DNA from: a virus
Virus record (IMG/VR): IMGVR_UViG_3300021579_000001
Location: 27,323-91,322 of that record
Direction: 5' to 3' (one strand)
Length of the DNA stretch: 64,000 nt
Both the position numbers and the translations under genes were made by a program. The notes beneath the pieces are model-generated. The model saw only the letters and a program-made list of their open reading frames with translations. It was not told the DNA's origin and did no database searches. Shown here in pieces: positions 1-64,000 of the stretch (its first letter is position 1; every line of letters begins with the position of its first letter).

Positions 1-310
1 TGAGCTTTACTACGCCAGCGAGTTCTCCTAGAACGGTAGCTGCTTGGCTATGAAGGACTGAGCCCTCCATAGCAATGTCGTAAACATCGTTAACGTTACC
101 TTCTAAGAAGTCAAACTTAGAAGCAACCCACTCTGAAATGTCTGCTAGTCGTTGAACGCCTCGGTAGGGGGATGAATACACCCATGTTTCGTGATTTTCA
201 GGACGAGCAATCTCAACTGCGGACATTGCAAACCCTGTCAGGGATTGGTCAATCCCAATCCCCACAGGTACTCCTGGGGTTAGACCACCATCAAAAACTT
301 TTTCAGACAT
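1..310 (-). CDS. RuvC-like Holliday junction resolvase (partial, runs off the left edge)
   Basis: An open frame starts with ATG at 310 and continues past the window edge; about 103 codons are visible. The N-terminus has the RNase H-fold pattern GIDQSLTGFA, with the first catalytic Asp. Further on are AMEG (likely catalytic Glu) and LGELAGVVK, which matches the ELxGxVK strand of RuvC-type resolvases. Such enzymes cleave four-way junctions in replicating or packaged phage DNA. The start overlaps the stop of the upstream gene by a few bases, so translation is probably coupled. The C-terminal catalytic Asp residues lie outside the window, so activity cannot be judged. The family call rests on motif pattern only. 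Confidence 0.7.
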   Translation of the reverse strand, partial: MSEKVFDGGLTPGVPVGIGIDQSLTGFAMSAVEIARPENHETWVYSSPYRGVQRLADISEWVASKFDFLEGNVNDVYDIAMEGSVLHSQAATVLGELAGVVKL

Positions 311-848
311 TTTCAGGAACCTTAAGGTCAGCCATATCATGTAGCTCTGCGATGGGCACTGCGTAGTTTCCTACACCATACGGCATCATGTGGCGAATGT
401 CTGCGCACTCACTTCCTCGCATCCACCCAACTGCACGGAAAGCTGGGGCTTTGTACCCATCGGCAGGATTACGTCGGGTCTTTTGCTCAGGCCCACCCAC
501 GATAAGAATGTACGTTTCATCAGGGCTATCCACACCATCCTTATACCGCAAAGACCACTTAGGATATCCAGGAATGTCTTTTGTAAAAGAGTATCGCACC
601 TCAAAACCTGGGATGTCTAGCTTGTTTTTAAAGGTGTTTACGTGTGGCTCAAAGTCATTCATGCCAAGCATACGGGCAGCCGCAATCTCAGAAGCTGCAC
701 AAATCATGTGCTGCCAAGCTTCCCAAATGTCTCCTTCACTGTAGTTACGGTTACGCTCAGGTTGACCAAGCATAGGAAGTTGACGTTCCCAGCCTACCCT
801 TGCTGCTAGGGCCTCTTCTTCGGCAGTCAGTTGATAAATCCAGCTCAT
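303..848 (-). CDS. Conserved phage protein, possible PD-(D/E)XK-like fold
   Basis: A 181-aa soluble protein. It has a helix with ASEIAAARMLGM, a strand pair FEVRYS and TYILIVGG, and a closing GWMRGSECA segment. This order (Glu-containing helix, EVR strand, YxLIVG strand, W-x-RG) resembles a small family of phage proteins thought to have a restriction-endonuclease-like fold. I do not see a clear catalytic lysine, so it may be a non-catalytic member. It overlaps the dNMP kinase stop by ATGA and the RuvC-like start by 8 nt, so it belongs to the DNA-metabolism operon. Function is otherwise unknown. Confidence 0.55.
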   Translation of the reverse strand: MSWIYQLTAEEEALAARVGWERQLPMLGQPERNRNYSEGDIWEAWQHMICAASEIAAARMLGMNDFEPHVNTFKNKLDIPGFEVRYSFTKDIPGYPKWSLRYKDGVDSPDETYILIVGGPEQKTRRNPADGYKAPAFRAVGWMRGSECADIRHMMPYGVGNYAVPIAELHDMADLKVPENV

Positions 849-1396
849 GACCAGGCCGACATAGATGACATTAGGATGTTGACTTTTGCAGAAAGCTGGT
901 GCAAAGTTCCACGGTTTCCGATTACGTAGTCCGCCTCATAGTTAGCGAGTTGGTGTTCAGACACGTGAGAGTTGGCTGGCCCAATGTTAGGCTTGGTTAC
1001 CCTGATTATGATGCCCCCTCGGTTCTTAATAGCGGCTACTTCATGCAGAAATCGAACATCTGGAATAACTAGGTCTTTAATTCCAGAGGCGTTTTTGAAA
1101 GTCATGTCAACCCACAGGTTTTTGCCGAACATACGCTGACCAACTTCAGTTCCCATGCGCTGTAGCAGACCTCGAATCTCGGGACTTCCTGCCTTAATCT
1201 CATCCCAAGTCAAAGTGTCAATCAACTGGGAAAGGTGTGTGTGCGTACCATTGAAAGAAACAATAGGGTCTAGAGCAACTAGTGCTTCCCTGATAGGGTC
1301 TGCAAAAGACATTTTCTGAAAGTCGTAGTCTTTAACGAGAAAGTTAGCAATGGTGTCTTTGCCACTGCGCGCAGGGCCGATAATCCCGATTAGCAT
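845..1396 (-). CDS. Deoxynucleoside monophosphate kinase-like P-loop kinase
   Basis: A 183-aa protein with an N-terminal P-loop GPARSGKDT (residues 7-15), followed by FADPIREAL, the typical LID/substrate-side motif of phage dNMP kinases (T4 gp1 type) and related dephospho-CoA kinase-like proteins. DVRFLHE near residue 110 and a C-terminal NRGTLHQL segment also fit the family. The likely role is phosphorylation of dNMPs to dNDPs to feed phage DNA synthesis. The start ATG overlaps the upstream stop by one base and the stop overlaps the downstream start by ATGA. Substrate cannot be read from sequence, so a broader nucleotide kinase role is possible. Confidence 0.8.
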   Translation of the reverse strand: MLIGIIGPARSGKDTIANFLVKDYDFQKMSFADPIREALVALDPIVSFNGTHTHLSQLIDTLTWDEIKAGSPEIRGLLQRMGTEVGQRMFGKNLWVDMTFKNASGIKDLVIPDVRFLHEVAAIKNRGGIIIRVTKPNIGPANSHVSEHQLANYEADYVIGNRGTLHQLSAKVNILMSSMSAWS

Positions 1397-1854
1397 TAGA
1401 ACGCATCCTTCCTGAATGTGCGTGAGTCATTAGAGCGTCGTGTGATTTCACGGCTTACTAGCGATAGGTCACGTTCGTAGTTTTGCAAAAGCATTTCCAC
1501 GAGTTTTCGATATGCGTACTTTTCTTCGTACTCAACATCTAAGTCATGAATGTCTTGGTTAGCAGCAATCTCCGCCTTGATGGCGGTGACCCTCTCGCCC
1601 TTTACCTGAGCTCCCATGCGTTTTACCATCATGGTGTTTTCTAGGTATTCCTTCTTCTTCAGCAAAGACCGCTCTTCCAGCTGGGCTAGTGTGAGCTGAG
1701 AGTTAATGTAGTCAGTCCAAGAAGTTAGGCGAGTAAACAACCCGCCAAGTTCTTCAGAGCCAATAGAGGTGATGTCTTGAGGAAGAGTTACTTGGTCGTC
1801 TTCGGGCTTAGCGAATCGTAAACCCCAACTGTTGAACTTTTCTACTGCGCTCAT
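1396..1854 (-). CDS. Hypothetical protein of the replication/recombination operon
   Basis: A 152-aa protein when started at ATG 1854, where a TAATG overlap with the upstream nuclease stop decides the start. A longer frame to 1878 exists but would lie inside the upstream gene. The middle is strongly helical and charged (repeated E/K/R, for example SLLKKKEYLENTM), compatible with a coiled coil. The C-terminus is basic (ITRRSNDSRTFRK). There are no recognised catalytic motifs. Sandwiched between a Cas4-like nuclease and a nucleotide kinase, it may be an accessory recombination factor, but that is context only. Confidence 0.65.
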   Translation of the reverse strand: MSAVEKFNSWGLRFAKPEDDQVTLPQDITSIGSEELGGLFTRLTSWTDYINSQLTLAQLEERSLLKKKEYLENTMMVKRMGAQVKGERVTAIKAEIAANQDIHDLDVEYEEKYAYRKLVEMLLQNYERDLSLVSREITRRSNDSRTFRKDAF

Positions 1855-2702
1855 TAGTCCTCCTTGTATGGGGCGCACTGCTTGCAGACTCCGCCTGGTA
1901 CGTTGTTACATTTAGGTGCCACGCCCTCAGCAAGAGCATCAACTACAAACTGTGCTCCCTCGAAGATGTGAGCCACTAGTTCGTAGTCCGCACGAATCGG
2001 AGGGAACTCACGGATAGACTGGTCCGCCTTTAGTTCATATAAGAAAGTAATCTCGTGAACTTCGTGACCCATACGACGCATAAGCTCTAGATACATTTGA
2101 CCTTGCAAAATGTGAGAGCCGAATGGGCGCTTGATAAGCTTCCATGCTTCCATGAAATCTCCGTTAGCTTCCTGCATTAGCTGCGGAGCTTCAGAGCGAA
2201 TAGTTCCTGGACCCACTGACTTAATCTCGATTAGGGTGTCTGCACCGATACCTTTAATCCAGCCGTCAGTGTGTCCAGCAATACGTAGGTCATTATCAAC
2301 CAAGGTGACTTCATCGTAGATGAGTTTGCTAGAAGGGGCGTCACAAGCCATGCAGTTTGAAGGGCTAGTTCCCCAAGTAACACGGTCACAAACTAGGCAC
2401 TTAAATTTGCCATGAAGAACTCCCATTTCTTGGAAGTACTTTTGCCATTTTGCGTGAATAGCATGGCCTTCATCAAAGATACTCTGCAGACGCAGTGGTG
2501 GCTTTTCAGCAACTTTAGTGTGCCCTTTTAGCAGAAAGTATGAGGCTCGCTTGCACCAGTCGCGCTTAATAATTTCAGAGGGGTGCAGCACGGTGGTGCT
2601 GCGGTCACCCACTGGACGAGCAAGCAAGTAACGCTCGACGTCTCCTAAAAGCCTAGTTGGTTTTGCCTTAGCATCAAGAAACTTTTTTAGGTCCGATACC
2701 AT
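1854..2702 (-). CDS. Cas4/RecB-like PD-(D/E)XK exonuclease with Fe-S cysteines
   Basis: A 282-aa protein. The nuclease core shows GHTDGW (Asp146) and LIEIKS (Glu159, Lys161), the D-x(n)-E-x-K signature of RecB-family nucleases. Cys50 in DWCKRASYF and three C-terminal cysteines (265, 273, 276) match the split 4Fe-4S arrangement of Cas4/AddB-type exonucleases. An extra CxxC...CxxC pair (102/105 and 117/120) looks like a zinc ribbon inserted before the core. It likely resects double-strand ends for recombination together with the nearby RecA-like protein. It is not part of a CRISPR locus. The start overlaps the WhiB gene by 29 nt. Confidence 0.85.
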   Translation of the reverse strand: MVSDLKKFLDAKAKPTRLLGDVERYLLARPVGDRSTTVLHPSEIIKRDWCKRASYFLLKGHTKVAEKPPLRLQSIFDEGHAIHAKWQKYFQEMGVLHGKFKCLVCDRVTWGTSPSNCMACDAPSSKLIYDEVTLVDNDLRIAGHTDGWIKGIGADTLIEIKSVGPGTIRSEAPQLMQEANGDFMEAWKLIKRPFGSHILQGQMYLELMRRMGHEVHEITFLYELKADQSIREFPPIRADYELVAHIFEGAQFVVDALAEGVAPKCNNVPGGVCKQCAPYKED

Positions 2703-3042
2703 CTTGTTCTCCCGTGTCTAATTGAAAGATGTACTCTTTCAATGTCATTTGTGTTCTGTATTTTCTTTGCCATTTTCTGACTAAAGCGTTTCTCTCTCGA
2801 TGAGACATCCCGCCCCAGATTCCATAAGGCTCTTCGGTTTGGACTGCTTCCCAAAGACAGTCAAGTCTGACAGGGCACGGTAGAGTGTTACCGTCTCCTT
2901 TACAGTAGCTCTTTGCTTCTGCAGCAATCTTGCTGTAAAGGGCCTTGTCTCTTGGTGGGAAGAAAATGTCGGGGTCTTCGACTCCGTCACATTCTGCCAA
3001 ATAGCGCCAAGATTGGTCATCGTTCTGAAAGAGGTTTAGCAA
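2674..3042 (-). CDS. whiB: WhiB-family Fe-S transcriptional regulator
   Basis: A 122-aa protein with four cysteines (18, 47, 56, 62) and the diagnostic GIWGGM turn (74-79), followed by a basic tail RKWQRKYR for DNA binding. WhiB proteins bind a 4Fe-4S cluster and partner the primary sigma factor. They occur in Actinobacteria and their phages, which is the best host indicator here. The usual spacing is C-x2-C-x5-C, but here it is C47-x8-C56-x5-C62, an insertion of about six residues in the cluster loop. In phages it probably modulates host transcription. The gene overlaps both neighbours, by 26 and 29 nt. Confidence 0.9.
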   Translation of the reverse strand: MLNLFQNDDQSWRYLAECDGVEDPDIFFPPRDKALYSKIAAEAKSYCKGDGNTLPCPVRLDCLWEAVQTEEPYGIWGGMSHRERNALVRKWQRKYRTQMTLKEYIFQLDTGEQDGIGPKKVS

Positions 3043-3346
3043 GTTTTTCCCGTATCTCTAAGAAATCTGTTTCTAGTAAAAGAACATAGTCCTCACCATC
3101 AAGGTGAATTCCAAATACGGGTGTGCGACCATCCATGATGGCTTCGTTAGTTATTTTTTTCAATTCAGCAGAGGTAATAGTTTTAGACTTCTTACCTGTC
3201 CACTTGTGTTCTACCAGTAAGTCATCGCTCCGCACATCTCCTTTGCGGGACCAAAAAGCCCCAGAAGCAGCATTGACTTGCCCTCCAATTGCTTTAGCAA
3301 TTCGACGCTCATGCTTCTGGGACTGCTTTTGGCCTTCTGACTTCAT
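3017..3346 (-). CDS. Hjc-like Holliday junction resolvase / small PD-(D/E)XK nuclease
   Basis: A 109-aa protein. It carries Glu13 in an N-terminal helix, GDV (Asp37), and LLVEHKWT with Glu46 and Lys48, which together form the D-x(n)-E-x-K catalytic set of small archaeal-type junction resolvases and related nucleases. A final strand DYVLLLETDF completes the fold. The length is typical for Hjc-like enzymes. It likely resolves branched recombination or replication intermediates. It is notable next to the RuvC-like gene at the left edge, since the phage would then carry two junction nucleases of different folds. It overlaps WhiB by 26 nt. Confidence 0.7.
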   Translation of the reverse strand: MKSEGQKQSQKHERRIAKAIGGQVNAASGAFWSRKGDVRSDDLLVEHKWTGKKSKTITSAELKKITNEAIMDGRTPVFGIHLDGEDYVLLLETDFLEIREKLAKPLSER

Positions 3347-3570
3347 TAAATCTGTGCGCCCTTAACAACCGTACGTACAGACTCTGCCATAGAAATAGCC
3401 ACTGGTGGATAGCCATTATCTAAAGTTACAGGAGCAAACAGTTCCTCGAAACGACGTAGAAGTTCAATACGAAGCTCTTCCGCACCTTCTTCACGAAGTT
3501 CTTGGCGCATTGACTCTTCGTACTGTTCGTACGCTTCGTGGTTAACGCTCAACTCACTCATCTTGCTCAT
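3346..3570 (-). CDS. Hypothetical acidic helical protein
   Basis: A 74-aa protein when started at ATG 3570, which has AAGGAG six bases upstream. ATG 3573 sits too close to it, and ATG 3561 is a further alternative. The longer frame to 3615 overlaps RecA without a ribosome-binding site. The sequence is glutamate-rich and helical (YEQYEESMRQELREEGAEEL), with no known domain. It lies directly downstream of the RecA-like gene with a short overlap, so it may be co-translated. Function unknown. Confidence 0.6.
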   Translation of the reverse strand: MSKMSELSVNHEAYEQYEESMRQELREEGAEELRIELLRRFEELFAPVTLDNGYPPVAISMAESVRTVVKGAQI

Positions 3571-4612
3571 CATTGTCTCCTTCTGAGAAAACCATTTTTG
3601 CGGATAGAACTTCATTGCGAAGCTCTTGGAACAAGTCTACATCTTCACGTACCGAGTTAGCAAATGCTTCACTGCCATTCCACTTGCGGTCTTTGTAGTA
3701 AATCCAGCCACCTTTTCGGTCAACTACCTGCTGAATGATAGACAAGGCAACAACTTCTTTAGCGGTGTCAAAGTCTCCTGGGGAGTAGATGCTATGTTCT
3801 TTGAAGTAGAAGTCCACAGAAGCTACCTGATAAGGTGGCGCAGTTTTGTTCTTAACCGTCTTCATAATAATCTGCTGACCTACACGCTTTTCGTTTTCTC
3901 CTGAGCCTGCCTTAATCCAGTCTTTACGACGAACCTCGGTGCGGGTGAAGTAGGCGTAGTCTTTGCCCTGTCCACCTGGAGTCGTACGTGGGTCTCCGTG
4001 CATTACACCAATCTTCATACGGTACTGATTGATGATGATGCCTAGGATAGGGCGTTCCGATTCTGTAAGGCTACGCTTGATAGCAGCACCTGCTTTACGG
4101 AAAAACTTGTTGGTTAGAAGAGCGCCACGACCTACAGTCATTTCATCCATGCTCTTCTCGTCTTCTGGCCCTGGGATTAGCGCAGGAAGAGAGTCAATTA
4201 CAATAGCGTCAATAGACCGCGACTCAGCGAATGCGATTACCGCATCGTAGGCTTCTTCCATGATGTTGGTCTCAATGACGATTACTCGGGAAGTGTCTAC
4301 ACCACAAAACTCGGCATACTCTGGAACCCACTGCTCAGCAGCAACCCACACAGCGATGAACTCTGAGTTGATGCTCTGGTTGGCAGCAATAGTTTTAAGG
4401 GCCAAGGCCGTCTTACCGTGGCTTGGCTCTCCCACAAGTTCGTTCCATTGGTTTGCGGGGAACCCACCGCCCAGGATGTAGTCGTAGGTAGTCGAGCCTG
4501 TAGTAAACCGCTGAAGAAGGTCTGCGCGGATACTTTCCCCAACTACTACCGCCTCATGGCCCAACTTCTTGTTGATTTGTGCCATGATTTTTTTAGCTTC
4601 TAGGTTAATCAT
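3554..4612 (-). CDS. RecA/UvsX-like recombinase
   Basis: A 352-aa protein. Walker A is GEPSHGKT (61-68) and Walker B is DAIVIDSLPAL. A MTVGRGALLTNKFFRKA segment and IIINQYRMK match the RecA/RadA core strand and L1 region. DPRTTPGGQGKDYAYF resembles the RecA L2/core segment. It would form the strand-exchange filament on single-stranded DNA for recombination-dependent replication and repair. Neighbours (Cas4-like nuclease, Hjc-like resolvase, SSB, polymerase) form a complete recombination set. A phage-type RecA rather than UvsX or DnaB-like ATPase is favoured by the GxxxGKT loop and downstream RecA-like motifs. Confidence 0.88.
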   Translation of the reverse strand: MINLEAKKIMAQINKKLGHEAVVVGESIRADLLQRFTTGSTTYDYILGGGFPANQWNELVGEPSHGKTALALKTIAANQSINSEFIAVWVAAEQWVPEYAEFCGVDTSRVIVIETNIMEEAYDAVIAFAESRSIDAIVIDSLPALIPGPEDEKSMDEMTVGRGALLTNKFFRKAGAAIKRSLTESERPILGIIINQYRMKIGVMHGDPRTTPGGQGKDYAYFTRTEVRRKDWIKAGSGENEKRVGQQIIMKTVKNKTAPPYQVASVDFYFKEHSIYSPGDFDTAKEVVALSIIQQVVDRKGGWIYYKDRKWNGSEAFANSVREDVDLFQELRNEVLSAKMVFSEGDNDEQDE

Positions 4613-4805
4613 TATGCTCCTTCTTTAGGTCTTCTAGAAGAACATCTGCGATGTCCTCCAACAAACTGGCGTCTTTCTCGCCCTCTTCTCCTGCAACACT
4701 GCGCAGGTCTTGGGCAACAGACTTCATAAAGTCTGTGGTGTGGTAGATTCCATCGTTGAACCCTACCTCATAGTGGCGCTTCAAGTCTTCCTGGAATCCA
4801 TCCAT
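4605..4805 (-). CDS. Hypothetical small acidic protein
   Basis: A 66-aa protein, acidic and predicted helical (EEGEKDASLLEDIADVLLEDL). The start overlaps the upstream stop by one base and the end overlaps RecA by 8 nt. No recognised motif. Its retention between RecA and a zinc-ribbon protein with tight overlaps supports it being a real gene, possibly a recombination accessory protein. Function unknown. Confidence 0.6.
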   Translation of the reverse strand: MDGFQEDLKRHYEVGFNDGIYHTTDFMKSVAQDLRSVAGEEGEKDASLLEDIADVLLEDLKKEHND

Positions 4806-5203
4806 TACTGAACCCTCGCAATCGCTTCGCTAGCACTAGAGATAGGGTTCCAGTTATTGGTAGCGTCGTTTCCTAGCGCAGGTTGCGTAGCGCCTTCAAC
4901 ATGCGCACCAGCGAGGCCACCGTAACGCGAGCCTGACTGCTGAATGGGATACCCACAGTCGTAACAGCGGAATGAAGTTTGAGCCGTAGCAGCAAAGTAG
5001 TTCCCCGACCCGCAGTCAGGACACGTAGCAACACTTTTAGCGGACTGCGCTTTTGACTCGGATGTTTGCGGCTGTTGAAACGCAGGCATCGGAGTCATTG
5101 GTAGCTGTGACGGTGGGGTTGGCAGGTTTGGCTGCCGATTAGGCTGAGGGGTAGGTACAGGTGGAGTGTTTAGTTTTTTTGCCCACCAGTCTGCGTTATT
5201 CAT
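4805..5203 (-). CDS. Proline-rich protein with zinc ribbon
   Basis: A 132-aa protein. The N-terminal half is a low-complexity Pro/Gln linker (PPVPTPQPNRQPN), likely disordered. The middle has CPDCGSGNY and RCYDCGYP, two CxxC knuckles spaced like a zinc ribbon. The tail is polar and disordered. Zinc ribbons of this type bind nucleic acid or protein. It is co-encoded with RecA and polymerase, so a role in recombination or replication protein contacts is plausible but unproven. Overlaps with neighbours are 1 and 4 nt. Confidence 0.7.
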   Translation of the reverse strand: MNNADWWAKKLNTPPVPTPQPNRQPNLPTPPSQLPMTPMPAFQQPQTSESKAQSAKSVATCPDCGSGNYFAATAQTSFRCYDCGYPIQQSGSRYGGLAGAHVEGATQPALGNDATNNWNPISSASEAIARVQ

Positions 5204-5613
5204 CGTTTATCCTTTATTGGTGCGAGTAGACCCATGTCGATTAACTGTGAAACTGCTCCGACAAGTGCAGAAAAAGCGAACTCTTCCATCATCTTCTTGC
5301 TTTGCAGCCAAACCTCGTCAGCTACTCCTTGAAGTTCCTCAGGAAGGTTTTTTTGCTGAAAGGTAGTGGTTCCTTCCGCTAGGGTTTTTGCATAAGCAAA
5401 AAGTAGCGGAATAAGGAAAGACACCCGCTCAACACGGGTATCGCTCTCCTGCTCTTCGTGCTCAGCGACTTCGTCACTAACTACTGAGCAACCAAGTAGG
5501 TAACTGATTTCATGTGCATTCTGAATCTGTGAGTCTAGGATAAACCCACGAGTTCGTTTTGACATGTCTGCCATAGTTAGCGCAGGGCGCTTACGCGTTT
5601 TCTTTTTAAACAT
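5200..5613 (-). CDS. Hypothetical protein upstream of polymerase-recombination genes
   Basis: A 137-aa protein with a very basic N-terminus (KKKTRKRPAL) that could bind nucleic acid, an acidic patch EVAEHEEQESD and a helical C-terminal half. No catalytic motif is recognised. It overlaps the zinc-ribbon gene by 4 nt and abuts the DNA polymerase stop by 1 nt, so it is part of the polymerase operon. Function unknown. Confidence 0.65.
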   Translation of the reverse strand: MFKKKTRKRPALTMADMSKRTRGFILDSQIQNAHEISYLLGCSVVSDEVAEHEEQESDTRVERVSFLIPLLFAYAKTLAEGTTTFQQKNLPEELQGVADEVWLQSKKMMEEFAFSALVGAVSQLIDMGLLAPIKDKR

Positions 5614-7616
5614 TATTTAGCCTGACCCCATTTGTCTACGATGTATACTTCTGCTTTTAATGGTACTCGTATTTGTGGCAAATTGATACCCTCCATAGAC
5701 TCCCGAATAGCGTCAGCAACTTCTTCTGCACGGTCTTCAGGGCAGATGGTGACCAACTCATCGTGAACAGTGAGGACCACGTTGATGTCGGGCTCATTGA
5801 TGAAGCAGGAGTGAGCACGAACAATCGCTAGCTTCATAATGTCCGCAGCTGAACCCTGAATCATGGTGTTAAACGCTTGGCGCTCAGCACGTGACAACAG
5901 CCCCTGTTCTTTAGACAGTAGGTCTGGGATGTAGCGCCTACGTCCGAACAAAGTTTCCACATAAGGTAGCGGTGACTTATTACGGGCTAAACGGATAACG
6001 CTGTTCTTGTATTTAGAGATAGTCGCAAACTCTGTTTCAAAACGAGTAAGAAGTGCCTTAGCTTCTTTTACAGTACAACCGATAGACGAAGCAATCTTGT
6101 CAGGACCAACACCGTAAGAGATGGCTAGAACAAGCACCTTACCCGCTTTGCGGTCAACACCCATGGTGTCACCGATTGTGGTGTAGATGTCCCCACCAGT
6201 TAGGTAGTTATCTACAAGCACAGGGTCGTTGGCTAAAGACGCAATGACACGAGGTTCAATCTGCGAGTAGTCCGCCACTACTAACTTGTGACCTGGAGGA
6301 GCCACAAACAAGTTGCGAACCAACTTACCATAGTCGCCTGATGATGGGATGTTCTGCAAGTTAGGCTCAGAAGAACTTAGACGACCAGTTTCAGCACCAT
6401 GAGATTTGAAGTTAGTGTGCACACGCCCATTGATAAGCAACGAACGTTTTTCGATAAGAGTCTTCTTACCGTTGGTCTCACGCTCAACCATACCGCCAGT
6501 GTATGGGGTAACGTAAGTGGTCATTAGCTTGTTTAAGTCGGAATACTCCAGAAGAGCATCCACAAGAGCGTCTTTTCCGCGATAGAAATCTAGTGCGTCT
6601 GCTGCCACTGAGAAATGAGTATGGTTCAGTTCGCCCTTACTACGGTAAACCTGACGTCCCTTATCAGTGAGAGTATTACCAAACTTAGGATTCATGGGTA
6701 GGCGAGGACGAGCCTCAGGGCTGGAAACTCCATAAAGCAGGCGTTGCTTGGTAGGAACCGAGTTAATCGCAAATGGCTCTCCTGCTACCTTGAATGCTTT
6801 AGCCTTAGCCGCCTCTTTGTCGTTACCAATTTGCTCTGCTAGAATGGCCAACTGTTCTTGGTCGATGTACGCACCAACAAGCTCCATGTCGGATAGCGCA
6901 GCTAGTACATCCATCTCTAGACGCCATACACGACGTAGGTTACCCATAATCTTACGGTCAAGAACCTTGTACAGTTCCCAAGTAAGCTGAGAGTCAATAC
7001 CAGAGTAGTTGGCTACATCTGTAAAAGAGTGCAAAGCAACATTCTCTCCGATGCCCTTAGACATGTCTACGCCAAGCTCACGCTCAACACACGCCTTGAG
7101 ACCCAAAGAGTTTTTGTTCATGTTGTTGGTAATCATCGCAGCGGTCAGTGTGTCAAAGTATGGCTTACTAGGAATTTTTCCACCGTAGTATTTAGCAATC
7201 GACTTGAGGTCAAACTTTGCATTGTGAGCAATCTTTAGCGCAGGACCAAACAACAGAGGTTCGATGGCGTCAAATACTTGTCGTGGGGTAAGCTGCGCTG
7301 GAGGTTCTGAGAACTTAGCTACCCACTTCTTTTCGTCTTTAGAGTAGTGAGTGTCTTGAAGTTCTTTACCCTCGGCAAGACGGCGCTGACCAACAATCAG
7401 CAGGGGCTTACTCCATGAGTCAAACTCACCGTTAGGGTGTCCCATAGGGATAACGTCTGTGCGCCCCTCGGTAGCAAAAGAAATCCAGCAAACGTCATTG
7501 ATTACTGGGTAAAGGCGGTTTTCACCAATGGTCTCAACGTCAAACGCAAATGCGTCAACGGAGCTGTAAAAAGAAACAAACTCTTCGAGCTGTTCTTTAG
7601 TAGTAATAATGTTCAT
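5613..7616 (-). CDS. polA: Family A DNA polymerase with 3'-5' exonuclease domain
   Basis: A 667-aa protein started at ATG 7616, where GAGG lies upstream. A longer frame to 7682 would begin inside a terminator hairpin and is rejected. The exonuclease domain has FDVET (Asp26, Glu28), HNAKFDL and YSGIDS. The polymerase domain has motif A ADYSQIEPR, an O-helix with R-x3-K ending in AISYG, the Q-helix segment FNTMIQGSAAD, and motif C VHDEL. No 5'-3' exonuclease domain is present, as usual for phage replicative PolA. At the position equivalent to Phe762 of E. coli Pol I there is a leucine, a substitution known in other viral PolA enzymes and linked to altered fidelity and speed. Confidence 0.95.
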   Translation of the reverse strand: MNIITTKEQLEEFVSFYSSVDAFAFDVETIGENRLYPVINDVCWISFATEGRTDVIPMGHPNGEFDSWSKPLLIVGQRRLAEGKELQDTHYSKDEKKWVAKFSEPPAQLTPRQVFDAIEPLLFGPALKIAHNAKFDLKSIAKYYGGKIPSKPYFDTLTAAMITNNMNKNSLGLKACVERELGVDMSKGIGENVALHSFTDVANYSGIDSQLTWELYKVLDRKIMGNLRRVWRLEMDVLAALSDMELVGAYIDQEQLAILAEQIGNDKEAAKAKAFKVAGEPFAINSVPTKQRLLYGVSSPEARPRLPMNPKFGNTLTDKGRQVYRSKGELNHTHFSVAADALDFYRGKDALVDALLEYSDLNKLMTTYVTPYTGGMVERETNGKKTLIEKRSLLINGRVHTNFKSHGAETGRLSSSEPNLQNIPSSGDYGKLVRNLFVAPPGHKLVVADYSQIEPRVIASLANDPVLVDNYLTGGDIYTTIGDTMGVDRKAGKVLVLAISYGVGPDKIASSIGCTVKEAKALLTRFETEFATISKYKNSVIRLARNKSPLPYVETLFGRRRYIPDLLSKEQGLLSRAERQAFNTMIQGSAADIMKLAIVRAHSCFINEPDINVVLTVHDELVTICPEDRAEEVADAIRESMEGINLPQIRVPLKAEVYIVDKWGQAK

Positions 7617-7639
7617 TATGCGCCTCGCAAAAATTAAGA

Positions 7640-7682
7640 GTGGGAGACCAGGACAGAAGGGAGTAAGAACCTGGTCTCCCAC
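7640..7682 (-). terminator. Intrinsic terminator after the SSB gene
   Basis: A perfect 13-bp inverted repeat (arms 7640-7652 and 7670-7682, 17-nt loop). On the minus strand the stem is followed by TCTTAATTTTT. It lies between the SSB stop and the polymerase start, so it would limit read-through from the abundant SSB message into polymerase. Confidence 0.85.
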
Positions 7683-7694
7683 ATGGGGGATGGA

Positions 7695-8354
7695 CTAAGA
7701 AACTAGTCCACGTGCGATGGTCAGCAATTCCTCGCGAGGCGTGAGAGTAATTACTGATTCTTCGTAACGCACAGCTTGAGCAACAAGGTCAGCCACATCA
7801 TCAGGGTCAATCTCGAACTCTTCAGCAAGGTCGGTGGCACGTACACGCTCTAGGGTGTACTGAGTGTCACGGCCCATACCAAGGCGCTTGATTTCCCAGA
7901 AGTAGCGAGTTAGAGGACCCTTCTTAGGGTCATCGTTTGCTGCTTGAAGAAGTTTTGCAAGAGTTGGAACAGCAACCATTACCTGTACGGTAGGCTCCTC
8001 TTCGTTCAACACGAGCACGTTGAATGCGAACTTAGGGCGTGGCTTGTCACCAGCGATAGTGCAGAGTGGGCAGTCGCCACCTGTACATACGAATGAACGA
8101 CGACCTTCAGTGCGGTCAATCCAGTGTTCTTCGTAGACCTTGAAAGGACCATCGTCAAGGAAGCGGACAAGAACGCCCTGCTCTGAGAACTTCAAAAATG
8201 AAGCGTACTTGCTGTCTGAGGTTGAAGACTTCTTCTTTAGGAAGATGTCTGCAGCAGCCCATCCAGCCTGAACTGTAGTACCGTGCTTTGGTTCTGCAGC
8301 TGGCTCATCATCAATCAAATAAGCGTCTGCGTCAATAATCGGGCGGTTAATCAT
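7695..8354 (-). CDS. gp32-like single-stranded DNA-binding protein
   Basis: A 219-aa protein. A core beta region with VRFLDDGPFKVYEEHWI is followed by a zinc-binding loop with Cys90, Cys95 and Cys98 (CTGGDCPLC). A second strand region follows (KFAFNVLVL, VQVMVAVP). The zinc-containing OB-like layout matches T4 gp32-type SSBs rather than bacterial SSB. The C-terminal acidic helical region (FEIDPDDVADLV) would contact replication proteins. It likely coats single-stranded DNA and aids polymerase, RecA and helicase. It is followed by a strong terminator. Confidence 0.75.
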   Translation of the reverse strand: MINRPIIDADAYLIDDEPAAEPKHGTTVQAGWAAADIFLKKKSSTSDSKYASFLKFSEQGVLVRFLDDGPFKVYEEHWIDRTEGRRSFVCTGGDCPLCTIAGDKPRPKFAFNVLVLNEEEPTVQVMVAVPTLAKLLQAANDDPKKGPLTRYFWEIKRLGMGRDTQYTLERVRATDLAEEFEIDPDDVADLVAQAVRYEESVITLTPREELLTIARGLVS

Positions 8355-8403
8355 AATGCGGTGGTTCTTTCTCTGTGGGGACTTACGTCCAGTTAGTCGG
8401 AGG

Positions 8404-8892
8404 TCAGTTCTGACTCTCGTTTGACACGATTTCTTTCCACCGTGCTACAAGCACACGGGTTAGGTCTTCGTGGTATTTCCATTCTACACGAGCTGAACCC
8501 AAAAGTCCACGACGTGCGAATTCTTCTACGATACTTTCAATAAATGGGCGAGTGTATACGCGGTTTCCGTTTACTGTTTTACCGTTCAGTTCCTTTGACC
8601 GAAGTCGGTAAGGGGCTGTTGGGATGTATCCGTTCTTTTCCCAAAGACGAACTGTTACTACTTGCTTATCCAAAGCGTGAGCTAAGGCGCTAATAGTAAA
8701 CAGTTCCATCTCTTTTCCTCTGAAGGTCTTGATGATGGGGGCTGTGTCCCAACCGTTAGACTCTCCAAAAGACTGTTTACGTTTTTTCTCAGCAACAGGG
8801 TTGTCTTCACGACGCTTCTGCTTAGAGCCTGGAACAAAATCTAGCCCGTCAAAAGCTCTAAGAATGTCTTCGTCGCTGCGTAGCCCTGGCAT
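8404..8892 (-). CDS. MerR-like helix-turn-helix DNA-binding protein
   Basis: A 162-aa protein. The N-terminal third is charged and disordered. Residues about 65-125 contain a winged helix-turn-helix (ISALAHALDKQVVTVRLW then EKNGYIP) of the MerR/excisionase class, with wing residues NGNRVYT. No effector-binding domain follows, only a basic helical tail. It could regulate the adjacent SSB/polymerase transcript or act in replication. Phage proteins of this kind also serve as excisionases, but no integrase is visible. It lies 49 bp upstream of SSB. Confidence 0.75.
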   Translation of the reverse strand: MPGLRSDEDILRAFDGLDFVPGSKQKRREDNPVAEKKRKQSFGESNGWDTAPIIKTFRGKEMELFTISALAHALDKQVVTVRLWEKNGYIPTAPYRLRSKELNGKTVNGNRVYTRPFIESIVEEFARRGLLGSARVEWKYHEDLTRVLVARWKEIVSNESQN

Positions 8893-8901
8893 GTCTTGCT
8901 C

Positions 8902-9267
8902 CTACTGCTTGTGGTAGGTGAGGTTCATGCCGTTAGCTGGGCTATACGACCATTTAACTGAAATTCCGTCAAACTCTTCTGACTGACGACCGTCAATAGC
9001 ACGAGTAGCCCACATTTCATCTTTGATGAACGCTGGGGTTCCTACCTCGTCTACAACGCACACTAGGTCGTCATAGGTTGCGCCAGTAATCTCTTCCTCG
9101 CCCATCATGTCGACTGTAAGGGTTGTTCCGTTGTCTGATACCTGTACACCAGATGAGGCGAAACATGTATCCGAGGCGTCTTGAAACGTGTGAAACTGGT
9201 TGCCTGCGCATCCAGTTAGTGAAATAACTGTTGCGGTTAGCAGAAGTACTGCCAATGTTTTTTTCAT
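8902..9267 (-). CDS. Putative phage lipoprotein
   Basis: A 121-aa protein. The N-terminus is a classic lipoprotein signal peptide: Lys-Lys, a hydrophobic stretch (AVLLLTATVISL) and lipobox LTGC with Cys20 as the lipidated residue. The mature part is small, acidic and contains two further cysteines that could form a disulfide. It would sit on the outer face of the host membrane. Phage lipoproteins in such positions often block superinfection, and that role is an inference here. It is embedded in the DNA-metabolism block, which is unusual for an exported protein. Confidence 0.8.
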   Translation of the reverse strand: MKKTLAVLLLTATVISLTGCAGNQFHTFQDASDTCFASSGVQVSDNGTTLTVDMMGEEEITGATYDDLVCVVDEVGTPAFIKDEMWATRAIDGRQSEEFDGISVKWSYSPANGMNLTYHKQ

Positions 9268-9271
9268 TTAG

Positions 9272-9376
9272 TTAAGCCTTAGCTACTAGACGACGTTTGG
9301 TTGCATCAAACATCTTTGGGTGCTTCTTGCTTGCTTTGCCGTTGTTGCGGTTTGCGTTACGTTGTCCCTTAGCCAT
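9272..9376 (-). CDS. Tiny very basic protein (34 aa)
   Basis: A 34-aa frame starting at ATG 9376 with a strong AGGAGG seven bases upstream, ending 4 bp before the lipoprotein start. The sequence is almost entirely Lys/Arg/Asn (for example KKHPKMF, KRRLVAKA). The upstream stop at 9379 leaves a 2-bp gap, typical of coupled genes here. It could be a nucleic-acid-binding peptide. Function unknown. Confidence 0.7.
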   Translation of the reverse strand: MAKGQRNANRNNGKASKKHPKMFDATKRRLVAKA

Positions 9377-9378
9377 TA

Positions 9379-9573
9379 CTAGTCCTCCTCGTCATACTCA
9401 TCGTCGCCCTGCTCTTCTGATTCTGGCAGGTTTAGGCTGTCCCACATTGCATCATCTAGTTGGTTTTGTTTAGCGATGTAATCTGCGCTACCCTCTGCTG
9501 AGTGGTCTACACTCCAACGCTCACCAAAATCTGCTTTGGTGTTGTAGGTTACTTTGAACTCATACGTAGTCAT
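9379..9573 (-). CDS. Hypothetical acidic protein (64 aa)
   Basis: A 64-aa protein. The N-terminal strand TYEFKVTYNT precedes an acidic C-terminal tail (EEQGDDEYDEED). It overlaps its upstream neighbour by one base. The extreme acidity next to the tiny basic protein is suggestive of a charge-paired duo, but no homology is recognised. Confidence 0.65.
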   Translation of the reverse strand: MTTYEFKVTYNTKADFGERWSVDHSAEGSADYIAKQNQLDDAMWDSLNLPESEEQGDDEYDEED

Positions 9574-9785
9574 TAGAATACAGACTCCACAATCTCTACT
9601 GCACCGCAGCAGCTCTTTTGTTCTTTCTTGAGGCCTGTTTTATGTTCCAGTTTGTACACACGCTGTTCAATTTCGTAAAGTCGAGTGTTTTGACGCTGCT
9701 CAGCTTCACGTTCCCACGCGTCTTTCTCGGCTTTGCTCTGTACCTCAAAAATCTTACGTTCTAGTTTTTTCTTGCTAATCCACAT
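9573..9785 (-). CDS. Hypothetical coiled-coil protein (70 aa)
   Basis: A 70-aa protein with a long charged helix (residues about 5-50, heptad-like spacing of I/L/V) likely to form a coiled coil. CC at residues 59-60 follows. The ATG has GGAG upstream. Its stop overlaps the next start by one base. Function unknown. Confidence 0.6.
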   Translation of the reverse strand: MWISKKKLERKIFEVQSKAEKDAWEREAEQRQNTRLYEIEQRVYKLEHKTGLKKEQKSCCGAVEIVESVF

Positions 9786-9817
9786 GTGAGTCTCCTTATT
9801 TGTACAGACTTTTAGCT

Positions 9818-10261
9818 CTATTTTTTTACTGTTCGTAGAGCCCAGACTACATTCGCAGGGAACATGCTGTCAAGTTCTTCTTCAGTAAGAAGCTCGTCGT
9901 AGTAGGCTGCCATCAAAGCTTCTTCGTTGATAACCCGCTTAACTTCGTAAACACGGTCACCAATACCTTTTTCTTCGATTAGGGTCTCCGCCAAAGCTTC
10001 GTTAAGTTTGCGGGTGACACGACGCTGTTTTTCTAGAGAAACTACGCCATCAACTGCTGCTGGTAGAGCAAATACGATGTTGCCCTTTAGGTCTTCTTCA
10101 CCTTGATTGTCTAGAACTTCAAATAGTTTTTGACGCAGCTCTTTTGCTCGAGCGTCCATCATGTCAATAGTGTTCTTGACACGTACATACTCACGAACTT
10201 GTGCCGTGAAATCATTTGGGTCTGCGAACTTGCGACCTTCTTCTTCTGAAACTAGTGCCAT
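9818..10261 (-). CDS. Hypothetical protein next to the SNF2-type helicase
   Basis: A 147-aa protein that is mostly helical. A coiled-coil-like first half (VRVKNTIDMMDARAKELRQKL) is followed by a short beta region and an acidic helical end (YYDELLTEEELDSMF). The layout recalls host-nuclease-inhibitor or recombination-mediator proteins, but I see no diagnostic motif. It begins 1 bp after the helicase stop and is probably co-translated. Confidence 0.6.
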   Translation of the reverse strand: MALVSEEEGRKFADPNDFTAQVREYVRVKNTIDMMDARAKELRQKLFEVLDNQGEEDLKGNIVFALPAAVDGVVSLEKQRRVTRKLNEALAETLIEEKGIGDRVYEVKRVINEEALMAAYYDELLTEEELDSMFPANVVWALRTVKK

Positions 10262-10262
10262 G

Positions 10263-11837
10263 TTACTCTCCGTTCATTCTGTGTGTTAAAAAGTCTAGCA
10301 GGCTGCCAACTGTTAAGTCAACACCGCCTCTAGAATTGATGCCAGTGCCATCTAGCACTGCGCCTGCAATGTTGCTCTTCTGTTTTAGCATATCCCATTG
10401 TCTTTGCTCAATGGAATCTTTTACCAAAATGTCTTGAATGGTTACGGTAGCCCAGGTACTAGAAGTTCTGTTGATTCTCCCGTTGCGTTGCACAGCAAGC
10501 CCTGCGCTCCAAGGTTGGTCATAGTTAAGGAGCAAGTTTGCTTGTGGCAAATCTACGCCGTAACCACCCGCATCGCTGGAAACTAATACCCTGATGTGAC
10601 TTCTAGTTTGGAACTTTACTTTAGCGTCTTCTTTTTTTACTGCGTTCATCTCGCCTGTGTAAGCCACGGCACCAAATCCTTTGGCGTTTAGTCTATCTAC
10701 CAGTTCCGATACGGAATCCAAATAGGAAGTAAATACCACCGCTTTATAGGAGTCATCAATCTCCAGATGGTCTTCCAGGTATTTGGTTGCCTCGTCTAGC
10801 TTTGGAGTTTTGGAGATACCATGCAGCAAGTCTCCTAAAGAGAACACATAGGCGCTACCTTTACCATTGTTTTCAGCAAAGTTCGTGTAGCTGGCGAGTA
10901 GAACGTTGGGGCTAGAGCACAGCATTCTTAGAGCAGAGATTCTTGACATGACTTCCCCTCGCAACTGGTTAGCTGGGTCGTTTGGGTCGTAAGACTGCCC
11001 ATAATGTGCGGAAAGGCTAAAGTTGCTGCCTAGGGTCTCACGTGCTTCTAGAAGTACCCCATAAAGGTCTTTGACAATGTGGTTGTACAGTTTTTGTGTG
11101 GCGTTGTCTAGCTTGACAATGACAGGTTCTCGGTAAACAGCATCTGGAAGGTACGGCTTTACGTCTTCATCTGATTGAGATTTACGCACAGCAAACTTCA
11201 TAACAGTTTTGTGTAAAGTAGGTAGGTTGGTGTATCTCTGAACCCCACCGAAGTGATTTCTAACAATAAAGGTTTTATCGAAGATGTCGAATCTTCCCAA
11301 AATCTTTGGGTCAACAAACTGCATAATTGAGTAGATTTCTTCTGGTCTACCATTTTCAATTGGTGTACCAGTAAGTGCAAATCTGACAGGAATTTGTTTA
11401 GCGAGTTCCTTCACTCGCTTGGCTCTCTTAGCTCTGAACCCTTTAATGGCGGTGGCCTCGTCACAAATTATGGCATCAAAACTAAAGTGTTTTAACACAT
11501 CAAAATCGTTTACTACTTGCTCATAGTTCATGATGACATAGTCATGCTCTACTACCTCTGCGTACTGTTCTGCACGCTTTCTAGGGTTACCATCAATAAC
11601 AATGGCAGATGAATCGCTAAACTTTTCTATCTCTTTTTTCCATTGATACTTAAGCGAAGAAAGACAAAGGACAAGGACCGTTCTGGTCATCTTGCCTTTG
11701 TCTCTTAGCTCTTCTATTGCTGCAATCGTCATCGGGGTTTTACCGAGACCCATCTCGTATGCCACTAGTATGGTCTTTTGTTCGACCATTTTTTGCACCG
11801 CTTCAGTTTGATACGGTTTTAGCGTTCCTTTGAACAT
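10263..11837 (-). CDS. SNF2/SF2-type DNA helicase
   Basis: A 524-aa protein. Motif I is MGLGKT (29-34), motif Ia-like VLVLCLSSL, motif II DEAT (126-129), motif III ALTGTPIENG. In the second domain VVFTSYLDSV (motif IV), VLVSSDAGGYGVDLPQAN (motif V) and QRNGRINR (motif VI) are clear. This is a complete SNF2-family translocase, common in phages for branch migration or recombination-dependent replication (T4 UvsW-like roles). It overlaps the primase end by 35 nt. Whether it remodels DNA structures or displaces host proteins is unknown. Confidence 0.9.
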   Translation of the reverse strand: MFKGTLKPYQTEAVQKMVEQKTILVAYEMGLGKTPMTIAAIEELRDKGKMTRTVLVLCLSSLKYQWKKEIEKFSDSSAIVIDGNPRKRAEQYAEVVEHDYVIMNYEQVVNDFDVLKHFSFDAIICDEATAIKGFRAKRAKRVKELAKQIPVRFALTGTPIENGRPEEIYSIMQFVDPKILGRFDIFDKTFIVRNHFGGVQRYTNLPTLHKTVMKFAVRKSQSDEDVKPYLPDAVYREPVIVKLDNATQKLYNHIVKDLYGVLLEARETLGSNFSLSAHYGQSYDPNDPANQLRGEVMSRISALRMLCSSPNVLLASYTNFAENNGKGSAYVFSLGDLLHGISKTPKLDEATKYLEDHLEIDDSYKAVVFTSYLDSVSELVDRLNAKGFGAVAYTGEMNAVKKEDAKVKFQTRSHIRVLVSSDAGGYGVDLPQANLLLNYDQPWSAGLAVQRNGRINRTSSTWATVTIQDILVKDSIEQRQWDMLKQKSNIAGAVLDGTGINSRGGVDLTVGSLLDFLTHRMNGE

Positions 11838-12804
11838 AAGCGTCTTCTCCGAGTAGTGACGTGATTGCGTTATCGATACCCCAACGAATCTCAGCAGCCG
11901 TCATGTCGCCAGGGTCTTTAGCACTACTACTACCATAGTTGAAAAAGAACAGATTTAAACTGTATTTATTTGCTAGCTTTAGCAGTTCTTTGCTGGCCTT
12001 ATGCCCAGCAGCATCGTTGTCAAAAGCTGCGATTAGTCGTTCCGAGTGTCGGAGGAGTTTCGCTTGCTCATCGCTAACGCTACTACCACAAATAGCAAGA
12101 GCACCGTCCATGCCGACAGAACACAGGCGAAGGCAATCCAAAGGGGATTCCACGATAATAGTGCACAACTCATTTTGATTCTCGATTCCAAATAGTGTTT
12201 TTGATTTTTGTAAGCCAGCTGGGCGATTGAAGAACGTGCGATTCACAGTTCCTTTTTCTTGCCATCCCATGAGGCGGTAGAAGTGAGGGTCACGCAAAGG
12301 GAGAATCCAGTTTTTACGTTGGCTATCCCAAAGCACACCATACTTTTGCGCAGATTCGGTAGTCAGGTTCCTAGCATCTAATGCATCTTGAGGTGGGGAA
12401 TCAAACACAGCTAGCCGTGCTTCTGACATCTCAAGTGGCTTGGTATTTGACTGCACGTAGTTGGGCAAACTACGCATAAGCTCTGCGAGCTTTTCCAAAG
12501 GAACTTCAGATACTTGAGAAATCCAGAGTTCTGCAGCAGCGTAGTCGTAGCTAGTAACGGCTCCAAAAGTGTTTTGGTAGAACTCGTTAACGTCACAAAC
12601 TAGCTGCGCTAGGTTACCCTTGTACCCACAAGAAAAGCAGATGTGCTGTCCAGTGTCAGCATTGATAAACCACGATGGCGAGTGGTCTTGCTTACCCGTC
12701 CTGCGCTCGTGCATAGGGCATAGTGCCCTATACTCCGAGCCTGCCTGCTCGCTGGGAATTCCCAGAGCGGTAAGAACTGCCTCTACATCAATAAGCAGGG
12801 ACAC
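11803..12804 (-). CDS. DnaG-type primase (CHC2 zinc finger and TOPRIM)
   Basis: A 333-aa protein from GTG 12804, which has AGGAAG 11 bases upstream. Upstream ATG 12855 lacks a ribosome-binding site and would need a larger overlap with the helicase gene. The CHC2 zinc site is Cys29-x2-His32 then Cys56-x2-Cys59. The TOPRIM core shows IVESPLDCL (catalytic Glu) and AAFDNDAAG (DxD). There is no helicase domain, so it works with the separate DnaB-like protein. It synthesises RNA primers for lagging-strand replication. The start lies 17 nt inside the helicase gene. Confidence 0.88.
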   Translation of the reverse strand: MSLLIDVEAVLTALGIPSEQAGSEYRALCPMHERRTGKQDHSPSWFINADTGQHICFSCGYKGNLAQLVCDVNEFYQNTFGAVTSYDYAAAELWISQVSEVPLEKLAELMRSLPNYVQSNTKPLEMSEARLAVFDSPPQDALDARNLTTESAQKYGVLWDSQRKNWILPLRDPHFYRLMGWQEKGTVNRTFFNRPAGLQKSKTLFGIENQNELCTIIVESPLDCLRLCSVGMDGALAICGSSVSDEQAKLLRHSERLIAAFDNDAAGHKASKELLKLANKYSLNLFFFNYGSSSAKDPGDMTAAEIRWGIDNAITSLLGEDAYVQRNAKTVSN

Positions 12805-14053
12805 CGAACACCATACTTCCTGCACAAAACTTGCAGTTAGCAGACTGGGACTCATCGTGGAAACAGCCTGTGCGCCAGTTCCATGTGATAGAGGTCTCCC
12901 TAGGACCACAGTTACGTGCCTGGACTACCTTTAGCGTACGTAGCAAATCTTCTCCCTCAATAGGTTCAAGACCGATAATAACATCTGAGTCTTGGAAAAA
13001 GGAAGACGAGTAACCGATAGAACCTGCGTCTACCTTTCCGCCCTTCATCTTCCAAAGAAGAGTCTGGGTGGTAATCACGATAGGGATATTCATGCGTTGC
13101 GCCACACGCTTCAAGCCACGAGTGATGTTAGTCAAAGCTTGAGGAGTGTTTGAGTCTCCAGAAACTTGGTCCATCATCAGGTAAACACCATCAACAAAAA
13201 TAATGTCTGGGTTTAGCTGTTCAGCTTTGGCTACTAGGTTGTCAATGGTAAGGCCACCAACTGCGTCCACAAAGTTGAACGGTGCGGTCTTCTTCAAAGA
13301 TTCGAGGGTGTCCTTGAACCTGGCCTCGGAAACCTCATCCAGCTTTCCTAGTCGGAACTGTGTGCTGTTCAGGTTGGCTTTCATGGATAGGTACCGCTGG
13401 GACTGCTCGTGATTGTTCATCTCAAACGACTGGAACATAGGTACCATTCCAGCTTCGTGCACATTTGCTGCCATGCGTAGGGCAATCTGTGACTTACCTG
13501 TTTTAGGTGGCGCAATCAAGGTAATCAACTGACCACCCTGCAGCCCTGCTGTAGCCTCGTCAATGTCCGAGAAACCTGTAGGAACACCAAGCATTTGTGA
13601 GTTCTGGCGGTTTAGGTATTCTTCCAAAAACTTGTCAGGGTCTTTGGTCATGTCAAGGTGAGTAGTTCCTTGTACACCCTGCTCATTCACCAATGTGATG
13701 GTTTTACTCATCTCGGTGAGTGCAGCCTCATGGTCGTTAGCCGAGGCATCCTCGATTACTTTGGTGATACCTGCTCGAGTGAGCATCCTACGACGGTATG
13801 CCACCATAACGTCTAGTAGGTACTCCAGGGTGTCTTCCACTTTTAGTGCTTTAAAGTTTGGAAAGTTGTCTACCACAGCGACAAGTGTAGGAACTTCACG
13901 GTAGTTAGCGTAGTGCTCACGTACAAACTTCCATACACGACGTAGGTCGTCGTCTACAATCCAGTCATCTTTGACACCGCGCTCCATTACTGGAATGATG
14001 TTGCGGTCAGTAATCACCTTACTGACTAAGCGGTACTCGTTATCGTTTGCCAT
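12788..14053 (-). CDS. dnaB: DnaB-type replicative helicase
   Basis: A 421-aa protein. The N-terminal helical domain (about 1-110) resembles the DnaB N-domain. A linker follows, then the RecA-fold core: Walker A APPKTGKS (181-188), FQSFEMN (H1a), Walker B IIFVDGVYLM, and VITTQTLLW (H3). ARNCGPRETSITW matches the arginine-finger region. It unwinds DNA at the fork and recruits the adjacent primase. The C-terminus adds CKFC, a possible metal knuckle not typical of DnaB. It has an AGAAGGG ribosome-binding site. Confidence 0.93.
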   Translation of the reverse strand: MANDNEYRLVSKVITDRNIIPVMERGVKDDWIVDDDLRRVWKFVREHYANYREVPTLVAVVDNFPNFKALKVEDTLEYLLDVMVAYRRRMLTRAGITKVIEDASANDHEAALTEMSKTITLVNEQGVQGTTHLDMTKDPDKFLEEYLNRQNSQMLGVPTGFSDIDEATAGLQGGQLITLIAPPKTGKSQIALRMAANVHEAGMVPMFQSFEMNNHEQSQRYLSMKANLNSTQFRLGKLDEVSEARFKDTLESLKKTAPFNFVDAVGGLTIDNLVAKAEQLNPDIIFVDGVYLMMDQVSGDSNTPQALTNITRGLKRVAQRMNIPIVITTQTLLWKMKGGKVDAGSIGYSSSFFQDSDVIIGLEPIEGEDLLRTLKVVQARNCGPRETSITWNWRTGCFHDESQSANCKFCAGSMVFGVPAY

Positions 14054-14079
14054 CTTTTACCCTTCTGTAAAAAATTAGT

Positions 14080-14505
14080 TTAAAGGTTGTTTAGTTCGAT
14101 TCCGTAGGAACCATAGCGAGCTACTTTCTCACGAAGGTCCACTACTCCTTTGAGATTATTCCGATAAGGAATCTCCCCAATAAAGTCGTCCAAGCTGGTG
14201 TATAGCTCGGCGTAGTTAAACGGGTTACCGCCCCTACGGTCTAGCTTGTCCATTAGCTTGTCCAAGTGTTCCTGAGACCAGTGCTCTTTCTCGATTCCTG
14301 CGAGCTCCAGTGAAAGACCATACTTGTTAGCAATGTTCCATAGGTGGGACAAAGCTAAGTGGTTTAGAGAGGTTACTTTGCGCTCTTTCGCCACGCGCAT
14401 AAGCTTCCGTTCTTCGACAATCTCGGAGGTGACCACAGCGTCAATCATAACGATAACACGTGGAGATGTTTCGTTAGAAATGTCACCGTTAATCAATGGT
14501 CTCAA
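14080..14505 (-). CDS. Conserved hypothetical protein of the replication operon
   Basis: A 141-aa protein. A hydrophobic strand with acidic end (RVIVMIDAVVTSEIV) is followed by helical segments and a C-terminal part with PYRNNLKGVVDL. No catalytic signature that I recognise. Placement between the DnaB-type helicase and DnaC-like loader genes suggests a replisome accessory role. It overlaps the SWIM-finger gene by 17 nt. Confidence 0.6.
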   Translation of the reverse strand: MRPLINGDISNETSPRVIVMIDAVVTSEIVEERKLMRVAKERKVTSLNHLALSHLWNIANKYGLSLELAGIEKEHWSQEHLDKLMDKLDRRGGNPFNYAELYTSLDDFIGEIPYRNNLKGVVDLREKVARYGSYGIELNNL

Positions 14506-14782
14506 TCTTTCCGTACTTCATCACAAACTCACGCCAATCTTCAAGACTTGCCATTGCTTCAGCTGCTTCTTCATCAGGAACATCCTCTGGGATTTGGATG
14601 TTGTAGTTTCCATCTCCCTCAATAAGGCGTTCTTTAACAAACTTGATGTGCTTGCACCGACCTGAGTTCGAAAACGCAGTGCAGGTGCAGCGTGCCTTGC
14701 GAGTATCATGAGTAGCAAGTGCTACCTCAGAGATTCCTTCACTTCCTAAGAACAGTTGAACTGTACGCCATTCGATATCCAA
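14489..14782 (-). CDS. SWIM-type zinc-finger protein
   Basis: A 97-aa protein beginning at TTG 14782, supported by AAGGAG six bases upstream. Residues about 32-46 carry CTC...CKH, the CxCx(n)CxH pattern of SWIM zinc fingers, used for DNA or protein binding in helicases and recombination mediators. The C-terminal part is acidic (PDEEAAEAM) and helical. It lies between the loader and helicase genes, so it may tune initiation or recombination. A use of TTG start is rare among its neighbours. Confidence 0.75.
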   Translation of the reverse strand: MDIEWRTVQLFLGSEGISEVALATHDTRKARCTCTAFSNSGRCKHIKFVKERLIEGDGNYNIQIPEDVPDEEAAEAMASLEDWREFVMKYGKIETID

Positions 14783-14792
14783 TTTCAGCTCC

Positions 14793-15521
14793 TTATGCCT
14801 GACGAAGGTCTTCGCCAGTAGTCAATCGTACACGCTTGAACGCTTCGTAAGCAAAGCTGCCCATAGCCTCACCATACTGATTAGCCCACTTTTCACGAGC
14901 TACGTTGGTGGTGATAATAGTTGGTAGCCCTTTGTCATACCGAGAGCGCAAAACCTCATCAAAAGAAGCGTCGTTGAATCCAGCGCCTTTGTACTCTTTA
15001 CCCAAATCGTCAAGGATTAGAACCCTAACATTTAGAGCGTCATTCTCGGCACGTCCGTGGAGCCCCTCCATCTCGTGAAAAATTAGGCGCTTAGTTTCAG
15101 GGTCAGCGTCAATCATGGACTTCTTGCGAGATAGAAACTCTGGGTAAGTCATGTAGTACACAGGGCGAGCAGCCATTCCGAAGTCGCTAGCCTGCATACT
15201 CAAAACTGCTTGAGCAGCCTCAGGCTCCTCAGGTAGGCGACGAATGAGCTCCATGGCGGTTACTACTGCGTGAGTGGTTTTACCGATGCCTGGGGCACCG
15301 TCAAACAGCAATCCGACACCAGTGGTGCCCACTCCACCGATACGACGAATAGTTTCGCAAGCTAGGACCTTAGTCAGCCACTTATCGATGGCTACGGGAA
15401 ACTCTCCCACAGTTTTTTCTAGGTCAGTTAGGTCTAGCCCAATGAACCTACGAGGAATGTTGGAGTTCCTGAGAATCCATTGGCGTTTTAGAGGAGATAG
15501 CTCCGCAAGAGTGTAAGACAT
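14793..15521 (-). CDS. DnaC-like AAA+ helicase loader
   Basis: A 242-aa protein. Walker A GAPGIGKT (75-82), Walker B VLILDDLGKE and sensor I PTIITTNVAREKW are all present, and FKRVRLTTGED near the end fits the arginine-finger/sensor II region. These are hallmarks of DnaC/IstB-type AAA+ ATPases that load the replicative helicase. The start follows the upstream stop directly, with GAAGGG as ribosome-binding site. An IS21 transposition helper is excluded by context, since no transposase is present. Confidence 0.85.
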   Translation of the reverse strand: MSYTLAELSPLKRQWILRNSNIPRRFIGLDLTDLEKTVGEFPVAIDKWLTKVLACETIRRIGGVGTTGVGLLFDGAPGIGKTTHAVVTAMELIRRLPEEPEAAQAVLSMQASDFGMAARPVYYMTYPEFLSRKKSMIDADPETKRLIFHEMEGLHGRAENDALNVRVLILDDLGKEYKGAGFNDASFDEVLRSRYDKGLPTIITTNVAREKWANQYGEAMGSFAYEAFKRVRLTTGEDLRQA

Positions 15522-16055
15522 TTATTTTCCCTTCAAAGTGTCTTCGTAATGCTTCAGTTCTAGGCGACCAGCCATTGAGTTATCAAACTCGGTTCCATCT
15601 GAAGCGTAAACATACTCTGACACAGACTCTGGTTCTTTGTCAAATTTTTCGTCCATGTCAAAGGTAACCAGAATGTTGTTCATCTGAGCAGAGATAGAGT
15701 TTAGAAACATTTTGTGAGCATTTTTTGGAAACTTACGAATAGCAACTAGGTTTCGTTCGTCTGAAATAAAACGGTCCATAGCCTCGAGTTCGATTACTGC
15801 AGTCACGTTGTGTTTAGTGCGGTTAGTAGCTAATGCTCCCCAAAGAGCCTTAGTGTTTACCACACCTGGGTATCCACGAAGCTTTTGATAGATGCGGTAC
15901 GAAAACTCTGAAGCAACATCCGCAGGTGTCCACTCTTCTTGTGGCCTTTGATGCCTTGTCTTTGGGTCTCGTTTGTTTACTTTTTTGATAGTGCTAGGTT
16001 CTGATGAAAAATCACCAAGGATGAACCCATCATTTTCTTCCCATTTATTTACCAT
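15522..16055 (-). CDS. Hypothetical replication-initiation-associated protein
   Basis: A 177-aa protein. It has a charged N-terminus with basic patch (KRDPKTRHQRPQ), then a helical domain (TPADVASEFSYRIYQKL, NTKALWGALATNR) and an acidic tail. The segment resembles the helical partner domains of phage replisome organizers, but I cannot assign a family. It is the first gene of the loader-helicase-primase operon and sits directly after the palindromic AT-rich gap, so origin binding is a reasonable guess. AGAAGGG ribosome-binding site. Confidence 0.55.
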   Translation of the reverse strand: MVNKWEENDGFILGDFSSEPSTIKKVNKRDPKTRHQRPQEEWTPADVASEFSYRIYQKLRGYPGVVNTKALWGALATNRTKHNVTAVIELEAMDRFISDERNLVAIRKFPKNAHKMFLNSISAQMNNILVTFDMDEKFDKEPESVSEYVYASDGTEFDNSMAGRLELKHYEDTLKGK

Positions 16056-16169
16056 TGTTTTTCCCTTCTGAGGGCGTCAGCCCTCTAAAGATAATACGTA
16101 GTATTATCTTTACTAATGTACAAATATGTATCTTATATAAACCTATATAGCTATATAAGCTGTTGATGT
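16056..16169. promoter_or_regulatory. Palindrome-rich AT-rich intergenic region (operator or origin candidate)
   Basis: This 114-bp gap contains three nested signals. A 6-bp GC hairpin (16070-16085) lies just upstream of the 16055 start codon. An 11-bp inverted repeat with 3-bp spacer (16087-16111, arms AAAGATAATAC) follows. Farther up, a perfect 14-bp palindrome TATATAGCTATATA (16144-16157) lies within arms CTTATATA and TATATAAG (16132-16159). No convincing -35/-10 pair was found. Position ahead of loader and helicase genes suits a regulated promoter or replication origin. Confidence 0.5.
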
Positions 16170-16394
16170 TCACTTTACCAATAGGTATTTGTTTTTGTAA
16201 AGTCGTCCAAGATTTCGTTTGGTTCTGACAACTTTTACTGCCCCTGACAGGCTAAGCTGGTTTACCGCTTTAGATAAAGATGTCCTACCGTAGCCAGTGT
16301 GTTCTTGTAACTCTGCCATAGTTACACTTGATTCACCCCACCTATCCGCAGTGTTAGTTATCGCGGTAAGTACGGCTAGTTCTAGTTTGGTCAT
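16170..16394 (-). CDS. Small winged-helix DNA-binding protein
   Basis: A 74-aa protein. The sequence from SSVTMAELQEHTGYGRTSLS to the GRLYKNKYLL end reads as a MarR/ArsR-like winged helix: recognition helix around TSLSKAVNQL and a basic wing (RTKRNLGRLY). It likely binds DNA as a dimer. It ends at the border of the palindromic gap, so that gap is its most obvious target. Its start overlaps the upstream membrane-protein stop by one base. Confidence 0.65.
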   Translation of the reverse strand: MTKLELAVLTAITNTADRWGESSVTMAELQEHTGYGRTSLSKAVNQLSLSGAVKVVRTKRNLGRLYKNKYLLVK

Positions 16395-16666
16395 TAGCGC
16401 CTCGTATAGTTACTGATTACTTGAGGCTTTGAGGTTACCCTATCTACCAAAATACGGCAAGTGGTAGACACGAACCCGATAGCAGCAATGAACATTGCCC
16501 AGTAGTAAACCTGGCTCCAAATCACCCATGAAACAGCAACTGCTAGTGCAATAGTGAGTATGTGCTTAGCAAATGTTTGGAATGGTGTGGGTATAACCAA
16601 GCTGATTAGCTCGGTCAAGTAGGCTACAGCAAAGCTAGCTGTTATTACAGTAAAAAAGTCATTCAT
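16394..16666 (-). CDS. Small integral membrane protein
   Basis: A 90-aa protein with hydrophobic segments around residues 7-25, 33-50 and 53-70, so two or three membrane helices, and a basic C-terminus (VISNYTRR). This topology would fit a holin, but the endolysin and a better holin candidate lie near 54-55 kb. It sits between tail genes and the regulator. Function unknown. Confidence 0.6.
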   Translation of the reverse strand: MNDFFTVITASFAVAYLTELISLVIPTPFQTFAKHILTIALAVAVSWVIWSQVYYWAMFIAAIGFVSTTCRILVDRVTSKPQVISNYTRR

Positions 16667-16675
16667 AGGCTTATC

Positions 16676-18778
16676 CTATGATGAAAAGCCTGAACTTTCA
16701 ATTGTGGCACCAGAAGTCAGTCCTGTTGAAATCACATACGGGGTGTTCACAGGGATAAACTCAGGAAGGCTAGTTACTAAGTTGTTTATTCTTGTTCCTT
16801 TTTTAGGGTACATGGTTGAAGTGCTGGCTCCAACAGTTCCTGACCATGAAGCACCTCGAGTACTAAACGAACCGTCAAAGTAGTCTGTAATGGTGTACCC
16901 AGGTTCTGCTTGAGCAGCATCAAACTGCAATGTTGGAGTTGAAGATGAACTTCCCACACCTTTTACCTGTACCTGTAGGTACAGCGACCCAGTGTATGCT
17001 GGAACGTACACTGTTGAGGTATACCTAGCCCAAGAGGCAGTTACCCCACCTGAAGGGGTAAACGTTGAGGTTACTAGCACTGTATTGTCTGTGCTATCAA
17101 GGGCGCTGGTTACAAACGCTAACGCAGCAGTTCCAGTAGTAGTTTTAGCATAAATGCTAAACGTGTAGTACATGCCTGAGATAACTGCATCGGTGTTTGC
17201 TGTAAGGGTGAAGTTGCTCATGTTAGCAGATGCCACCTGCAACATGTGGCTTCCGTCTAGGATGCCTGGAACAGTGGTTGGCGTTGGGTAGCTTACTGTT
17301 CCTGTAGTTCCTGCGATGGTCCAGTTAGTACCGTCAGGAAACGAAGAGTTTTTGATGTAGTTAATTTTTGAAGGAGCTAGGTAAATCTCTAGGCCACGTG
17401 GTTCATGGTATACAGTATTTCGAGTGTCACTAAGCAGAGCTAGCTGAATTAGGTCTATGTTGTAAGTTTTTGCGCTTGAAAATGAAAACTGTAGGCTCAT
17501 AAACACCGCGTTACTTGGCGAGGTAAACTGTTGTACTGTTCTACCCCAAGAAGTAGCCACGCTAACAGCTGTTCCTGTAGAAGAAGAAAGTACTGACCCT
17601 GAAAGGTCGTACCAAGTTGCCTGAGGGGTAACTGTAGCTCCTGTGCTGTTGGCCATGGTGTACCACGATAGTTGATACGCGGTACCTGCTGTAACTGGAA
17701 CTGCAGTAAACTTTGTGGAGCTGGCCCCTAAGGTGATTACTTGGTTAGTTCCAGTGGTAACAACTTTTCCTGAGTACACGCTATTGACAGAGTACTTTTC
17801 ACTCGTGACTGTGGCAGTGGCAGTATCCGCTGTAAGAGTCACGCCTGTTCCCGCAACCCAGTTGCCAACTGTTTTGTAGAACGACCCATCCTGCACAGAT
17901 AGCAGAAGATTAGGTGATACAGTGGCAGTAGTTGGGTACCCAGTAAGTGCGGACACATACGCTTGAGTTGCTGCCAAAGTGCCTTTATGCTTATAGATGA
18001 ACGCAGCCTGACGAATTAGCTTTTTTTGAGTTTTGAGGCTAATGCCTGGCAGGTTAGGAAGCCCAAGTTGTTGCGCTAAAACTGCTACGAAGTTTGGGTT
18101 TATTTCTCTTCCAGAGAACGCTTTTTCCAACAAGTCTGCAGACGTGGTGACCTCGTCTAGGGTGTACGAGAGACCACTAAAGAACTTGTAGAAGTCAGTG
18201 TCGGTATCAACTTCACCGACTGCATCTCCGTTACCGCTTGTGTACACTCTTGGGAAAAGGCTCATAAATTTATTTTCAGAGCTAGTAATCTCGACGCCTT
18301 CTGGGCTCATTACCCCATGAGGTTTAGGGATAACAATAGCTGCCCAAGAGGACAGTGACCAAGTCAAATCAGGGAATAGAACCCAGAATGTATAGTATGC
18401 GTATTTCCCAGGGATTAGGGGTACTGCTCCACCAAAATCGGTTAGTTGTTGGTTAGTTGTAGTTGCAGTCTGTCCTGCTGCAGGGTACACATCTAGAAGG
18501 ATTACTCCGTCTTCCTCAGTTTCCGAAAAACCCTCTTGGTTTCTTAAAATTCTAATTCCTAGAACTGTTCCTGCAGGGTCAACCCAACTAAGCTCTACTG
18601 TTGGAAGAACGGTATTTACTGTAGCCCCATTGATTACGCTAGAGGTGACCGTATTGCTGATTGCTGTTGCAATGAATGGGTCAGCTGAGTAAGTTAGTTT
18701 TGATTGACTACCGTACTTAACCTGGGGAATTCCAGAAACTGTACCATCACTATATTGAAAAGTATTATAAATGCCCAT
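16676..18778 (-). CDS. Tail protein with gpI-like domain and carbohydrate-binding modules
   Basis: A 700-aa protein. After an N-terminal beta domain (about 1-160) comes a P2 gpI-like baseplate segment (YKFFSGLSYTLDEV, KTQKKLIRQAAFIYKHKGT, residues about 190-280). The rest consists of two beta-sandwich modules resembling CBM4_9-type carbohydrate-binding domains (SWYTMANSTGATV..., FSIYAKTTTGTAAL...). It is the last gene of the baseplate set, so it likely forms the distal baseplate wedge and contacts the host surface. Thr/Ser-rich, no catalytic site seen. Confidence 0.75.
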   Translation of the reverse strand: MGIYNTFQYSDGTVSGIPQVKYGSQSKLTYSADPFIATAISNTVTSSVINGATVNTVLPTVELSWVDPAGTVLGIRILRNQEGFSETEEDGVILLDVYPAAGQTATTTNQQLTDFGGAVPLIPGKYAYYTFWVLFPDLTWSLSSWAAIVIPKPHGVMSPEGVEITSSENKFMSLFPRVYTSGNGDAVGEVDTDTDFYKFFSGLSYTLDEVTTSADLLEKAFSGREINPNFVAVLAQQLGLPNLPGISLKTQKKLIRQAAFIYKHKGTLAATQAYVSALTGYPTTATVSPNLLLSVQDGSFYKTVGNWVAGTGVTLTADTATATVTSEKYSVNSVYSGKVVTTGTNQVITLGASSTKFTAVPVTAGTAYQLSWYTMANSTGATVTPQATWYDLSGSVLSSSTGTAVSVATSWGRTVQQFTSPSNAVFMSLQFSFSSAKTYNIDLIQLALLSDTRNTVYHEPRGLEIYLAPSKINYIKNSSFPDGTNWTIAGTTGTVSYPTPTTVPGILDGSHMLQVASANMSNFTLTANTDAVISGMYYTFSIYAKTTTGTAALAFVTSALDSTDNTVLVTSTFTPSGGVTASWARYTSTVYVPAYTGSLYLQVQVKGVGSSSSTPTLQFDAAQAEPGYTITDYFDGSFSTRGASWSGTVGASTSTMYPKKGTRINNLVTSLPEFIPVNTPYVISTGLTSGATIESSGFSS

Positions 18779-18787
18779 GAGTTATTG

Positions 18788-19198
18788 TTACGCAGTCCCA
18801 CCATCAAGAACTATGTACCCTGATTTATCAAAAGTAGTGTTACCTACTACAAGAAGGTTGCCTGTTCCAGAAGTTGATAAGGTGATTCCTGCGGTTGTCC
18901 CTGAAAGTGACAAGACGTTTGCACCTGAGAGCTTCATTCTGTCGGTGTAAGCTGTGTACAACCCTGTTTCAATGTTCTGAATTCTGGCAGCTACAGACCC
19001 CCAGCTAGTACCTTGGGTAAACGAACCGCTACCCCAACTGGCGCTAGTAGTTGGCGCAGTGCCTAAAGTAGACTCAATAGCAGTAACTTCTACATAGACT
19101 AGGTTAACGTCGTTAGCTACAACTGTGCTAACATTGTCTGTTCTTGGGTACGTACCTGCAAAAGTTTGAACTGCACTTGGGTAAACTGCTGTGGCCAT
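18788..19198 (-). CDS. Small tail fibre-like protein
   Basis: A 136-aa protein, Thr/Ser/Gly-rich with beta-strand repeats (SLSGTTAGITLSTSGTGNL), ending in YIVLDGGTA, a pattern common in short fibre tips. It lies between the OB-fold baseplate protein and the gpI-like protein. Preceded by a 9-bp hairpin. Probably an attachment or baseplate spike accessory. Function inferred from context. Confidence 0.55.
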   Translation of the reverse strand: MATAVYPSAVQTFAGTYPRTDNVSTVVANDVNLVYVEVTAIESTLGTAPTTSASWGSGSFTQGTSWGSVAARIQNIETGLYTAYTDRMKLSGANVLSLSGTTAGITLSTSGTGNLLVVGNTTFDKSGYIVLDGGTA

Positions 19199-19220
19199 AA
19201 TAGCTCCTAACTAATAACAA

Positions 19221-19242
19221 GTATGGCAAGTTTTTGCCATAC
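19221..19242 (-). terminator. Intergenic hairpin between baseplate genes
   Basis: A 9-bp perfect stem (arms GTATGGCAA and its complement) with a 4-nt loop lies in the 52-bp gap between two tail genes. On the minus strand it is followed by TTGTTATT, a weak U-tract. It may attenuate transcription or define a processing site. Confidence 0.45.
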
Positions 19243-19250
19243 AAACTTCT

Positions 19251-19547
19251 TTAACTGACTACTCCAGCGTCCATGGTTGGGTCAGGAATTCCTGGAACTC
19301 CTTCTCCAAACATCCCGAAGTACACTGGGTAAGAAGGGTCCCCTCCTTCAAACAACACAAACACTCCCTGCCCTATTTTAGGGGTCAGGTATGCTTCTGC
19401 AGGCCATGCCCAGTCGGTGGTTACATTACCAAAAACTTGTGGAATAGATAGTTTTACTCTTTTTTGAGAGTTAGGGTCGTTAACTTCGGCAATAACGCCT
19501 CTGTACACCCCAAAGAATCTTCTATTACCAAACTCGTCTTTAATCAT
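19251..19547 (-). CDS. gp5/VgrG-like OB-fold baseplate protein
   Basis: A 98-aa protein with the typical start FGVYRGVIAEVNDPNSQKRV, followed by VKLSIPQVFG, TDWAWPA and a G-x-GVFVLFEGGDPSYPVYFG stretch. This matches the N-terminal OB domain of T4 gp5 and VgrG/gpV spikes. No lysozyme or beta-helix domain follows, so it is a minimal spike-hub adaptor. It overlaps baseplate J by one base. Confidence 0.85.
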   Translation of the reverse strand: MIKDEFGNRRFFGVYRGVIAEVNDPNSQKRVKLSIPQVFGNVTTDWAWPAEAYLTPKIGQGVFVLFEGGDPSYPVYFGMFGEGVPGIPDPTMDAGVVS

Positions 19548-21388
19548 TATCTAGTTACCGTGATTGTGTAAGTGTTACTAGATAGACCGTCTGCACTGGT
19601 TACAGTTACTGTGATTGTGGTAGTACCTGTCGGTGTAGAAATGCTGCCACTAGCTACTCCAGAGGCAACGGTAGTTCCGTTGACCTTGATTACGCAAGTA
19701 GCATCCCACGCAGTTGGGGTAAGGGTAATAGTGGAGGTGGTTACCCCAGTCAGTGCGTAGTTAAACGTAGCAGAGCTAAACGCTGGGCTAAATGTTCCAG
19801 AAGAAGCAGCCATAGTGCTTAGAGATGCAGTTGGGTAAACATCCATGTTGGCATCGCTAAACACGAAAAACTCTCCAGAAGCAGGTATTAGCACAGTTCT
19901 AGCTGCGCTGTTTGTTGCACGGTATAGGTACACTGCCTTCAAAGAAACGATTCCAGGAATTTGCATTAGGCTGGCTTCAATTTGCTCTGGGTAAATAGTG
20001 GCGTCAAAATCTAGAGTGTTGTACCCAAGACCATAAACCACACCGTACTTAATGGCTGCTATCATCTGGTCATGCGTATACGTTGGTAGCTTGTTGTATT
20101 GGACTGCAACTTTTGCGTCTATGTATGTAGGGGGAAGTACTGTCATTGCCACACCAATTTGAGTTTTGTCAGAGAAGTAACTTGTAATAGACGCGGCTGT
20201 ATCAGCACTTATTTTTGGGTAGTAGTCTGAGGATACATCCGATACAGTAGGCCCAACATAGAGTACGACTGAGTTAGGTTGCGTAGCTTTTGCGGAAGCT
20301 TTGCCTACGCCCGCTACTGACAAAGCCAAACTGCGGTAGTCCTCCAAAGACACCGCTCTACTCAAAGTCTTCAGTGATGCTGGAATGTTTTTTCTAATTG
20401 AGTCATTAGACTCAGGGTCATCTCCACCGTATGCTGCTGCCGATGAGGCCATGTCAACACTAGGGAACCCAGTGGTTTGCACACCATTGTTGGTAGGAAT
20501 CGCAGAAAGAGTAAAAGTCTGACCTCCAGGGATGTTACCTACTAGTCCTCCACCAGTTACGTAAGCTGTTTTTATTGTGTTTCCCAAAGTAGGGATTGCT
20601 CCTGAGATGCCATCGCCAAAAACTACGTAAACAATGTCATTACTGTCAGTCTCTGTAGTGTACACGATGTCGTTAGGACCATAATCTCCTAGGTTGTCCA
20701 CTTTCGTCCATAGGACAAACCCAGACCCATCGTATACATACACTTCTACTGACGACTCAACTACAGGAGTATTTTTCAGTGCAATTCTCTGATTGGAAAG
20801 CCCTGTGCTGTGCCCAAGTAGCTCCCCAGCAATGTCCGTTGCGTCAGTGGACGATGCTCCATTACTTGGAAAATTTGTGACATTTCTTCCATGAGTTGCA
20901 GTCCCTGTAACTGTTCCTGCTACAGTACTGCTTGCTGCAATAGGAACCACAATTGTGTCGGTAAGCGTAAAGTAAAGAGTGGTTTGATACGTACCCGCAT
21001 AAACGGTGGTTAAAACTTCCGTTCCAATAGGCAGCACTACGCTGTCGGTAGTGCTGTAGTTAGTAAAAGAAATGGTAACAGTAGCCTGACGGTACCCCGC
21101 AGGTGCGTATCCGTAAAGTTGGGCAATGTCTAAAAGGCTCTGTCTCTGAATTGCAGTAGCCAAAAATCCCTCATTAGCTACACGGTCGATGTAGTAGTTG
21201 CTAATGTCCCCAACGTGGGCAAATGCTTCTACGATAGCCACTCCGAAGTCAGAAGCATCGGTACCGCTCCAATAGGCTCCGCCTGGGGTGTTCACACGTG
21301 CCTGCACACGAGAAATCAAATCTCCACGCAGAGAGTAGAAATCTCTGTTGGTGTAGTTGATTGCTGTTGGAATGTTATTTACAGCCAT
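19547..21388 (-). CDS. Baseplate J-like wedge protein with Cadherin-like C-terminal domain
   Basis: A 613-aa protein. The N-terminal segment with NYTNRDFYSLRGDLISRV and SDFGVAIVEAFAHVGDISNYY is characteristic of gp6/Baseplate_J family wedges. The middle contains beta-rich domains and DPESNDSIRKNIP...LKTLSRAVSLEDYRSLA. The last about 85 residues form a Cadherin-like/Ig-like repeat (TPTAWDATCVIKVNGTTV, ending NTYTITVTR), an addition to the basic wedge. It would form the baseplate ring around the hub. Confidence 0.9.
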   Translation of the reverse strand: MAVNNIPTAINYTNRDFYSLRGDLISRVQARVNTPGGAYWSGTDASDFGVAIVEAFAHVGDISNYYIDRVANEGFLATAIQRQSLLDIAQLYGYAPAGYRQATVTISFTNYSTTDSVVLPIGTEVLTTVYAGTYQTTLYFTLTDTIVVPIAASSTVAGTVTGTATHGRNVTNFPSNGASSTDATDIAGELLGHSTGLSNQRIALKNTPVVESSVEVYVYDGSGFVLWTKVDNLGDYGPNDIVYTTETDSNDIVYVVFGDGISGAIPTLGNTIKTAYVTGGGLVGNIPGGQTFTLSAIPTNNGVQTTGFPSVDMASSAAAYGGDDPESNDSIRKNIPASLKTLSRAVSLEDYRSLALSVAGVGKASAKATQPNSVVLYVGPTVSDVSSDYYPKISADTAASITSYFSDKTQIGVAMTVLPPTYIDAKVAVQYNKLPTYTHDQMIAAIKYGVVYGLGYNTLDFDATIYPEQIEASLMQIPGIVSLKAVYLYRATNSAARTVLIPASGEFFVFSDANMDVYPTASLSTMAASSGTFSPAFSSATFNYALTGVTTSTITLTPTAWDATCVIKVNGTTVASGVASGSISTPTGTTTITVTVTSADGLSSNTYTITVTR

Positions 21389-21792
21389 TAGACTTCCTTA
21401 AATGGTGCGCTACCGTTTAGAGTTAAATCGGTAAGAGCGGTAGTAACTTGTTTTTTGTTCGGTAGGCGGTAAGTTATCGACACTTTGACACCGTTGATAC
21501 TGGCATCGTAGCTACCGTCTACAGACACCAAGGTCAAGTCAGGTAACCATCGGTGAAAGGCAGAAGCCACATAGTCAGGGATTTTGTCTAACGCATCATC
21601 TGCAGTGAGGTATTGCGCGGTGTATATCTCTGACCCAAAATCTGCAAGCATAACTCGCTCATTTAAGCATGTTCCTACAACAGAAAGTACTTTGTCTTGC
21701 CAGATTTTTGTTTGGTCGGTAGCAGTAGCTACTGTTCCTTGGTATGAGATAGAGAACGGGTAAGCAATAGTTGTTTCATAGAACTGTGTCAT
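21388..21792 (-). CDS. gp25-like baseplate wedge protein
   Basis: A 134-aa protein with the gp25/gpW layout: PFSISYQGTVATATDQTKIWQDKV, LNERVMLADFGSEIY, and a C-terminal beta strand region (VKVSITYRL). gp25-like proteins nucleate sheath assembly at the baseplate in contractile systems. Its stop/start overlap with baseplate J by one base supports coupled expression. Confidence 0.88.
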   Translation of the reverse strand: MTQFYETTIAYPFSISYQGTVATATDQTKIWQDKVLSVVGTCLNERVMLADFGSEIYTAQYLTADDALDKIPDYVASAFHRWLPDLTLVSVDGSYDASINGVKVSITYRLPNKKQVTTALTDLTLNGSAPFKEV

Positions 21793-21796
21793 GAGG

Positions 21797-23074
21797 CTAC
21801 TTTCTAGCGTAAACCCAAGTGGCAGGAGTTCTTGCCCATCCTTGGTTAAGCTCTGAGTGAAGTTCAGTTAAAACTTTTAACGTGTAACTGTTATGGTTTG
21901 TAGCGTTAGGGTTTTGACCCCCATTGTTTAGCGCCTCGGTCAAGTTTACCACTCCAGCAATACTGTTTTCGGTTATGCGCACGTACGCATCCCCGATTGT
22001 GCCGTTACCATCAGTGGCAATGTCCAAGTCTACTTGGTAATTGTGGTTACTCGAAAAGTGATGTACAGCTTTGTGAACTATCCAAATTCCATCGTTTAAA
22101 TCGCTAGTTCCTACCACTGCAATCGGATTGTACAAGCGTACTCTAGGGTCACCTTGTCCTTTAAGTTTCCCAGGGATAGAGAACCTAGAGTGATGTGCAG
22201 CACCTTCAGCTAATAGTTTCGCTATGGAAGCAGAACTACTCACGTGCTCTTGGAAGTTATGCGAGAAGAGCACATCGCCAACATTAGCCCTAGTAGGCAC
22301 TCCCAGCAGTTTAGGGTTCGCAGATGCGGACACTTTACCTACGTCTTTGGGGTTCACTCCTCCTGTGGTTTTTTCTGAGCGAACGTAGTTACCGTATTCA
22401 ACGTACTCTCCGTTGTAGACTTGCATCCAGTCCAGGGTTCGGTCTTCTTGCATGTTGTTTATGCCAGTACCTTTACCAAACATAGTGAATGTTGGAAGGC
22501 TAGTAACTCCTGCATGGATTAGCTCGTCTAAAGGTCTAAACATAAACGTTAGACCATCGACCATTACCCCATAACCGATTTTTCTTGCCTGTTCTTGAAT
22601 CCATTCCCAGTAAGAGTGATTTGCGATTATCACCTGGTCAAAAACAATACCGTTATCTTCCCCATAAAACTTAAACCCAAACTCTTCCACAATCGTCTTT
22701 ACTATTGACGGAATGGACTGGTTTACAAATACCCTTGAGACGCGCTCCTTTAGAGGGAAAGTAGGACCTATACAATGCACCTCCATAAGTTCCTGAAGTT
22801 GCCCTGCAGTGTGTGTTGTTACAGAAGACACATACCCCACCCAGTTTCTTGCGTAAGGTCCTTGAGTGATGTTTACCTCGATAGGCACTCCAGTACGGAG
22901 AGTTTTTATCCAAAGTGGGTTACCAATGCTGAACTGAAGAGTTAGCAAATCATGCATACCACGTTCTTCAATTAAATCGATTTTGGTAGGCTGAAGTTTA
23001 ATGGATGGAACTGTAGGGAACCTAACCACCGTGTAGGCACTTTGCCTGGATTTTCCTAAAGAGTTACTGGGCAT
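21797..23074 (-). CDS. Baseplate hub protein (gpD/gp27-like)
   Basis: A 425-aa protein. Features typical of gpD/VgrG N-terminal hub proteins are seen: PTKIDLIEERGMHDLLTLQF, RNWVGYVSSV, then a SIPSIVKTIVEEFGFKF motif and NHSYWEWIQEQARKIGY. It probably trimerises to bind the OB-fold spike and the tail tube end. It overlaps the LysM gene by 11 nt. Confidence 0.85.
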   Translation of the reverse strand: MPSNSLGKSRQSAYTVVRFPTVPSIKLQPTKIDLIEERGMHDLLTLQFSIGNPLWIKTLRTGVPIEVNITQGPYARNWVGYVSSVTTHTAGQLQELMEVHCIGPTFPLKERVSRVFVNQSIPSIVKTIVEEFGFKFYGEDNGIVFDQVIIANHSYWEWIQEQARKIGYGVMVDGLTFMFRPLDELIHAGVTSLPTFTMFGKGTGINNMQEDRTLDWMQVYNGEYVEYGNYVRSEKTTGGVNPKDVGKVSASANPKLLGVPTRANVGDVLFSHNFQEHVSSSASIAKLLAEGAAHHSRFSIPGKLKGQGDPRVRLYNPIAVVGTSDLNDGIWIVHKAVHHFSSNHNYQVDLDIATDGNGTIGDAYVRITENSIAGVVNLTEALNNGGQNPNATNHNSYTLKVLTELHSELNQGWARTPATWVYARK

Positions 23075-23345
23075 TCGCTAAAACCCTCAGCAACGTACCT
23101 GGAGCAATGTTAAACGGGTCAGTGATTTCTGGGTTAAGGTCCATGATTTGCCACCAGCTATCCTCAGAGCCGTGTAGCTTACGGGAAACAATATCGATAC
23201 GGTCTCCTTCTACCCAAGTGTACGTGCTAAATCTGGTCATTAGGGTGGGAAATACGCGGTCTACAGCAGTTTGAACTACTCCAGACAATGGCTGGGCAGC
23301 TTTGTAGTACCTTCCATTAGCGTATCTACTATCTGAAAATGGCAT
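23064..23345 (-). CDS. LysM-like tail protein (gpX/gp53-like)
   Basis: A 93-aa protein. The second half contains YTWVEGDRIDIVSRKLHGS, WWQIMDLNPEITDPFNIAPGT, the LysM pattern used by gpX and gp53-type baseplate proteins. It links the hub to the wedges. Compact and typical in length. Confidence 0.85.
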   Translation of the reverse strand: MPFSDSRYANGRYYKAAQPLSGVVQTAVDRVFPTLMTRFSTYTWVEGDRIDIVSRKLHGSEDSWWQIMDLNPEITDPFNIAPGTLLRVLANAQ

Positions 23346-23348
23346 TGG

Positions 23349-25145
23349 TTACTCCAAGTTTCGCATTAAAGAGGTTCTACCACTTCCCCCATTTCGGGAA
23401 GGGTTGTCGTGCTGTTGATTCCATGTGGTTAGTAGTGAACCTGTTCCATTAATCTTAGCCTTACCGAGGTAAGGCTCAACACGACGAGCAAAGGTGATAC
23501 TAATGTTAGTAAATAGTGGCACCATGTTTTCCCCAAAAATGGTGTGGGTAACATTGAAATCAAAAATAGTGCCGATGTATCTAAGCTGTTTACCTAAATG
23601 AAGCTCCACAGGAATACCCATTAGGAATCCAATGTCCGCGGTGTACCTACCCCGCAACTCACTAAACTCTCTAAACCCGATAAGAGTACTCAAGAGGTAC
23701 TCCACGTCGTACATGGTTCCCAGCTGTTTAATAGCTTTAATCTCGTTAAGGTGGTCTACGCTAGGCTGAATACCATAAATGTCATACAAGTTTTTTTCAA
23801 CTTCAACAGGCCCTAAATCTTTAATAATAGCCATGTCGGCCATACGGTTGATAATCAAGTCAAACTGAATAAACGAAGTAGTCTGCGAAGGAGTAACGTA
23901 TGGAGATGCGTCTTTTCCTGACATAAGCAGGCCAGGGTCAACCTGGGGCGTTCCTCCCCAACCCATAGTAATTGTTCCAGGATTGTACAAGAATTGGAAC
24001 CCATAACGGGCAGTCTGGTACCCTGCACTGTTGTACCAATCAGGTACGTTCGGGTCAGTGTACTTACCCGAGTTAGTAGGAAGTTTAGACTTCCAGTAAG
24101 AGTATGTTTGTAGCATGCCCTTATGGGAGCCCTTGTTGGCCCCAACCCAAAGCTGGTTAGCGGTCTCTACCATTCCAGCAGAGGCAGGACTTCCACCCTT
24201 ATTCAATAGGATTTTATCGTGGTAGTCAACACTTGCATTATTGAAGTACGCCCATTTAACACTAGGTAAGTTGTACATAACTGGAGTTTTGTCAGTAGTG
24301 ATTTTGGCAGCATCAGGTTTTGGGGTGTTATTCCCTCCGCCACCATTACCTGACCCACTACCAGTGCCACTTCCCGAACCTGAGCCTGAACCGCTATCTA
24401 GTCCAGATAGTGTTTTCAACTGCTGAAGGTATGCTTTTAGTGCGTTTAGTTTAGTAGCGGTACCGTTGTACGCATTTAGCTTATCCCTGTAGATTGTGCA
24501 TTTTTCTTTGGTTACTGTAACTCGGGTTACTGCGTTACTAGGAACAAGTTTTAGGCTAACTACTGTGCCGTCTCCAATGCTTACTGATGGGTTCACATCT
24601 GGAGTTACGGAAGCAATAGTGGCTGTAAAAGTGTATACACCACTTCCACCAACGTTATAGCTGGTGCTTGTAACCTTCAAAAGGCCGTTACTGCCCGCAA
24701 CGTTAAACTGGTCTTTATAGACCGTGTAAGGAATATCAAGTTTAGTTAGTTTTGGGATGTACACTGTATCGTTTACAATTGGAAGTACAAAGACTGCGGT
24801 TGCAACAGCATCATTAGGGGAGATTGTGAAAGTTCCTACAGTTCCTACCTGCTTGTAAGCAGTGATTTTCATAGTTTGCATTAGTCGGTACGCGTTAAAC
24901 GTATCTAGACGAGCTTTTGTAGGAGCGGCAACGTTTTTATCGTACCTGTCCACTTCTTTGGTAAACCATGCGATTTCTTGCGCCAACCAGTCCGCAGACT
25001 TTTGTTTAGCAGTTTTGGTATCAGGGTGATGTGCATCATATCCTGTGTCAAACGTTTTCATAATAACGTTTTCAAACGTTTGTAGCTCACCTTTTACAAA
25101 TGCGTTCTTAGGCGCAGGGATTCCTTTAGGAGAATATTTACTCAT
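23349..25145 (-). CDS. Tail/baseplate protein with Gly-Ser linker
   Basis: A 598-aa protein. An N-terminal helical part is followed by a beta-rich section and a GSGSG repeat linker (about residues 250-270). The C-terminal half contains GFQFLYNPGTITMGWGG and later VELHLGKQLRYIGTIFDFNVTH, reminiscent of conserved actinophage baseplate/tail tube initiator proteins downstream of the tape measure. No enzyme motif. Likely structural at the tape measure-baseplate interface. Confidence 0.7.
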   Translation of the reverse strand: MSKYSPKGIPAPKNAFVKGELQTFENVIMKTFDTGYDAHHPDTKTAKQKSADWLAQEIAWFTKEVDRYDKNVAAPTKARLDTFNAYRLMQTMKITAYKQVGTVGTFTISPNDAVATAVFVLPIVNDTVYIPKLTKLDIPYTVYKDQFNVAGSNGLLKVTSTSYNVGGSGVYTFTATIASVTPDVNPSVSIGDGTVVSLKLVPSNAVTRVTVTKEKCTIYRDKLNAYNGTATKLNALKAYLQQLKTLSGLDSGSGSGSGSGTGSGSGNGGGGNNTPKPDAAKITTDKTPVMYNLPSVKWAYFNNASVDYHDKILLNKGGSPASAGMVETANQLWVGANKGSHKGMLQTYSYWKSKLPTNSGKYTDPNVPDWYNSAGYQTARYGFQFLYNPGTITMGWGGTPQVDPGLLMSGKDASPYVTPSQTTSFIQFDLIINRMADMAIIKDLGPVEVEKNLYDIYGIQPSVDHLNEIKAIKQLGTMYDVEYLLSTLIGFREFSELRGRYTADIGFLMGIPVELHLGKQLRYIGTIFDFNVTHTIFGENMVPLFTNISITFARRVEPYLGKAKINGTGSLLTTWNQQHDNPSRNGGSGRTSLMRNLE

Positions 25146-27586
25146 TACAAACTCCTCATATTAGTTTTAAACTCATCTTCATCTAAGTACTCTTTGATTA
25201 TTTTTGCCAGCCGTCTAGCTTCAAGCTCCGAAGCTGAGGCTACAGACACATTGATGGTAACGTTATTCTTGTCTTTTCCTACAGATAGCCCTGGACCACC
25301 TTGATAGCTGTTTGACGCACCAGTATATGAGCTATTTGAGGCTGAAGTTGCAGAGAGCTTATTTCCTCCAGCCATTCCTATAACTCCAGTAGAATTTTGC
25401 CCAATCATTGCCCCCATGTAAGATTCTGGGATTTTAGTTCCTGAGTTTCCTGAACCAGCATCGAACCCCAGAGCCCCAGCACTACCCGCGCTACCCCCAG
25501 AGCTTCCACCATCACTGTTAGACGCGGTGCTGTTGGCGTTTCCTGCGACAACTGCAATGTTGCCCTTCATACCCAAAGACGCAGGGTTTACTTTGTTACC
25601 GTTCTGTCTTGCTTCAAAGTGTAGGTGAGCACCAGTAACGTATCCTGTGTCTCCTGATAAACCAATTACTTCTCCCTGGACGACACTCATTCCTTTGCTT
25701 ACCATAGCTGAGCTCAAGTGAGCGTAAAGAGTAGAGATTCCACCTCCATGGTCAATAACAATGTAGTTTCCGTAAGAACGGGAGCCTGAACCTGAGCCAG
25801 ACTCACTAATTGTTCCACTGGCAGCAGCTTGAACTTTAGTTCCTTTAGGAACACCATAGTCGATAGCTTTGTGTGCTTCTCCGCCCCACAAAGCTGTTCC
25901 ATGGATGTCAGTAGTTTGCCCATATTTAGTAGTAATAGGCCCATTGACTGGAGCAACCAAAGTTACTTTAGTGTTGGTAGCGGATGAGCCCCCTAGTCCA
26001 TTAAGGTTAGTGTCTCCACCAGAAAAGAACCCACCGATAGCGTCCCCTGCCATGCCGCCTAGCCAACTACCCAGCATACCTCCAGCTACGGTTCCAATAC
26101 CTGGTAAAAGTGCACTTCCCACGGCACCAAGGGCAAGACCACCTGCAGTTGCACCTATTGCGCCACCCATGTCCTTAGTGAACTGCTTACTTCCCCATCC
26201 CTGTCCGCTCAATGCATCCGCGCCTAGAGTAACCCCGCTGGCAGCTAATCCGATTAGAGGACCAGCACCTTTTAGAAACTTAGCTCCTCTGGCAAGTTTT
26301 GAAGCAGTTTTTGCGTTTACACCAAGTTTTCTTAAAAAGTTGTAATTTTGAGAGCCAACACTCTTTGGCGTTTCTAACAACCCAAGCTTTGTGAGCAGTT
26401 TTTTACCACCAAGGTAAGTAGCGGCAGCCCCACCAGCAGCAAGCAACCCACTTAGACCACCCGCTGCTCCAGCAGTTGTTCCTGCGACTGCAGGGTCTTT
26501 AGAGGCTAAGTTGATACCTGCGTTAGCCTGTGCCATAGCATTACCTGCTGGAGTTTTTAGGAAGTTGTTCATAGCGGTCTCAAACTGCTTGATAACCCCA
26601 ACGGCCTTGTTCATACCGTCTACGTATGCTTGGGTAGCTGTAATCATCGGCTGGGTTTGAGCAGTAAGCGCGTCCATCTGAGGCTGTTGAGTGTTGCCTC
26701 CGCTGTTTTTAGCTAGTTCAGCACCGTAGGTTTTACTGTTCCAGAATTTTCCTTGAGATGCGTCCAGCATGTACTGGCGCAGCATGCTTCTTTGCGTAGG
26801 GTCTTGCACAATGCTGTTGATGTTAGCGGTCATCATACCGCCAGGGCCTAAAGAGGTTTGCAGTTGCTTATAGCTCATTCGCCCACCACCAGTCAGGCGC
26901 TGGTTCAACATAGCTAGAAGTTGCACAGGACTTGCAGATTGTCCTTGAGGCCCAGTAGTCATAACCCCTGCTTGTTGCATAAGGTTCATTGAGGTACTAC
27001 CAGAGTAGAACCCACCGATTGCTTGAGCAGCAACATCGTTCGAGATGTTCATATATTTAGCTGCGCCACCAATAGCGCGGGTAATGTTGTTGTACTGACC
27101 CGCACCGCCTGCTAGCCCACTTTTTCCAAAGTAGATTCCTTGAGCAGCTAAGCTTTGAGCAACAACCCCTGGAGCACCAACAATGTTGGCACCACCGTTC
27201 AGCGTGCTGAATGTTCCCTGTAGAACTTTGTTAAAGTTTGTCCTGCCCGACATAACGGCAGCGTTGTAGCCACCCATAGCCATGCCCATGGTTGCATCCA
27301 CGTTAGGCATAGCCATCATGGCACCGCCAGCGACTCCTAACGCGGCCTTACCGACACCTCCAATAACAGAGGCGATTGCAGAAATTTTTCCGAATGAACC
27401 TCCAAGGATGTTTGAGCCAGCATTTCCTAGGCCCAGTTGCCCTTGACCACCAACGTTAGCTAGCCCACCACCAAGACCACCAAGTTTTTTAGAAACAGAG
27501 TCGATAACGGAGCCGAGGGCTTCCATCTCTTTTTTGACTTGCCCAACATCTGCTGCAAGACCTTTAGAGTCAAATCCATCACTCAT
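25145..27586 (-). CDS. Tape measure protein with M23 peptidase domain
   Basis: An 813-aa protein. The N-terminal two thirds are Ala/Gly-rich with hydrophobic helices (for example TAGAAGGLSGLLAAGGAAATYL and GMLGSWLGGMAGDAIGGFF), as in tape measures. From about residue 545 there is an M23/LytM domain with HKAIDYG (zinc His and Asp) near 570, and HLHFE (HxH) near 655, so it should cleave peptidoglycan cross-bridges during DNA injection. A Ser/Gly linker and a short C-terminal helix (ASELEARRLAKIIKEYL) follow. Confidence 0.88.
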   Translation of the reverse strand: MSDGFDSKGLAADVGQVKKEMEALGSVIDSVSKKLGGLGGGLANVGGQGQLGLGNAGSNILGGSFGKISAIASVIGGVGKAALGVAGGAMMAMPNVDATMGMAMGGYNAAVMSGRTNFNKVLQGTFSTLNGGANIVGAPGVVAQSLAAQGIYFGKSGLAGGAGQYNNITRAIGGAAKYMNISNDVAAQAIGGFYSGSTSMNLMQQAGVMTTGPQGQSASPVQLLAMLNQRLTGGGRMSYKQLQTSLGPGGMMTANINSIVQDPTQRSMLRQYMLDASQGKFWNSKTYGAELAKNSGGNTQQPQMDALTAQTQPMITATQAYVDGMNKAVGVIKQFETAMNNFLKTPAGNAMAQANAGINLASKDPAVAGTTAGAAGGLSGLLAAGGAAATYLGGKKLLTKLGLLETPKSVGSQNYNFLRKLGVNAKTASKLARGAKFLKGAGPLIGLAASGVTLGADALSGQGWGSKQFTKDMGGAIGATAGGLALGAVGSALLPGIGTVAGGMLGSWLGGMAGDAIGGFFSGGDTNLNGLGGSSATNTKVTLVAPVNGPITTKYGQTTDIHGTALWGGEAHKAIDYGVPKGTKVQAAASGTISESGSGSGSRSYGNYIVIDHGGGISTLYAHLSSAMVSKGMSVVQGEVIGLSGDTGYVTGAHLHFEARQNGNKVNPASLGMKGNIAVVAGNANSTASNSDGGSSGGSAGSAGALGFDAGSGNSGTKIPESYMGAMIGQNSTGVIGMAGGNKLSATSASNSSYTGASNSYQGGPGLSVGKDKNNVTINVSVASASELEARRLAKIIKEYLDEDEFKTNMRSL

Positions 27587-27764
27587 TGGCGTTCTTTCTT
27601 AAAGTAGTCTGGTATTCTCTTGAAAGTTCAAACCAGTTGTTGCGTTCTTTGAAGCTTAGTTTTTTGATTTCTTTCAAAGACCACCCAGGGGAAATCTTAG
27701 ATAAAATCATCCAGGAAGAAATAAGCTCTTCATAATCGATACTAGAATCGAAACAAAGCGCCAA
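27579..27764 (-). CDS. Tail assembly chaperone, second part (probably made by frameshift)
   Basis: The 61-codon frame overlaps the preceding chaperone end by 23 nt and the tape measure start by 8 nt. The only upstream start is TTG 27764 without ribosome-binding site; the first ATG (27710) also lacks one. This argues for access by a +1 (or -2) shift from the upstream gene, giving a longer fusion as in G/GT chaperones. The product is helical and Trp-containing (SISPGWSLKEIKKL-like order: KISPGWSLKEIKKLS). Location between tube and tape measure is exactly the chaperone locus. Confidence 0.65.
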   Translation of the reverse strand: MALCFDSSIDYEELISSWMILSKISPGWSLKEIKKLSFKERNNWFELSREYQTTLRKNANE

Positions 27765-28551
27765 TGCTGACTGGTACTACAAGCTCACCACCACAGTCGG
27801 GGCATTCCATAGTAATGTCCTTGAACTTTGGTCCAGGCGAGCGGTTACTGATTTCTTCAACGAGTTTGTCACGGTCTGCCATACCAAGGTTCTGAACCTG
27901 AGCACGAGATACCACTCGCTGACCATCAATTGTTAGTACGGTCTGTTCCAACAAAATGCTGACCTTCTCTGAGATAGTCCCAGTGCTTTCAACAATTTTT
28001 GCTTCGGTAACTCCTGTAGGGAGAGTGACCAAGAACGTTTTACTACGACCAACTACCTCAAAGGTCCTATCTTCGACAGGGTCAATTAGAGGTTTAGTCT
28101 CAATGTCTTTCAACAAATCTAGTTCGACCTCTTCTGTGTTTCCGCAGTTACAGAAGCCCAGAAGTTTAGCTGTATCCCCGTATGTTGCGCGGTAGATGCC
28201 CAGCATCAGTGCATCTCGGTCACCTAGGAGAAGGTTGCCTAGAGCTTCGGAAGTTGCAGATGTTTCTCCCAAAGAAACTACTCCACGCTGTAGAACAGCT
28301 GAGTAGATTTTGTTTTGGTTGGTAGTTTTTGCGATAAACTCTTCATCTTTTCCAGTTAGTTCTCGAACTTCAGCTGTTTGAGTGAGCTCCCCAGAGAACG
28401 TTACAAGTCCTCCAGGGAGTTCAACTTCAATGTTTGTAGGTACGGTGAGTTTGGCTGGCTCGATAACTATCTCTGGCTCTTTCAGAGCTTTGTCGATTAG
28501 CTGTTTAGCCAATTCTGGGTTTTGTGCTGCATTAATTACTTGTTCAGTCAT
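27742..28551 (-). CDS. Tail assembly chaperone-like protein with zinc knuckles (gp26-like)
   Basis: A 269-aa protein. An N-terminal beta region (IEVELPGGLVTFSGELTQT...) precedes a helical part, then CNCGN (about 133) and CPDCGGE (near the end), a likely zinc ribbon. The arrangement resembles T4-like gp26-type proteins and the main tail assembly chaperones located just before the tape measure. It would bind the tape measure during tail polymerisation. The end overlaps an alternative frame with TTT-C and a small inverted repeat. Confidence 0.7.
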   Translation of the reverse strand: MTEQVINAAQNPELAKQLIDKALKEPEIVIEPAKLTVPTNIEVELPGGLVTFSGELTQTAEVRELTGKDEEFIAKTTNQNKIYSAVLQRGVVSLGETSATSEALGNLLLGDRDALMLGIYRATYGDTAKLLGFCNCGNTEEVELDLLKDIETKPLIDPVEDRTFEVVGRSKTFLVTLPTGVTEAKIVESTGTISEKVSILLEQTVLTIDGQRVVSRAQVQNLGMADRDKLVEEISNRSPGPKFKDITMECPDCGGELVVPVSIGALFRF

Positions 28552-28577
28552 ATTGTGCTCCTTATGTTAGAAATTGT

Positions 28578-29189
28578 TTAGATGATGCTGTCTGCCGCGG
28601 TGGCTAGGTCTTTAGCTACAGTCATTTCAAAACCTTCGTGTACAAGGCTAATCTGTTCTACGAGAATAGCGTTGTCACCTGCGTTTAGGTCTGAGTAAGC
28701 AATCGAGCTAATCCATGCGTTATAGACACGGAAGCGCTGTACTACAAAGTCGTCCTGTGTAGTTGCGGTACTAGAAACCGATAGCGCGTTACCAGCAACT
28801 GGATGAGCTAATACTTGAATTTCCAAGTCACAGCGAAAGTTAGTAGCAGTTGTGCTCGCAGCGCTTCCCTGTACTGTTTGAAACAACATTTTCATCCAGT
28901 TCCAGTTTTGGCTAGTGCCTAGCATCATTCCTCTCGAAAGAGTAATAGGTGCAAATGAAGTCTGACCAGGAATCTGGTGGACAGTGGTGTTATAGCTACC
29001 TTCACGATAAGGAATTGAGTCGGTAGTGGTGGCAAGACCAGAAACCGAAGTAAACCCAAAAGGAATAGTTGCCAAGGCGTTTACTGCAGTTGAGCCTGTG
29101 GCATCTAATGGCTTGAAGTTAACCAGATAACGGAAGTTTCTTATCGGGTCGGTAGCTAGCGTTGAACGGTTATTGATAATAGTTGGCAT
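28578..29189 (-). CDS. Tail tube protein (gp19-like)
   Basis: A 203-aa protein beginning with a conserved tube pattern: DPIRNFRYLVNF, GFTSVSGLATTTDSIPYREG, and ITLSRGMMLGTSQNWNWMKML. These are typical of T4 gp19/phage tail tube proteins whose hexamer rings form the inner tube. Gene order after the sheath confirms it. Confidence 0.9.
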   Translation of the reverse strand: MPTIINNRSTLATDPIRNFRYLVNFKPLDATGSTAVNALATIPFGFTSVSGLATTTDSIPYREGSYNTTVHQIPGQTSFAPITLSRGMMLGTSQNWNWMKMLFQTVQGSAASTTATNFRCDLEIQVLAHPVAGNALSVSSTATTQDDFVVQRFRVYNAWISSIAYSDLNAGDNAILVEQISLVHEGFEMTVAKDLATAADSII

Positions 29190-29208
29190 TTAGTTTTATC
29201 TCCTATGC

Positions 29209-30831
29209 TTACTGTCCAGAAATCTGGTTTAGGGTAATGACTACAAACTCAGATGGGTACTGTAGGGCCACTCCAACTTCAATGTTTACCACACCAGTGG
29301 CAACCGAAGCAGGAGGGTTGTTTTGGGCGTCTACTTTAACGTAGAACGACTGCTTAGGGGTAGCTCCAGCTAGACCACCTTGGTTACGGTATTCGTTCAG
29401 GAATACTGTAAGAACAGTTTCAACCTGCGACCACAACTTGTAGTCGTTGTTCTGGAACACTGCAAATGAAGTCAAGTCACGCATACGCTTCTTGATGTGG
29501 ATTAGAGAACGACGCATGTTCACGTAGCGGTTTGCAGTTCCATCCTGCTTCAAAGTACGAGCACCCATAACTACGATTCCAGCACCTGGCAGGTTTCGGA
29601 TAGCGTTGATTGAGGTACCAATAGTTGCTCCTGAGATACCGTTGTTTAGAACGTCAAGGTCACCAGTAGTGAAAGCACGCTCAAGAGCAACCGCTCCAGC
29701 AAGAGTGGTGGTAGAACCAGCAGGAGCCTTGAAGACACCTTTAGCAGTGTCGGTGTAGATGTACCGACCCGCAACTGCAGCAGCAGGACCAACCTTGCGC
29801 AAAACTCCACGGGTAGAGTTTAGAGGGTCACTGATGTAGTAGTTCGGGTAGTACACTGCAGCCTGGCTAGTAACAATGCCTGACGTGAAGTTACCGCTTG
29901 CAGAAGTAGGGTACTGGATAGCCTGAAGTGGGGTGTAGTTAGGAGGAGTATCCAAAACTGCAAATCCGTCTCCTGAAGCAGCCCAAGCAGCCAGCTGGTT
30001 CTGCACAGTGGTCAAATCGCTAACGGCGTTAGCTGCAAGGTATGACCCGTTGCCTGCGTTAGCTGCTACAAAGTAAGCGTAAAGCTCAGGTGCAAAAATA
30101 ACTAGAGGTCGGTTTAGAGTGTCGAATTCTGAGGTGCCGTCTGTGAGTACTGCGTTTGCAAAGTTAGTTGCAGTAACTGCGCTACCGTCTGCACCACTAC
30201 TCAAAGGCAACACGTGAGTGGCATCCTGAACTGCAGGTGTACCTGTAGTTAGTGAAATCGCTCCTGTTGAAGGGTTAATGAAAGTGATGTAGTTTGATAG
30301 GCTGTTGATGACTGAGACCACGTAGTTAGGGTCAGTGGCCGAGTTGAACACTAGGTTGTCCCAAGATTCAACTAGAAGGTCATTGGTAGAGTCTGATGCA
30401 GTGACAGTCGTTGAAACTTCCTGGTAAACACTTAGATTGTAAGTACCTCCAGCAAGCGAGTAAATACGTACTCGTAAGTTGTTGCCTGCTGAACCAACGT
30501 TTTTAGCGTACACGGTGCCTAGGCTACCGCTGGCATTGTTAGGGATGGTGGCGCTAGCGTTTGCTGCACCAGAGCCAACTACACGCTTGATGTAGAGTTC
30601 GCCACCGCTGTTAGCAAAGAACTGGCTAACGCCAAAAGTTGCAGGGTAGCTTGCGTTGTAAGTTCCAAACAGTTTAACAAAGTCGTACCATGATGCGACT
30701 CTAGTTACAGTAGTTGGTCCTTGTGCGAAAGCGCCAATTACTGCGCCAGCTGCTGCTGCAGAACCTGTCGTAGTGATTGGTGCTGGAAGGAGAGCCTCAT
30801 TAACGTAGACTCCAGGACGACCATAGGTCAT
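29209..30831 (-). CDS. Contractile tail sheath protein
   Basis: A 540-aa protein. It starts MTYGRPGVYVNEALLP, the classic sheath N-terminus, then AVIGAFAQGPTTV and LFGTY...FGVSQFFANSGGELYIKRVV. The C-terminal domain shows GIVVMGARTLKQDG, RYVNMRRSLIHIKKRM, and WSQVETVLTVFLNEY, all conserved in T4 gp18-like sheaths. Its presence makes this a contractile-tailed phage. Confidence 0.95.
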   Translation of the reverse strand: MTYGRPGVYVNEALLPAPITTTGSAAAAGAVIGAFAQGPTTVTRVASWYDFVKLFGTYNASYPATFGVSQFFANSGGELYIKRVVGSGAANASATIPNNASGSLGTVYAKNVGSAGNNLRVRIYSLAGGTYNLSVYQEVSTTVTASDSTNDLLVESWDNLVFNSATDPNYVVSVINSLSNYITFINPSTGAISLTTGTPAVQDATHVLPLSSGADGSAVTATNFANAVLTDGTSEFDTLNRPLVIFAPELYAYFVAANAGNGSYLAANAVSDLTTVQNQLAAWAASGDGFAVLDTPPNYTPLQAIQYPTSASGNFTSGIVTSQAAVYYPNYYISDPLNSTRGVLRKVGPAAAVAGRYIYTDTAKGVFKAPAGSTTTLAGAVALERAFTTGDLDVLNNGISGATIGTSINAIRNLPGAGIVVMGARTLKQDGTANRYVNMRRSLIHIKKRMRDLTSFAVFQNNDYKLWSQVETVLTVFLNEYRNQGGLAGATPKQSFYVKVDAQNNPPASVATGVVNIEVGVALQYPSEFVVITLNQISGQ

Positions 30832-30849
30832 TTTATCTCCTTAGATGGT

Positions 30850-31467
30850 TTATTGGACGTAGACCGTGTTTTGTGCTGGGTTGTATTCCGTAGTTAGAGT
30901 TTGAGATACAGAGAGTACCTTGTAGAGTTCAGTTAGTGAGGTTTGTACTATTTCGCTAGCAACACGTACTGTTAGCACGTTGGTAAATAGTCGCTTAGCT
31001 TGTTCTGAGCCGTTGTCTCTCTTGGAAATGCCCAATAGTTCTAGACGGCGCAAAGTGCCGTCGTCCAAACTCAACTGGCCAAATCTAAAAGGCAATCTTT
31101 CAGAAAGAATGGTTGATAGTAACTGACGGTCGTGCCTAGGGTGTCGGCAGTAGGTCGTTATCTGGTAATCAATGTTTACAGGGATAGGCAAATCAATTTC
31201 CCAGCCTTTGTTGGGCGCTAGGTTAGTTGGTGCCAAATACTCTGGTGAAACTTTGCCGCGCATTTCTCGCTCAGAATCACGCACAATATCAATCATGTCA
31301 ATCGTGATGTAGGGGTAGCGTTGTTCACGGAGTTCTTGGTCAGGCTGTCCAAACCACACACCGACCTGACGAGCAGCAGCAACGGTGCCGTCAGCTTTTT
31401 GGTCAGTAACCGTCATACCGTCTAGCCATGACCTAAGCGCGTTGTCTTCAGAGAGTAAGAAAGTCAT
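30850..31467 (-). CDS. Tail terminator/completion-like protein
   Basis: A 205-aa protein just upstream of the sheath. It holds strands YPYITIDMIDI and LPIPVNIDYQITTYC, with a helix before RLPFRFGQLSL, the alpha/beta order of tail terminator (gp15/gpU) proteins. It likely caps the tail tube and joins it to the neck. Assignment is from position and fold order, not a diagnostic motif. Overlaps its neighbour by ATGA. Confidence 0.6.
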   Translation of the reverse strand: MTFLLSEDNALRSWLDGMTVTDQKADGTVAAARQVGVWFGQPDQELREQRYPYITIDMIDIVRDSEREMRGKVSPEYLAPTNLAPNKGWEIDLPIPVNIDYQITTYCRHPRHDRQLLSTILSERLPFRFGQLSLDDGTLRRLELLGISKRDNGSEQAKRLFTNVLTVRVASEIVQTSLTELYKVLSVSQTLTTEYNPAQNTVYVQ

Positions 31468-31778
31468 TTTGTACCTCTGTAATGTTGGTCTAGATTTCCA
31501 GCAATAGCTGCCTGAATCTCTGCTTTTCTGTTACTAAACTTTCTAATAACTGCAGTAGGGCGCTGAGTCTCACTCCCGTACTCATGGACAAATGCACGGT
31601 CCTGGTAGTCAGGGTGGACATGGACGTTAAAACTGTTATTAGAGTGCTCAACGGTAAGGTGTGCTACGACGTCTTTATCCCAGCCATGCGCAAGGGCTGA
31701 TTGACGGAGCTTATCAGTTAGATTGCCCGCAGCATCATCAGAGAATTTTTTAAGTGCCTGTTTTACTCTTGAAATCAT
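31464..31778 (-). CDS. HK97 gp10-like neck/tail completion protein
   Basis: A 104-aa protein. Helix (VKQALKKFSDDAAGNLTDKL) then a beta region and FVHEYGSETQRPTAVIRKF, which resembles the EFG-x-xx-RP-P-xlR ending of HK97 gp10 family head-tail completion proteins. Overlaps with neighbours by 4 nt on both sides. Moderately sure of family, confident it is a gene. Confidence 0.65.
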   Translation of the reverse strand: MISRVKQALKKFSDDAAGNLTDKLRQSALAHGWDKDVVAHLTVEHSNNSFNVHVHPDYQDRAFVHEYGSETQRPTAVIRKFSNRKAEIQAAIAGNLDQHYRGTK

Positions 31779-31957
31779 TTATCTTTAGGCTTACGTTGAG
31801 CGGCTCTACCACCAACGTAACCAGCAATGATTGCATACAGAATTCCAGTTCCATTACGAGCTGGAGCTCCACCAAGTCCTCTGAGAAATTCTTCTTTCTC
31901 AGCAGGAGTTGAGAGTTCAGTCATCTTTTCCCACCAAGGTTTTGGGTAAGATGTCAT
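31775..31957 (-). CDS. Small protein with possible membrane segment
   Basis: A 60-aa protein. It has WWEKMTELSTPAEKEEFLRGLGG followed by a hydrophobic stretch GILYAIIAGYVGG and a basic end. It may have one transmembrane helix. AAAAGG ribosome-binding site. Sits between connector and tail completion genes; function unknown. Confidence 0.55.
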   Translation of the reverse strand: MTSYPKPWWEKMTELSTPAEKEEFLRGLGGAPARNGTGILYAIIAGYVGGRAAQRKPKDK

Positions 31958-31990
31958 GGCAAAAATCCTTTTCAGGTGCAGGCTACGTTA

Positions 31991-32022
31991 GTAGGTAGCT
32001 ATTCGCACGAATAGCTACCTAC
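31991..32022 (-). terminator. Long perfect hairpin without U-tract
   Basis: Two 15-bp arms (31991-32005 and 32008-32022) with a 2-nt spacer are exactly complementary. On the minus strand no U-tract follows (TAACGTAG). It could be a U-less actinobacterial terminator, a processing site, or a cruciform-forming element. Confidence 0.5.
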
Positions 32023-32038
32023 TAAGGATAAAAGAAAA

Positions 32039-32055
32039 GCCCACCAATGGTGAGC
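32039..32055 (-). terminator. Intrinsic terminator after the lysine-rich gene cluster
   Basis: On the minus strand GCTCACCA-T-TGGTGGGC (one G-U pair) is followed by TTTTCTTTT, a good U-tract. It lies 20 bp after the stop of the 49-aa Lys-rich gene. Confidence 0.7.
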
Positions 32056-32075
32056 TAAACTTTGTTTGTGTTGGG

Positions 32076-32225
32076 CTATTTCTTTTTAGGAGCAGGTTTC
32101 TTAGCTGCAGGCTTCTTGCCCTTGCCTTTGTCGTCTGAGTCCTTGCCATTTTTGCCCTTGTCATCGGCATCCTTGCCCTTGCCCTTAAGGAGCCATGGTG
32201 GAAGTTGCTTTTTTGCTGCGGCCAT
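32076..32225 (-). CDS. Tiny lysine-rich protein (49 aa)
   Basis: A 49-aa frame from ATG 32225, overlapping the upstream stop as TAATG. The sequence is Lys/Gly/Asp repeats (KGKGKDADDKGK, GKDSDDKGKGKK) ending in an alanine-proline-lysine histone-like tail (KKPAAKKPAPKKK). Likely disordered and nucleic-acid binding. Followed by a terminator, so it is the last gene of its block. Confidence 0.7.
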   Translation of the reverse strand: MAAAKKQLPPWLLKGKGKDADDKGKNGKDSDDKGKGKKPAAKKPAPKKK

Positions 32226-32449
32226 TATTTGCTCTTTCTCTTAGATTTGATGCCTCGGATAATCTTGGCATCAATTTTCTTGTCTTCCTCCATAGTACTA
32301 GGCTTTTTCTTTTTGCCATGAGCTTTGTCCTTTTTCTCGAACTCAGCTTTTTCTTTTGGAGTCAACCCTTTGGTCATACGAGCGTCTTTAGTTTTGTCCT
32401 GTTTTTCAGTGTACTTACCGTGCTCGTCATCGTGGCGTTTTCTAGCCAT
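32225..32449 (-). CDS. Lysine-rich small protein (74 aa)
   Basis: A 74-aa very hydrophilic protein with a helical charged centre (TPKEKAEFEKKDKAHGKKKK) and basic ends (RKRHDDEH, SKRKSK). It ends by TAATG overlap with the 49-aa gene. Probably a DNA-associated or internal virion protein; unassigned. Confidence 0.65.
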   Translation of the reverse strand: MARKRHDDEHGKYTEKQDKTKDARMTKGLTPKEKAEFEKKDKAHGKKKKPSTMEEDKKIDAKIIRGIKSKRKSK

Positions 32450-32453
32450 GATG

Positions 32454-32765
32454 CTACTTCAAAATTCCAAGAACTGCAAGACTGCTAGTTCCACTTGAGA
32501 TAGCGTACAGCGGAGTACTAGGGAGAAGGCCATTAAGCTGGAGGGTTGCCCCCGCTACCAACTTGTACCCGTAAGAGGCTGAAGTGACGTTAGAGCCACC
32601 GATGTACACAGTCGCAGATGAGTCCACATTCTGAATTACAAGGTCAATAGTGTTCCAGTTGTAGTTATTGTTCTTAGTAAACTGATTCACGATAGTGGTA
32701 ATCGTGGTAAGTAGAACGGGAGTCGAGCTATTTAGGTTGCTCAAACCATGGCTAGTAGATGGCAT
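32454..32765 (-). CDS. Small beta-rich virion-like protein
   Basis: A 103-aa protein. Ser/Thr/Asn-rich with beta strands NTIDLVIQNVDSSATVYIGG, YKLVAGATLQL and LYAISSGTSSLAVLGIL. This layout is common among small phage decoration or fibre proteins (a single jelly-roll-like domain). Only 3 bp separate it from its upstream neighbour. Function unknown. Confidence 0.6.
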   Translation of the reverse strand: MPSTSHGLSNLNSSTPVLLTTITTIVNQFTKNNNYNWNTIDLVIQNVDSSATVYIGGSNVTSASYGYKLVAGATLQLNGLLPSTPLYAISSGTSSLAVLGILK

Positions 32766-32768
32766 TTT

Positions 32769-33005
32769 CTATTTCCCTTTCTGAGGGGTTGTTTTGGGCT
32801 TTTGAGTTTCTAATCGAGCGTGTGCAATCTTTGCGTTCAGGTCGACTTGGTCATGAAGGAGCTGTTTTAGCTGAGTAGTTTTAGTGGTTTTTGCTGCCAA
32901 TTTTTCTAGTCCTTTTCCTTGAGGCAGTAGGGCCAAATGGTTATCCCTATGGATAGCCTCAACCTGGCCTTTCCAACGGCTATTGCTGAGGTTTGGTCTA
33001 CGCAT
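32769..33005 (-). CDS. Basic small hypothetical protein (78 aa)
   Basis: A 78-aa protein, strongly basic with a helical middle (KLAAKTTKTTQLKQLLHD) and a tail rich in Lys/Pro/Thr. The start follows the upstream stop by 1 bp. Part of the Lys-rich cluster in the neck region. Function unknown. Confidence 0.6.
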   Translation of the reverse strand: MRRPNLSNSRWKGQVEAIHRDNHLALLPQGKGLEKLAAKTTKTTQLKQLLHDQVDLNAKIAHARLETQKPKTTPQKGK

Positions 33006-33006
33006 T

Positions 33007-33147
33007 TTACGCCTTTTTTACTTTCGGGCTTCTAGGGGCAACTTTACGCACAGTCTTAGTGGCATGCTTGCCCTTTCCAATAGACTTACTCTTACCCTCA
33101 CCATTAGCATCTGAGTGCTCTGGCTTCTTGCTAAACTTGATTGTCAT
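33007..33147 (-). CDS. Tiny lysine-rich protein (46 aa)
   Basis: A 46-aa frame starting ATG 33147 and overlapping the upstream HNH-like stop by 4 nt. Content is Lys/Ser/Gly with basic run KTVRKVAPRSPKVKK, reminiscent of histone tails. Too short for standard gene callers. Function unknown. Confidence 0.65.
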   Translation of the reverse strand: MTIKFSKKPEHSDANGEGKSKSIGKGKHATKTVRKVAPRSPKVKKA

Positions 33148-33440
33148 TTTTTTCCTGCTCTGTGCTTATTTTCTTTACCCACGTTTTTACCGTGCTTCAT
33201 AGGACGAAGGTTACTCTTAGAGTCATTCTTTTTGTTGTTATCTTTGTGGTCAACATCCACATCTTTTGGAAGTCTGCGACCAGTCTTAGTTTCGTAATCT
33301 TCACGAGCTTTATTCTTAGACTCAGTCTTCCACCCGTTTGCAGTTTTTACTTTCCAAACATAAATCTCACGGCCACCATTTTGCTCAGAGCCTTTATACG
33401 GACCGAACTTCTTTCTGGTTCCAACTCTAACTTCAGCCAT
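33144..33440 (-). CDS. HNH-like small endonuclease
   Basis: A 98-aa protein. Residues 57-79 read LPKDVDVDHKDNN...N...NL, the beta-beta-alpha pattern of HNH nucleases with Asp64-His65 and downstream Asn72, Asn77. The N-terminal half has basic strands (TRKKFGPYK, IYVWKVKTANGW). No zinc cysteines. It might be a homing or packaging-associated HNH enzyme, but the final catalytic His/Asn of the helix is not clear, so it could be degenerate. Confidence 0.6.
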   Translation of the reverse strand: MAEVRVGTRKKFGPYKGSEQNGGREIYVWKVKTANGWKTESKNKAREDYETKTGRRLPKDVDVDHKDNNKKNDSKSNLRPMKHGKNVGKENKHRAGKK

Positions 33441-33441
33441 G

Positions 33442-33732
33442 TTACCACTTCACCTTATTTGCCCAATAAGCGGCAGACATCTTACCCTTGGCAATGTTTT
33501 TAGCGTGACGAGCCTTAAACGACTCACGACGCTTGCGGTAAGCCTCAGATTCGCCCTCCTTCTTAGGAGAGCCCTTCACACCGTGCTGACCAAAGTGAAT
33601 AGTTTTAATTTGGTCGCCTTCTTTAGCCACCACCACGTGCGAGTGGCGTGGGTCGTTAGGAGTCGCTTTAGGCTTGTTGTACCCTGACACCCCAGCTCTA
33701 ACTAGTCTTGGGTCTTTCTTACTTTCTGCCAT
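33442..33732 (-). CDS. Conserved basic phage protein (RFGQxGVxG-type family)
   Basis: A 96-aa protein. Segments LVRAGVSGYNKPK, SHVVVAKEGDQIKTIHFGQHGVKG and SFKARHAKNIAKGKMSAAYWANKVKW belong to a small basic protein family common in phage structural regions. It is thought to be virion-associated, but no function is established as far as I know. It overlaps the next gene by 14 nt. Confidence 0.75.
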   Translation of the reverse strand: MAESKKDPRLVRAGVSGYNKPKATPNDPRHSHVVVAKEGDQIKTIHFGQHGVKGSPKKEGESEAYRKRRESFKARHAKNIAKGKMSAAYWANKVKW

Positions 33733-33850
33733 TTTTCTTTGCCTTTTTCTTCAACTTCTTGCCTTTAGGCGTGTCTTTTTCCCACTTCTTAGCCATCTCA
33801 GGGTCATTGGCGTACATCCATGCTCGCTGAGCGGCACTTTTAAACGGCAT
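33719..33850 (-). CDS. Tiny conserved phage protein (MPFKS-type, 43 aa)
   Basis: A 43-aa frame from ATG 33850. MPFKSAAQRAWMYANDPEMA then KKWEKDTP is the signature of a small family encoded in many phage genomes near head and tail genes. A lysine-rich tail follows. It overlaps the neighbouring starts by 11 and 14 nt, typical of the compact block. Function unknown. Confidence 0.8.
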   Translation of the reverse strand: MPFKSAAQRAWMYANDPEMAKKWEKDTPKGKKLKKKAKKNGRK

Positions 33851-34415
33851 TTCTAGGGTCCGTTGTTGGGGCAGGGGCGTATCTTTGGAACTGTGGGTCG
33901 TTTACAAGCTCTTCAGGGTTTACCTGGTTGCAGTCCACGGTAACAACTGTCCAACGGTAACCGAATGAACCTCTAGGAAGAACTCTAGTAGGAATAAACA
34001 CCTCACCACGATAGAGGATTCTGTCCTTAATGTGGTTATTTGCATCGCTTACTAGTGATGGCAAAAGGCGGTTAACATCTCCCACGTTTATCACTAGGCG
34101 CAGAGTATCAGTGACATAAAAACCGCGCTCGTTCATTACGTTAGTTGAACGAATAAACTGGGCCATTACTACAGGCATTTTGAAAGGTAACATCCATCGC
34201 CTACCTTGACCCACTACAGACGAAGAAACATCATAGATAGGGTCTACGATAGTGGAATAGTTTGCATCTAGGTATTCTTTTTGCCAACGAAACCAGTCAA
34301 CGTCTACCCCGACGGTACCACCAAGTTCTTCAGCGATACCTTCATAGATAGACTTTGACTCGTAATCCATCCCAAATCGGGAGTTACGGTCGCTTCCCTC
34401 TTTACCGCCACGCAT
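33840..34415 (-). CDS. Neck/head-tail connector-like protein
   Basis: A 191-aa protein. It has DYESKSIYEGIAEELGGTVGV, DPIYDVSSSVVGQGRRWML and DTLRLVINVGDVNRLLP, with a C-terminal RGSFGYRWTVVTVDCNQVN region. The beta-barrel pattern and position suggest a neck (gp13/gp14-like) or head completion protein. No enzyme motif. Assignment mainly by neighbourhood. Confidence 0.6.
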   Translation of the reverse strand: MRGGKEGSDRNSRFGMDYESKSIYEGIAEELGGTVGVDVDWFRWQKEYLDANYSTIVDPIYDVSSSVVGQGRRWMLPFKMPVVMAQFIRSTNVMNERGFYVTDTLRLVINVGDVNRLLPSLVSDANNHIKDRILYRGEVFIPTRVLPRGSFGYRWTVVTVDCNQVNPEELVNDPQFQRYAPAPTTDPRNAV

Positions 34416-34416
34416 T

Positions 34417-35895
34417 TTACTTGCTTTCTAATGCAGTAATTCGAGCTTCAAGAGCCGAGATTTGCTCAGCTTGTTTTCTAACGACTAACTGCAAAGCCGA
34501 TACATAGAACTCGTAGTTTACTGTTTCTGGCAAGTTTTCAGCATCATAAGAAACAAACCCATGAAGACCTGCATCATGAACATCCTCTGCGATAAAACCA
34601 GCATGCTTTGGGGCAGTGTCTGCCTCTTCGTTATAGTGGTACTGAACTGGCGCTACTGACAACACTTGCTCAGCTGTGTACCCAAGTGGTTCAATGTTTT
34701 TCTTGAATCTACGGCTAGAAGCTACGTAGCCTAAGCTATCAGGAGCAGTTGAGGAAGTTACATAAACTGAGCGGTAAGACGTCGTAAGCACATTGGTGTA
34801 TACGTTAGCCGCAAAGACATTCCCTGATGAGTTAGTTCCCAGAATTGCCGTACCGTTGTACCAAAAACCAGCAGAGCTAGAGGATACTTTAGCTTGATAC
34901 GAGGTACTTGCTCCGATGTTTGTTGAGTTACCTGATGTAGCATTGATGCTAAAGGTATACGTTGACGCTGTACCTATTTCGTTAGCGTCAATAATGACAC
35001 CTGTGCTGGCACCGTTATTAAATCTTGTAACTCCAGCAAAGGACTGAGATGCGTTTAGTTTGGCATATGCGGTATCAGTAAAGCTAAGAGTACCTGCGCT
35101 AAGAACAAGCGGGGCGCTAGCTGATACCACACCTGTTGCGCCTGTTGCACCTGTAGTTCCCTGAGGTCCAAGAGGGCCTTGTGCACCAGTAAGCCCAATG
35201 CTTCCAGCCGCACCTTGAGCACCAGTTGCACCTTGAGCACCAGCTCCAGTTGCTCCTTGGATACCTTGAGTTCCCTGAGCTCCGACTCCAGCTGCACCTT
35301 GCGCACCTGTTGCACCTTGTGCTCCTGAACCAGTCGTACCTTGTGCACCAGTTGCTCCTTGGGTAGCAATACCCAATCCTCCCTGAATGCCCTGTGAACC
35401 CTGGCCACCTTGGATACCTTGGATACCTTGAGCTTGAGCAAACCCAAATCCTTGAACTCCTTGGGTTCCCTGTGCACCCTGGGCAGCTGCAGTTCCAGCG
35501 ACACCCTGTGCTCCAGTAGACCCTTGAATTCCAGTAGAACCAGTAGTTCCAGTAGAACCTTGAGCACCAGTTGCTCCTTGAGCACCAGTAGTTCCTTGAG
35601 CCTGAGCAAAGCCAAATCCTTGAACACCTTGAGTTCCCTGGGCTCCAGTGGCACCTTGTGTTCCAGTGGTTCCTTGAGTTCCCTGAGGACCCTGTAGTCC
35701 TTGCAGACCCTGTATTCCTTGGATACCTTGAGCAGATTGGTACGGCAAAGCTGCCCAAAGGCTAGAGCCATTACCGATTTTAAACTTTAAAGTGTCTGTT
35801 TCAAAACCTAGTTCACCAGCTGCTAGCTGGGGGTTAGCTGTGGTCCAGTTGGCCGCAGTGTCTCTGCGGTGCTTAATGACTGATTGCGCGGGCAT
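34417..35895 (-). CDS. Collagen-like tail fibre with S74 self-cleaving chaperone
   Basis: A 492-aa protein. The N-terminal adhesin-like domain ([28 protein letters not shown]) is typical of phage fibres. Residues about 60-255 are Gly-x-y triplets (GTQG, GAQG), a collagen-like trimeric shaft. A beta domain and the C-terminal S74 intramolecular chaperone follow: [12 protein letters not shown] with the cleavage Ser, [13 protein letters not shown], then coiled-coil [14 protein letters not shown]. It trimerises and self-processes to give a mature fibre. Ribosome-binding site GGAGG. Confidence 0.9.
35110..35735 (-). repeat. Collagen-like triplet repeats (fibre 1)
   Basis: Tandem 9-bp-type units encoding Gly-x-y (GAQ, GTT, GTQ) make up the fibre shaft. 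The unit series also generates large spurious frames on both strands. Such arrays are prone to unequal recombination. Confidence 0.85.
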
Positions 35896-35961
35896 AAAAC
35901 CTCCATAAGTCTTCCATACTATTGTGGCGTATTACTAGTCGCATTACTTGCTAAGTAGAAA

Positions 35962-35989
35962 GTACCGCCCTCCAAGTGGAGGGCGGTAC
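35962..35989. terminator. Perfect GC-rich hairpin between divergent genes
   Basis: Arms of 13 bp (35962-35974, 35977-35989) around a 2-nt centre. On the minus strand it is followed by TTTCTACTT, on the plus strand by no U-tract. It lies between the divergent fibre gene and the plus-strand cassette, and may stop antisense transcription that has run through the cassette. Confidence 0.6.
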
Positions 35990-36046
35990 CGTACCTTGTC
36001 GGGTATTTTGTTCCTACCTGCACTGCGAGGTAAGTCTTTTGGGAGC

Positions 36047-36075
36047 TTGTCAGCTATCATTGCCTTAGCTATAAT
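36047..36075 (+). promoter_or_regulatory. Sigma70-type promoter of the plus-strand cassette (leaderless)
   Basis: TTGTCA (36047-36052), 17-bp spacer, TATAAT (36070-36075). Transcription would start about seven bases downstream, at the A of the ATG at 36082. No ribosome-binding site is visible, so the mRNA is probably leaderless, which is common in Actinobacteria. Confidence 0.75.
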
Positions 36076-36081
36076 TGTACA

Positions 36082-37095
36082 ATGAACAACTTAGTGCAAA
36101 CAGCTGTAAGTCTTGGTGGCAGACTAGCTCCAATCGTAATTCCTAATGGATTGACTTCTGGAACAGGATTGATGAACCCATCCGTGTTCGTAACCAATGA
36201 CGGCAAGATTTTAGTTAATCTACGACATGTAAACTATACCCTGTATCACTCAGAAAATACTCAAAAGTTTCCAAGCAGGTGGGGACCATTAGCGTACCTT
36301 CACCCAGAACAAGACCTTACTTTGCGAACCATTAACTACCTAGTTGAACTATCGCCTTCCTTTGAGGTTAAGAACTACTCGCAAATTGACACCTCTAAGC
36401 TCGATAAGCCTCCTATTTGGGAGTTTGCAGGGGAAGAAGACTGCAGGCTAATTGAGTGGGACAATGACCTATACATTATTGGTGTTCGTAGGGATACCAC
36501 TGACAATGGTCAAGGCCGTATGGAGTTGAGCAAGCTAAACGTTACTGACGACTTTGTAGTAACCGAAGTGTCTCGAGAACGCATCCCTGCTCCAGGAGAC
36601 GACTCCTCATACTGCGAGAAAAACTGGATGCCTATTCTTGACGCTCCTTTCCGCTTTGTGAAGTGGACTTCTCCCACAGAGGTAGTTGAGGCAAAAGTTA
36701 TCAGCGAGGGTGCAGTTGAGTGCCATCAAGTATCTCTGCAGCATGGCGTCACCACTAACGTGGACCAACGAGGCGGCTCGCACGTAGTCCCATGGGGGGA
36801 CTATTACATTGCGCTTACTCATGAGGTAAACCTGTTTAATAACTACCTTGGTCAAAAAGACGGGGTGTATCGACACAGGCTAGCCGTATGGAACAGAGAG
36901 TTTGTGTTGGTTGGGCTAACCCCAACACCGTTTAGTTTCCTAGAAGCGGAAATCGAGTTTGCATGTGGCGCAGCCAAGTTCGGAGAAGACCTTTTAGTCA
37001 CTTTTGGGTTCCAAGATAACGCTGCGTACATCCTTCAACTTCCAAATGAACTAGTTGAAACCATGATTGAGGAAGCCCTTTCGTATGGTAAATAA
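36082..37095 (+). CDS. Beta-propeller glycoside hydrolase/phosphorylase-like protein (GH130-like)
   Basis: A 337-aa protein. Repeated blade motifs: NPSVFVTNDGKILVNLRH (N-terminal), EFAGEEDCRLIEWDNDLYIIGVRR, SYCEKNWMPI, RGGSHVVPWGDYYIALTHEV and FACGAAKFGEDLLVTFGF. The E-D-x-R and G-G-S/T patterns fit five-bladed GH130-like propellers that act on mannosides. It lacks a signal peptide, so it acts inside the host. It is read from the opposite strand to all surrounding tail genes and has its own promoter. It may remodel a sugar of the fibre or the host; precise substrate unknown. Confidence 0.7.
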   Translation: MNNLVQTAVSLGGRLAPIVIPNGLTSGTGLMNPSVFVTNDGKILVNLRHVNYTLYHSENTQKFPSRWGPLAYLHPEQDLTLRTINYLVELSPSFEVKNYSQIDTSKLDKPPIWEFAGEEDCRLIEWDNDLYIIGVRRDTTDNGQGRMELSKLNVTDDFVVTEVSRERIPAPGDDSSYCEKNWMPILDAPFRFVKWTSPTEVVEAKVISEGAVECHQVSLQHGVTTNVDQRGGSHVVPWGDYYIALTHEVNLFNNYLGQKDGVYRHRLAVWNREFVLVGLTPTPFSFLEAEIEFACGAAKFGEDLLVTFGFQDNAAYILQLPNELVETMIEEALSYGK

Positions 37096-38365
37096 CATCA
37101 ACCAACTTATAGTTGACTTATCAACAGACTCTCTGAGCCCACAAAAGAACCTGGTTTTGGGTATTGAGTACGAGAACTTGGGGCAACTGGCATCTGCTAT
37201 CTCCTTTTACCTTCGAGCAGCAGAGTACGGGTACCACTCAGAACCTTTAGTGGTCTATAGCGCCCTACTCAGGGCTTCTACCTGTTTTGAGAAACAGCAA
37301 CATAGAGCACACACCGTTAGCAACTTGCGACTTCAGGCTATGGCGTATCTTCCCACTCGACCTGAGGCGTATTTCCACATGTCTAAGTTTTACGAGCAGC
37401 AAGCTGATTGGCAAGAATCGTACAGCTTTGCAATAGTAGGTAAAAACTTTTCCCTAGAGGCTACCCCGCTACCTGTGTTTGTAGACTACCACGGGGAGTT
37501 CTGTTTAGACTTTCAGCAAGCAGTAGCCGCGTGGTGGATTGGGCGTGAAGAAGAATCCCTTCAACTTTTGAACTATCTATCTACTCTAGACCTTCCAGAA
37601 GTGTACCGAGTTGCGGTAGACAGCAACCTGGCTAAGCTACAGACAAAGAAGCCTTTGCATGAAGAGCTCGCTGAACGGTCAAGTACTTTCCGAGGCTTGC
37701 TAAAAACCAAAGTGTGCAAAGATGCAAACTACATTCGCATGGGCAGCCAACATGACGGAGGGTACATTTACGTCAACGATTTCTCTAAATCTGACTACGT
37801 GCTTTCTTTTGGTGTGGATAAGAACGTTGACTGGGAGCTTGATGCCAGTAAGTTTGGTTGCCACATTGACATGTACGATTATTCGGTAGATGGTCCACCA
37901 GTAGAAGTTCCGAACTCCAAGTTCTACAAAAAAATGATTGGACCAGAGTTTGAGCAAGTAAGCCTAGAACAGGCAGCGTCTAAGTCCAAAAAAGACCTAA
38001 TCCTAAAAATGGACATTGAAGGTAGCGAGTGGGCAGTTCTTGCTCAAGCGTCTACCGAAGTCCTCAGCAAATTCCGACAAATAAACATTGAGTTTCACGA
38101 CGCTTACATGCTAGAAAATGAGCTGTTTTACTCTACAGCCATTTCAGCACTAGAAAATCTACGAAAAACCCATACCCCAGTACTAGTGCACGCAAATAAC
38201 AACATCCCACTTATGGTTATCGGTAGCGCCCCATTGCCACCAGTATTCGAAGTGCTGTTTCTGCGTAACTCTAGTTATGAGCTTGAAGAGCCAGTTGACC
38301 AGTTTGCAGGGCTATTGACTCGAAACGACACTACTATTCCTGAAGTTTCTTTGTCGTTCCCTTAA
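37085..38365 (+). CDS. TPR-containing FkbM-like methyltransferase
   Basis: A 426-aa protein started at ATG 37085 (GAGGAAG nine bases upstream); a TTG at 37067 is an alternative. The N-terminal about 190 residues are TPR-like helices (SAISFYLRAAEYGYHSEPL...). The C-terminal half is an FkbM-type Rossmann methyltransferase: RMGSQHDGGYIYVND, YVLSFGVDKNVDWELDASKFG, LILKMDIEGSEWAVL and FRQINIEFHD. FkbM enzymes O-methylate sugars. It is coupled to the propeller gene (11-nt overlap), so the two probably act on the same glycan. It ends 3 bp before the convergent fibre gene. Confidence 0.8.
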   Translation: MVNNINQLIVDLSTDSLSPQKNLVLGIEYENLGQLASAISFYLRAAEYGYHSEPLVVYSALLRASTCFEKQQHRAHTVSNLRLQAMAYLPTRPEAYFHMSKFYEQQADWQESYSFAIVGKNFSLEATPLPVFVDYHGEFCLDFQQAVAAWWIGREEESLQLLNYLSTLDLPEVYRVAVDSNLAKLQTKKPLHEELAERSSTFRGLLKTKVCKDANYIRMGSQHDGGYIYVNDFSKSDYVLSFGVDKNVDWELDASKFGCHIDMYDYSVDGPPVEVPNSKFYKKMIGPEFEQVSLEQAASKSKKDLILKMDIEGSEWAVLAQASTEVLSKFRQINIEFHDAYMLENELFYSTAISALENLRKTHTPVLVHANNNIPLMVIGSAPLPPVFEVLFLRNSSYELEEPVDQFAGLLTRNDTTIPEVSLSFP

Positions 38366-38368
38366 CTA

Positions 38369-40558
38369 CTATGCCCAACCACCCACAGATACTGCCGAGG
38401 CATTTCCTATCTGTGTCAGAGTCATGTAGTTACCTGCGTCTAAGGTTACAGTTCCACCAGTTAAAGTAGCTGCAAATTGGTACGAAGGGGCGATAGTTCC
38501 ACCGCTGCTAATAGTTACCATTCCCTTTCCCATAACGATGTAGGTTCTTGGGTTAGCGGCAGATGTCGGAGAAACAGCGATTGAAGTTGCGGTTCCTGTT
38601 GAGGTGTACCAGTATTGACTTGATGCACCACCTACGGAGTTTGCTCCAGTGCCAAAAAAGGTAAAATTTCCAGCCAGGTTTCCCGCTCCTTGAATGTTAA
38701 AGTTCAATACAGAACCAACGGTAGAGCCTGATACCGCTACTTTGAAATAAATTTCATAAAGGTAAGTTCCAGCCTGAAGAGAGATAGTATCACGAGCTGC
38801 TGGGAATATCGCATAGTTGGTGTTTAGGGTAATGCCTGAAGTACCCACTCCTGAGGTTATGGAAAGAGCAGGAATTACCGAGCGTCCTTGACCACCAGAA
38901 TCTCCCGTGGCGTAGAACACGGGGTTTTGATACTCTATCACACCGTTAGTTGGGATAGTCATCAAGCTTGCTTGGGTAGTAAACTTTATCGGGGCTAATG
39001 TAGTGGAACCAGTAGCCAATACCAACCCAGAACTCAGGGTTCCTCCAGAGAACGTTGCTCCAGAAATTCCTTGAATGCCTTGAGCTCCAGCGGTACCTGT
39101 GGCACCTTGCGCTCCATCTAGACCTGAGGTACCTGTTGCTCCCTGAATACCAGTTGCACCTTGTGTGCCCGTGGCTCCTTGCGCACCAGACCCAGTAACA
39201 CCTTGAACTCCTTGAGTACCTTGAGTACCTTGAGGCCCAGTTGAGCCTGTCGCTCCTTGAGCACCTGACCCAGTAACACCTTGGATACCTTGGATGCCCT
39301 GCACACCTTGCGACCCATTGGTACCATTAATGCCGCTAATTCCTTGAACTCCCTGAGTTCCAGCTCCTGTTGTTCCTTGGGCACCCGTACCTCCCTGAAT
39401 ACCTTGGATACCTTGTGTACCCTGCACTCCTTGGATACCTGTTGCTCCAGTCGTTCCTTGTGCCCCTGTTGCACCAGTGGTGCCTTGAGCGCCAGTTGCT
39501 CCTTGAATACCTGTGGTTCCCGTGTTACCAGTGATTCCTTGAACACCTTGGATACCCTGTATTCCTGTCGCACCTTGCGTTCCTGCACCAGTAGCCCCCT
39601 GAGCTCCAGTCGCACCTTGGGTACCCGTGGCTCCTTGGATACCAGTAGTCCCCGTAGCCCCAGTGAGTCCCTGTATTCCCTGAATACCAGTAAACCCTTG
39701 GGTACCTGTAGCCCCCTGAGAACCCTGCGCCCCAGAGGTTCCAGAAACTCCTTGAATACCTTGGATACCTTGAACGCCCTGAACACCTTGAGTTCCTTGG
39801 ACACCTTGAGTACCAGTAACTGATTTGTTCTTCCAAAGGTTAGTTGCGCTTTCCCAAACCACAGCTTGACCATCAGTAGGAGAAGAAATGGCGACGTTAT
39901 GGAGTTCGTCCAGTTCGTACCCGTTCTGGATTTTGACCAGGATTTCTCCATTTACAGGGTTAGAGCGAGTGACCACACCGACATAAACAAGGTGATTAGG
40001 TGCAGAAGGCTTATTAGCCAAACCAAACACCAAACCACCAGCAGTAGTAGGAGAAAGAAAAACAGGGTCACCAGCACTAGCCATAGACGTGTCAACATTG
40101 GATAAAAGACCATCAGTTACCACGTAACCTTTACCATTAGTAGCCAAGTCCTGCTCAAGAAGGCCTAAAGTTCTCGAAGAGGTAGCCTCAGTGTTTGCTT
40201 TAGCCAGCCTAACCAGCACGTTTGTTCCGTCAGCACCGTAAGTGTAGACTGCTTGAGCTTTAGTAACGGCAGCTCCAGTGTCGTTTTTAACGTAAGTGTG
40301 CAACCGTTCAATGACTGAAATGTTATCTTGCCAAGAAGCGTCGAAGCTAGTAGTAGAGTTCTTTGTTAGAATCTGTCCAGCAGTACCGCCAGTAGGAAGG
40401 GACGTTCCTTGGTAAGGAAGTCCTGACCAAACGGTAACTCCGTCACCCAACTTGAACTTAGACGTATCACTTTCAAACCCAAGTTCACCTGCAGCAAGGA
40501 TAGGGTCAACTGAAAGCCACGCAGCTTGGGTGCCTCTTTTATGCGAAAAAGTAATCAA
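38369..40558 (-). CDS. Collagen-like tail fibre 2
   Basis: A 729-aa protein. The N-terminal domain ([35 protein letters not shown]) is a paralogue of the fibre 1 start. A beta domain (about 75-235) precedes a long collagen-like shaft (about 250-500). The C-terminal domain has [20 protein letters not shown] and ends AVSVGGWA, a jelly-roll/C1q-like tip shared with fibre 3. It likely forms a trimeric receptor-binding fibre. Confidence 0.85.
39060..39820 (-). repeat. Collagen-like triplet repeats (fibre 2)
   Basis: Long run of Gly-x-y codons (GIQG, GATG, GTQG). Repeat units recur with near-identical DNA, a likely site of length variation by slippage or recombination with the other two arrays. 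Confidence 0.85.
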
Positions 40559-40589
40559 AGTATTGTGCCAATCAAATAACTGCTAGTTG

Positions 40590-42749
40590 CTAAGCCCAAG
40601 CACCTGTTGAAGCGGTTGTGCCTGAGTTGGACAATGGGGTGATGACCAAAAAGTTTTCGGCGTAAAGGTTAGCAACTCCTGATGTGAGAGCCGCGCTCCA
40701 TTGGATAGACGGAATAATTGTTCCAGCGGTTGTGATGCGTAGAACGCCTTGCCCGCTGGTGATGTAGTTTCGAGCTGTTGAAGCCGTGGTGCTGGTGATG
40801 GTCAACGCTAAAGCGATGCTTTGAGCAGTTGATTGGGAGATGTTAGCCGCGCCCAAGTTGCCCGCGCCCGCAAATGAGTTCACTGTGTAGCTGGCCGTTC
40901 CCACAGCTGTGCCACCGCCACGCATTGAGAGCTGCATCGAAGCTGAAACTGCCGATGTTGCGACGCTTGCTTCAATCGCAAACTCGAACCGATACGTGCC
41001 GATAGGCAGCGTGATGGTGTCGTTAGCTGCTGGAAAGATTGGGTAGTTTGTTGCTGTTGCAATTCCTGGCGCAGTTCCCAGCCCCGAAGTGAAAAGTGGT
41101 GTAGCCAATGGCGCACGACCAAGTTGGTTATTAACTGTCAGCGCAAGCACTTGACCGTTGAACTCTACTGCACCTGCGCTAGGTGGTGATGCAGACAACG
41201 TTCCAGCGGTGAAGTTGATTTGACCAAATGAACCATTTTGAGTTGCGGTAATAATGTTTGGGATTGACAAAGTTCCCGTTGCGTTTATGCTCGCGGTTGC
41301 TGATGCCGCACCAATCGACCACCATTCTTGCAAAGCAAACGGGCCTGTGTTGCCGTTGTCGTTTGTGCCGTTGATTTTGATTGCTGGGCCTGTTGCAGCA
41401 ACCTGTTCGCCACCAGCAATGAGACCAACAGTGAAAGTTGGAGCATTTGCGAAAGTGCAAGTGCCAGTATTTGACACTTTGAAGAAGCTCACGCCAGCGC
41501 TGTTTTGCACGTCAAATACGTTGGCCGTTTGCGAGGCCGCGGCTTTGAGAACAACAGGAACGGTCGTGGCGTTTTGCGCGACGATGGTTTGTGTTGCTGA
41601 TGGTGTGAGAGATACACCGCCACCAGTGCCGTTAGAAGCTGCAGTGATACGGCCTTGAGCGTCAACAGTCAAGTTAGTGTTTGTATAACTGCCTGCTGTG
41701 ACTGCCGTGTTAGCCAACCCCAAAACAGCCGAAGTAGACGTACCACTATTAGTGATTGGTGCAGAGACTGACAGAACACCCGAAGGACCTGTTGCTCCTT
41801 GGATACCCGAGGTACCTGTGCTACCAAGAATACCTTGAATACCTTGGGTACCTTGAGCTCCGACTCCAGTGGAACCTTGAGTGCCAGTGGCACCTTGGAT
41901 ACCTGTGGTTCCTTGAACTCCTTGAGCTCCCGTGACACCTTGGGCACCAGTCGCACCTTGAAGTCCTGTGAGCCCAGTAACTCCTTGGACTCCTTGTATG
42001 CCAGTACTGCCGATAGTTCCTTGAATACCTTGTGCACCAATTGCACCTTGGATACCTTGAGCGCCAGTTGGCCCAATGTCTCCATTTCTAGCAAAAGTTA
42101 TGCTTACTGGGAGTAAGTTGTCAAAAGTAGTGGCTGGACCAGATACGTACGCAATAGGTACTTCAAAGTAAGTGTCATGGTGATAGTGGTTACCTACTAT
42201 AGAAAAGTAGGCAAAGTTATTTGGATTACCGTTAGCAGATAGTTTAAATGTGCCCTTGATAGGTGAGCTACTGTCGTCAATGGTAGTAAGAAACGCTGAG
42301 ACGTCAACTCCAGAGCTATCGTAGTATGAAATAAACAACTGAGTTGATGACGGTAACGCTGCGTCAAACTTTAAGTTACCCAAACCTGGGTTAGAGTCGA
42401 CGGTGTCCGTTAAAAAATTATAGGAAAATGTAGCCCCACCAAAGTTTCCCGTAGTTCCCTGAGACCCTGTGGTTCCTTGCACACCTTGAGTTCCTGTTGC
42501 ACCTTGGGTTCCTGTTGCACCTTGGGCACCAGTGATGCCTTGTGCACCAGTAGTTCCTTGAGCACCAAGAGTTCCCTGAACACCTTGAATACCCTGAGGT
42601 CCTCTTTGGTTAGGTACACCTGGTAGCAAAGAAATGTCAATAGCAGGATAGCCTGGGCTACTAGGGTTTGGAGAAGTTCCTAAAAGCGAGACATCTACTG
42701 CAGGATTTTGCGGTACGCTATCTGGCGGTGTTGATGGGTTTACACTCAT
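40590..42749 (-). CDS. Collagen-like tail fibre 3 with atypical tip domain
   Basis: A 719-aa protein. A Pro-rich start ([15 protein letters not shown]) is followed by a collagen block (42450-42610), a beta domain with [16 protein letters not shown], a second collagen block and a long Ala/Thr-rich tip ending TASTGAWA. The tip matches fibre 2 ([20 protein letters not shown]). The 3' part (about 40600-41680) has noticeably more GC-rich codons than its surroundings, suggesting recent acquisition of a receptor-binding tip. It starts by ATGA overlap with the connector gene. Confidence 0.85.
41775..42615 (-). repeat. Two collagen-like repeat blocks (fibre 3)
   Basis: Gly-x-y repeat DNA occurs at about 41775-42085 and 42450-42610, separated by a non-collagen beta domain. 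Repeat units resemble those in fibres 1 and 2, so inter-gene recombination is possible. Confidence 0.8.
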
Positions 42750-43804
42750 AGGATTACTTCGCTAACTCTAGTAGTGTAAAAGTCTGAACCAGCAATCTCT
42801 ACTTGTGCGCTAGTGTTAGGGTCAACAGATGATAGCGATAGGTAAGTGCGACCAGCCAAACGCAAAGTTTGGTCAGCGGTCAAAGAGACCGTGGCAGTGT
42901 AGGTACCGTTCCCATGGTCCAAAACGGACATACTAATATTTTGAACGACCAGTACACTGCCACGCTGATTAAGCAAGTTGCATAGGAAGGTGAATCCTGT
43001 GTATGCACCGCTAAATGTGATTGTGTCAGTCCATGCTCTACCTTGGTAGGCAGTGAACTGAGGGACGGTAGTAGGCCATGCTGGTGGCTTATCTCCGTAA
43101 GTAGGTAGCTGGTCGTGAACGCGCAACGGATACGAGCGGTCGTCCACTTCTTGAGGCTTATAGACAGGAACGTATCTTCCCGTAGATTTTGCGATACGTC
43201 TAACAGTAAACGTATCAATTTTGTACATGCCTATACCGAGCTGAACACATAGCTCTTTGTACTGGGCTTGTCGTTGCTGTACCATTTCCATCAACTGGCG
43301 GTAACGTTCCGAGCGAGGAATGCTCACGCCATCAGGTGCAGCAATGTCGATGTCAAACGAGGCATCAGTAGCAAGGGTGTATAGGGCCAGAGAAGTAGCG
43401 TAAATGGCCACAGGGTACTCTTCAATGGTCGGTAGAGTATCCCCCGTCAAGTTCTGCCCTAAAGAGTTTACGTGCCCTGCAGAGTGCTGTGAGACAGCGT
43501 CTGTGACTAGGCTAGATAGCTCAGTACCTGTGAAATAACGGTAGTATGTTCCAGTAACGGTGATTTCAGCACCATCAGCAGGAACGGTAGTCAGAGTCAA
43601 GATTCCTGTGGACTCTTCGATGTAGGAAGTGTTGCTAACGTCTACGCCATCTTTTTTGACGATAACTGTCTGTGCGTCAATAGGAGAGTAGTGCAACTCA
43701 AAACGGTTAGTGGTACCATCAGCAACAAACTGCTCAATAAAGGCTTTGCCGAGGTCACCAAGTTCTAGCCGAACACGGCTAACCAAACTAGAAATCGTTG
43801 CCAC
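42746..43804 (-). CDS. Head-tail connector/virion structural protein
   Basis: A 352-aa protein starting at GTG 43804 with GGAGG upstream. The N-terminal half ([32 protein letters not shown]...) resembles a head-proximal adaptor with [14 protein letters not shown]. The C-terminal about 100 residues form a beta domain ([17 protein letters not shown]) like fibre-attachment modules. It precedes the fibre genes and follows the capsid genes, so it may join fibre or neck parts to the head. Confidence 0.6.
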
Positions 43805-43866
43805 GAATCCTCCAAAATATTTATACTTCTATAATCCCTGATAATGGGTCAAAATACAGGGCAAAC

Positions 43867-43916
43867 GTAAAAAGTCCACCCTGCTGGTGAGGAGGGCGGT
43901 AACCAGCAGAGTGGAC
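43867..43916 (-). terminator. Intrinsic terminator downstream of capsid genes
   Basis: Arms 43874-43888 and 43902-43916 form a 15-bp stem with one G-U pair. On the minus strand it is followed directly by TTTTTACGTTT. It ends the capsid transcript before the connector-fibre block. A weaker promoter-like TATA-rich stretch lies downstream near 43820. Confidence 0.85.
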
Positions 43917-43927
43917 AGACTAAGGGG

Positions 43928-44308
43928 CTAGTTAAGCCAGAGGTAGCCTTTACTCTGCAAGTACTCTGCGAGGTCACGAGGGACCGAATACTTAACACCA
44001 TTTTTAAAGGTGAAGTTCTGAGGAGTTCCGTTGATAACACCGTAAGTCATGTCTTCAATGTCGGTGATAGTACGGATTACAACTTTGTCGTTGTTGACAG
44101 AAACTCCGACGTACTCAATCTCGTCAAGGAGAATTGGCTTGTCAGGGGTTTTTGGGTCAAAGACGTCTTTTTCAAGACTTTCTTGCTCAATCTTACGAGA
44201 TAGAGCAACTTCTTCTTTGCGGTCTGCAAGCTCTTTAGCTCGTGCTTTTGCAGCCTGTTCTGCTGCGCGGCCAGTAGTGTCTGCTGGACTTGTTGGTGAA
44301 TTTGCCAC
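43928..44308 (-). CDS. Capsid-associated protein
   Basis: A 126-aa protein just after the major capsid gene. The first half is helical, charged and Ala-rich (TGRAAEQAAKARAKELADRK); the C-terminal half is beta-rich (YVGVSVNNDKVVIRTITD, NFTFKNGVKYSVPRDLAEYL). The position and terminator after it suggest a co-expressed head protein, such as decoration or head completion. Family not recognised. Confidence 0.65.
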   Translation of the reverse strand: MANSPTSPADTTGRAAEQAAKARAKELADRKEEVALSRKIEQESLEKDVFDPKTPDKPILLDEIEYVGVSVNNDKVVIRTITDIEDMTYGVINGTPQNFTFKNGVKYSVPRDLAEYLQSKGYLWLN

Positions 44309-44345
44309 GATGTAATCTTCCTGTTAGTTTTTAGATGTTTGTGTT

Positions 44346-44365
44346 GGGGGCCCCGAAGGGCCCCC
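44346..44365 (-). terminator. GC-rich tetraloop hairpin after the major capsid gene
   Basis: An 8-bp stem GGGGGCCC/GGGCCCCC closes a TTCG tetraloop (minus strand). No U-tract follows. It probably reduces read-through or protects the capsid mRNA 3' end. Confidence 0.65.
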
Positions 44366-44379
44366 TCCACGATTGGCTA

Positions 44380-45555
44380 CTAGTTGGTGTAAACCTTGTT
44401 GATAGCCTGGTCGGTAATGATACCTAGACCCCAGATAGCATACCATGCTAGAGCGTGCTCACGACCGAAGTCTAGAACACCACCATCACGGAGCTCAACT
44501 GGAAGTGCAATAGCGTGACCGAATGCGTTGTCACCAATCATGATTGACTCGTAAACGGTTGAGCTGGTTGCAGGTGAGGTAGCTGATGCAGGAACGGTGC
44601 TGTTTGCGCCACCATTAGGGTTAGCTGAACCTGGGTAACCTGATGGGTTACCACCAGCACCTGGGTCAGTGTTAGCAGCCACTGGAACACCAGTCTGGCC
44701 GTAGCTGTTGCCTGATGCGTTGATGTCGCCAACCGATGAGGTGTAGTTAAGGACGCTTGCAGCAGCAAACTGGTTAACCTGAGTGGTCTCGATGAATACG
44801 ACGTCGTATAGACGACCGATTTCACCTAGCATGAAGTTACCTGGAGCAGCGTACTTGGTAACTTCGATGAACTCTGGGTTCGAGCGAAGGTCACGTGACT
44901 GCTTAGGGTGGATGAACTGAACGTAGGTCTCACCGATTCTTGGGATGTTCTTTGAAGCAAGAACAAGAGCCGAGTCCTTGATAGCACCAGTGGTCAACTT
45001 GAAGTTACCGTTTAGGTCGCTAATCTTGGTACCAACGGTACCTTCAGCGTAGGTGTTGTAGGTGGTTGCAGCGGTGTAACCCGAGCGGTCGTAACCAAAC
45101 GATGCTGAAGTAGCAGCCGAAAGGGTGTTACGTGCCTGGATGTCCAAGTACTGAGCCATGTGACGACCAAGGAGACGTGAAGCCGAAGCCATAACGTCAT
45201 CAAACGAAGCGTTCAATAGAAGTTCCGAAACAGCAGTAGCGTAGCCGTGCTCAGCAACGGTGATAGCAATCTGCTCTGCGGTAAGTGCGTTAGTGGTCAT
45301 ACGAACACCTTCGGTAAGTGGAGTCGCGTCCACTGCGAAGTTCTTGTAACGTAGGAAGTTAACACGTAGACCAGGTGACACACCAAGCTCAGTCTTCTTA
45401 ACAGCGAACTGCTCGAAGCGGAGGATTGGCATTGCCTGGAAAAGGATTTCCTTCGACCAGATGGTTTGGATTGATTGCGATAGCTGGCTGTTTGAACCAG
45501 AATACGCGGTAGGGGCAGCTGCGAGCTGACCTGAACCAGTAATAGCTGACGCCAT
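44380..45555 (-). CDS. Major capsid protein
   Basis: A 391-aa protein. It starts after an AAGGA site, with an N-terminal Ala/Ser-rich arm, then IWSKEILFQAMPILRFEQFA and LRVNFLRYKNFAVDATPLTEG. The ITVAEHGYATAVSELLLNASFDDV segment and EVTKYAAPGNFMLGEIGRLYDVVFIETT are typical of HK97-fold capsids (N4-gp56-like group). A Gly/Pro/Ser-rich insertion near residue 295 may form a surface loop. Gene order portal-scaffold-capsid supports the call. Confidence 0.9.
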   Translation of the reverse strand: MASAITGSGQLAAAPTAYSGSNSQLSQSIQTIWSKEILFQAMPILRFEQFAVKKTELGVSPGLRVNFLRYKNFAVDATPLTEGVRMTTNALTAEQIAITVAEHGYATAVSELLLNASFDDVMASASRLLGRHMAQYLDIQARNTLSAATSASFGYDRSGYTAATTYNTYAEGTVGTKISDLNGNFKLTTGAIKDSALVLASKNIPRIGETYVQFIHPKQSRDLRSNPEFIEVTKYAAPGNFMLGEIGRLYDVVFIETTQVNQFAAASVLNYTSSVGDINASGNSYGQTGVPVAANTDPGAGGNPSGYPGSANPNGGANSTVPASATSPATSSTVYESIMIGDNAFGHAIALPVELRDGGVLDFGREHALAWYAIWGLGIITDQAINKVYTN

Positions 45556-45601
45556 TTGATGGTTTCCTTTCGGTTAGATTGATGTAGTGATTTTCTCGGA
45601 G

Positions 45602-46363
45602 TTAGTTTCCGAAAAGACCCTGACCTCTATTATTTGAGCCTGAACGAAGGAGTTTATCCCTGTTCTTGATGTAGTCTGCCATTGACATGTTTGAAATGTC
45701 CTGGGGGATACTTGATGACGAGTCGTTGTCGAGGGGTCCAGAGGCAGGCGACGTTACACGTGCACCAACCATTTCCTTTCGACTCTGCTGCGCAACTTGC
45801 GAAACAGAATCTAAGATTTTCGCAGTACGTTCCTTGAGACTAAGGATTGACTGCTCGATTTCATCCTTAGAATTGCCGTTGATTAGGTCAACCAACTCAG
45901 GCATGATGTTGTCGCGTTCTGCTTCAAGGCGCTGCAAACGATAGTTCTGCAGTTCCTGATAGTCACGCTCGCGCTGTAGAAGTGCAAATGCTCGTTCACG
46001 TTCTTGGCGCTCTGCATCAATTTGTTTCTGCCATTCAGACTCTTTGGTCTTCACATACTCCTTGGCAGACATCTCATCTTCTTGCTGGGCCTTACGGGCT
46101 GCTTCACGCTCTGCACGCTTTGCGGCACGTTCCGCTTCACGCTCAGCTTCTCTAGAAGCAACTTCTTCACGCTCTTTACGAAGATTTGAGATTTCTTCTT
46201 GAAGCTTCTCAAGTTGAGGGTACAGCTTGTCCTTCTCCTGCTTACGAGCTTCCTGAATGCGCTTGGCAATAGTGTCGTTGTCAGGGTTAGTTGAAGTGCT
46301 AATCTCAGCGTTGAATGCTTCGCTTGGGCTTGAGGTATCTACGCCCACAGTATCTTTTTCCAT
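45602..46363 (-). CDS. Capsid scaffolding protein
   Basis: A 253-aa protein. Almost entirely charged coiled coil (AEREAERAAKRAEREAARKA, LQRERDYQELQNYRLQRLEA) with acidic N-terminus and a polar C-terminus, typical of phage scaffolds placed between portal and capsid genes. No protease domain is visible. Confidence 0.8.
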   Translation of the reverse strand: MEKDTVGVDTSSPSEAFNAEISTSTNPDNDTIAKRIQEARKQEKDKLYPQLEKLQEEISNLRKEREEVASREAEREAERAAKRAEREAARKAQQEDEMSAKEYVKTKESEWQKQIDAERQERERAFALLQRERDYQELQNYRLQRLEAERDNIMPELVDLINGNSKDEIEQSILSLKERTAKILDSVSQVAQQSRKEMVGARVTSPASGPLDNDSSSSIPQDISNMSMADYIKNRDKLLRSGSNNRGQGLFGN

Positions 46364-46494
46364 AAATGTACTCTTTTCGTTTTCTTGGTCGTCTTCCGAA
46401 TTAATGCCACATGACCTTGTCAGTTTGTTACTGAACTAGTTCACCCTAAATTTAGAAACAAATGTTCCTAAACTCACTGCAAACTAGAACTTTT
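46364..46494 (-). promoter_or_regulatory. Palindrome-rich leader of the scaffold-capsid operon
   Basis: The 131-bp gap contains a perfect 12-bp palindrome TGAACTAGTTCA (46432-46443), a 9-bp inverted repeat TTTAGGAAC/GTTTCTAAA and a short TCAGT/ACTGA hairpin. No clear -10/-35 pair could be read. It may be an operator, terminator of the portal transcript and capsid leader in one. Confidence 0.45.
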
Positions 46495-48225
46495 TTAGTT
46501 ATCGTCAGAGTTTTTTACTACTCTGCGTTGCGGAACGTTACTTCCGTAAGCTTCTTTAACCAAAGTTTCTCTAATGTCCTGCTCAGCCATCGCACTTTGC
46601 TGTGCAATTTCTCCAGCAGCAGGGTCTTCACCCTGAGGCCCAATCTGACCATCACCTAAGGTATCCCCATCGCCAAGTAGCATAGGGTCGATAGGAGTAG
46701 CTGAACCATCAGGTCCCGCCATCATTCCAGTCAAGTCCATAATCTGCTTGTTAATCTGAACCTTTAGCAAGTTGAGTGCGCCCTCAGCCTCAGCATCAGC
46801 CATAAGCTCAGCGCGAATTTCTTGCAACTTCTCTTCAGGGAACTCTTCGCCAAGCTGGCGCAATGCGCCTTCTTTGGACTCAAGCCCCATCGACATCTTC
46901 TGCGAAAGCTCGTTCAAAAGAACTAGCTTGTCTAGAGGTAGTGGAGGAGGGAAGTGGGCGTAAGTAATGTAAGTAAGAGGGTCGTTAGGGTCCAGCTGTG
47001 GTAGCTGGCCTTCCTTGATAGGACCATCGTTTTCAGGGTCATACATCAAAGCCTGAGGCTCTTTGACTGCAAGCTGAAGAATGACTAGCTCGTTGATTCT
47101 CTCAAGTCCTCGACCATACTGCGACACCTTCTGGGTGTGACGGTTCATTAGAGGCTGGAACTGGATAGAAAGAGCAACACCTGAGGTGTTAGAGATTGCC
47201 TGAGACTGCCCTAGAGCATTTTCTGGAACCTGCATGATTTCGTGCATAGACATCTTTAGTCTGTCCATGAACTCTAGCGCACCCTGAATACCTGCTGCGC
47301 CACCTTCAAGGTTGAACACGCTTGCGTCTTTAGGGAGACCTCCCCAAACCTTTTTAGCACCCTTTTCAAGGTTAGAGGCTTTTGCTCCAACGATAACTGT
47401 TACAGGAGCTGCATGGTAGTTCACAATGTCCGCTATGTCAGTGGCGATTTCATTGTACGAACGATTTATGGCAATAATGTCGTGAGCGTCTGAAAGACCC
47501 CAAGGCGAACCAGATACAGGAATGTTAGGAATGTGGACAACAGGAATCTGACCCAAAGGGTTCGGGCGGCTGTCAATAAGCTCATCATTAACGTACTCCT
47601 CAATAACGTCATCAGTAAGAATTTCGGTGTAAGTGAATACCTGACGGGTACCTTCTAGTGAGGTTCCCCAGAAACGGTACTTCTGCTTGAAGCGAAGAAG
47701 GCGGGTTCTGTCATGTGGGTGGAACTCAGGGAAAGCAAATGCTGAGTTCAAAGGAAGGATGCGAACTCTTCCAGGGTGGTAACGTCCAATGCTGTCTTCC
47801 CAAGCCTCTTCGTAAGCAACCTTAACGAAACAGTCACCAGTAATACCGCCAAGCTGAGCCATCTCAAATAGGATGTGCTGTTTGTCGTTGTCTACGGTCC
47901 AAACTCTCTCTAGGCGGTCTGGGATGATTGCCTCAGTAGCTTTAGGGCTACGGAAGTGAACTCCATTACCAAAAGTAAATCTGGAAATATAGTCTAAGAA
48001 AGTTCTGTAGTAGTTGAGCGAAATTTGCATTTCGCCTTGTTCTCTACGATAGCCCCAGTGGTGTCCGAGGTACATAGCCCAGTTAAGCGAGTAACGGTTT
48101 AAGCGAGGACCGTGAACCTCGAACTCTTCATCAGCAAGTTCTACTAGACCAAGAGGTGAAATAGAGATGGTTAGGTCAGATGACGCAGCTCTATAACTAG
48201 GTGGAGAAAAGTCTGTAAAAGACAT
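46495..48225 (-). CDS. Portal protein
   Basis: A 576-aa protein. Motifs: HGPRLNRYSLNWAMYLGHHW, RIEREQ-type start of the wing, DIIAINRSYNEIATDIADIVNYHA, and MSMHEIMQVPENALGQSQAISNTSG, all consistent with SPP1/HK97-type portals. A basic, Gly-rich C-terminus follows. Twelve subunits form the DNA entry vertex. It overlaps the upstream gene as TAATG. Confidence 0.88.
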   Translation of the reverse strand: MSFTDFSPPSYRAASSDLTISISPLGLVELADEEFEVHGPRLNRYSLNWAMYLGHHWGYRREQGEMQISLNYYRTFLDYISRFTFGNGVHFRSPKATEAIIPDRLERVWTVDNDKQHILFEMAQLGGITGDCFVKVAYEEAWEDSIGRYHPGRVRILPLNSAFAFPEFHPHDRTRLLRFKQKYRFWGTSLEGTRQVFTYTEILTDDVIEEYVNDELIDSRPNPLGQIPVVHIPNIPVSGSPWGLSDAHDIIAINRSYNEIATDIADIVNYHAAPVTVIVGAKASNLEKGAKKVWGGLPKDASVFNLEGGAAGIQGALEFMDRLKMSMHEIMQVPENALGQSQAISNTSGVALSIQFQPLMNRHTQKVSQYGRGLERINELVILQLAVKEPQALMYDPENDGPIKEGQLPQLDPNDPLTYITYAHFPPPLPLDKLVLLNELSQKMSMGLESKEGALRQLGEEFPEEKLQEIRAELMADAEAEGALNLLKVQINKQIMDLTGMMAGPDGSATPIDPMLLGDGDTLGDGQIGPQGEDPAAGEIAQQSAMAEQDIRETLVKEAYGSNVPQRRVVKNSDDN

Positions 48226-48524
48226 TACTTTTTATCTCCAGATTTCTTTTTGAGCTTTGCTAGCTTTTCTTTTTTTGAATCTTTGGGCTCGCTCTTACGG
48301 TCTTCCCCATGGGCAAGCTTTTTGTGTCGAGCAGCTTCTACCGCTTTAGCAGCAAGCTTTTTGCGATAAGTCACATCGGTAGAGTCTTGGAACTTTCCGC
48401 CAAGTTCAAGGTAACGACGGTGTACCCAGTGCGATGCACCTGGGCTAGGGTAGATTCTATATTTGGCTTTAGCTTGGGTTACAACCATGGCGTAAAGCTT
48501 TTCGTTTAGTGGTACCTGTGACAT
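48225..48524 (-). CDS. Conserved basic protein (YPS-x(n)-YLELGG type)
   Basis: A 99-aa protein. The pattern KAKYRIYPSPGASHWVHRRYLELGGKF occurs in many small phage proteins near head genes; the tail is lysine-rich (KLAKLKKKSGDKK). Likely virion-associated or DNA-binding. A long hairpin lies just upstream. Confidence 0.7.
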   Translation of the reverse strand: MSQVPLNEKLYAMVVTQAKAKYRIYPSPGASHWVHRRYLELGGKFQDSTDVTYRKKLAAKAVEAARHKKLAHGEDRKSEPKDSKKEKLAKLKKKSGDKK

Positions 48525-48544
48525 GCGAGCTCCTCAACCAATGT

Positions 48545-48582
48545 CCTTATCCCTACTTTACATTCATAAAGTAGGGATAAGG
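48545..48582 (-). terminator. Long perfect hairpin between head genes
   Basis: Exact 16-bp arms (48545-48560 and 48567-48582) and a 6-nt loop. No U-tract on either strand. Together with similar elements it suggests U-less termination or mRNA processing. Confidence 0.6.
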
Positions 48583-48594
48583 TACTAAACGGTT

Positions 48595-48990
48595 TTAGTC
48601 GTTTACTACAGTTGCGTTCAAGCGGACGTTGCGTCCACCAGTTACAACCTTGGTTTCGATAAGCTGTTCTGCGTTCTGTGAGAACGAGCCGTGAGCAAAC
48701 TCTGAAAGGAAGGTTGGAGCTTCAATCCATGATGCCGAACCTACGTGAGCGCGTTCGCTCAAGGTTTCAGCAGCAGGCTTCTGCCATACTGGAGCGTTAC
48801 GGTTTGGGCGACCTGGAGCAGCTGCAAAGCCATTCTGGATTCCTACCTGAAAGTCACTAGGTACGTCAGTGTCGGTTGCGATGCCTTCTTCAAAACGAAG
48901 AGGTCCACGACGCTCTAGGTTTCCAGCTGGCTTTAGTTCATACGCCTGTGGCGCACGCTCTGGGAATTGTGGTGCAGGGGCGAGACCCAT
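48595..48990 (-). CDS. Hypothetical virion-associated protein
   Basis: A 131-aa protein, Pro/Ala-rich N-terminal half (PQFPERAPQAYELKPAG), then FQVGIQNGFAAAPGRP and a C-terminal beta strand with NVRLNATVV. AAGGAG ribosome-binding site. It follows the terminase gene, so it may be an abundant structural protein. No motif recognised. Confidence 0.6.
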   Translation of the reverse strand: MGLAPAPQFPERAPQAYELKPAGNLERRGPLRFEEGIATDTDVPSDFQVGIQNGFAAAPGRPNRNAPVWQKPAAETLSERAHVGSASWIEAPTFLSEFAHGSFSQNAEQLIETKVVTGGRNVRLNATVVND

Positions 48991-49091
48991 GGGAACTCCT
49001 TAAATAGGGTGGGAAAGGAACTAGTATTTCCTTTAAACACTTTAACGAACTATGTTTGGTTTTTGTTGCTAAAAAAGATTGCAGATAATGA

Positions 49092-50681
49092 TTAGAAGAA
49101 TGGGCTAGTGCTAACGTCAACTTCTGGCATCGTAAGTTCTTTAGTCAAACTGCACGCAATAGCTAATGAGTCTACAAAGTCATCGTGGGCGTAAGCTTCT
49201 TTTGGCGCAGCAACCATGAAGTTTGGTCCCTTGTACTGGATTTCAGCATCGTTCATTTGCTGGTAGAAACGTTTCCATACACGTAGTCGCCTAGTCTTAG
49301 CATGGGCAGGGTAGCCCAGCATTCCTCTCTGGATTAGTGCCTGCAGGTGCTTGAATCTAGAAGACTGTTCACTTGGAGACGATGTTAGAGAAATAACCTC
49401 TGCTCTTCCTAGTAGTACTTTCAAACGTTGAGCTACTGCGTCACCAACACCATTGGCGTCTACTCCGATTGCGAGTACGTCATAGTTTTGAAGAAAGTTA
49501 ACAATTTGAAAGTATTGCTCTTCCCAGTCATCGCCTTGTAGTTCCAGCCAGTTGAGAACTCTGTGGTCGTAATAACCAAACTCATCAGGTCTGTCCCAGT
49601 CCACCCAGACAACTGTGACAACAGTGGAGTCCATTTTTCTAGCAGGGTCGATTCCGACCACAACAGGGGTGGAATGCCATGACTTGACGAGCTCTTGAGA
49701 AGTATCACCCAGCTCATCCATAATGGTAGATGTAACAAACATACCTCGTTCAAGAAGCCACTTGCAGTTATACGACATCTGAAACTCATCAGAGTCCTCT
49801 CCGATACGCAGTTTTTCTTTTTCAATGTGAATAGCGTAGTTAGAGTTAACCTTGGCTACTTCACGCCAGTCCCATTGGAAATGGTTTTGTCGAACACCTC
49901 GCCCAGTTTGTTTTCGTTTATTTAGCTGGATAGCTTTGTAAAAGTTGTTTTTAGAGGTGGTAGGAGTTCCTGTTTTTACCATTGTGCCAGCGTAATACGC
50001 CAACATAGGGCTAATTGATTTGGCAACCACAAAGTCATCAGCTTCTTGGCATTCGTCAATAACAATAAGATGAAACGACTTAGACTCAATCTTTGCTCTA
50101 GGGTTAGCGGTCATCATGGTCATAATCGACCCAGAACGCTTGAGCTTGATAGTTTTAGTAACTCCACCAACACGTGCTGCAGAGTCATCAATGTCAGGGT
50201 CTCCCAGAACCTCTCGTGCTCTCTCAGAAGTCAAACGAGTTACGGTTCTGCCAAAAAGGGTTTCTGCCTGACCTTCAGTAGGTGCAAAAAGTCCTACCCA
50301 CAGTCCGTCTTTGAACTTTCCCAAAAGGTCTGGGTACCGAGAAGAAAGGATAGGCAGAAGAATCATTAGCGTAGCTACGGTATCTGCTACCGTTTCCGAT
50401 TTGCCTGACTGACGAGCTGCTAGCGCAGTTACTTCGGCACCGTCGCCAATAATGACTGATTCCATCATTCTTCTAGCCAAAGGTATTTGGTAAGGGTGAA
50501 GCGCATGGCCTACAAGAACCACCATGAACTTCATCATCTTATCGATTAGCCCATCCACAAAATCTTGGGTAAGCTCATCAAGTACGTCTTCTTCAAACTC
50601 TTCAAACTGAGATTCGTGCCCCTCAGAGAAGTATTCTGGGGTAATCTCTTCAAACTGGGATTCTTCGTTAGCGAAGTTCAT
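49092..50681 (-). CDS. Terminase large subunit
   Basis: A 529-aa protein. ATPase: Walker A ARQSGKS (89-95), Walker B LIVIDE (205-210), coupling motif TGTPTTS. Nuclease: VVGIDPARKMDSTVV, AIGVDANGVGD and HDDFVDSLA, which give the acidic metal-binding residues. An acidic N-terminal extension (QFEEITPEYFSEGHESQFEE) has a repeated ESQFEE motif. It drives headful or site-specific packaging through the portal. Confidence 0.93.
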   Translation of the reverse strand: MNFANEESQFEEITPEYFSEGHESQFEEFEEDVLDELTQDFVDGLIDKMMKFMVVLVGHALHPYQIPLARRMMESVIIGDGAEVTALAARQSGKSETVADTVATLMILLPILSSRYPDLLGKFKDGLWVGLFAPTEGQAETLFGRTVTRLTSERAREVLGDPDIDDSAARVGGVTKTIKLKRSGSIMTMMTANPRAKIESKSFHLIVIDECQEADDFVVAKSISPMLAYYAGTMVKTGTPTTSKNNFYKAIQLNKRKQTGRGVRQNHFQWDWREVAKVNSNYAIHIEKEKLRIGEDSDEFQMSYNCKWLLERGMFVTSTIMDELGDTSQELVKSWHSTPVVVGIDPARKMDSTVVTVVWVDWDRPDEFGYYDHRVLNWLELQGDDWEEQYFQIVNFLQNYDVLAIGVDANGVGDAVAQRLKVLLGRAEVISLTSSPSEQSSRFKHLQALIQRGMLGYPAHAKTRRLRVWKRFYQQMNDAEIQYKGPNFMVAAPKEAYAHDDFVDSLAIACSLTKELTMPEVDVSTSPFF

Positions 50682-50910
50682 TCTCAGCTCTCTTTTTCAA
50701 CTCTTGTGTAATAGCGAGTAGCGCCTGTGCCCCAAGCTCCATCTCATAAAGCGCGTCAATGTTTCGCGTCTTTTGGTGGTGGGTTATCTCTTTACCAATA
50801 GTGTAAAGAGCGTTCTCCACCCAAGAGACTAGCTCAGGAGTAGCTAGGCTAGCTACTCTTCTCTGAATTGCGGTAAGCTGGGGCTGTCCAGCCCTCTTCA
50901 AAATCTTCAT
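50668..50910 (-). CDS. Hypothetical protein upstream of terminase (small-terminase position)
   Basis: An 80-aa helical protein (QRRVASLATPELVSWVENAL, ELGAQALLAITQELKKRAEN). It overlaps the large terminase start by 14 nt and the upstream gene by 62 nt. The start ATG 50910 lacks a clear ribosome-binding site, so translation may depend on the upstream gene. Position suggests small terminase subunit, but no HTH is seen. Confidence 0.5.
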   Translation of the reverse strand: MKILKRAGQPQLTAIQRRVASLATPELVSWVENALYTIGKEITHHQKTRNIDALYEMELGAQALLAITQELKKRAENELR

Positions 50911-51157
50911 CAGTTAATACCCGTCCATGTATCGCTGCGTTTAGCGCAGTTTTTTCATCCGTATAGTGGCCTGCCCACTTACCCAATACTAGTGCCTTGT
51001 GAAAAGGCAGTCTTACTATAAGTGGCGAAGAGTGCCTGAATGGGTAATCGATTTCGTTAGTGTAGCCTCGAACTACTACTTTTTTACCCCAGACAACTCT
51101 AAAGTTAGTGAGTACTTGTACAAAGTGTTGTTTTCCGATGTTGTGTATTTTTGGCAT
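50849..51157 (-). CDS. Hypothetical protein
   Basis: A 102-aa protein started at ATG 51157 (AGGA six bases upstream). A longer frame to 51259 would run into the upstream gene and lacks support. It has beta strands (HFVQVLTNFRVVWGKKVVV, LIVRLPFHKALVLG) and ALNAAIHGRVLTDEDFEEG, a mixed alpha/beta small domain resembling AP2-like or DNA-binding domains only superficially. Function unknown. Confidence 0.6.
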   Translation of the reverse strand: MPKIHNIGKQHFVQVLTNFRVVWGKKVVVRGYTNEIDYPFRHSSPLIVRLPFHKALVLGKWAGHYTDEKTALNAAIHGRVLTDEDFEEGWTAPAYRNSEKSS

Positions 51158-51164
51158 TGTGTTC

Positions 51165-51866
51165 CTATTTGGGGTTTTTACCTTTGTTCTTTGCTGGATT
51201 AACTCCGTAACCTTTAGACACTTGGCTATTAGGAGAAAGTTTAGAAAGTGAGTGCGCATTTTTCAGCACTCTTTGAGCCACAATAGTTTTACCACCAGAC
51301 TGAGTTTTGTAGAAACGTTTAGTCTTGTATCTGGTCTGGGCAGTGGCAACCACTGCATAAATTTCTTGTGCATCTCTAGGGTCGACATTTGACATGTCGG
51401 CAGGACCCTGCCTGTGGTGGATAAACTCACCTGGGGTGTTTGGGCCAAACTTATTTAGCCATGGGCGACCTTTTGAGATTGAGTTGTGAAAACCAATCCA
51501 TTGGTCGGTAGTTACATCGTAGTAGTTGTACACCGTTCCATCACGGAATACCACGGTCATGACCTGTCTTTTAGCGTCATAGCCTGCGGCAACTGTTCTA
51601 GGTTTGTTCACGTTTGTAGAAGAAGTTGGTAAGTCAGTTAACCTTGCAGGAGCTTCAGGAGCAGCGTAGTCTTCTTCGTACGTGATTCCAGCAGCATCTG
51701 TGAACGTTCTAGTTCTATCGCGGTAATCTTCTTCGTATTTTGGGGCGTATCTTCCCAAAGAAGCCTGGTCTATTGGAGCAAACGAAGTAGTAGCGTCATG
51801 TGCATAACGCAGGCGTTGCACCTCGGATGAAGACCATCCTTCTGGTGGAACGCCTGCGTTAGCCAT
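51165..51866 (-). CDS. KTSC-domain protein
   Basis: A 233-aa protein. The central segment VAAGYDAKRQVMTVVFRDG then VYNYYDV and ISKGRPWLNKF matches the KTSC domain, a small beta fold found in phage and bacterial proteins of unclear role. The N-terminus is polar; the C-terminus is basic (RYKTKRFYKTQSGGK). Probably virion-associated, given its place among head and virion genes. Confidence 0.75.
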   Translation of the reverse strand: MANAGVPPEGWSSSEVQRLRYAHDATTSFAPIDQASLGRYAPKYEEDYRDRTRTFTDAAGITYEEDYAAPEAPARLTDLPTSSTNVNKPRTVAAGYDAKRQVMTVVFRDGTVYNYYDVTTDQWIGFHNSISKGRPWLNKFGPNTPGEFIHHRQGPADMSNVDPRDAQEIYAVVATAQTRYKTKRFYKTQSGGKTIVAQRVLKNAHSLSKLSPNSQVSKGYGVNPAKNKGKNPK

Positions 51867-51875
51867 TAGTACCTA

Positions 51876-52595
51876 CTATGCGTAAGCTACGACAGTGATG
51901 TCAGCAGTACCAGTAATCGAGTTAGCCAAAGGAGCTACACTTTGTGAGAAGATAGTTCCAGTTACACCAACAACTGAACCAGTTAGAGCTGACTGTGAAA
52001 CAACTGTTGAAGCACTCGATACGAATGAAACAGTGTTAGTCGCAGCAGCGGTAACAGTCCAAGTTCCGTTGAACTCAGTGTTAGGGGTAGTAAGTGCCGA
52101 GATAGTAATCTTGGTTCCTACAGGGTACTGTGCACCAGCGCCAGTGGCGGTGATAGTTGCGGTGGTCGAACCAGCGGTACGAGCAATCGCAGTAACAGTT
52201 TTAGCAGTGTTGGTCTGTGCAGTACCAGTCTTAACGTTAGCGTCCTGGTAGCCTGAGTCACGAAGACCGTCCTTGGCATCAGCCAGGACAAGACCTAGAA
52301 CGTTAGGCACAGCAATGAAAGGGGTGTAGTTGTAGGCAGTTCCAGTAAACTCGCCTAGGTCGTTTGGAACATAGCTAGGGTAGCCGTTCCATGCACCAAG
52401 AACAATGTCGTGGTTAGATTTTCCTGGCACAAGGCGCTTGCTTCCACCAGTCACTGGGTCAGTGGTAGAGGTAGCAGTTGCAGTGTCAGTGTTGGTGGTA
52501 CGCAAGTCATTAGGCTGACTTGGGAAGTTTCCCCAAACAAAATCCACTTGGATGTTGCCTGAAGTATCAGTAGCGTGACCGCTGTTTGATGGCAT
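51876..52595 (-). CDS. Virion protein with split PASTA-like domain
   Basis: A 239-aa protein. A conserved N-terminal part (FVWGNFPSQPNDLR, SNHDIVLGAWNGYPSYVPND) precedes a PASTA-like half (AVPNVLGLVLADAKDGLRDSG, residues about 95-115). The second half of the PASTA pattern (IFSQSVAPLANSITGTADITV) occurs only near residue 215, so a Thr/Ala-rich beta module is inserted between. PASTA domains bind peptidoglycan or pack as beta-alpha modules. It is likely a capsid decoration or surface protein. Confidence 0.7.
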   Translation of the reverse strand: MPSNSGHATDTSGNIQVDFVWGNFPSQPNDLRTTNTDTATATSTTDPVTGGSKRLVPGKSNHDIVLGAWNGYPSYVPNDLGEFTGTAYNYTPFIAVPNVLGLVLADAKDGLRDSGYQDANVKTGTAQTNTAKTVTAIARTAGSTTATITATGAGAQYPVGTKITISALTTPNTEFNGTWTVTAAATNTVSFVSSASTVVSQSALTGSVVGVTGTIFSQSVAPLANSITGTADITVVAYA

Positions 52596-52598
52596 TAT

Positions 52599-52832
52599 TT
52601 ACTCGCTTTCGCAATCATGATTATCGGTTTCTTCCTCGTAGAGAACATCTCCGCAAAATTTGCAAACAAACATGCGGACATCGTCTAATGCTTCGTGTAA
52701 TGAGTCCGAGTGAGAGTCGTCGTAAACCACGGGAGCTTGCGCAAAAATTTCCTGTGGAAACGGACCTTGAGGTCTGTGTGGGCCATTAGGGACGGCATGT
52801 CCCTGAACAGCGAACTTTCTAATTAAGGGCAC
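52599..52832 (-). CDS. Zinc-finger small protein
   Basis: A 77-aa protein from GTG 52832 (GAGG six bases upstream). The C-terminal half has VCKFCGDVLY and NHDCE, a C-x2-C...H-x-C set that could bind one zinc. The N-terminus is Pro-rich. Function unknown. Confidence 0.6.
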   Translation of the reverse strand: MPLIRKFAVQGHAVPNGPHRPQGPFPQEIFAQAPVVYDDSHSDSLHEALDDVRMFVCKFCGDVLYEEETDNHDCESE

Positions 52833-53028
52833 TAGGTTCCTCAGGTGTTACTGCTGCGCTTTTCTTTGCTTTAGGGGCAGGAGCGTCCTCAATTATAGGT
52901 AAAAGACCAGCATCTCTGCGAGAGGTTAGGAACTTCGGCAGATGGTACTGGCAATAGTGCAGGTTGTAGCCTGCACTAACAGGGTAAGTATACAGGGCTT
53001 CTTGAGTACAGTTAGCACATACTGCCAT
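52819..53028 (-). CDS. Small cysteine/histidine-rich protein
   Basis: A 69-aa protein with CANCTQEALYTY and LHYCQYHLP, forming a likely single zinc knuckle, followed by an Ala/Lys/Pro tail. It overlaps the next gene by 14 nt. Function unknown, probably co-expressed with virion proteins. Confidence 0.6.
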   Translation of the reverse strand: MAVCANCTQEALYTYPVSAGYNLHYCQYHLPKFLTSRRDAGLLPIIEDAPAPKAKKSAAVTPEEPSALN

Positions 53029-53030
53029 GA

Positions 53031-53657
53031 TTAAGGCTTTCCTTTAGGGGTAGGTTTTGGGGCATTCAAAGTTTTTTCGTGGTTACTGATGGCTTCTTTG
53101 GCCAATGCTTCCTGACCACCGTGAAGTTGAACGAGGTTAGCGTAGCTAGACTGTTTCTTAGCTAGACCAACACGCTTATCGTTGTTCAGCTTAACGTGCG
53201 CAATGACGGCTTCTTTTCTAGCTTTAGCACTGGCAAGTTTAGTTGGGTCAGGTCTATCCACAGAGAATGAGCCGTTTCTTAGCGTAACCCCAGACTCTAG
53301 GTGCTTCATAGCCAGACGAACATCTGCTCTACGGCTGTTCGCAGTAGCACGACCTTCGTTAATTTTTGCCAAACTTCCAGCTTGAGTTCTCTGGATTAGT
53401 CTTTGGTGCTCATTGTCTCTAGCCTGCTCAGAAAGGTCGTGCTTTGCACGGGCAGCTACAATCTCCCCAGCAACTTTGTGTGTAGCAAGAGCAATGTTAT
53501 TTTGGTGAGTTTGCCCTAGCTTTAGTGAATCAAAGTGGTGCTGAACAGCCATCTTCTGCAGTTCTTGCTGGTGCTTACTGCCCATAGACATGACATTGTC
53601 GAATCCTCTGCCTAAGGCCATTAGCAGACCGCCCGCACCTGTACTATTAATGCTCAT
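53031..53657 (-). CDS. Helical virion-associated hypothetical protein
   Basis: A 208-aa protein. Long helices rich in Gln/His/Lys (KHQQELQKMAVQHHFDSLKL) with basic C-terminus (PKPTPKGKP). Gly-rich start. No enzyme motif. It overlaps the membrane coiled-coil gene by 11 nt. Possibly an internal head protein. Confidence 0.6.
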   Translation of the reverse strand: MSINSTGAGGLLMALGRGFDNVMSMGSKHQQELQKMAVQHHFDSLKLGQTHQNNIALATHKVAGEIVAARAKHDLSEQARDNEHQRLIQRTQAGSLAKINEGRATANSRRADVRLAMKHLESGVTLRNGSFSVDRPDPTKLASAKARKEAVIAHVKLNNDKRVGLAKKQSSYANLVQLHGGQEALAKEAISNHEKTLNAPKPTPKGKP

Positions 53658-54021
53658 TTGCGTTCCTTTTAATCTCGGCTATTTCTGATTCTACCTTGTT
53701 AAACTTTTCGTCACCGTCTATAAGTCGGTGCTCAATGTTTTCCAGAGTGCGCTCAATACGTTTTACTGCGTCTTTCATGGTAGAACCCCCATTGTGCTTA
53801 AGCTCACCATCGATGTTATTTAGCCTGGCCATAACACCAGGAACAGCATCTCTGCCAGGAGCAGCAGGCTCACCCTGCCAGTCACGCATAAAAATGTTTA
53901 CTTGTTCTTCAAAGTTGCGCACTCTGGTGGTAATCCATCTAAGAAATCCCACGATTCCTCCAATAATGGTAACTCCTACGCCAATTAGTGCAAAAATTTG
54001 TAACCAGTCCACTGGGTTCAC
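53647..54021 (-). CDS. Membrane-anchored coiled-coil protein (DUF2746-like)
   Basis: A 124-aa protein. One membrane helix (about 7-28, IFALIGVGVTIIGGIVGFL) then a coiled coil with ARLNNIDGELKHNGGSTMKDAVKRIE, resembling DUF2746-type proteins in mycobacteriophage lysis or tail regions. It may act as holin partner or antiholin. It lies beside the probable holin. Confidence 0.7.
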   Translation of the reverse strand: MNPVDWLQIFALIGVGVTIIGGIVGFLRWITTRVRNFEEQVNIFMRDWQGEPAAPGRDAVPGVMARLNNIDGELKHNGGSTMKDAVKRIERTLENIEHRLIDGDEKFNKVESEIAEIKRNANEH

Positions 54022-54049
54022 CGACTTTTCTACCTAGTTTTACTGGAAG

Positions 54050-54388
54050 CTATTTCTTAACAATCTTCTTAGCTACTGCGTCAATTGCAGGCTCTACTGC
54101 AGTTTCGACTTCAGCAGTGACTTTAGCAGCGATGTCTTCCGCAATAGCGGTTGTTTGCACATCACCAGTAGCTGGTTTTGGAAGGTTATTGGTGTTAATA
54201 CCCAATGCTTTATCCAGAGGATTAAGGGCCTTTACAATAGGGCCAATAAACCCTGCAAGGAACGCCCACAAGAGGTCAAGTGGCTGATTTACGCCACCGT
54301 TAAGGAAAAGGATTACTGCCGAAGCAACTCCAGCCTCAAGATACGAGAAAAAAGCTGATTTAATAGTGGCAATAGTTTTGGCTGACAT
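54050..54388 (-). CDS. Probable holin
   Basis: A 112-aa protein. Two hydrophobic segments (AGVASAVILFLNGG, LLWAFLAGFIGPIVKAL) separated by a short turn, followed by a long soluble Ala/Val/Glu-rich tail with basic end. Small, with two membrane helices, and three genes from the endolysin. Strong AAAGGAG ribosome-binding site placed right after a terminator. Confidence 0.65.
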   Translation of the reverse strand: MSAKTIATIKSAFFSYLEAGVASAVILFLNGGVNQPLDLLWAFLAGFIGPIVKALNPLDKALGINTNNLPKPATGDVQTTAIAEDIAAKVTAEVETAVEPAIDAVAKKIVKK

Positions 54389-54407
54389 AATGTCTCCTTT
54401 AAAAAAT

Positions 54408-54446
54408 AAAAGTCCTCTATAAGATTGTGACTTATAGAGGGCTTTT
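54408..54446. terminator. Bidirectional-type terminator in the lysis region
   Basis: 16-bp arms (54408-54423 and 54431-54446, one G-U pair) with a 7-nt loop. On the minus strand the stem runs into ACTTTTATTTTTT; the plus strand has GCTTTT. It separates the endolysin transcript from the holin gene. Confidence 0.85.
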
Positions 54447-54460
54447 ATACAGGGTAAATG

Positions 54461-54640
54461 TTAGGTAATGCGGTTACCGCCACCAAAACCTTCAGAGTTT
54501 TGACGACCACTACGGGCCCAAAGCCTAATACTAGGTTTATTGATAGGAGATTTATCGTACAGTTTTACTGCCCGAGTAAACTCTGTTCCCAATTTAGGCG
54601 GCTTGCGGTTGTTAGGCGCTAGGGGTTTTCTTTCAAGCAT
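54461..54640 (-). CDS. Hypothetical basic protein (59 aa)
   Basis: A 59-aa frame starting by TAATG overlap with the endolysin stop. Sequence is Pro/Lys/Arg-rich (PLAPNNRKPPK), with FTRAVKLYDKSPIN and ends GFGGGNRIT. Directly precedes a terminator, so it is the last gene of the lysis transcript. Function unknown. Confidence 0.7.
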   Translation of the reverse strand: MLERKPLAPNNRKPPKLGTEFTRAVKLYDKSPINKPSIRLWARSGRQNSEGFGGGNRIT

Positions 54641-55095
54641 TATTTGGCGTAACCTGGGCGTCCATAACCCAAGATGTAGCGATAGCTAATACTGTGGTTG
54701 TATTCCGACACCAGACCAGGGGTTGGAGTAGTTGAGTCTGCACTCACAACCCAAACACCATTCTTATCAGCTTTGATAACAATGCCAACGTGGTCATGGT
54801 TGATAGTGCCGTGACCCATAGTCGCCTTAGGGTTTTTGGCAGCAGTTTCCCAGTCAAAAATAACAAGGTCACCAGCAACTGGAACACCTGAAGTGAACCA
54901 CTGCTTCTTGTGCTTAAAGTAGTCTACAAGGTCACCGCATGAGACAATCTCAGGAGTAATTCCTAGAACCCATGAGACAGCGGCAGCACAGTCATACTCG
55001 TGTCCCTGTGCCCAAACAGTTGGTAGCCAAGGGTAAACTTTACGAGGCTTACCTTCGTATTTTTTCAGTTTGTTGATTGCGTCAATAGCTTTCAT
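54640..55095 (-). CDS. CHAP/NlpC-P60-type endolysin
   Basis: A 151-aa protein started at ATG 55095 (AAGGAAA upstream); a frame to 55167 lacks ribosome-binding site. Catalytic Cys36 in EYDCAAAVSW and His102 in NHDHVGIV give the Cys-His pair of CHAP/NlpC-P60 amidase or endopeptidase enzymes. VPVAGDLVIFDW is also typical. No cell-wall binding domain, so a minimal lysin. It would cleave host peptidoglycan at lysis. Confidence 0.82.
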   Translation of the reverse strand: MKAIDAINKLKKYEGKPRKVYPWLPTVWAQGHEYDCAAAVSWVLGITPEIVSCGDLVDYFKHKKQWFTSGVPVAGDLVIFDWETAAKNPKATMGHGTINHDHVGIVIKADKNGVWVVSADSTTPTPGLVSEYNHSISYRYILGYGRPGYAK

Positions 55096-55111
55096 CTTTT
55101 TCCTTTTTTCC

Positions 55112-55441
55112 TTAATAGGCAGCTGTGCCACCATAATCTGGGATTTGTGCTTTTGCAGCACCTCCACCTACTTTACCAGACTCCGCGTCTTCAGGAGTTC
55201 CCATAGGCACTCCTGTAATCGTGCTAACCCCAGCGTAGTTTGTTGCACCTGAGATTACGGCAGGCATCTGGTCCCAGAAGATTCCAGACGAACCTGCATA
55301 GACGGTAGTATCTTGAGGAGGGTTTAGCGCACCTCTTGGTAGGACCTCTCCTCTAGGACCTGCGTACATTCCAGTGGTTTGTAAGTGAGGTTCTGCAAAC
55401 TGGCCTGCCAATACAGGGTGACCTTGTAGTGGTGCGGTCAT
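55112..55441 (-). CDS. Hypothetical Gly/Pro-rich protein
   Basis: A 109-aa protein, Gly/Ala/Pro-rich and probably disordered (GMYAGPRGEVLPRGALNPP, VYAGSSGIFW). ATGA overlap with the 53-aa upstream gene. It may be a virion or head-fibre protein; no motif found. Confidence 0.6.
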   Translation of the reverse strand: MTAPLQGHPVLAGQFAEPHLQTTGMYAGPRGEVLPRGALNPPQDTTVYAGSSGIFWDQMPAVISGATNYAGVSTITGVPMGTPEDAESGKVGGGAAKAQIPDYGGTAAY

Positions 55442-55599
55442 GCTTTTTCCCCGTATTTCACAGTGGTGTCTGAAGGCCCTGTTGCTGACCCTACTAGGCT
55501 TACTGAGCCAGAGTTAGACTGGGAACCTTTATCATCGTAAACCCCTTGGTTAGCTGACGCAGCTCTCAGTTGTGCGCAGCTTAGCATCTCTCCACTCAT
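55438..55599 (-). CDS. Hypothetical small protein (53 aa)
   Basis: A 53-aa frame from ATG 55599 with ATGA overlaps on both sides. Sequence is Ser/Gly-rich (KGSQSNSGSVSLVGSATG) with one Cys. Too short for standard prediction but clearly placed between coupled genes. Function unknown. Confidence 0.7.
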   Translation of the reverse strand: MSGEMLSCAQLRAASANQGVYDDKGSQSNSGSVSLVGSATGPSDTTVKYGEKA

Positions 55600-56075
55600 T
55601 CCTTGACCAACTTTCCATCAATGCCCAATTTTCTGAACATTTTAACGTTTTTCTTTTTGTCATCGTACGCTTTTTTTACGTCAAACTTAGGCAAGATGTC
55701 TTCTTCTAGAAGTTCCCGCTTAAGTTTCTTATCGCTCTCTTTAGCGTCATCCGTTGGGCGCATAACGAGCGCATCATAAGGAATGTGGTTTTTGTGTAGC
55801 CACTTTTTAGTTTCTTCACGATAATGCGCGCTACGAGCAGTGAGGATAACCACGTTATCTCCAGCAGACTTAGCTTTGTGCATTTTATCTAGGATGTCCT
55901 CATTGACCCCTACGTTCAAAGCTTCTTGAGCAAATCCTGGGTGTTTACCATTTTTGCCCTTGTGATGCTTCTCATATTTCATGTTTTCTGCAAGAGTGCC
56001 GTCTAGGTCAAACAGCACAGTAGCGGTCCTCTTATGCAAAGGTTTTTGCAGTTCAAACTCGTTGTTTTTACTCAT
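55596..56075 (-). CDS. HAD-like phosphatase (PNKP 3'-phosphatase-like)
   Basis: A 159-aa protein. VLFDLDGTLA (nucleophile Asp and second Asp), VVILTARSAHYREETKKWL (motif II Thr) and later Asp/Lys residues (PKFDVKKAYDDKKKNV) give HAD motifs I-IV. This compares best with the phosphatase domain of T4 polynucleotide kinase. It could repair tRNA or DNA 3' ends, but no kinase domain is fused. First gene of the minus-strand late block. Confidence 0.8.
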   Translation of the reverse strand: MSKNNEFELQKPLHKRTATVLFDLDGTLAENMKYEKHHKGKNGKHPGFAQEALNVGVNEDILDKMHKAKSAGDNVVILTARSAHYREETKKWLHKNHIPYDALVMRPTDDAKESDKKLKRELLEEDILPKFDVKKAYDDKKKNVKMFRKLGIDGKLVKE

Positions 56076-56146
56076 CTTCTAAGTATGGCAAACTACTTGC
56101 TACTTATTGGGCTAAGCGGTAGTCTGGTATCATACACGGAGGTAAC

Positions 56147-56593
56147 ATGGCTGCGCCAAAACACTTAGGTAAAACTATCCGAGAGCTAAAAGCTAAAGGC
56201 TTCAGCTACAACCAAATTGCGCATGCTGTAGGAACTTCTAAAGGCAACATCTCGTACCATTTAGGGCTAGGGCAAAAAGCTAAAACTAAAACCCGAACAA
56301 CTGCTTTACGTGGAACTATTGACAAGTATGTACGTCACCAAAAAGAAACTAACCCATGCTCAGATTGCGGGCAGTTTTACGCGTACTACATCCTAGAGTA
56401 TGACCACCGTCCTGATTTTGTAAAGTTGTTTGGCATTGCTAACTACAAAACGTACACCAATAGCATTGATGTAGTAAAAGCGGAAATGGCCAAATGCGAT
56501 TTAGTTTGTGCTAACTGCCATAGAACTCGTGAGCATTGGCGCAGAGTAGAAAAAGCTGGTATGTTGGAATCATACGAAGAGCACGATTTTTAG
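56147..56593 (+). CDS. HTH-HNH endonuclease
   Basis: A 148-aa protein with GGAGG ribosome-binding site. The N-terminal helix-turn-helix (KAKGFSYNQIAHAVGTSKGNI) is followed by an HNH domain with CSDCG (Cys71, 74), LEYDHRP (Asp86-His87) and CANCHRTREHW (Cys121, 124, His130). The zinc-binding HNH with HTH resembles free-standing homing endonucleases. Its stop overlaps the tRNA-Arg start by one base. It may have inserted beside the tRNA. Confidence 0.85.
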   Translation: MAAPKHLGKTIRELKAKGFSYNQIAHAVGTSKGNISYHLGLGQKAKTKTRTTALRGTIDKYVRHQKETNPCSDCGQFYAYYILEYDHRPDFVKLFGIANYKTYTNSIDVVKAEMAKCDLVCANCHRTREHWRRVEKAGMLESYEEHDF

Positions 56594-56661
56594 CCCCTAA
56601 TGATGGACTCTTACAAGAGGTTTCTACCCTCTCAGTCGCAGTTCGATTCTGCGTAGGGGTT
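56593..56661 (+). tRNA. tRNA-Arg (UCU)
   Basis: Acceptor GCCCCTA/TAGGGGT (one G-U), anticodon arm AGAGG-TTTCTAC-CCTCT with TCT, T-arm CGCAG-TTCGATT-CTGCG. The D-arm is short, about four bases fewer than standard. CCA is not encoded. It begins at the last base of the HNH stop codon. Confidence 0.85.
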
Positions 56662-56677
56662 CTATGAAAGGAATAAC

Positions 56678-56860
56678 ATGAGTAAGCTGTTTACGCTAGA
56701 AGAGGTTCATGCTCTAGAACTATCTGCTGTCAAAGCAACTGAAAAACGCATTATCAAACTGCTGAAGAAGCATGGTAAATCTAAATGGTGCGGTGAGGGA
56801 GATTGCCCTCGTCCATTCCCTACCAAGCATCTTATTGCTCTTATCAAAGGAGGAAACTAA
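56678..56860 (+). CDS. Small protein with IKGGN C-terminus
   Basis: A 60-aa protein with helix SAVKATEKRIIKLLKKHG, then CGEGDCPR and C-terminus LIALIKGGN. The last codons contain the AAAGGAGG ribosome-binding site for the next gene, with TAATG overlap. Part of a family of small phage proteins with RIIKLL helix and IKG ending. Function unknown. Confidence 0.75.
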   Translation: MSKLFTLEEVHALELSAVKATEKRIIKLLKKHGKSKWCGEGDCPRPFPTKHLIALIKGGN

Positions 56861-57105
56861 TGAGCGATAACTATCAGCAATGGCTTGATGGTGAGATTGG
56901 CGATTCAGAGTTGAGCCGTCGTCAGTCTTTAGACCAGTCGCAGACCCTTTTTGATTTGGGGGTTATTCGTGAACGTGAACGTATTATCAAACTGCTAGAA
57001 GAAGATGAAACCTATTCGATTTTGGCATATCACATTTATGGAAATGGAAGCCCACAAGAACTTACAACTGACCTTGTGGGGCTTATCAAAGGAGAGAACA
57101 AATGA
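56860..57105 (+). CDS. Small protein with IKGENK C-terminus
   Basis: An 81-aa protein from ATG 56860; a longer frame from 56803 is out of phase with the upstream gene and rejected. It contains RERERIIKLLEEDETY, a paralogue of the preceding gene's helix, and ends LVGLIKGENK. The C-terminal codons hold AAAGGAGA for the following gene. Function unknown. Confidence 0.75.
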   Translation: MSDNYQQWLDGEIGDSELSRRQSLDQSQTLFDLGVIRERERIIKLLEEDETYSILAYHIYGNGSPQELTTDLVGLIKGENK

Positions 57106-57539
57106 ACGGAAAAATCATTTACGAAGTTCACAAGTGTATTCCACCTGTCGCAGAACGTCACCTAGACGTTGGCTCTGTATGGCAGTGCGAATGTAACCAG
57201 AGGTGGGAGTTAGTTTACGACCTTTACTCCTATCACACAGCAACTACTCCAGTCACAAAGTGGGTCATCCTAAAGTTTTTGGATTGGAATGAGGAAGAAA
57301 ACCGACCACTAACTAAAACAGAACGTGCTTGGCGGGATACTATGCCTAAAGACTGGCGTGAAAAGGTAAAGGACATGCCTTATCAAGACTTTTGCCCTAC
57401 CTGTGAAGAAAAGGGTGCTTTCGGTCAAATCTGGTACCCAGATGTTGAAGGTTTCCGTCAGGACTGTGTTAAGTGCCGTGTAGTTCACACTCCGTCTATT
57501 TGGGAACGGTTTATCGCTTTTATCAAAGGAGAGAAGTAA
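57102..57539 (+). CDS. Cysteine-rich protein, probable zinc binding
   Basis: A 145-aa protein. WQCECNQRW, then FCPTCEEKG and DCVKCRVVH, a four-cysteine set for a zinc ribbon. Trp-rich. The C-terminus ERFIAFIKGEK repeats the IKG(E)K motif with embedded ribosome-binding site. Function unknown, but zinc ribbon suggests nucleic acid or protein binding. Confidence 0.7.
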   Translation: MNGKIIYEVHKCIPPVAERHLDVGSVWQCECNQRWELVYDLYSYHTATTPVTKWVILKFLDWNEEENRPLTKTERAWRDTMPKDWREKVKDMPYQDFCPTCEEKGAFGQIWYPDVEGFRQDCVKCRVVHTPSIWERFIAFIKGEK

Positions 57540-57743
57540 ATGAGGTTAAAACTCGCTTTATGGCTTGCCTACAAGATTGGCGGTCAAGAGTTTGCTAAAT
57601 GGCGTTCTGAGCGTGTTCGTATGGGCGGAAAACTCACTGAACATAACATCACCGTGAGGCTAGAAAACTCTGATGTTTGGGGTTATCTAGATTATGACCA
57701 CAAGAAAATGATTTCTGCTCTTATTAAAGGGGAAAACAAATGA
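57540..57743 (+). CDS. Small protein with IKGENK C-terminus
   Basis: A 67-aa protein. The N-terminal helix is amphipathic (KLALWLAYKIGGQEFAKW) with basic patch; the end is MISALIKGENK containing AAAGGGG as ribosome-binding site for the next gene. The ATG starts directly after the upstream stop. Function unknown. Confidence 0.7.
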   Translation: MRLKLALWLAYKIGGQEFAKWRSERVRMGGKLTEHNITVRLENSDVWGYLDYDHKKMISALIKGENK

Positions 57744-58078
57744 ACAACGATGCTACAAATCAATACCTAACACGCATGACAAAGTCTCGCCACACCCTGC
57801 GAGAGTTCATCCAGCCAAAAACACTAAAGCAATGGCTCTTTGTAATCAAGTGGAGCTGGTTTGACAGAAAAGGTCCTCTACGCCCTGCAAAAGAGGGTGA
57901 GTACTACAGCAAAGACGCTATCAAATACATGAAGCTGAAGCTAGACCTTATGGCACTAAACGACCACTATTCGGACTACAACCGTCAACGTCTTCAGCAC
58001 TTTTTGTCGTTGAAAGACGAGCCTCAGACCAAATCAGTTACTCGCAGGAAGAAAATCGAAAACGGAGAACAACTATGA
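57740..58078 (+). CDS. Hypothetical basic protein
   Basis: A 112-aa protein, Lys/Arg-rich and helical (FIQPKTLKQWLFVIKW, YSKDAIKYMKLKLDLMAL), with a basic C-terminal tail KSVTRRKKIENGEQL. ATGA overlaps on both sides. Function unknown. Confidence 0.65.
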   Translation: MNNDATNQYLTRMTKSRHTLREFIQPKTLKQWLFVIKWSWFDRKGPLRPAKEGEYYSKDAIKYMKLKLDLMALNDHYSDYNRQRLQHFLSLKDEPQTKSVTRRKKIENGEQL

Positions 58079-58242
58079 GTAAAGACAAAGCAACAACACT
58101 AATCGCCAAACTTATTGTGAGTCTACTAACACTATTTCTATTGCCATTGACTGTAATGGCGTTGATTCAAAATCCACTAAACTATTGGGCATGGGTAGGA
58201 ACAATCCTACTGGCTCGCCCAATTTTCCGAAAAGTGAAATAA
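58075..58242 (+). CDS. Small membrane protein (55 aa)
   Basis: A 55-aa frame overlapping the upstream stop (ATGA). Two hydrophobic segments (IAKLIVSLLTLFLLPLTVMAL and WAWVGTILLARPIF) suggest two membrane helices with basic C-terminus. Function unknown. Confidence 0.7.
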   Translation: MSKDKATTLIAKLIVSLLTLFLLPLTVMALIQNPLNYWAWVGTILLARPIFRKVK

Positions 58243-58246
58243 GTAG

Positions 58247-58378
58247 ATGCGGTACTATCAAAACGACGCACCAGCTTACGGAGTCCAACTATGGAAGCCT
58301 GTAAGCACCAACAAGTGGACTCTAGACTTCTACTGGGGTAAACACGTATTCGTTATTCTTTTTTACAAGGTGAAATAA
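58247..58378 (+). CDS. Tiny aromatic-rich protein (43 aa)
   Basis: A 43-aa frame between the membrane protein and thyX, with many Tyr/Trp/Phe residues (MRYYQND, TLDFYWGKHVF). It lacks a strong ribosome-binding site but ends with AAGGTGA that serves the thyX start. Its reality is moderately supported by the coupled layout. Confidence 0.5.
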   Translation: MRYYQNDAPAYGVQLWKPVSTNKWTLDFYWGKHVFVILFYKVK

Positions 58379-58379
58379 T

Positions 58380-59078
58380 ATGGAACACAACATGACATAC
58401 CGCTCAGACATGGCTGTAGAACTAATTGACTCAATGGGAGGGGACCACAGCGTTGTACGCAGTGCTCGTGTTAGCAGTGGTAGCGTGGCTGATGACGCTT
58501 CCAGGGATGAGGGGCTAATCAACTATTTGATGCGTGACCGCCACGGCTCGCCCTTTGAGCACGCTGTGTTTACTTTCCGCATTGAAGCCCCAATCTTCGT
58601 ATTCCGTGAGTTTATGCGTCACCGTATGGCGTCCTATAACGAAGAGAGTGGTCGCTACAAGGAGCTAGAGCCTGTGTTCTACGTTCCAGACGAGAACCGT
58701 AAGCTCATTCAGATTGGTAAGCCTGGTGCTTACACCTTTGAAGATGGCGATGACGTACAGATGAATACTGTTGATTACAACATTACTGACCAATCTACGG
58801 GTGCTTACGAAGCGTACAGGACTATGCTGTCAGCAGGTGTAGCACGTGAAGTAGCCCGTATGGTACTTCCACTAAACATCTACAGTTCTATGTACGTCAC
58901 TATGAACGCTCGTAGCCTGATGAACTTCCTTAGCCTTCGTTCAGAAGAGCAGGGCACTTACCCATCGTTTCCTCAGTGGGAGATTGCAGAAGTAGCTCGT
59001 CAAATGGAAGAGCATTTTGTAGAAATGATGCCTATAACTTACTCAAGCTTTGTTAAAAACGGCCGTGTGGCCCCGTAA
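58380..59078 (+). CDS. thyX: Flavin-dependent thymidylate synthase
   Basis: A 232-aa protein. The signature RHRMAS (80-85) then YNEESGRY is the ThyX RHRxxS motif, with SPFEHAVFTFRIEAP before it and LRSEEQGTYPSFPQWEIAEVA near the end. It makes dTMP from dUMP using folate and FAD, supplying phage DNA synthesis. Very common in actinobacteriophages. Start ATG 58380 uses AAGGTGA upstream. Confidence 0.95.
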   Translation: MEHNMTYRSDMAVELIDSMGGDHSVVRSARVSSGSVADDASRDEGLINYLMRDRHGSPFEHAVFTFRIEAPIFVFREFMRHRMASYNEESGRYKELEPVFYVPDENRKLIQIGKPGAYTFEDGDDVQMNTVDYNITDQSTGAYEAYRTMLSAGVAREVARMVLPLNIYSSMYVTMNARSLMNFLSLRSEEQGTYPSFPQWEIAEVARQMEEHFVEMMPITYSSFVKNGRVAP

Positions 59079-59086
59079 GGAGAAGA

Positions 59087-59395
59087 ATGAAAGACATAAC
59101 AAAAGAAACGTGGGATGAGGATGTCCTCAACCAACCGCTAGTCCTGGTGGACTTTTGGGCAACCTGGTGCCAGCCATGTAAGGTTATGCTGCCTATCCTA
59201 GAAGAACTAGAACGTGATGTGGCGCTGCTAACCGTGGTGAAAGTAAATGCGGATGAAAACCCTGGGCTTGTAGAAGAACTGGGAATCAACAGCATCCCTA
59301 CAATGATTCTGTACAAGAATGGTGAGCACATCTGGACTAAAGTCGGTGCTAAGCCAAAGCCAGACCTAATTAGGGACATTACACCTTATGTCTAA
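59087..59395 (+). CDS. trx: Thioredoxin
   Basis: A 102-aa protein with active site WATWCQPCK (Cys28, Cys31) and cis-proline motif SIPTMI. Complete thioredoxin length with no signal peptide. Sits 8 bp after thyX; it may reduce ribonucleotide reductase or act as a polymerase processivity factor, as T7 uses host thioredoxin, but the role here is not evident. Confidence 0.93.
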   Translation: MKDITKETWDEDVLNQPLVLVDFWATWCQPCKVMLPILEELERDVALLTVVKVNADENPGLVEELGINSIPTMILYKNGEHIWTKVGAKPKPDLIRDITPYV

Positions 59396-59684
59396 GCCAG
59401 AGCAGAAAAAAGAAGCAGCAGAGGCGCGCTGGGAAGCCGCACAGCTACAAGCAGCCAACGCCCAGCGCGAACTAGACTACGCAGTAGCTGTATTTGAAAA
59501 GAATCTAGAAGAACTAGATGAAACCACAGTAACTGCCACCAAAAACAAGATTGAAGAGCAGCGTGAGGCTATTAAGAGCTTCTTGATGAAAAGTCACGAA
59601 GTGTTTGTGTCGGAGATGAAACAGTACGAGCACAAGATGCAAGTTCTATCCCGTACAAAACTAGTCCTACCAGGAGATAAGTAA
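59388..59684 (+). CDS. Coiled-coil hypothetical protein
   Basis: A 98-aa protein. Charged helical throughout (AAEARWEAAQLQAANAQRELD, KNKIEEQREAIKSFLMKS), probable coiled coil. It overlaps thioredoxin by 8 nt and the next gene by TAATG. Function unknown. Confidence 0.65.
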   Translation: MSKPEQKKEAAEARWEAAQLQAANAQRELDYAVAVFEKNLEELDETTVTATKNKIEEQREAIKSFLMKSHEVFVSEMKQYEHKMQVLSRTKLVLPGDK

Positions 59685-59851
59685 TGCCGCTATACCTTTA
59701 CAAATGCAACACCTGTGGTGAAAAACGAGAAGTAGACCACGGAATGTCCGACAATCCTGAAATCTTGTGTGACAAGTGTCAGGAACAATGCGCTAAGCTA
59801 CCTGGAGTGGGCGCTGTGACCTTCCGAGGTAGCGGTTGGGGCAGTCAGTAG
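59684..59851 (+). CDS. FmdB-like zinc ribbon protein (55 aa)
   Basis: A 55-aa frame with strong AGGAG site. It starts MPLYLYKCNTCGEK, with a second CDKC and a C-terminal FRGSGWGSQ. This is the FmdB-type putative regulatory zinc ribbon, found in many bacteria and phages. Likely a small DNA or RNA-binding regulator; exact role unknown. Confidence 0.85.
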   Translation: MPLYLYKCNTCGEKREVDHGMSDNPEILCDKCQEQCAKLPGVGAVTFRGSGWGSQ

Positions 59852-59863
59852 CCTTAAACATAG

Positions 59864-59891
59864 AACGCCCCTACGGTCACGTAGGGGCGTT
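59864..59891. terminator. Terminator ending the plus-strand early block
   Basis: 11-bp stem (59864-59874, 59881-59891) with a 6-nt loop, followed by TTCTTA. It separates the plus-strand genes from the minus-strand RNA cluster and may work for both. Confidence 0.8.
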
Positions 59892-59897
59892 TCTTAT

Positions 59898-59980
59898 TGG
59901 TGGAGCTGAAGGGAATCGAACCCTTGTGCATCATCCTCCGACAAGCGGCTTTAAGACAATGACGAAACCATAGCAGCCCC
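59898..59980 (-). ncRNA. tmRNA-like tRNA domain without mRNA-like part
   Basis: 83 nt on the minus strand. The 5' end GGGGCTG pairs with CAGCTCC at the 3' end, followed by A and an encoded CCA. Next to the 5' end is ATGGTTTCGTC, like the conserved GGnTTCGAC D-loop of bacterial tmRNA. T-arm AAGGG-TTCGATT-CCCTT is intact. The middle forms CATTGTCT/GGATGATG (with wobble pairs), like the P2 stem of tmRNA, closed by a short loop. No anticodon arm or tag frame is present. It may be a reduced tmRNA relic, a decoy or a novel tRNA-like element. Confidence 0.45.
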
Positions 59981-59983
59981 TAA

Positions 59984-60107
59984 GAGTAAGTCATCGGCAT
60001 CTCCAGCTAGTAGGAGGGTCAACGACTTACTCAAGTTTAAAGGTCACCAATAACAGATTGGCACGTAGTGGGGTTATGGTGCGCACCTTATCCCACCGAC
60101 CTTTAGT
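59984..60107 (-). other. Structured RNA spacer with nested hairpins
   Basis: GAGTAAGTC/GACTTACTC (59984-59992, 60024-60032) and AAAGGTC/GACCTTT (around 60039-60105) form stems. Inside the second are CCAAT/ATTGG and GTGGG/CCCAC hairpins. It is built like a cloverleaf without canonical T-loop. No protein frame is convincing. Confidence 0.4.
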
Positions 60108-60194
60108 GAGCTGTCGAGATTTGAACTCGAACCTGTGTGTACATCCTCTGGGAGCTCCCTGAGGCACCGTGCTACCTGATTACACTACAGCTCT
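60106..60194 (-). tRNA. Aberrant tRNA-like element (anticodon not assignable)
   Basis: 89 nt. Acceptor AGAGCTG/CAGCTCA (first pair mismatched), T8-A9, D-arm GTG...CAC with GG in the loop, and T-arm TCGAG-TTCAAAT-CTCGA are normal. The anticodon region is replaced by CCTC-GGGAGCTCCC-GAGG, a self-complementary stretch that cannot give a 7-nt anticodon loop. It could be a class II tRNA with unusual arm or a decayed tRNA. Confidence 0.4.
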
Positions 60195-60393
60195 GGTCGT
60201 TTCGCATACACTGGAGACCAAACCTTTTTACCTCTTATGGCTTAAACCCTTTCGGGGTGCCCCTCAGTTACGAGTTGCAGACATAAGTCGGGGTGTTACA
60301 TATGTTGGCCGTATTTGCAATGCGGGAGACCAAACCCTGCTAGGAGAACCCGAAGGTCTCCCGTTACCCGTCCTGCAAAGGCAGGAAAGGCGA
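60195..60393. other. RNA-cluster spacer with direct repeat and 8-bp hairpin
   Basis: GGAGACCAAACC occurs twice (60213-60224 and 60325-60336). The second copy lies in a hairpin GGGAGACC/GGTCTCCC. CCCTTTCGGG at 60248 is a short terminator-like hairpin also present at 60501. No ORF supported. Confidence 0.4.
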
Positions 60394-60485
60394 AGCGTTT
60401 CTGATGTGGGAGTCTAACCCACGGCTATTCTTTTCAAGCCCTTTCAGATGGACAGTCCCGACGATACTGCTTCGTCAGAAACGCT
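60394..60485 (-). tRNA. Degenerate tRNA-like element with extended acceptor stem
   Basis: 92 nt. The ends pair over 11 bp (AGCGTTTCTGA/TCAGAAACGCT). A D-arm-like CAGT...ACTG with GGG in the loop, a GTCC/GGGC hairpin, a GGCT/AGCC arm and a T-arm-like GTGGG-TTAGACT-CCCAC follow in tRNA order. The T-loop lacks TTCRA and the anticodon is unclear. TATAAT on the minus strand at 60490-60495 lies just upstream. Confidence 0.35.
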
Positions 60486-60753
60486 CATAATTATATACGA
60501 CCCTTTCGGGCTTCTATAATAGGTGCAATGCGTTTCGACGTGTCCTTGCAAGTAGCCGCCGTGATTCTGAAGCAGCAACCGCCTAGCGCATTACTTGACA
60601 GCGAGAGGCGAGAAAAGGGTATTTCAGCTTTCCAAGTGCGCTTCATCTATCCAGTTGTTATCCTATCACCTGCCGCAGCAAAGGGTGGTAAGACCAGTAG
60701 TTCCGTAGGGCTGCGTATCTTGTTCATACCGTTACGAAAGGAACTGCTGTTTG
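60486..60753. other. Spacer between RNA genes
   Basis: 268 bp. It contains a TATAAT on each strand near 60490 and 60515 with the short CCCTTTCGGG hairpin between them, so divergent promoters are possible, but no -35 elements are evident. A plus-strand frame covers it but lacks ribosome-binding site and protein-like composition. Otherwise nothing recognised. Confidence 0.4.
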
Positions 60754-60828
60754 TTTCGGAGGCAAGATTCGAACTTGCGACCTCCAGCTTATGAGGCTGG
60801 CGAGCTAACCGAGCTGCTCTACTCCGAT
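60754..60828 (-). tRNA. tRNA-Met (CAU)
   Basis: Acceptor ATCGGAG with CTCCGAA (outer pair mismatched), D-arm GAGC...GCTC, anticodon arm CCAGC-CTCATAA-GCTGG, T-arm GCAAG-TTCGAAT-CTTGC. CAT could also be tRNA-Ile2 after lysidine modification. CCA not encoded. Confidence 0.9.
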
Positions 60829-61015
60829 ATGTTGTGGTGCGTAGTTGACAAGACTACCACCACCGACTCTATGCGCTACTACCTCCGAGTAGGAGCACCA
60901 TTGCCGTATCCTTACGAACTAAGGGGTTTGGTATACCCGCTGTGCTTCTATGGTCACAGACCCAACCATCTAGTAATTCGGCACTAGCACCTAACACGAG
61001 AAGTCACTCTCATCG
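60829..61015. other. Spacer between tRNA-Met and tRNA-Gly
   Basis: 187 bp with several small hairpins (CCTTA-GTTCG-TAAGG on the minus strand) and TTGGTATACCC, which recurs at 61106. No gene or canonical tRNA found. Confidence 0.4.
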
Positions 61016-61086
61016 AACGGATGACCAGAATCGAACTGGCATCAAATCCTTGGAAGGGACTTGTTTTTCCATTAAACTACATCCGC
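61016..61086 (-). tRNA. tRNA-Gly (UCC)
   Basis: Acceptor GCGGATG/CATCCGT (G-U outer pair), D-arm GTT...AAC, anticodon arm AGTCC-CTTCCAA-GGATT with TCC, T-arm GCCAG-TTCGATT-CTGGT. No encoded CCA. Confidence 0.9.
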
Positions 61087-61216
61087 ATACGTAGGCTATA
61101 AGTATTGGTATACCCAACCTACGAGTCCCATGGCATTCGCCACCTTTCAACAGACCGAGACTACAATCTGGCTAGCTCCGACTAAGCAGTTACCACACTG
61201 CCGTCTTTGCGGGTCG

Positions 61217-61288
61217 CTGACCATCCTGGATTCGAACCAGGAACCTTAGAGTTAACAGCTCTCTGCTCTGCCGTTGAGCTAATGGTCA
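61217..61288 (-). tRNA. tRNA-Asn (GUU)
   Basis: Acceptor TGACCAT/ATGGTCA, D-arm GCTC...GAGC, anticodon loop CTGTTAA with GTT, T-arm CCTGG-TTCGAAT-CCAGG. The outer anticodon pair is mismatched. No encoded CCA. First tRNA of the minus-strand cluster. Confidence 0.9.
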
Positions 61289-61303
61289 TTATTTAGTTTT
61301 GAA

Positions 61304-61342
61304 AGTGCCCCTAGAGGAAAGGGGGATAACTCTAGGGGCACT
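61304..61342 (-). terminator. Terminator between hsp20 and the tRNA cluster
   Basis: Perfect 13-bp stem (61304-61316, 61330-61342), loop of 13 nt. On the minus strand TTTCAAAAC follows. It could stop hsp20 transcripts before the tRNAs. Confidence 0.7.
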
Positions 61343-61407
61343 ATAACCAACACACACCCATAGAAAGAAAGGAGGAACTATGAGTAATACTAGTTTAACA
61401 ATGTGCG

Positions 61408-61953
61408 TTAAATAATGTCAACTACTTTTGGCTTTTTTTCTTCAGGAAGATTCATGGTCAGTTTGACTGTGAGGATACCGTCAGAGTACTCTGCTTTGTC
61501 GACTTCTACGTAGTCAGCTAGAGCGAAGTTTAAGGTGAAGTTACGTTGGGCGATGCCTTGGTGAATGACCTCAGCGTTTTCCAGCTCTGCGTCAACCTCT
61601 CCAAACACAGGGTCTGAGTGGATAGTCAGCGTGCGGTCTTCTACCCAAATTTTGAGCTCGTCCTTGCGGAAGCCTGCAACAGCAACGTCAATGCGCCAAG
61701 TTCCGTTCTCAAGCTTCTTGACGTTGTACGGAGGGTATGAAGGGGCGCTAGTCGACGTAGTAAACGACTGTAGGTGAGCAAACACGGGGTCAAAGCCAAT
61801 ACCCCAACGAGAAATACTTGGGAAAAGGTCGCTTACCGTTACCGCAGGCTTTTTAACGGGCTTTGCTGAGGGGAGAGTTTTATAGTCTTTGTAGAAATCC
61901 CCATGAGGGCTCTTCTTTGGGTCTTTTGACCAGTCTGATTCTTTATAGTACAC
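61408..61953 (-). CDS. hsp20: Small heat shock protein (Hsp20/alpha-crystallin)
   Basis: A 181-aa protein from GTG 61953 with AAGGAGA upstream. The core GFDPVFAHLQSF, YPPYNVKKLENGTWRIDVAVAGF, LTIHSD, HQGIAQRNFTLNFALADYVEV and LTVKLTMNLPEE matches IbpA-type Hsp20. Phage-encoded Hsp20 is typical of T4-like cyanophages and may aid capsid or enzyme folding under stress. It has its own upstream tandem repeats (61981-62025) and downstream terminator. Confidence 0.93.
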   Translation of the reverse strand: MYYKESDWSKDPKKSPHGDFYKDYKTLPSAKPVKKPAVTVSDLFPSISRWGIGFDPVFAHLQSFTTSTSAPSYPPYNVKKLENGTWRIDVAVAGFRKDELKIWVEDRTLTIHSDPVFGEVDAELENAEVIHQGIAQRNFTLNFALADYVEVDKAEYSDGILTVKLTMNLPEEKKPKVVDII

Positions 61954-61980
61954 GTTGTCTCCTTAGACGACAGCTGTGCT

Positions 61981-62025
61981 ATGAGAGCGAACGGTTACAA
62001 TCTCAAATGAGAACGAACGGTTACA
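61981..62025 (-). promoter_or_regulatory. Tandem 19-bp direct repeat upstream of hsp20
   Basis: ATGAGAGCGAACGGTTACA (61981-61999) and ATGAGAACGAACGGTTACA (62007-62025) differ at one base and are spaced 26 bp, so they lie on nearly the same DNA face after 2.5 turns. They are 28 bp upstream of the hsp20 start. They do not match CIRCE or HAIR heat-shock operators. Likely a regulator-binding site. Confidence 0.6.
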
Positions 62026-62203
62026 TACTGCCCGTAGCATAGTATTATTTACAGACACCCAGTTGGCATGTCTAAGAAGATTGTAACAAACTAACGCAAA
62101 GTATTTCTTGGTATTAATTGTCCAAACGGGGCAAAACTTTTTTCCGACCCAGTACTTTTTTTGGTTGGTTAGCTGTTAAACGCCCCTGTATAGGTGTGTG
62201 TGG

Positions 62204-62515
62204 CTATTTGCCTTTGCCGAACTGGTTGCTTAGCAAGTGGTAGGCAACCCCAGCGCCAAGGAGAGTGCCTGCAACTGCGCCTACTTTACCTCCGTGTTGT
62301 GCTGCAGCATGCAACATTGGCTGAGTAGCGTCTACCCAAGTTGGTACAGTGTGCGCAGCGCCACCATACACGTCAGGTACAGACTTGGTACCGTCTACCT
62401 GGAATGGTTGTCCACCAAGGTGTTCGCCTACTCTGCGGCCAATTTCGGCAGCGGCACCTGTAAAAGCTGCTCCTACACCAAATTTTCTAACTCCGTAGTT
62501 TGGTTTTTTTGCCAT
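62204..62515 (-). CDS. Small Gly/Ala-rich membrane-associated protein
   Basis: A 103-aa protein from ATG 62515 (AAGGAG six bases upstream; a longer frame to 62554 has no support). Gly/Ala-rich helices (GVGAAFTGAAAEIGRRVGEHLGG, GKVGAVAGTLLGAGVAYHLL) suggest a membrane segment with glycine-zipper pattern. Basic N- and C-termini. Function unknown; possibly membrane-active. Confidence 0.65.
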   Translation of the reverse strand: MAKKPNYGVRKFGVGAAFTGAAAEIGRRVGEHLGGQPFQVDGTKSVPDVYGGAAHTVPTWVDATQPMLHAAAQHGGKVGAVAGTLLGAGVAYHLLSNQFGKGK

Positions 62516-62601
62516 TTTGGGCTCCTTAAGTCTAATAAAACAAGTGTGCCACAATACAGGGGCAAATTAAGGGTAAAAACGCCCCTATATCTCTTTGTAT
62601 C

Positions 62602-62680
62602 GGCTCGTACAGACCCCACAGGCTGTACAGGGGCGCCCTATGCCTTAAAACGGCTCGTACGGGCTCGTACAGGCTCGAAA
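62602..62680. repeat. GGCTCGTAC direct repeats
   Basis: GGCTCGTAC occurs at 62602-62610, 62652-62660 and 62662-62670, with partial copies GGCTGTAC (62621) and GGCTCGAA (62672). Spacing is 50 and 10 bp. Iteron- or operator-like. Confidence 0.65.
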
Positions 62681-62735
62681 AAGGCTACTGCCTAACAAAT
62701 GTAACCCGATGTAGGTCTGCGCCCTGGCGCGCTCT

Positions 62736-63203
62736 CAGCGAACTTTCAGACTAACCCTGGGGGTTCGCTGTAAAAAACCGTTGTCTAAAATACTTTTCTG
62801 AGAATCGGGGGTATGGCATAATAATCATGTCGCAAAAAAGACACGCCTAAACCATGCAACCGTGGCGAGTGTGTCGTCTATCAGCGAACTCTCAGACTTA
62901 GTTTTATCGGGTCTGTTACTCACAGCGAACTCTCAGAGTTCGTCAAGTTTCCGTGTCGGTAACACGGGCGCATGGTGTGCATTGCATTGGTTGCTAACCG
63001 TTGCATCGTTGTGTGAGTTGAGTTCACTGGTTGCAGAACAACGAACCTATGCTTGAGTGTCTTACTTAGTGAGCACCGACTATGCCATGCGTGGATAAGC
63101 AACACGAGCTTTATGTGTTTGCTAGTTAGCGGTGCTTGCGCCTAGGCGCATGTGCCATGCAGATGCCTTTAGGCGTGGGCTTCGCTTCACAGCGAACTCA
63201 CAG
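62736..63203. repeat. CAGCGAAC(T)CTCAGA repeats
   Basis: Copies at 62736-62751, 62882-62897, 62923-62938 and 63190-63203 share CAGCGAACT and a trailing CAGA/CAG. GTTCGCTG (62763-62770) is an inverted copy of the core. They cluster in a gene-free stretch upstream of 63248. Probably regulator- or initiator-binding sites. Confidence 0.7.
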
Positions 63204-63247
63204 GTTGTGAACAACCGTTCACAGCAAACACACAGAAAGGGTCAATC

Positions 63248-63670
63248 ATGACCAGAGTAAGCACCAGAGCACAGGCAAGCGCAGAAAGCGTGGCAGTAAC
63301 TCGCAAAGTTCTAACAATCCCACAGGGATACGAAGCACTGCTTCTAACCCCTGAAGACCTAGCGTTCGTTCGTGGTCTTCTAGCCGCAAAGCCAGCACCT
63401 AAGGCAAAAGCTAAAGCCGCACCAAAGCCACGCAAGCCACGCGCCAAAGCCACACACGGGGCAGGCGTAACCACAGAGATGGTCAACACCTACCGAGAGT
63501 TGTGGCACGAGCGTGTAGCACTGCGCAAGACCCTAGCTCTAACAGCACCAGCAGGCACAACCGCCTTCTTGAACGACGAGAAGAGCACCAACAAGCGTAT
63601 GAAGACCATCGTCAAGCAGATGAACCAGCTTGTCGAGCAAGGCGTCAACTCATACATCGTAGGCTGGTAG
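63248..63670 (+). CDS. Hypothetical Ala/Lys/Pro-rich protein
   Basis: A 140-aa protein after AAAGGG. The middle is Ala/Lys/Pro-rich (PAPKAKAKAAPKPRKPRAKA), like histone H1 tails, flanked by structured ends (VLTIPQGYEALLLTPEDLAF, TIVKQMNQLVEQGVNSYIVGW). It may bind DNA. Lies downstream of the repeat region, and a stem follows it. Confidence 0.65.
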   Translation: MTRVSTRAQASAESVAVTRKVLTIPQGYEALLLTPEDLAFVRGLLAAKPAPKAKAKAAPKPRKPRAKATHGAGVTTEMVNTYRELWHERVALRKTLALTAPAGTTAFLNDEKSTNKRMKTIVKQMNQLVEQGVNSYIVGW

Positions 63671-63696
63671 CAAAAAAGCTACTGCCACACACAAGC

Positions 63697-63773
63697 AAGA
63701 CCCTCACCGCATGTAACGCCAGGTGACAGAAGCACTTCGGTGGCTGTTATCAGGTATGTGTGGTGGGGGTCTT
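63697..63773 (+). terminator. Possible terminator with large loop
   Basis: AAGACCCTCACC (63697-63708) pairs with GGTGGGGGTCTT (63762-63773, one G-U), followed by TTCGC. The 53-nt loop contains a further weak hairpin. Could end the preceding gene's transcript. Confidence 0.4.
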
Positions 63774-63795
63774 TTCGCACTCATAGGGGAGAGCA

Positions 63796-64000
63796 ATGTC
63801 AAGAACACACAAAGACAATCACTCGGTGGTTGTATGGGAGAAGCTCAAAGAGCAAGGTAAAGACTTTCGTGCACCTAAAGTTCATGGAAGACTTATGGGC
63901 AACAAGTATCGCAGGCTTGAATGGCACAAGCTAGAAGCTTTGCCTAACACAAGAGCCGCAGAGAAGACTCTGTGGCGTAAAGAGACCCTAGAGAGGGAGT
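63796..64000 (+). CDS. Hypothetical basic protein (partial, runs off the right edge)
   Basis: Open frame from ATG 63796 with GGGGAG nearby, 68 codons to the edge. Helical, rich in Lys/Arg/His/Glu (WEKLKEQGKDFRAPKVHGR, LEWHKLEALPNTRAAEKT). No motif recognised in the visible part. Confidence 0.65.
   Translation, partial: MSRTHKDNHSVVVWEKLKEQGKDFRAPKVHGRLMGNKYRRLEWHKLEALPNTRAAEKTLWRKETLERE

Follow-up and report, generated by a model that had tools for sequence, protein, structure and literature searches.

The window, as we call the whole 64,000-nucleotide stretch of DNA analysed here, is a portion of a 91,322-base virus record and carries a cassette of two genes among collagen-like fibre genes. 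The first, P1 (36082..37095, plus strand), encodes a 337-aa GH130/GT108-like propeller. The second, P2 (37085..38365, plus strand), encodes a 426-aa fusion of a TPR module (residues 1-187; 37085..37645), the conserved partner of the propeller, with an FkbM-type methyltransferase domain (approximately residues 196-426; 37670..38365), the exchangeable part. Both frames are open on the plus strand and, given the ATG at 37085 as the start of P2, have in common the 11 nt originally predicted; an alternative in-frame TTG at 37067 would extend this overlap to 29 nt. Open reading frames together with Pfam matches to Collagen and Mtd_N confirm that the two genes oppose the flanking fibre genes, which lie on the minus strand and contain Gly-X-Y repeats. 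An Mtd_N domain starts two of the three neighbouring fibre genes (34417..35895 and 38369..40558) and an S74 chaperone ends one of them (34417..35895); the third, recognized by Pfam as collagen-like, occupies 40590..42749 on the same strand. Its capsid and sheath proteins most closely resemble those of BRock-group Streptomyces myophages (56-57% and 34-39%, respectively), and on this comparison the host of the phage is therefore likely to be actinobacterial.

The promoter and the intergenic region

The promoter of the cassette (36047..36075, plus strand; TTGTCA-17-TATAAT) matches 11 of 12 consensus bases, and its -10 element ends 6 nt ahead of the P1 ATG. In 88 of 111 distinct relatives, TANNNT precedes the propeller ATG at a distance of exactly 6-7 nt; an SD-like sequence precedes it in 2 of 111. 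The same motif occupies this position in 76 of 821 genes from long related records (Fisher P 2e-55 versus the propellers), a rate somewhat underestimated because these genes were counted from the first ATG of each ORF; within the window, P1 alone of 51 genes possesses it. This conserved distance between -10 element and ATG upholds the earlier claim that the genes have their own promoter, and the promoter belongs to the cassette unit. Given how near the -10 element lies to the ATG, the P1 mRNA is predicted to be leaderless. Leaderless mRNAs are common in Actinobacteria.

A hairpin of 13 perfect pairs (35961..35990) is terminator-like for minus-strand transcripts. Beside it lies a short conserved element of approximately 45 bp with a small inverted repeat, ACCTTGTCGGG...TTCCTACCTGCA..GC.AGGTAAGTCTT, which occurs at 35988..36039 of the window and in L298 (1956-2006), L302 (7377-7421), L309 (5296-5340), and L315 (approximately 8049-8088). 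The element is present also in relatives without the cassette and has the appearance of a punctuation signal or small-RNA element belonging to this group of phages. A search of the intergenic region against Rfam yielded nothing above cut-off.

Fold, partners, and distribution of the propeller

An AF2 model of P1 built from 44 sequences (pLDDT 86, pTM 0.87) predicts a five-bladed propeller of the GH130/GT108 type. The top 39 Foldseek matches are all GH130, GT108, or putative glycosidases of such type, and the best neighbours among solved structures comprise beta-1,2-mannobiose phosphorylases as well as GDP-mannose transferases of Leishmania (E 6.5e-9 to 1e-6), at TM scores of approximately 0.5-0.6 and 10-16% identity. 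A profile of the P1 family matches nine bacterial GH130 proteins with an E of 1.9e-6. In a joint alignment, N32, R48, E119-D120-x-R122, and D312 of P1 fall on GH130 invariants, and these residues are invariant across 14 phage relatives of 35-67% identity; with K180 they constitute the putative active site. The residues that matter in BT3780 are N74, R89, D142, and D363 (PMC4599007), whose counterparts in P1, by sequence alignment alone, are N32, R48, D120, and D312. The model contains a low-confidence insert at residues 55-78, and the R136-R137 motif of P1 is missing from the GH130 set aligned. Uncharacterised pithovirus LCPAC proteins show TM scores to P1 of approximately 0.72-0.75, above any solved structure.

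Searches with P1 against Pfam, PHROG, and NCBIfam matched no family model above chance. P1 is unmatched by Pfam PF04041, and every phage relative tested falls below the curated cut-off of that model (26 bits; best 21.4 bits), several divergent relatives touching it at sub-threshold scores near the ED-x-R motif. A PDB sequence search with P1 gave nothing usable, and a weak match to the lectin PLL2, which covered a single repeat and faded once a profile was used, was discarded. P1 is thus labelled at the level of fold and motif only, as a modelled GH130/GT108-type propeller. At this level the original prediction of a GH130-like propeller is borne out, as the fold matches in the model and the putative active-site residues are conserved. 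The viral structural neighbours of P1 include proteins of giant viruses that bear the names fucosyltransferase, WcaK-like pyruvyl transferase, and LicD, and these neighbours of the model point to glycan building rather than breakdown.

Residues 1-187 of P2 are modelled as a helical-pair TPR solenoid (pLDDT approximately 97) with designed TPRs, OGT, GmaR, and SPY among its Foldseek matches; Pfam TPR models match it below cut-off only. Against PF05050 (FkbM) P2 scores 22.8-24.6 bits at a cut-off of 22.7, the lowest margin being 0.1 bit, and against TIGR01444 (FkbM) it scores 27.5 bits, under the cut-off of 37.7. The TPR-FkbM-like label first given to P2 therefore holds for the TPR fold and, at the margin, for PF05050, but fails for TIGR01444; searches against family models likewise leave the GH130 label of P1 without a match. 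In the P2 model, residues 191-291 stay below pLDDT 50, probably because the aligned C-terminal domains lack homology along their full length. The methyltransferase has a single close viral relative, 55% identical, in L082, where it forms a separate gene ahead of the TPR gene. TPR and FkbM are also separate genes in L309, a near relative with the cassette, so that the fusion in P2 represents one arrangement among several; across the wider family, the TPR module is either standalone (approximately 187 aa) or fused. Hydropathy analysis of the cassette proteins detected no membrane-spanning or signal-like segments.

Viral contigs contain relatives of P1 in at least 599 stretches, and a search begun with the TPR module agrees with the one begun with the propeller. 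The propeller lies directly upstream of the TPR gene in 149 of 153 distinct TPR proteins. The four without an adjoining propeller comprise two contig edges, L082, in which a methyltransferase gene lies between, and a second TPR protein of L024, encoded by a GT2-TPR gene. Linkage of this order rules out P1 and P2 as two unrelated insertions, an outcome that would have counted against the original prediction. Assigned by HMM across the 153 units, the third partner is an FkbM-type methyltransferase, fused or separate, in 85, a fused TylF-like methyltransferase in 12, GT25 with or without Methyltransf_24 or ATP-grasp in 20, and ATP-grasp alone in 1; it is unrecognised in 35. The protein of DSL-LC02 combines FkbM with radical SAM-SPASM, and that of S-SCSM2R contains DUF6445. 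Directly behind the propeller-TPR-MT unit in two further contigs (L089, 7131-7910; L090, 3611-4372) lies one gene joining CTP_transf (cytidylyltransferase-like) to MannoseP_isomer (mannose-6-phosphate isomerase cupin). The constant partner of the propeller is thus the TPR module, and the methyltransferase is an exchangeable add-on. The pairing had been described as one of propeller and methyltransferase that would be new in phages; instead, the conserved pair is propeller and TPR, the third enzyme swaps, and the pairing extends beyond this phage to viral contigs in their hundreds and to two annotated records of Synechococcus phages.

Among 50,697 annotated phage records, two contain the unit and one, DSL-LC01, gives a remote propeller-only match. 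Names given by annotators in records with cassette genes are 'beta-mannosyltransferase', 'MGP protein', and 'CcmH/NrfG'. The open-licence literature yielded no paper on the propeller-TPR pair or on GH130 with a phage methyltransferase, which is weak evidence of absence, and the text of the Dishui Lake paper reporting DSL-LC01 and DSL-LC02 leaves the pair unmentioned. A scan of genome contigs recovered only five relatives of P1, four of them on contigs below 9 kb. L087, L088, L090, and L091 are propeller contigs of 3-9 kb inside bacterial or archaeal MAGs labelled Chitinophagaceae, Verrucomicrobia, Pirellulales, and Woesearchaeota; they are probably stray phage contigs.

Sister loci were collected using the neck-side gene at 33840-34415 as bait; 50 of them extend 5.5 kb or more upstream, and 9 of these 50 contain the cassette. 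The cassette is an accessory, moron-like, self-contained transcription unit; its own promoter and this patchy occurrence agree with the moron proposed at the outset. In 15 sister loci the fibre region encodes a glycosyltransferase composed of GT2 and a related TPR module, 14 of them without a propeller in the stretch covered. Propeller-less fibre regions with the GT2-TPR fusion include those of L301, L302, L303, L306, L316, L321, and L322, and in L024 propeller, TPR-MT, and GT2-TPR genes are consecutive. A PHROG related to the fusion is labelled beta-1,4-glycosyltransferase, and the solved chain nearest in sequence to its GT2 domain is GmaR. Of the functional hints that the unit carries out sugar transfer, this replacement of the cassette by GT2-TPR in sister phages is the strongest.

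A proposed glycan-building module and its alternatives

Of 16 long records, 15 contain collagen-repeat genes, and 0.29-5.8 kb separate the propeller from the nearest of these (combined P 4.5e-4 versus random placement, a generous value given that the contigs are related to each other); G072 (64 kb) has none, but this record ends near the cassette. In DSL-LC02, a Kyanoviridae cyanophage from a lake-water assembly, the order is collagen-like gene (minus), propeller and TPR-FkbM (plus), and tail fibre gene (minus). This layout and the closeness to collagen repeats make a fibre acceptor likely; the nearness itself may reflect only a hypervariable region. The cassette of L309 likewise opposes an adjoining collagen-like fibre gene. 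Many relatives are co-oriented with the fibres, and a functional meaning of the opposite orientation was rejected.

We propose, with a probability of roughly 0.5, that the cassette encodes a cytoplasmic, moron-like module that builds or decorates a glycan, with the collagen-like fibres of the phage itself as the most likely target. Expressed separately, the module would assemble and decorate this glycan in the cytoplasm of the host. Its propeller would make or remodel a beta-mannoside-type linkage in a GT108-like or a reverse-acting GH130-like manner, the TPR module would hold the propeller or the acceptor protein, and the fused methyltransferase would cap the product, the collagen-like fibres being its most probable destination. 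We favour glycan building because of the fold, the invariant residues, the giant-virus neighbours, the propeller-TPR linkage, and third enzymes that handle glycans or small groups, and because of the GT2-TPR genes of sister phages, the collagen proximity, the layouts in DSL-LC02 and L309, and the lack of membrane or signal segments by hydropathy. Third partners, the CTP_transf and MannoseP_isomer gene, and the sister GT2-TPR enzymes also support the theme of glycan modification put forward originally. Against this reading stand the absence of a direct family match for P1, its low TM scores and identity, and the 35 units with unrecognised third partners. A search for GT2 and PF01050 genes across the 91-kb record found none, so the donor and the initiating sugar would be the host's.

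More tentatively, the cassette may represent a new type of widespread protein glycosylation, in which a TPR adapter, also employed by GT2-type enzymes, would recruit a transferase of GT108/GH130 fold that extends or caps glycans on collagen-like fibres, and the third enzyme, interchangeable among methyltransferase, GT25, ATP-grasp, and radical SAM, would diversify the coat and hence host recognition. Fibre glycosylation, if true, would offer aquatic phages a common route to vary their coat with the fibre gene unchanged, and a prokaryotic counterpart to the collagen glycosylation of giant viruses. The propeller may also be a new beta-mannosyl transfer enzyme. S-SCSM2R, with its listed host Synechococcus WH7803, is a tractable test phage.

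The same enzymology could instead act on a host surface glycan, changing the receptor during infection and excluding other phages. Fibre-region glycosyltransferases of pelagimyophages were read by their authors as altering the host surface or receptor (PMC7029224), and an exchangeable methyltransferase would suit antigenic variation. The cassettes do adjoin the fibres that decide host recognition, but it is with the fibre genes that they are linked, no membrane or lipid-carrier component was seen by hydropathy, and one family serves both actinobacterial-like and Synechococcus phages, whose hosts differ in their envelopes; we regard a host surface acceptor as unlikely. Degradation, in which the propeller would phosphorolyse or hydrolyse a beta-mannoside of the host and thereby supply metabolism or uncover a receptor, appears improbable: the nearest solved enzymes include phosphorylases, and GH130 contains hydrolases too, but hydropathy detected no secretion signal, catabolism offers no evident role for the methyltransferases or for the constant TPR partner, and the genome-contig scan recovered few relatives, mostly on short contigs. 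The position among fibre genes and the use of propellers as binding domains (compare the weak PLL2 match) could fit a role without catalysis, as part of the virion or as a chaperone of fibre assembly, the methyl group then going onto the fibre protein itself; this reading is similarly improbable given the invariant putative catalytic Asp and sugar-binding residues, the predicted leaderless promoter, and the GT2-TPR glycosyltransferase that takes the place of the cassette in sister phages.

The closest known systems each share part of this arrangement. The GT108 enzymes MPT-1, -2, and -4 of Leishmania (PDB 6q4w-6q50) are five-bladed propellers that P1 matches in structure (6q4x, 6q4w, 6q50) and that require an Asp for activity, D94N being described as inactive in 6q4z; their identity to P1, in contrast, is approximately 10%. 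No GT108 enzyme is known to us to occur in phages or to pair with a TPR protein. The GH130 phosphorylases and mannosidases (7fir, 5b0p, BT3780) share the fold, and their N, R, ED-x-R, and final D align with P1, whereas the phage relatives stay below the Pfam cut-off and P1 has the insert at 55-78 and the R136-R137 motif. GmaR (7x9r; sequence match 22ao) resembles the cassette in that a TPR module is tied to sugar-transfer machinery, yet in the cassette the putative catalytic part is a separate propeller and a GT-A domain is absent. Actinobacteriophages such as Che8, Corndog, and Myrna possess virion glycosylation clusters that modify tail or capsid proteins, whereas propeller homologues in annotated phages are confined to two Synechococcus phages and DSL-LC01. 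In chlorovirus PBCV-1, A064R unites a glycosyltransferase and a methyltransferase in one protein and the virion glycan is methyl-capped (PMC9614988), a virus-encoded sugar transfer with methyl capping to which the predicted activity of the cassette bears a likeness; PBCV-1, however, is a eukaryotic virus, and A064R has neither propeller nor TPR. Glycan modification by phages is already known, and what is new here is the fold, the adapter, and the exchangeable third enzyme.
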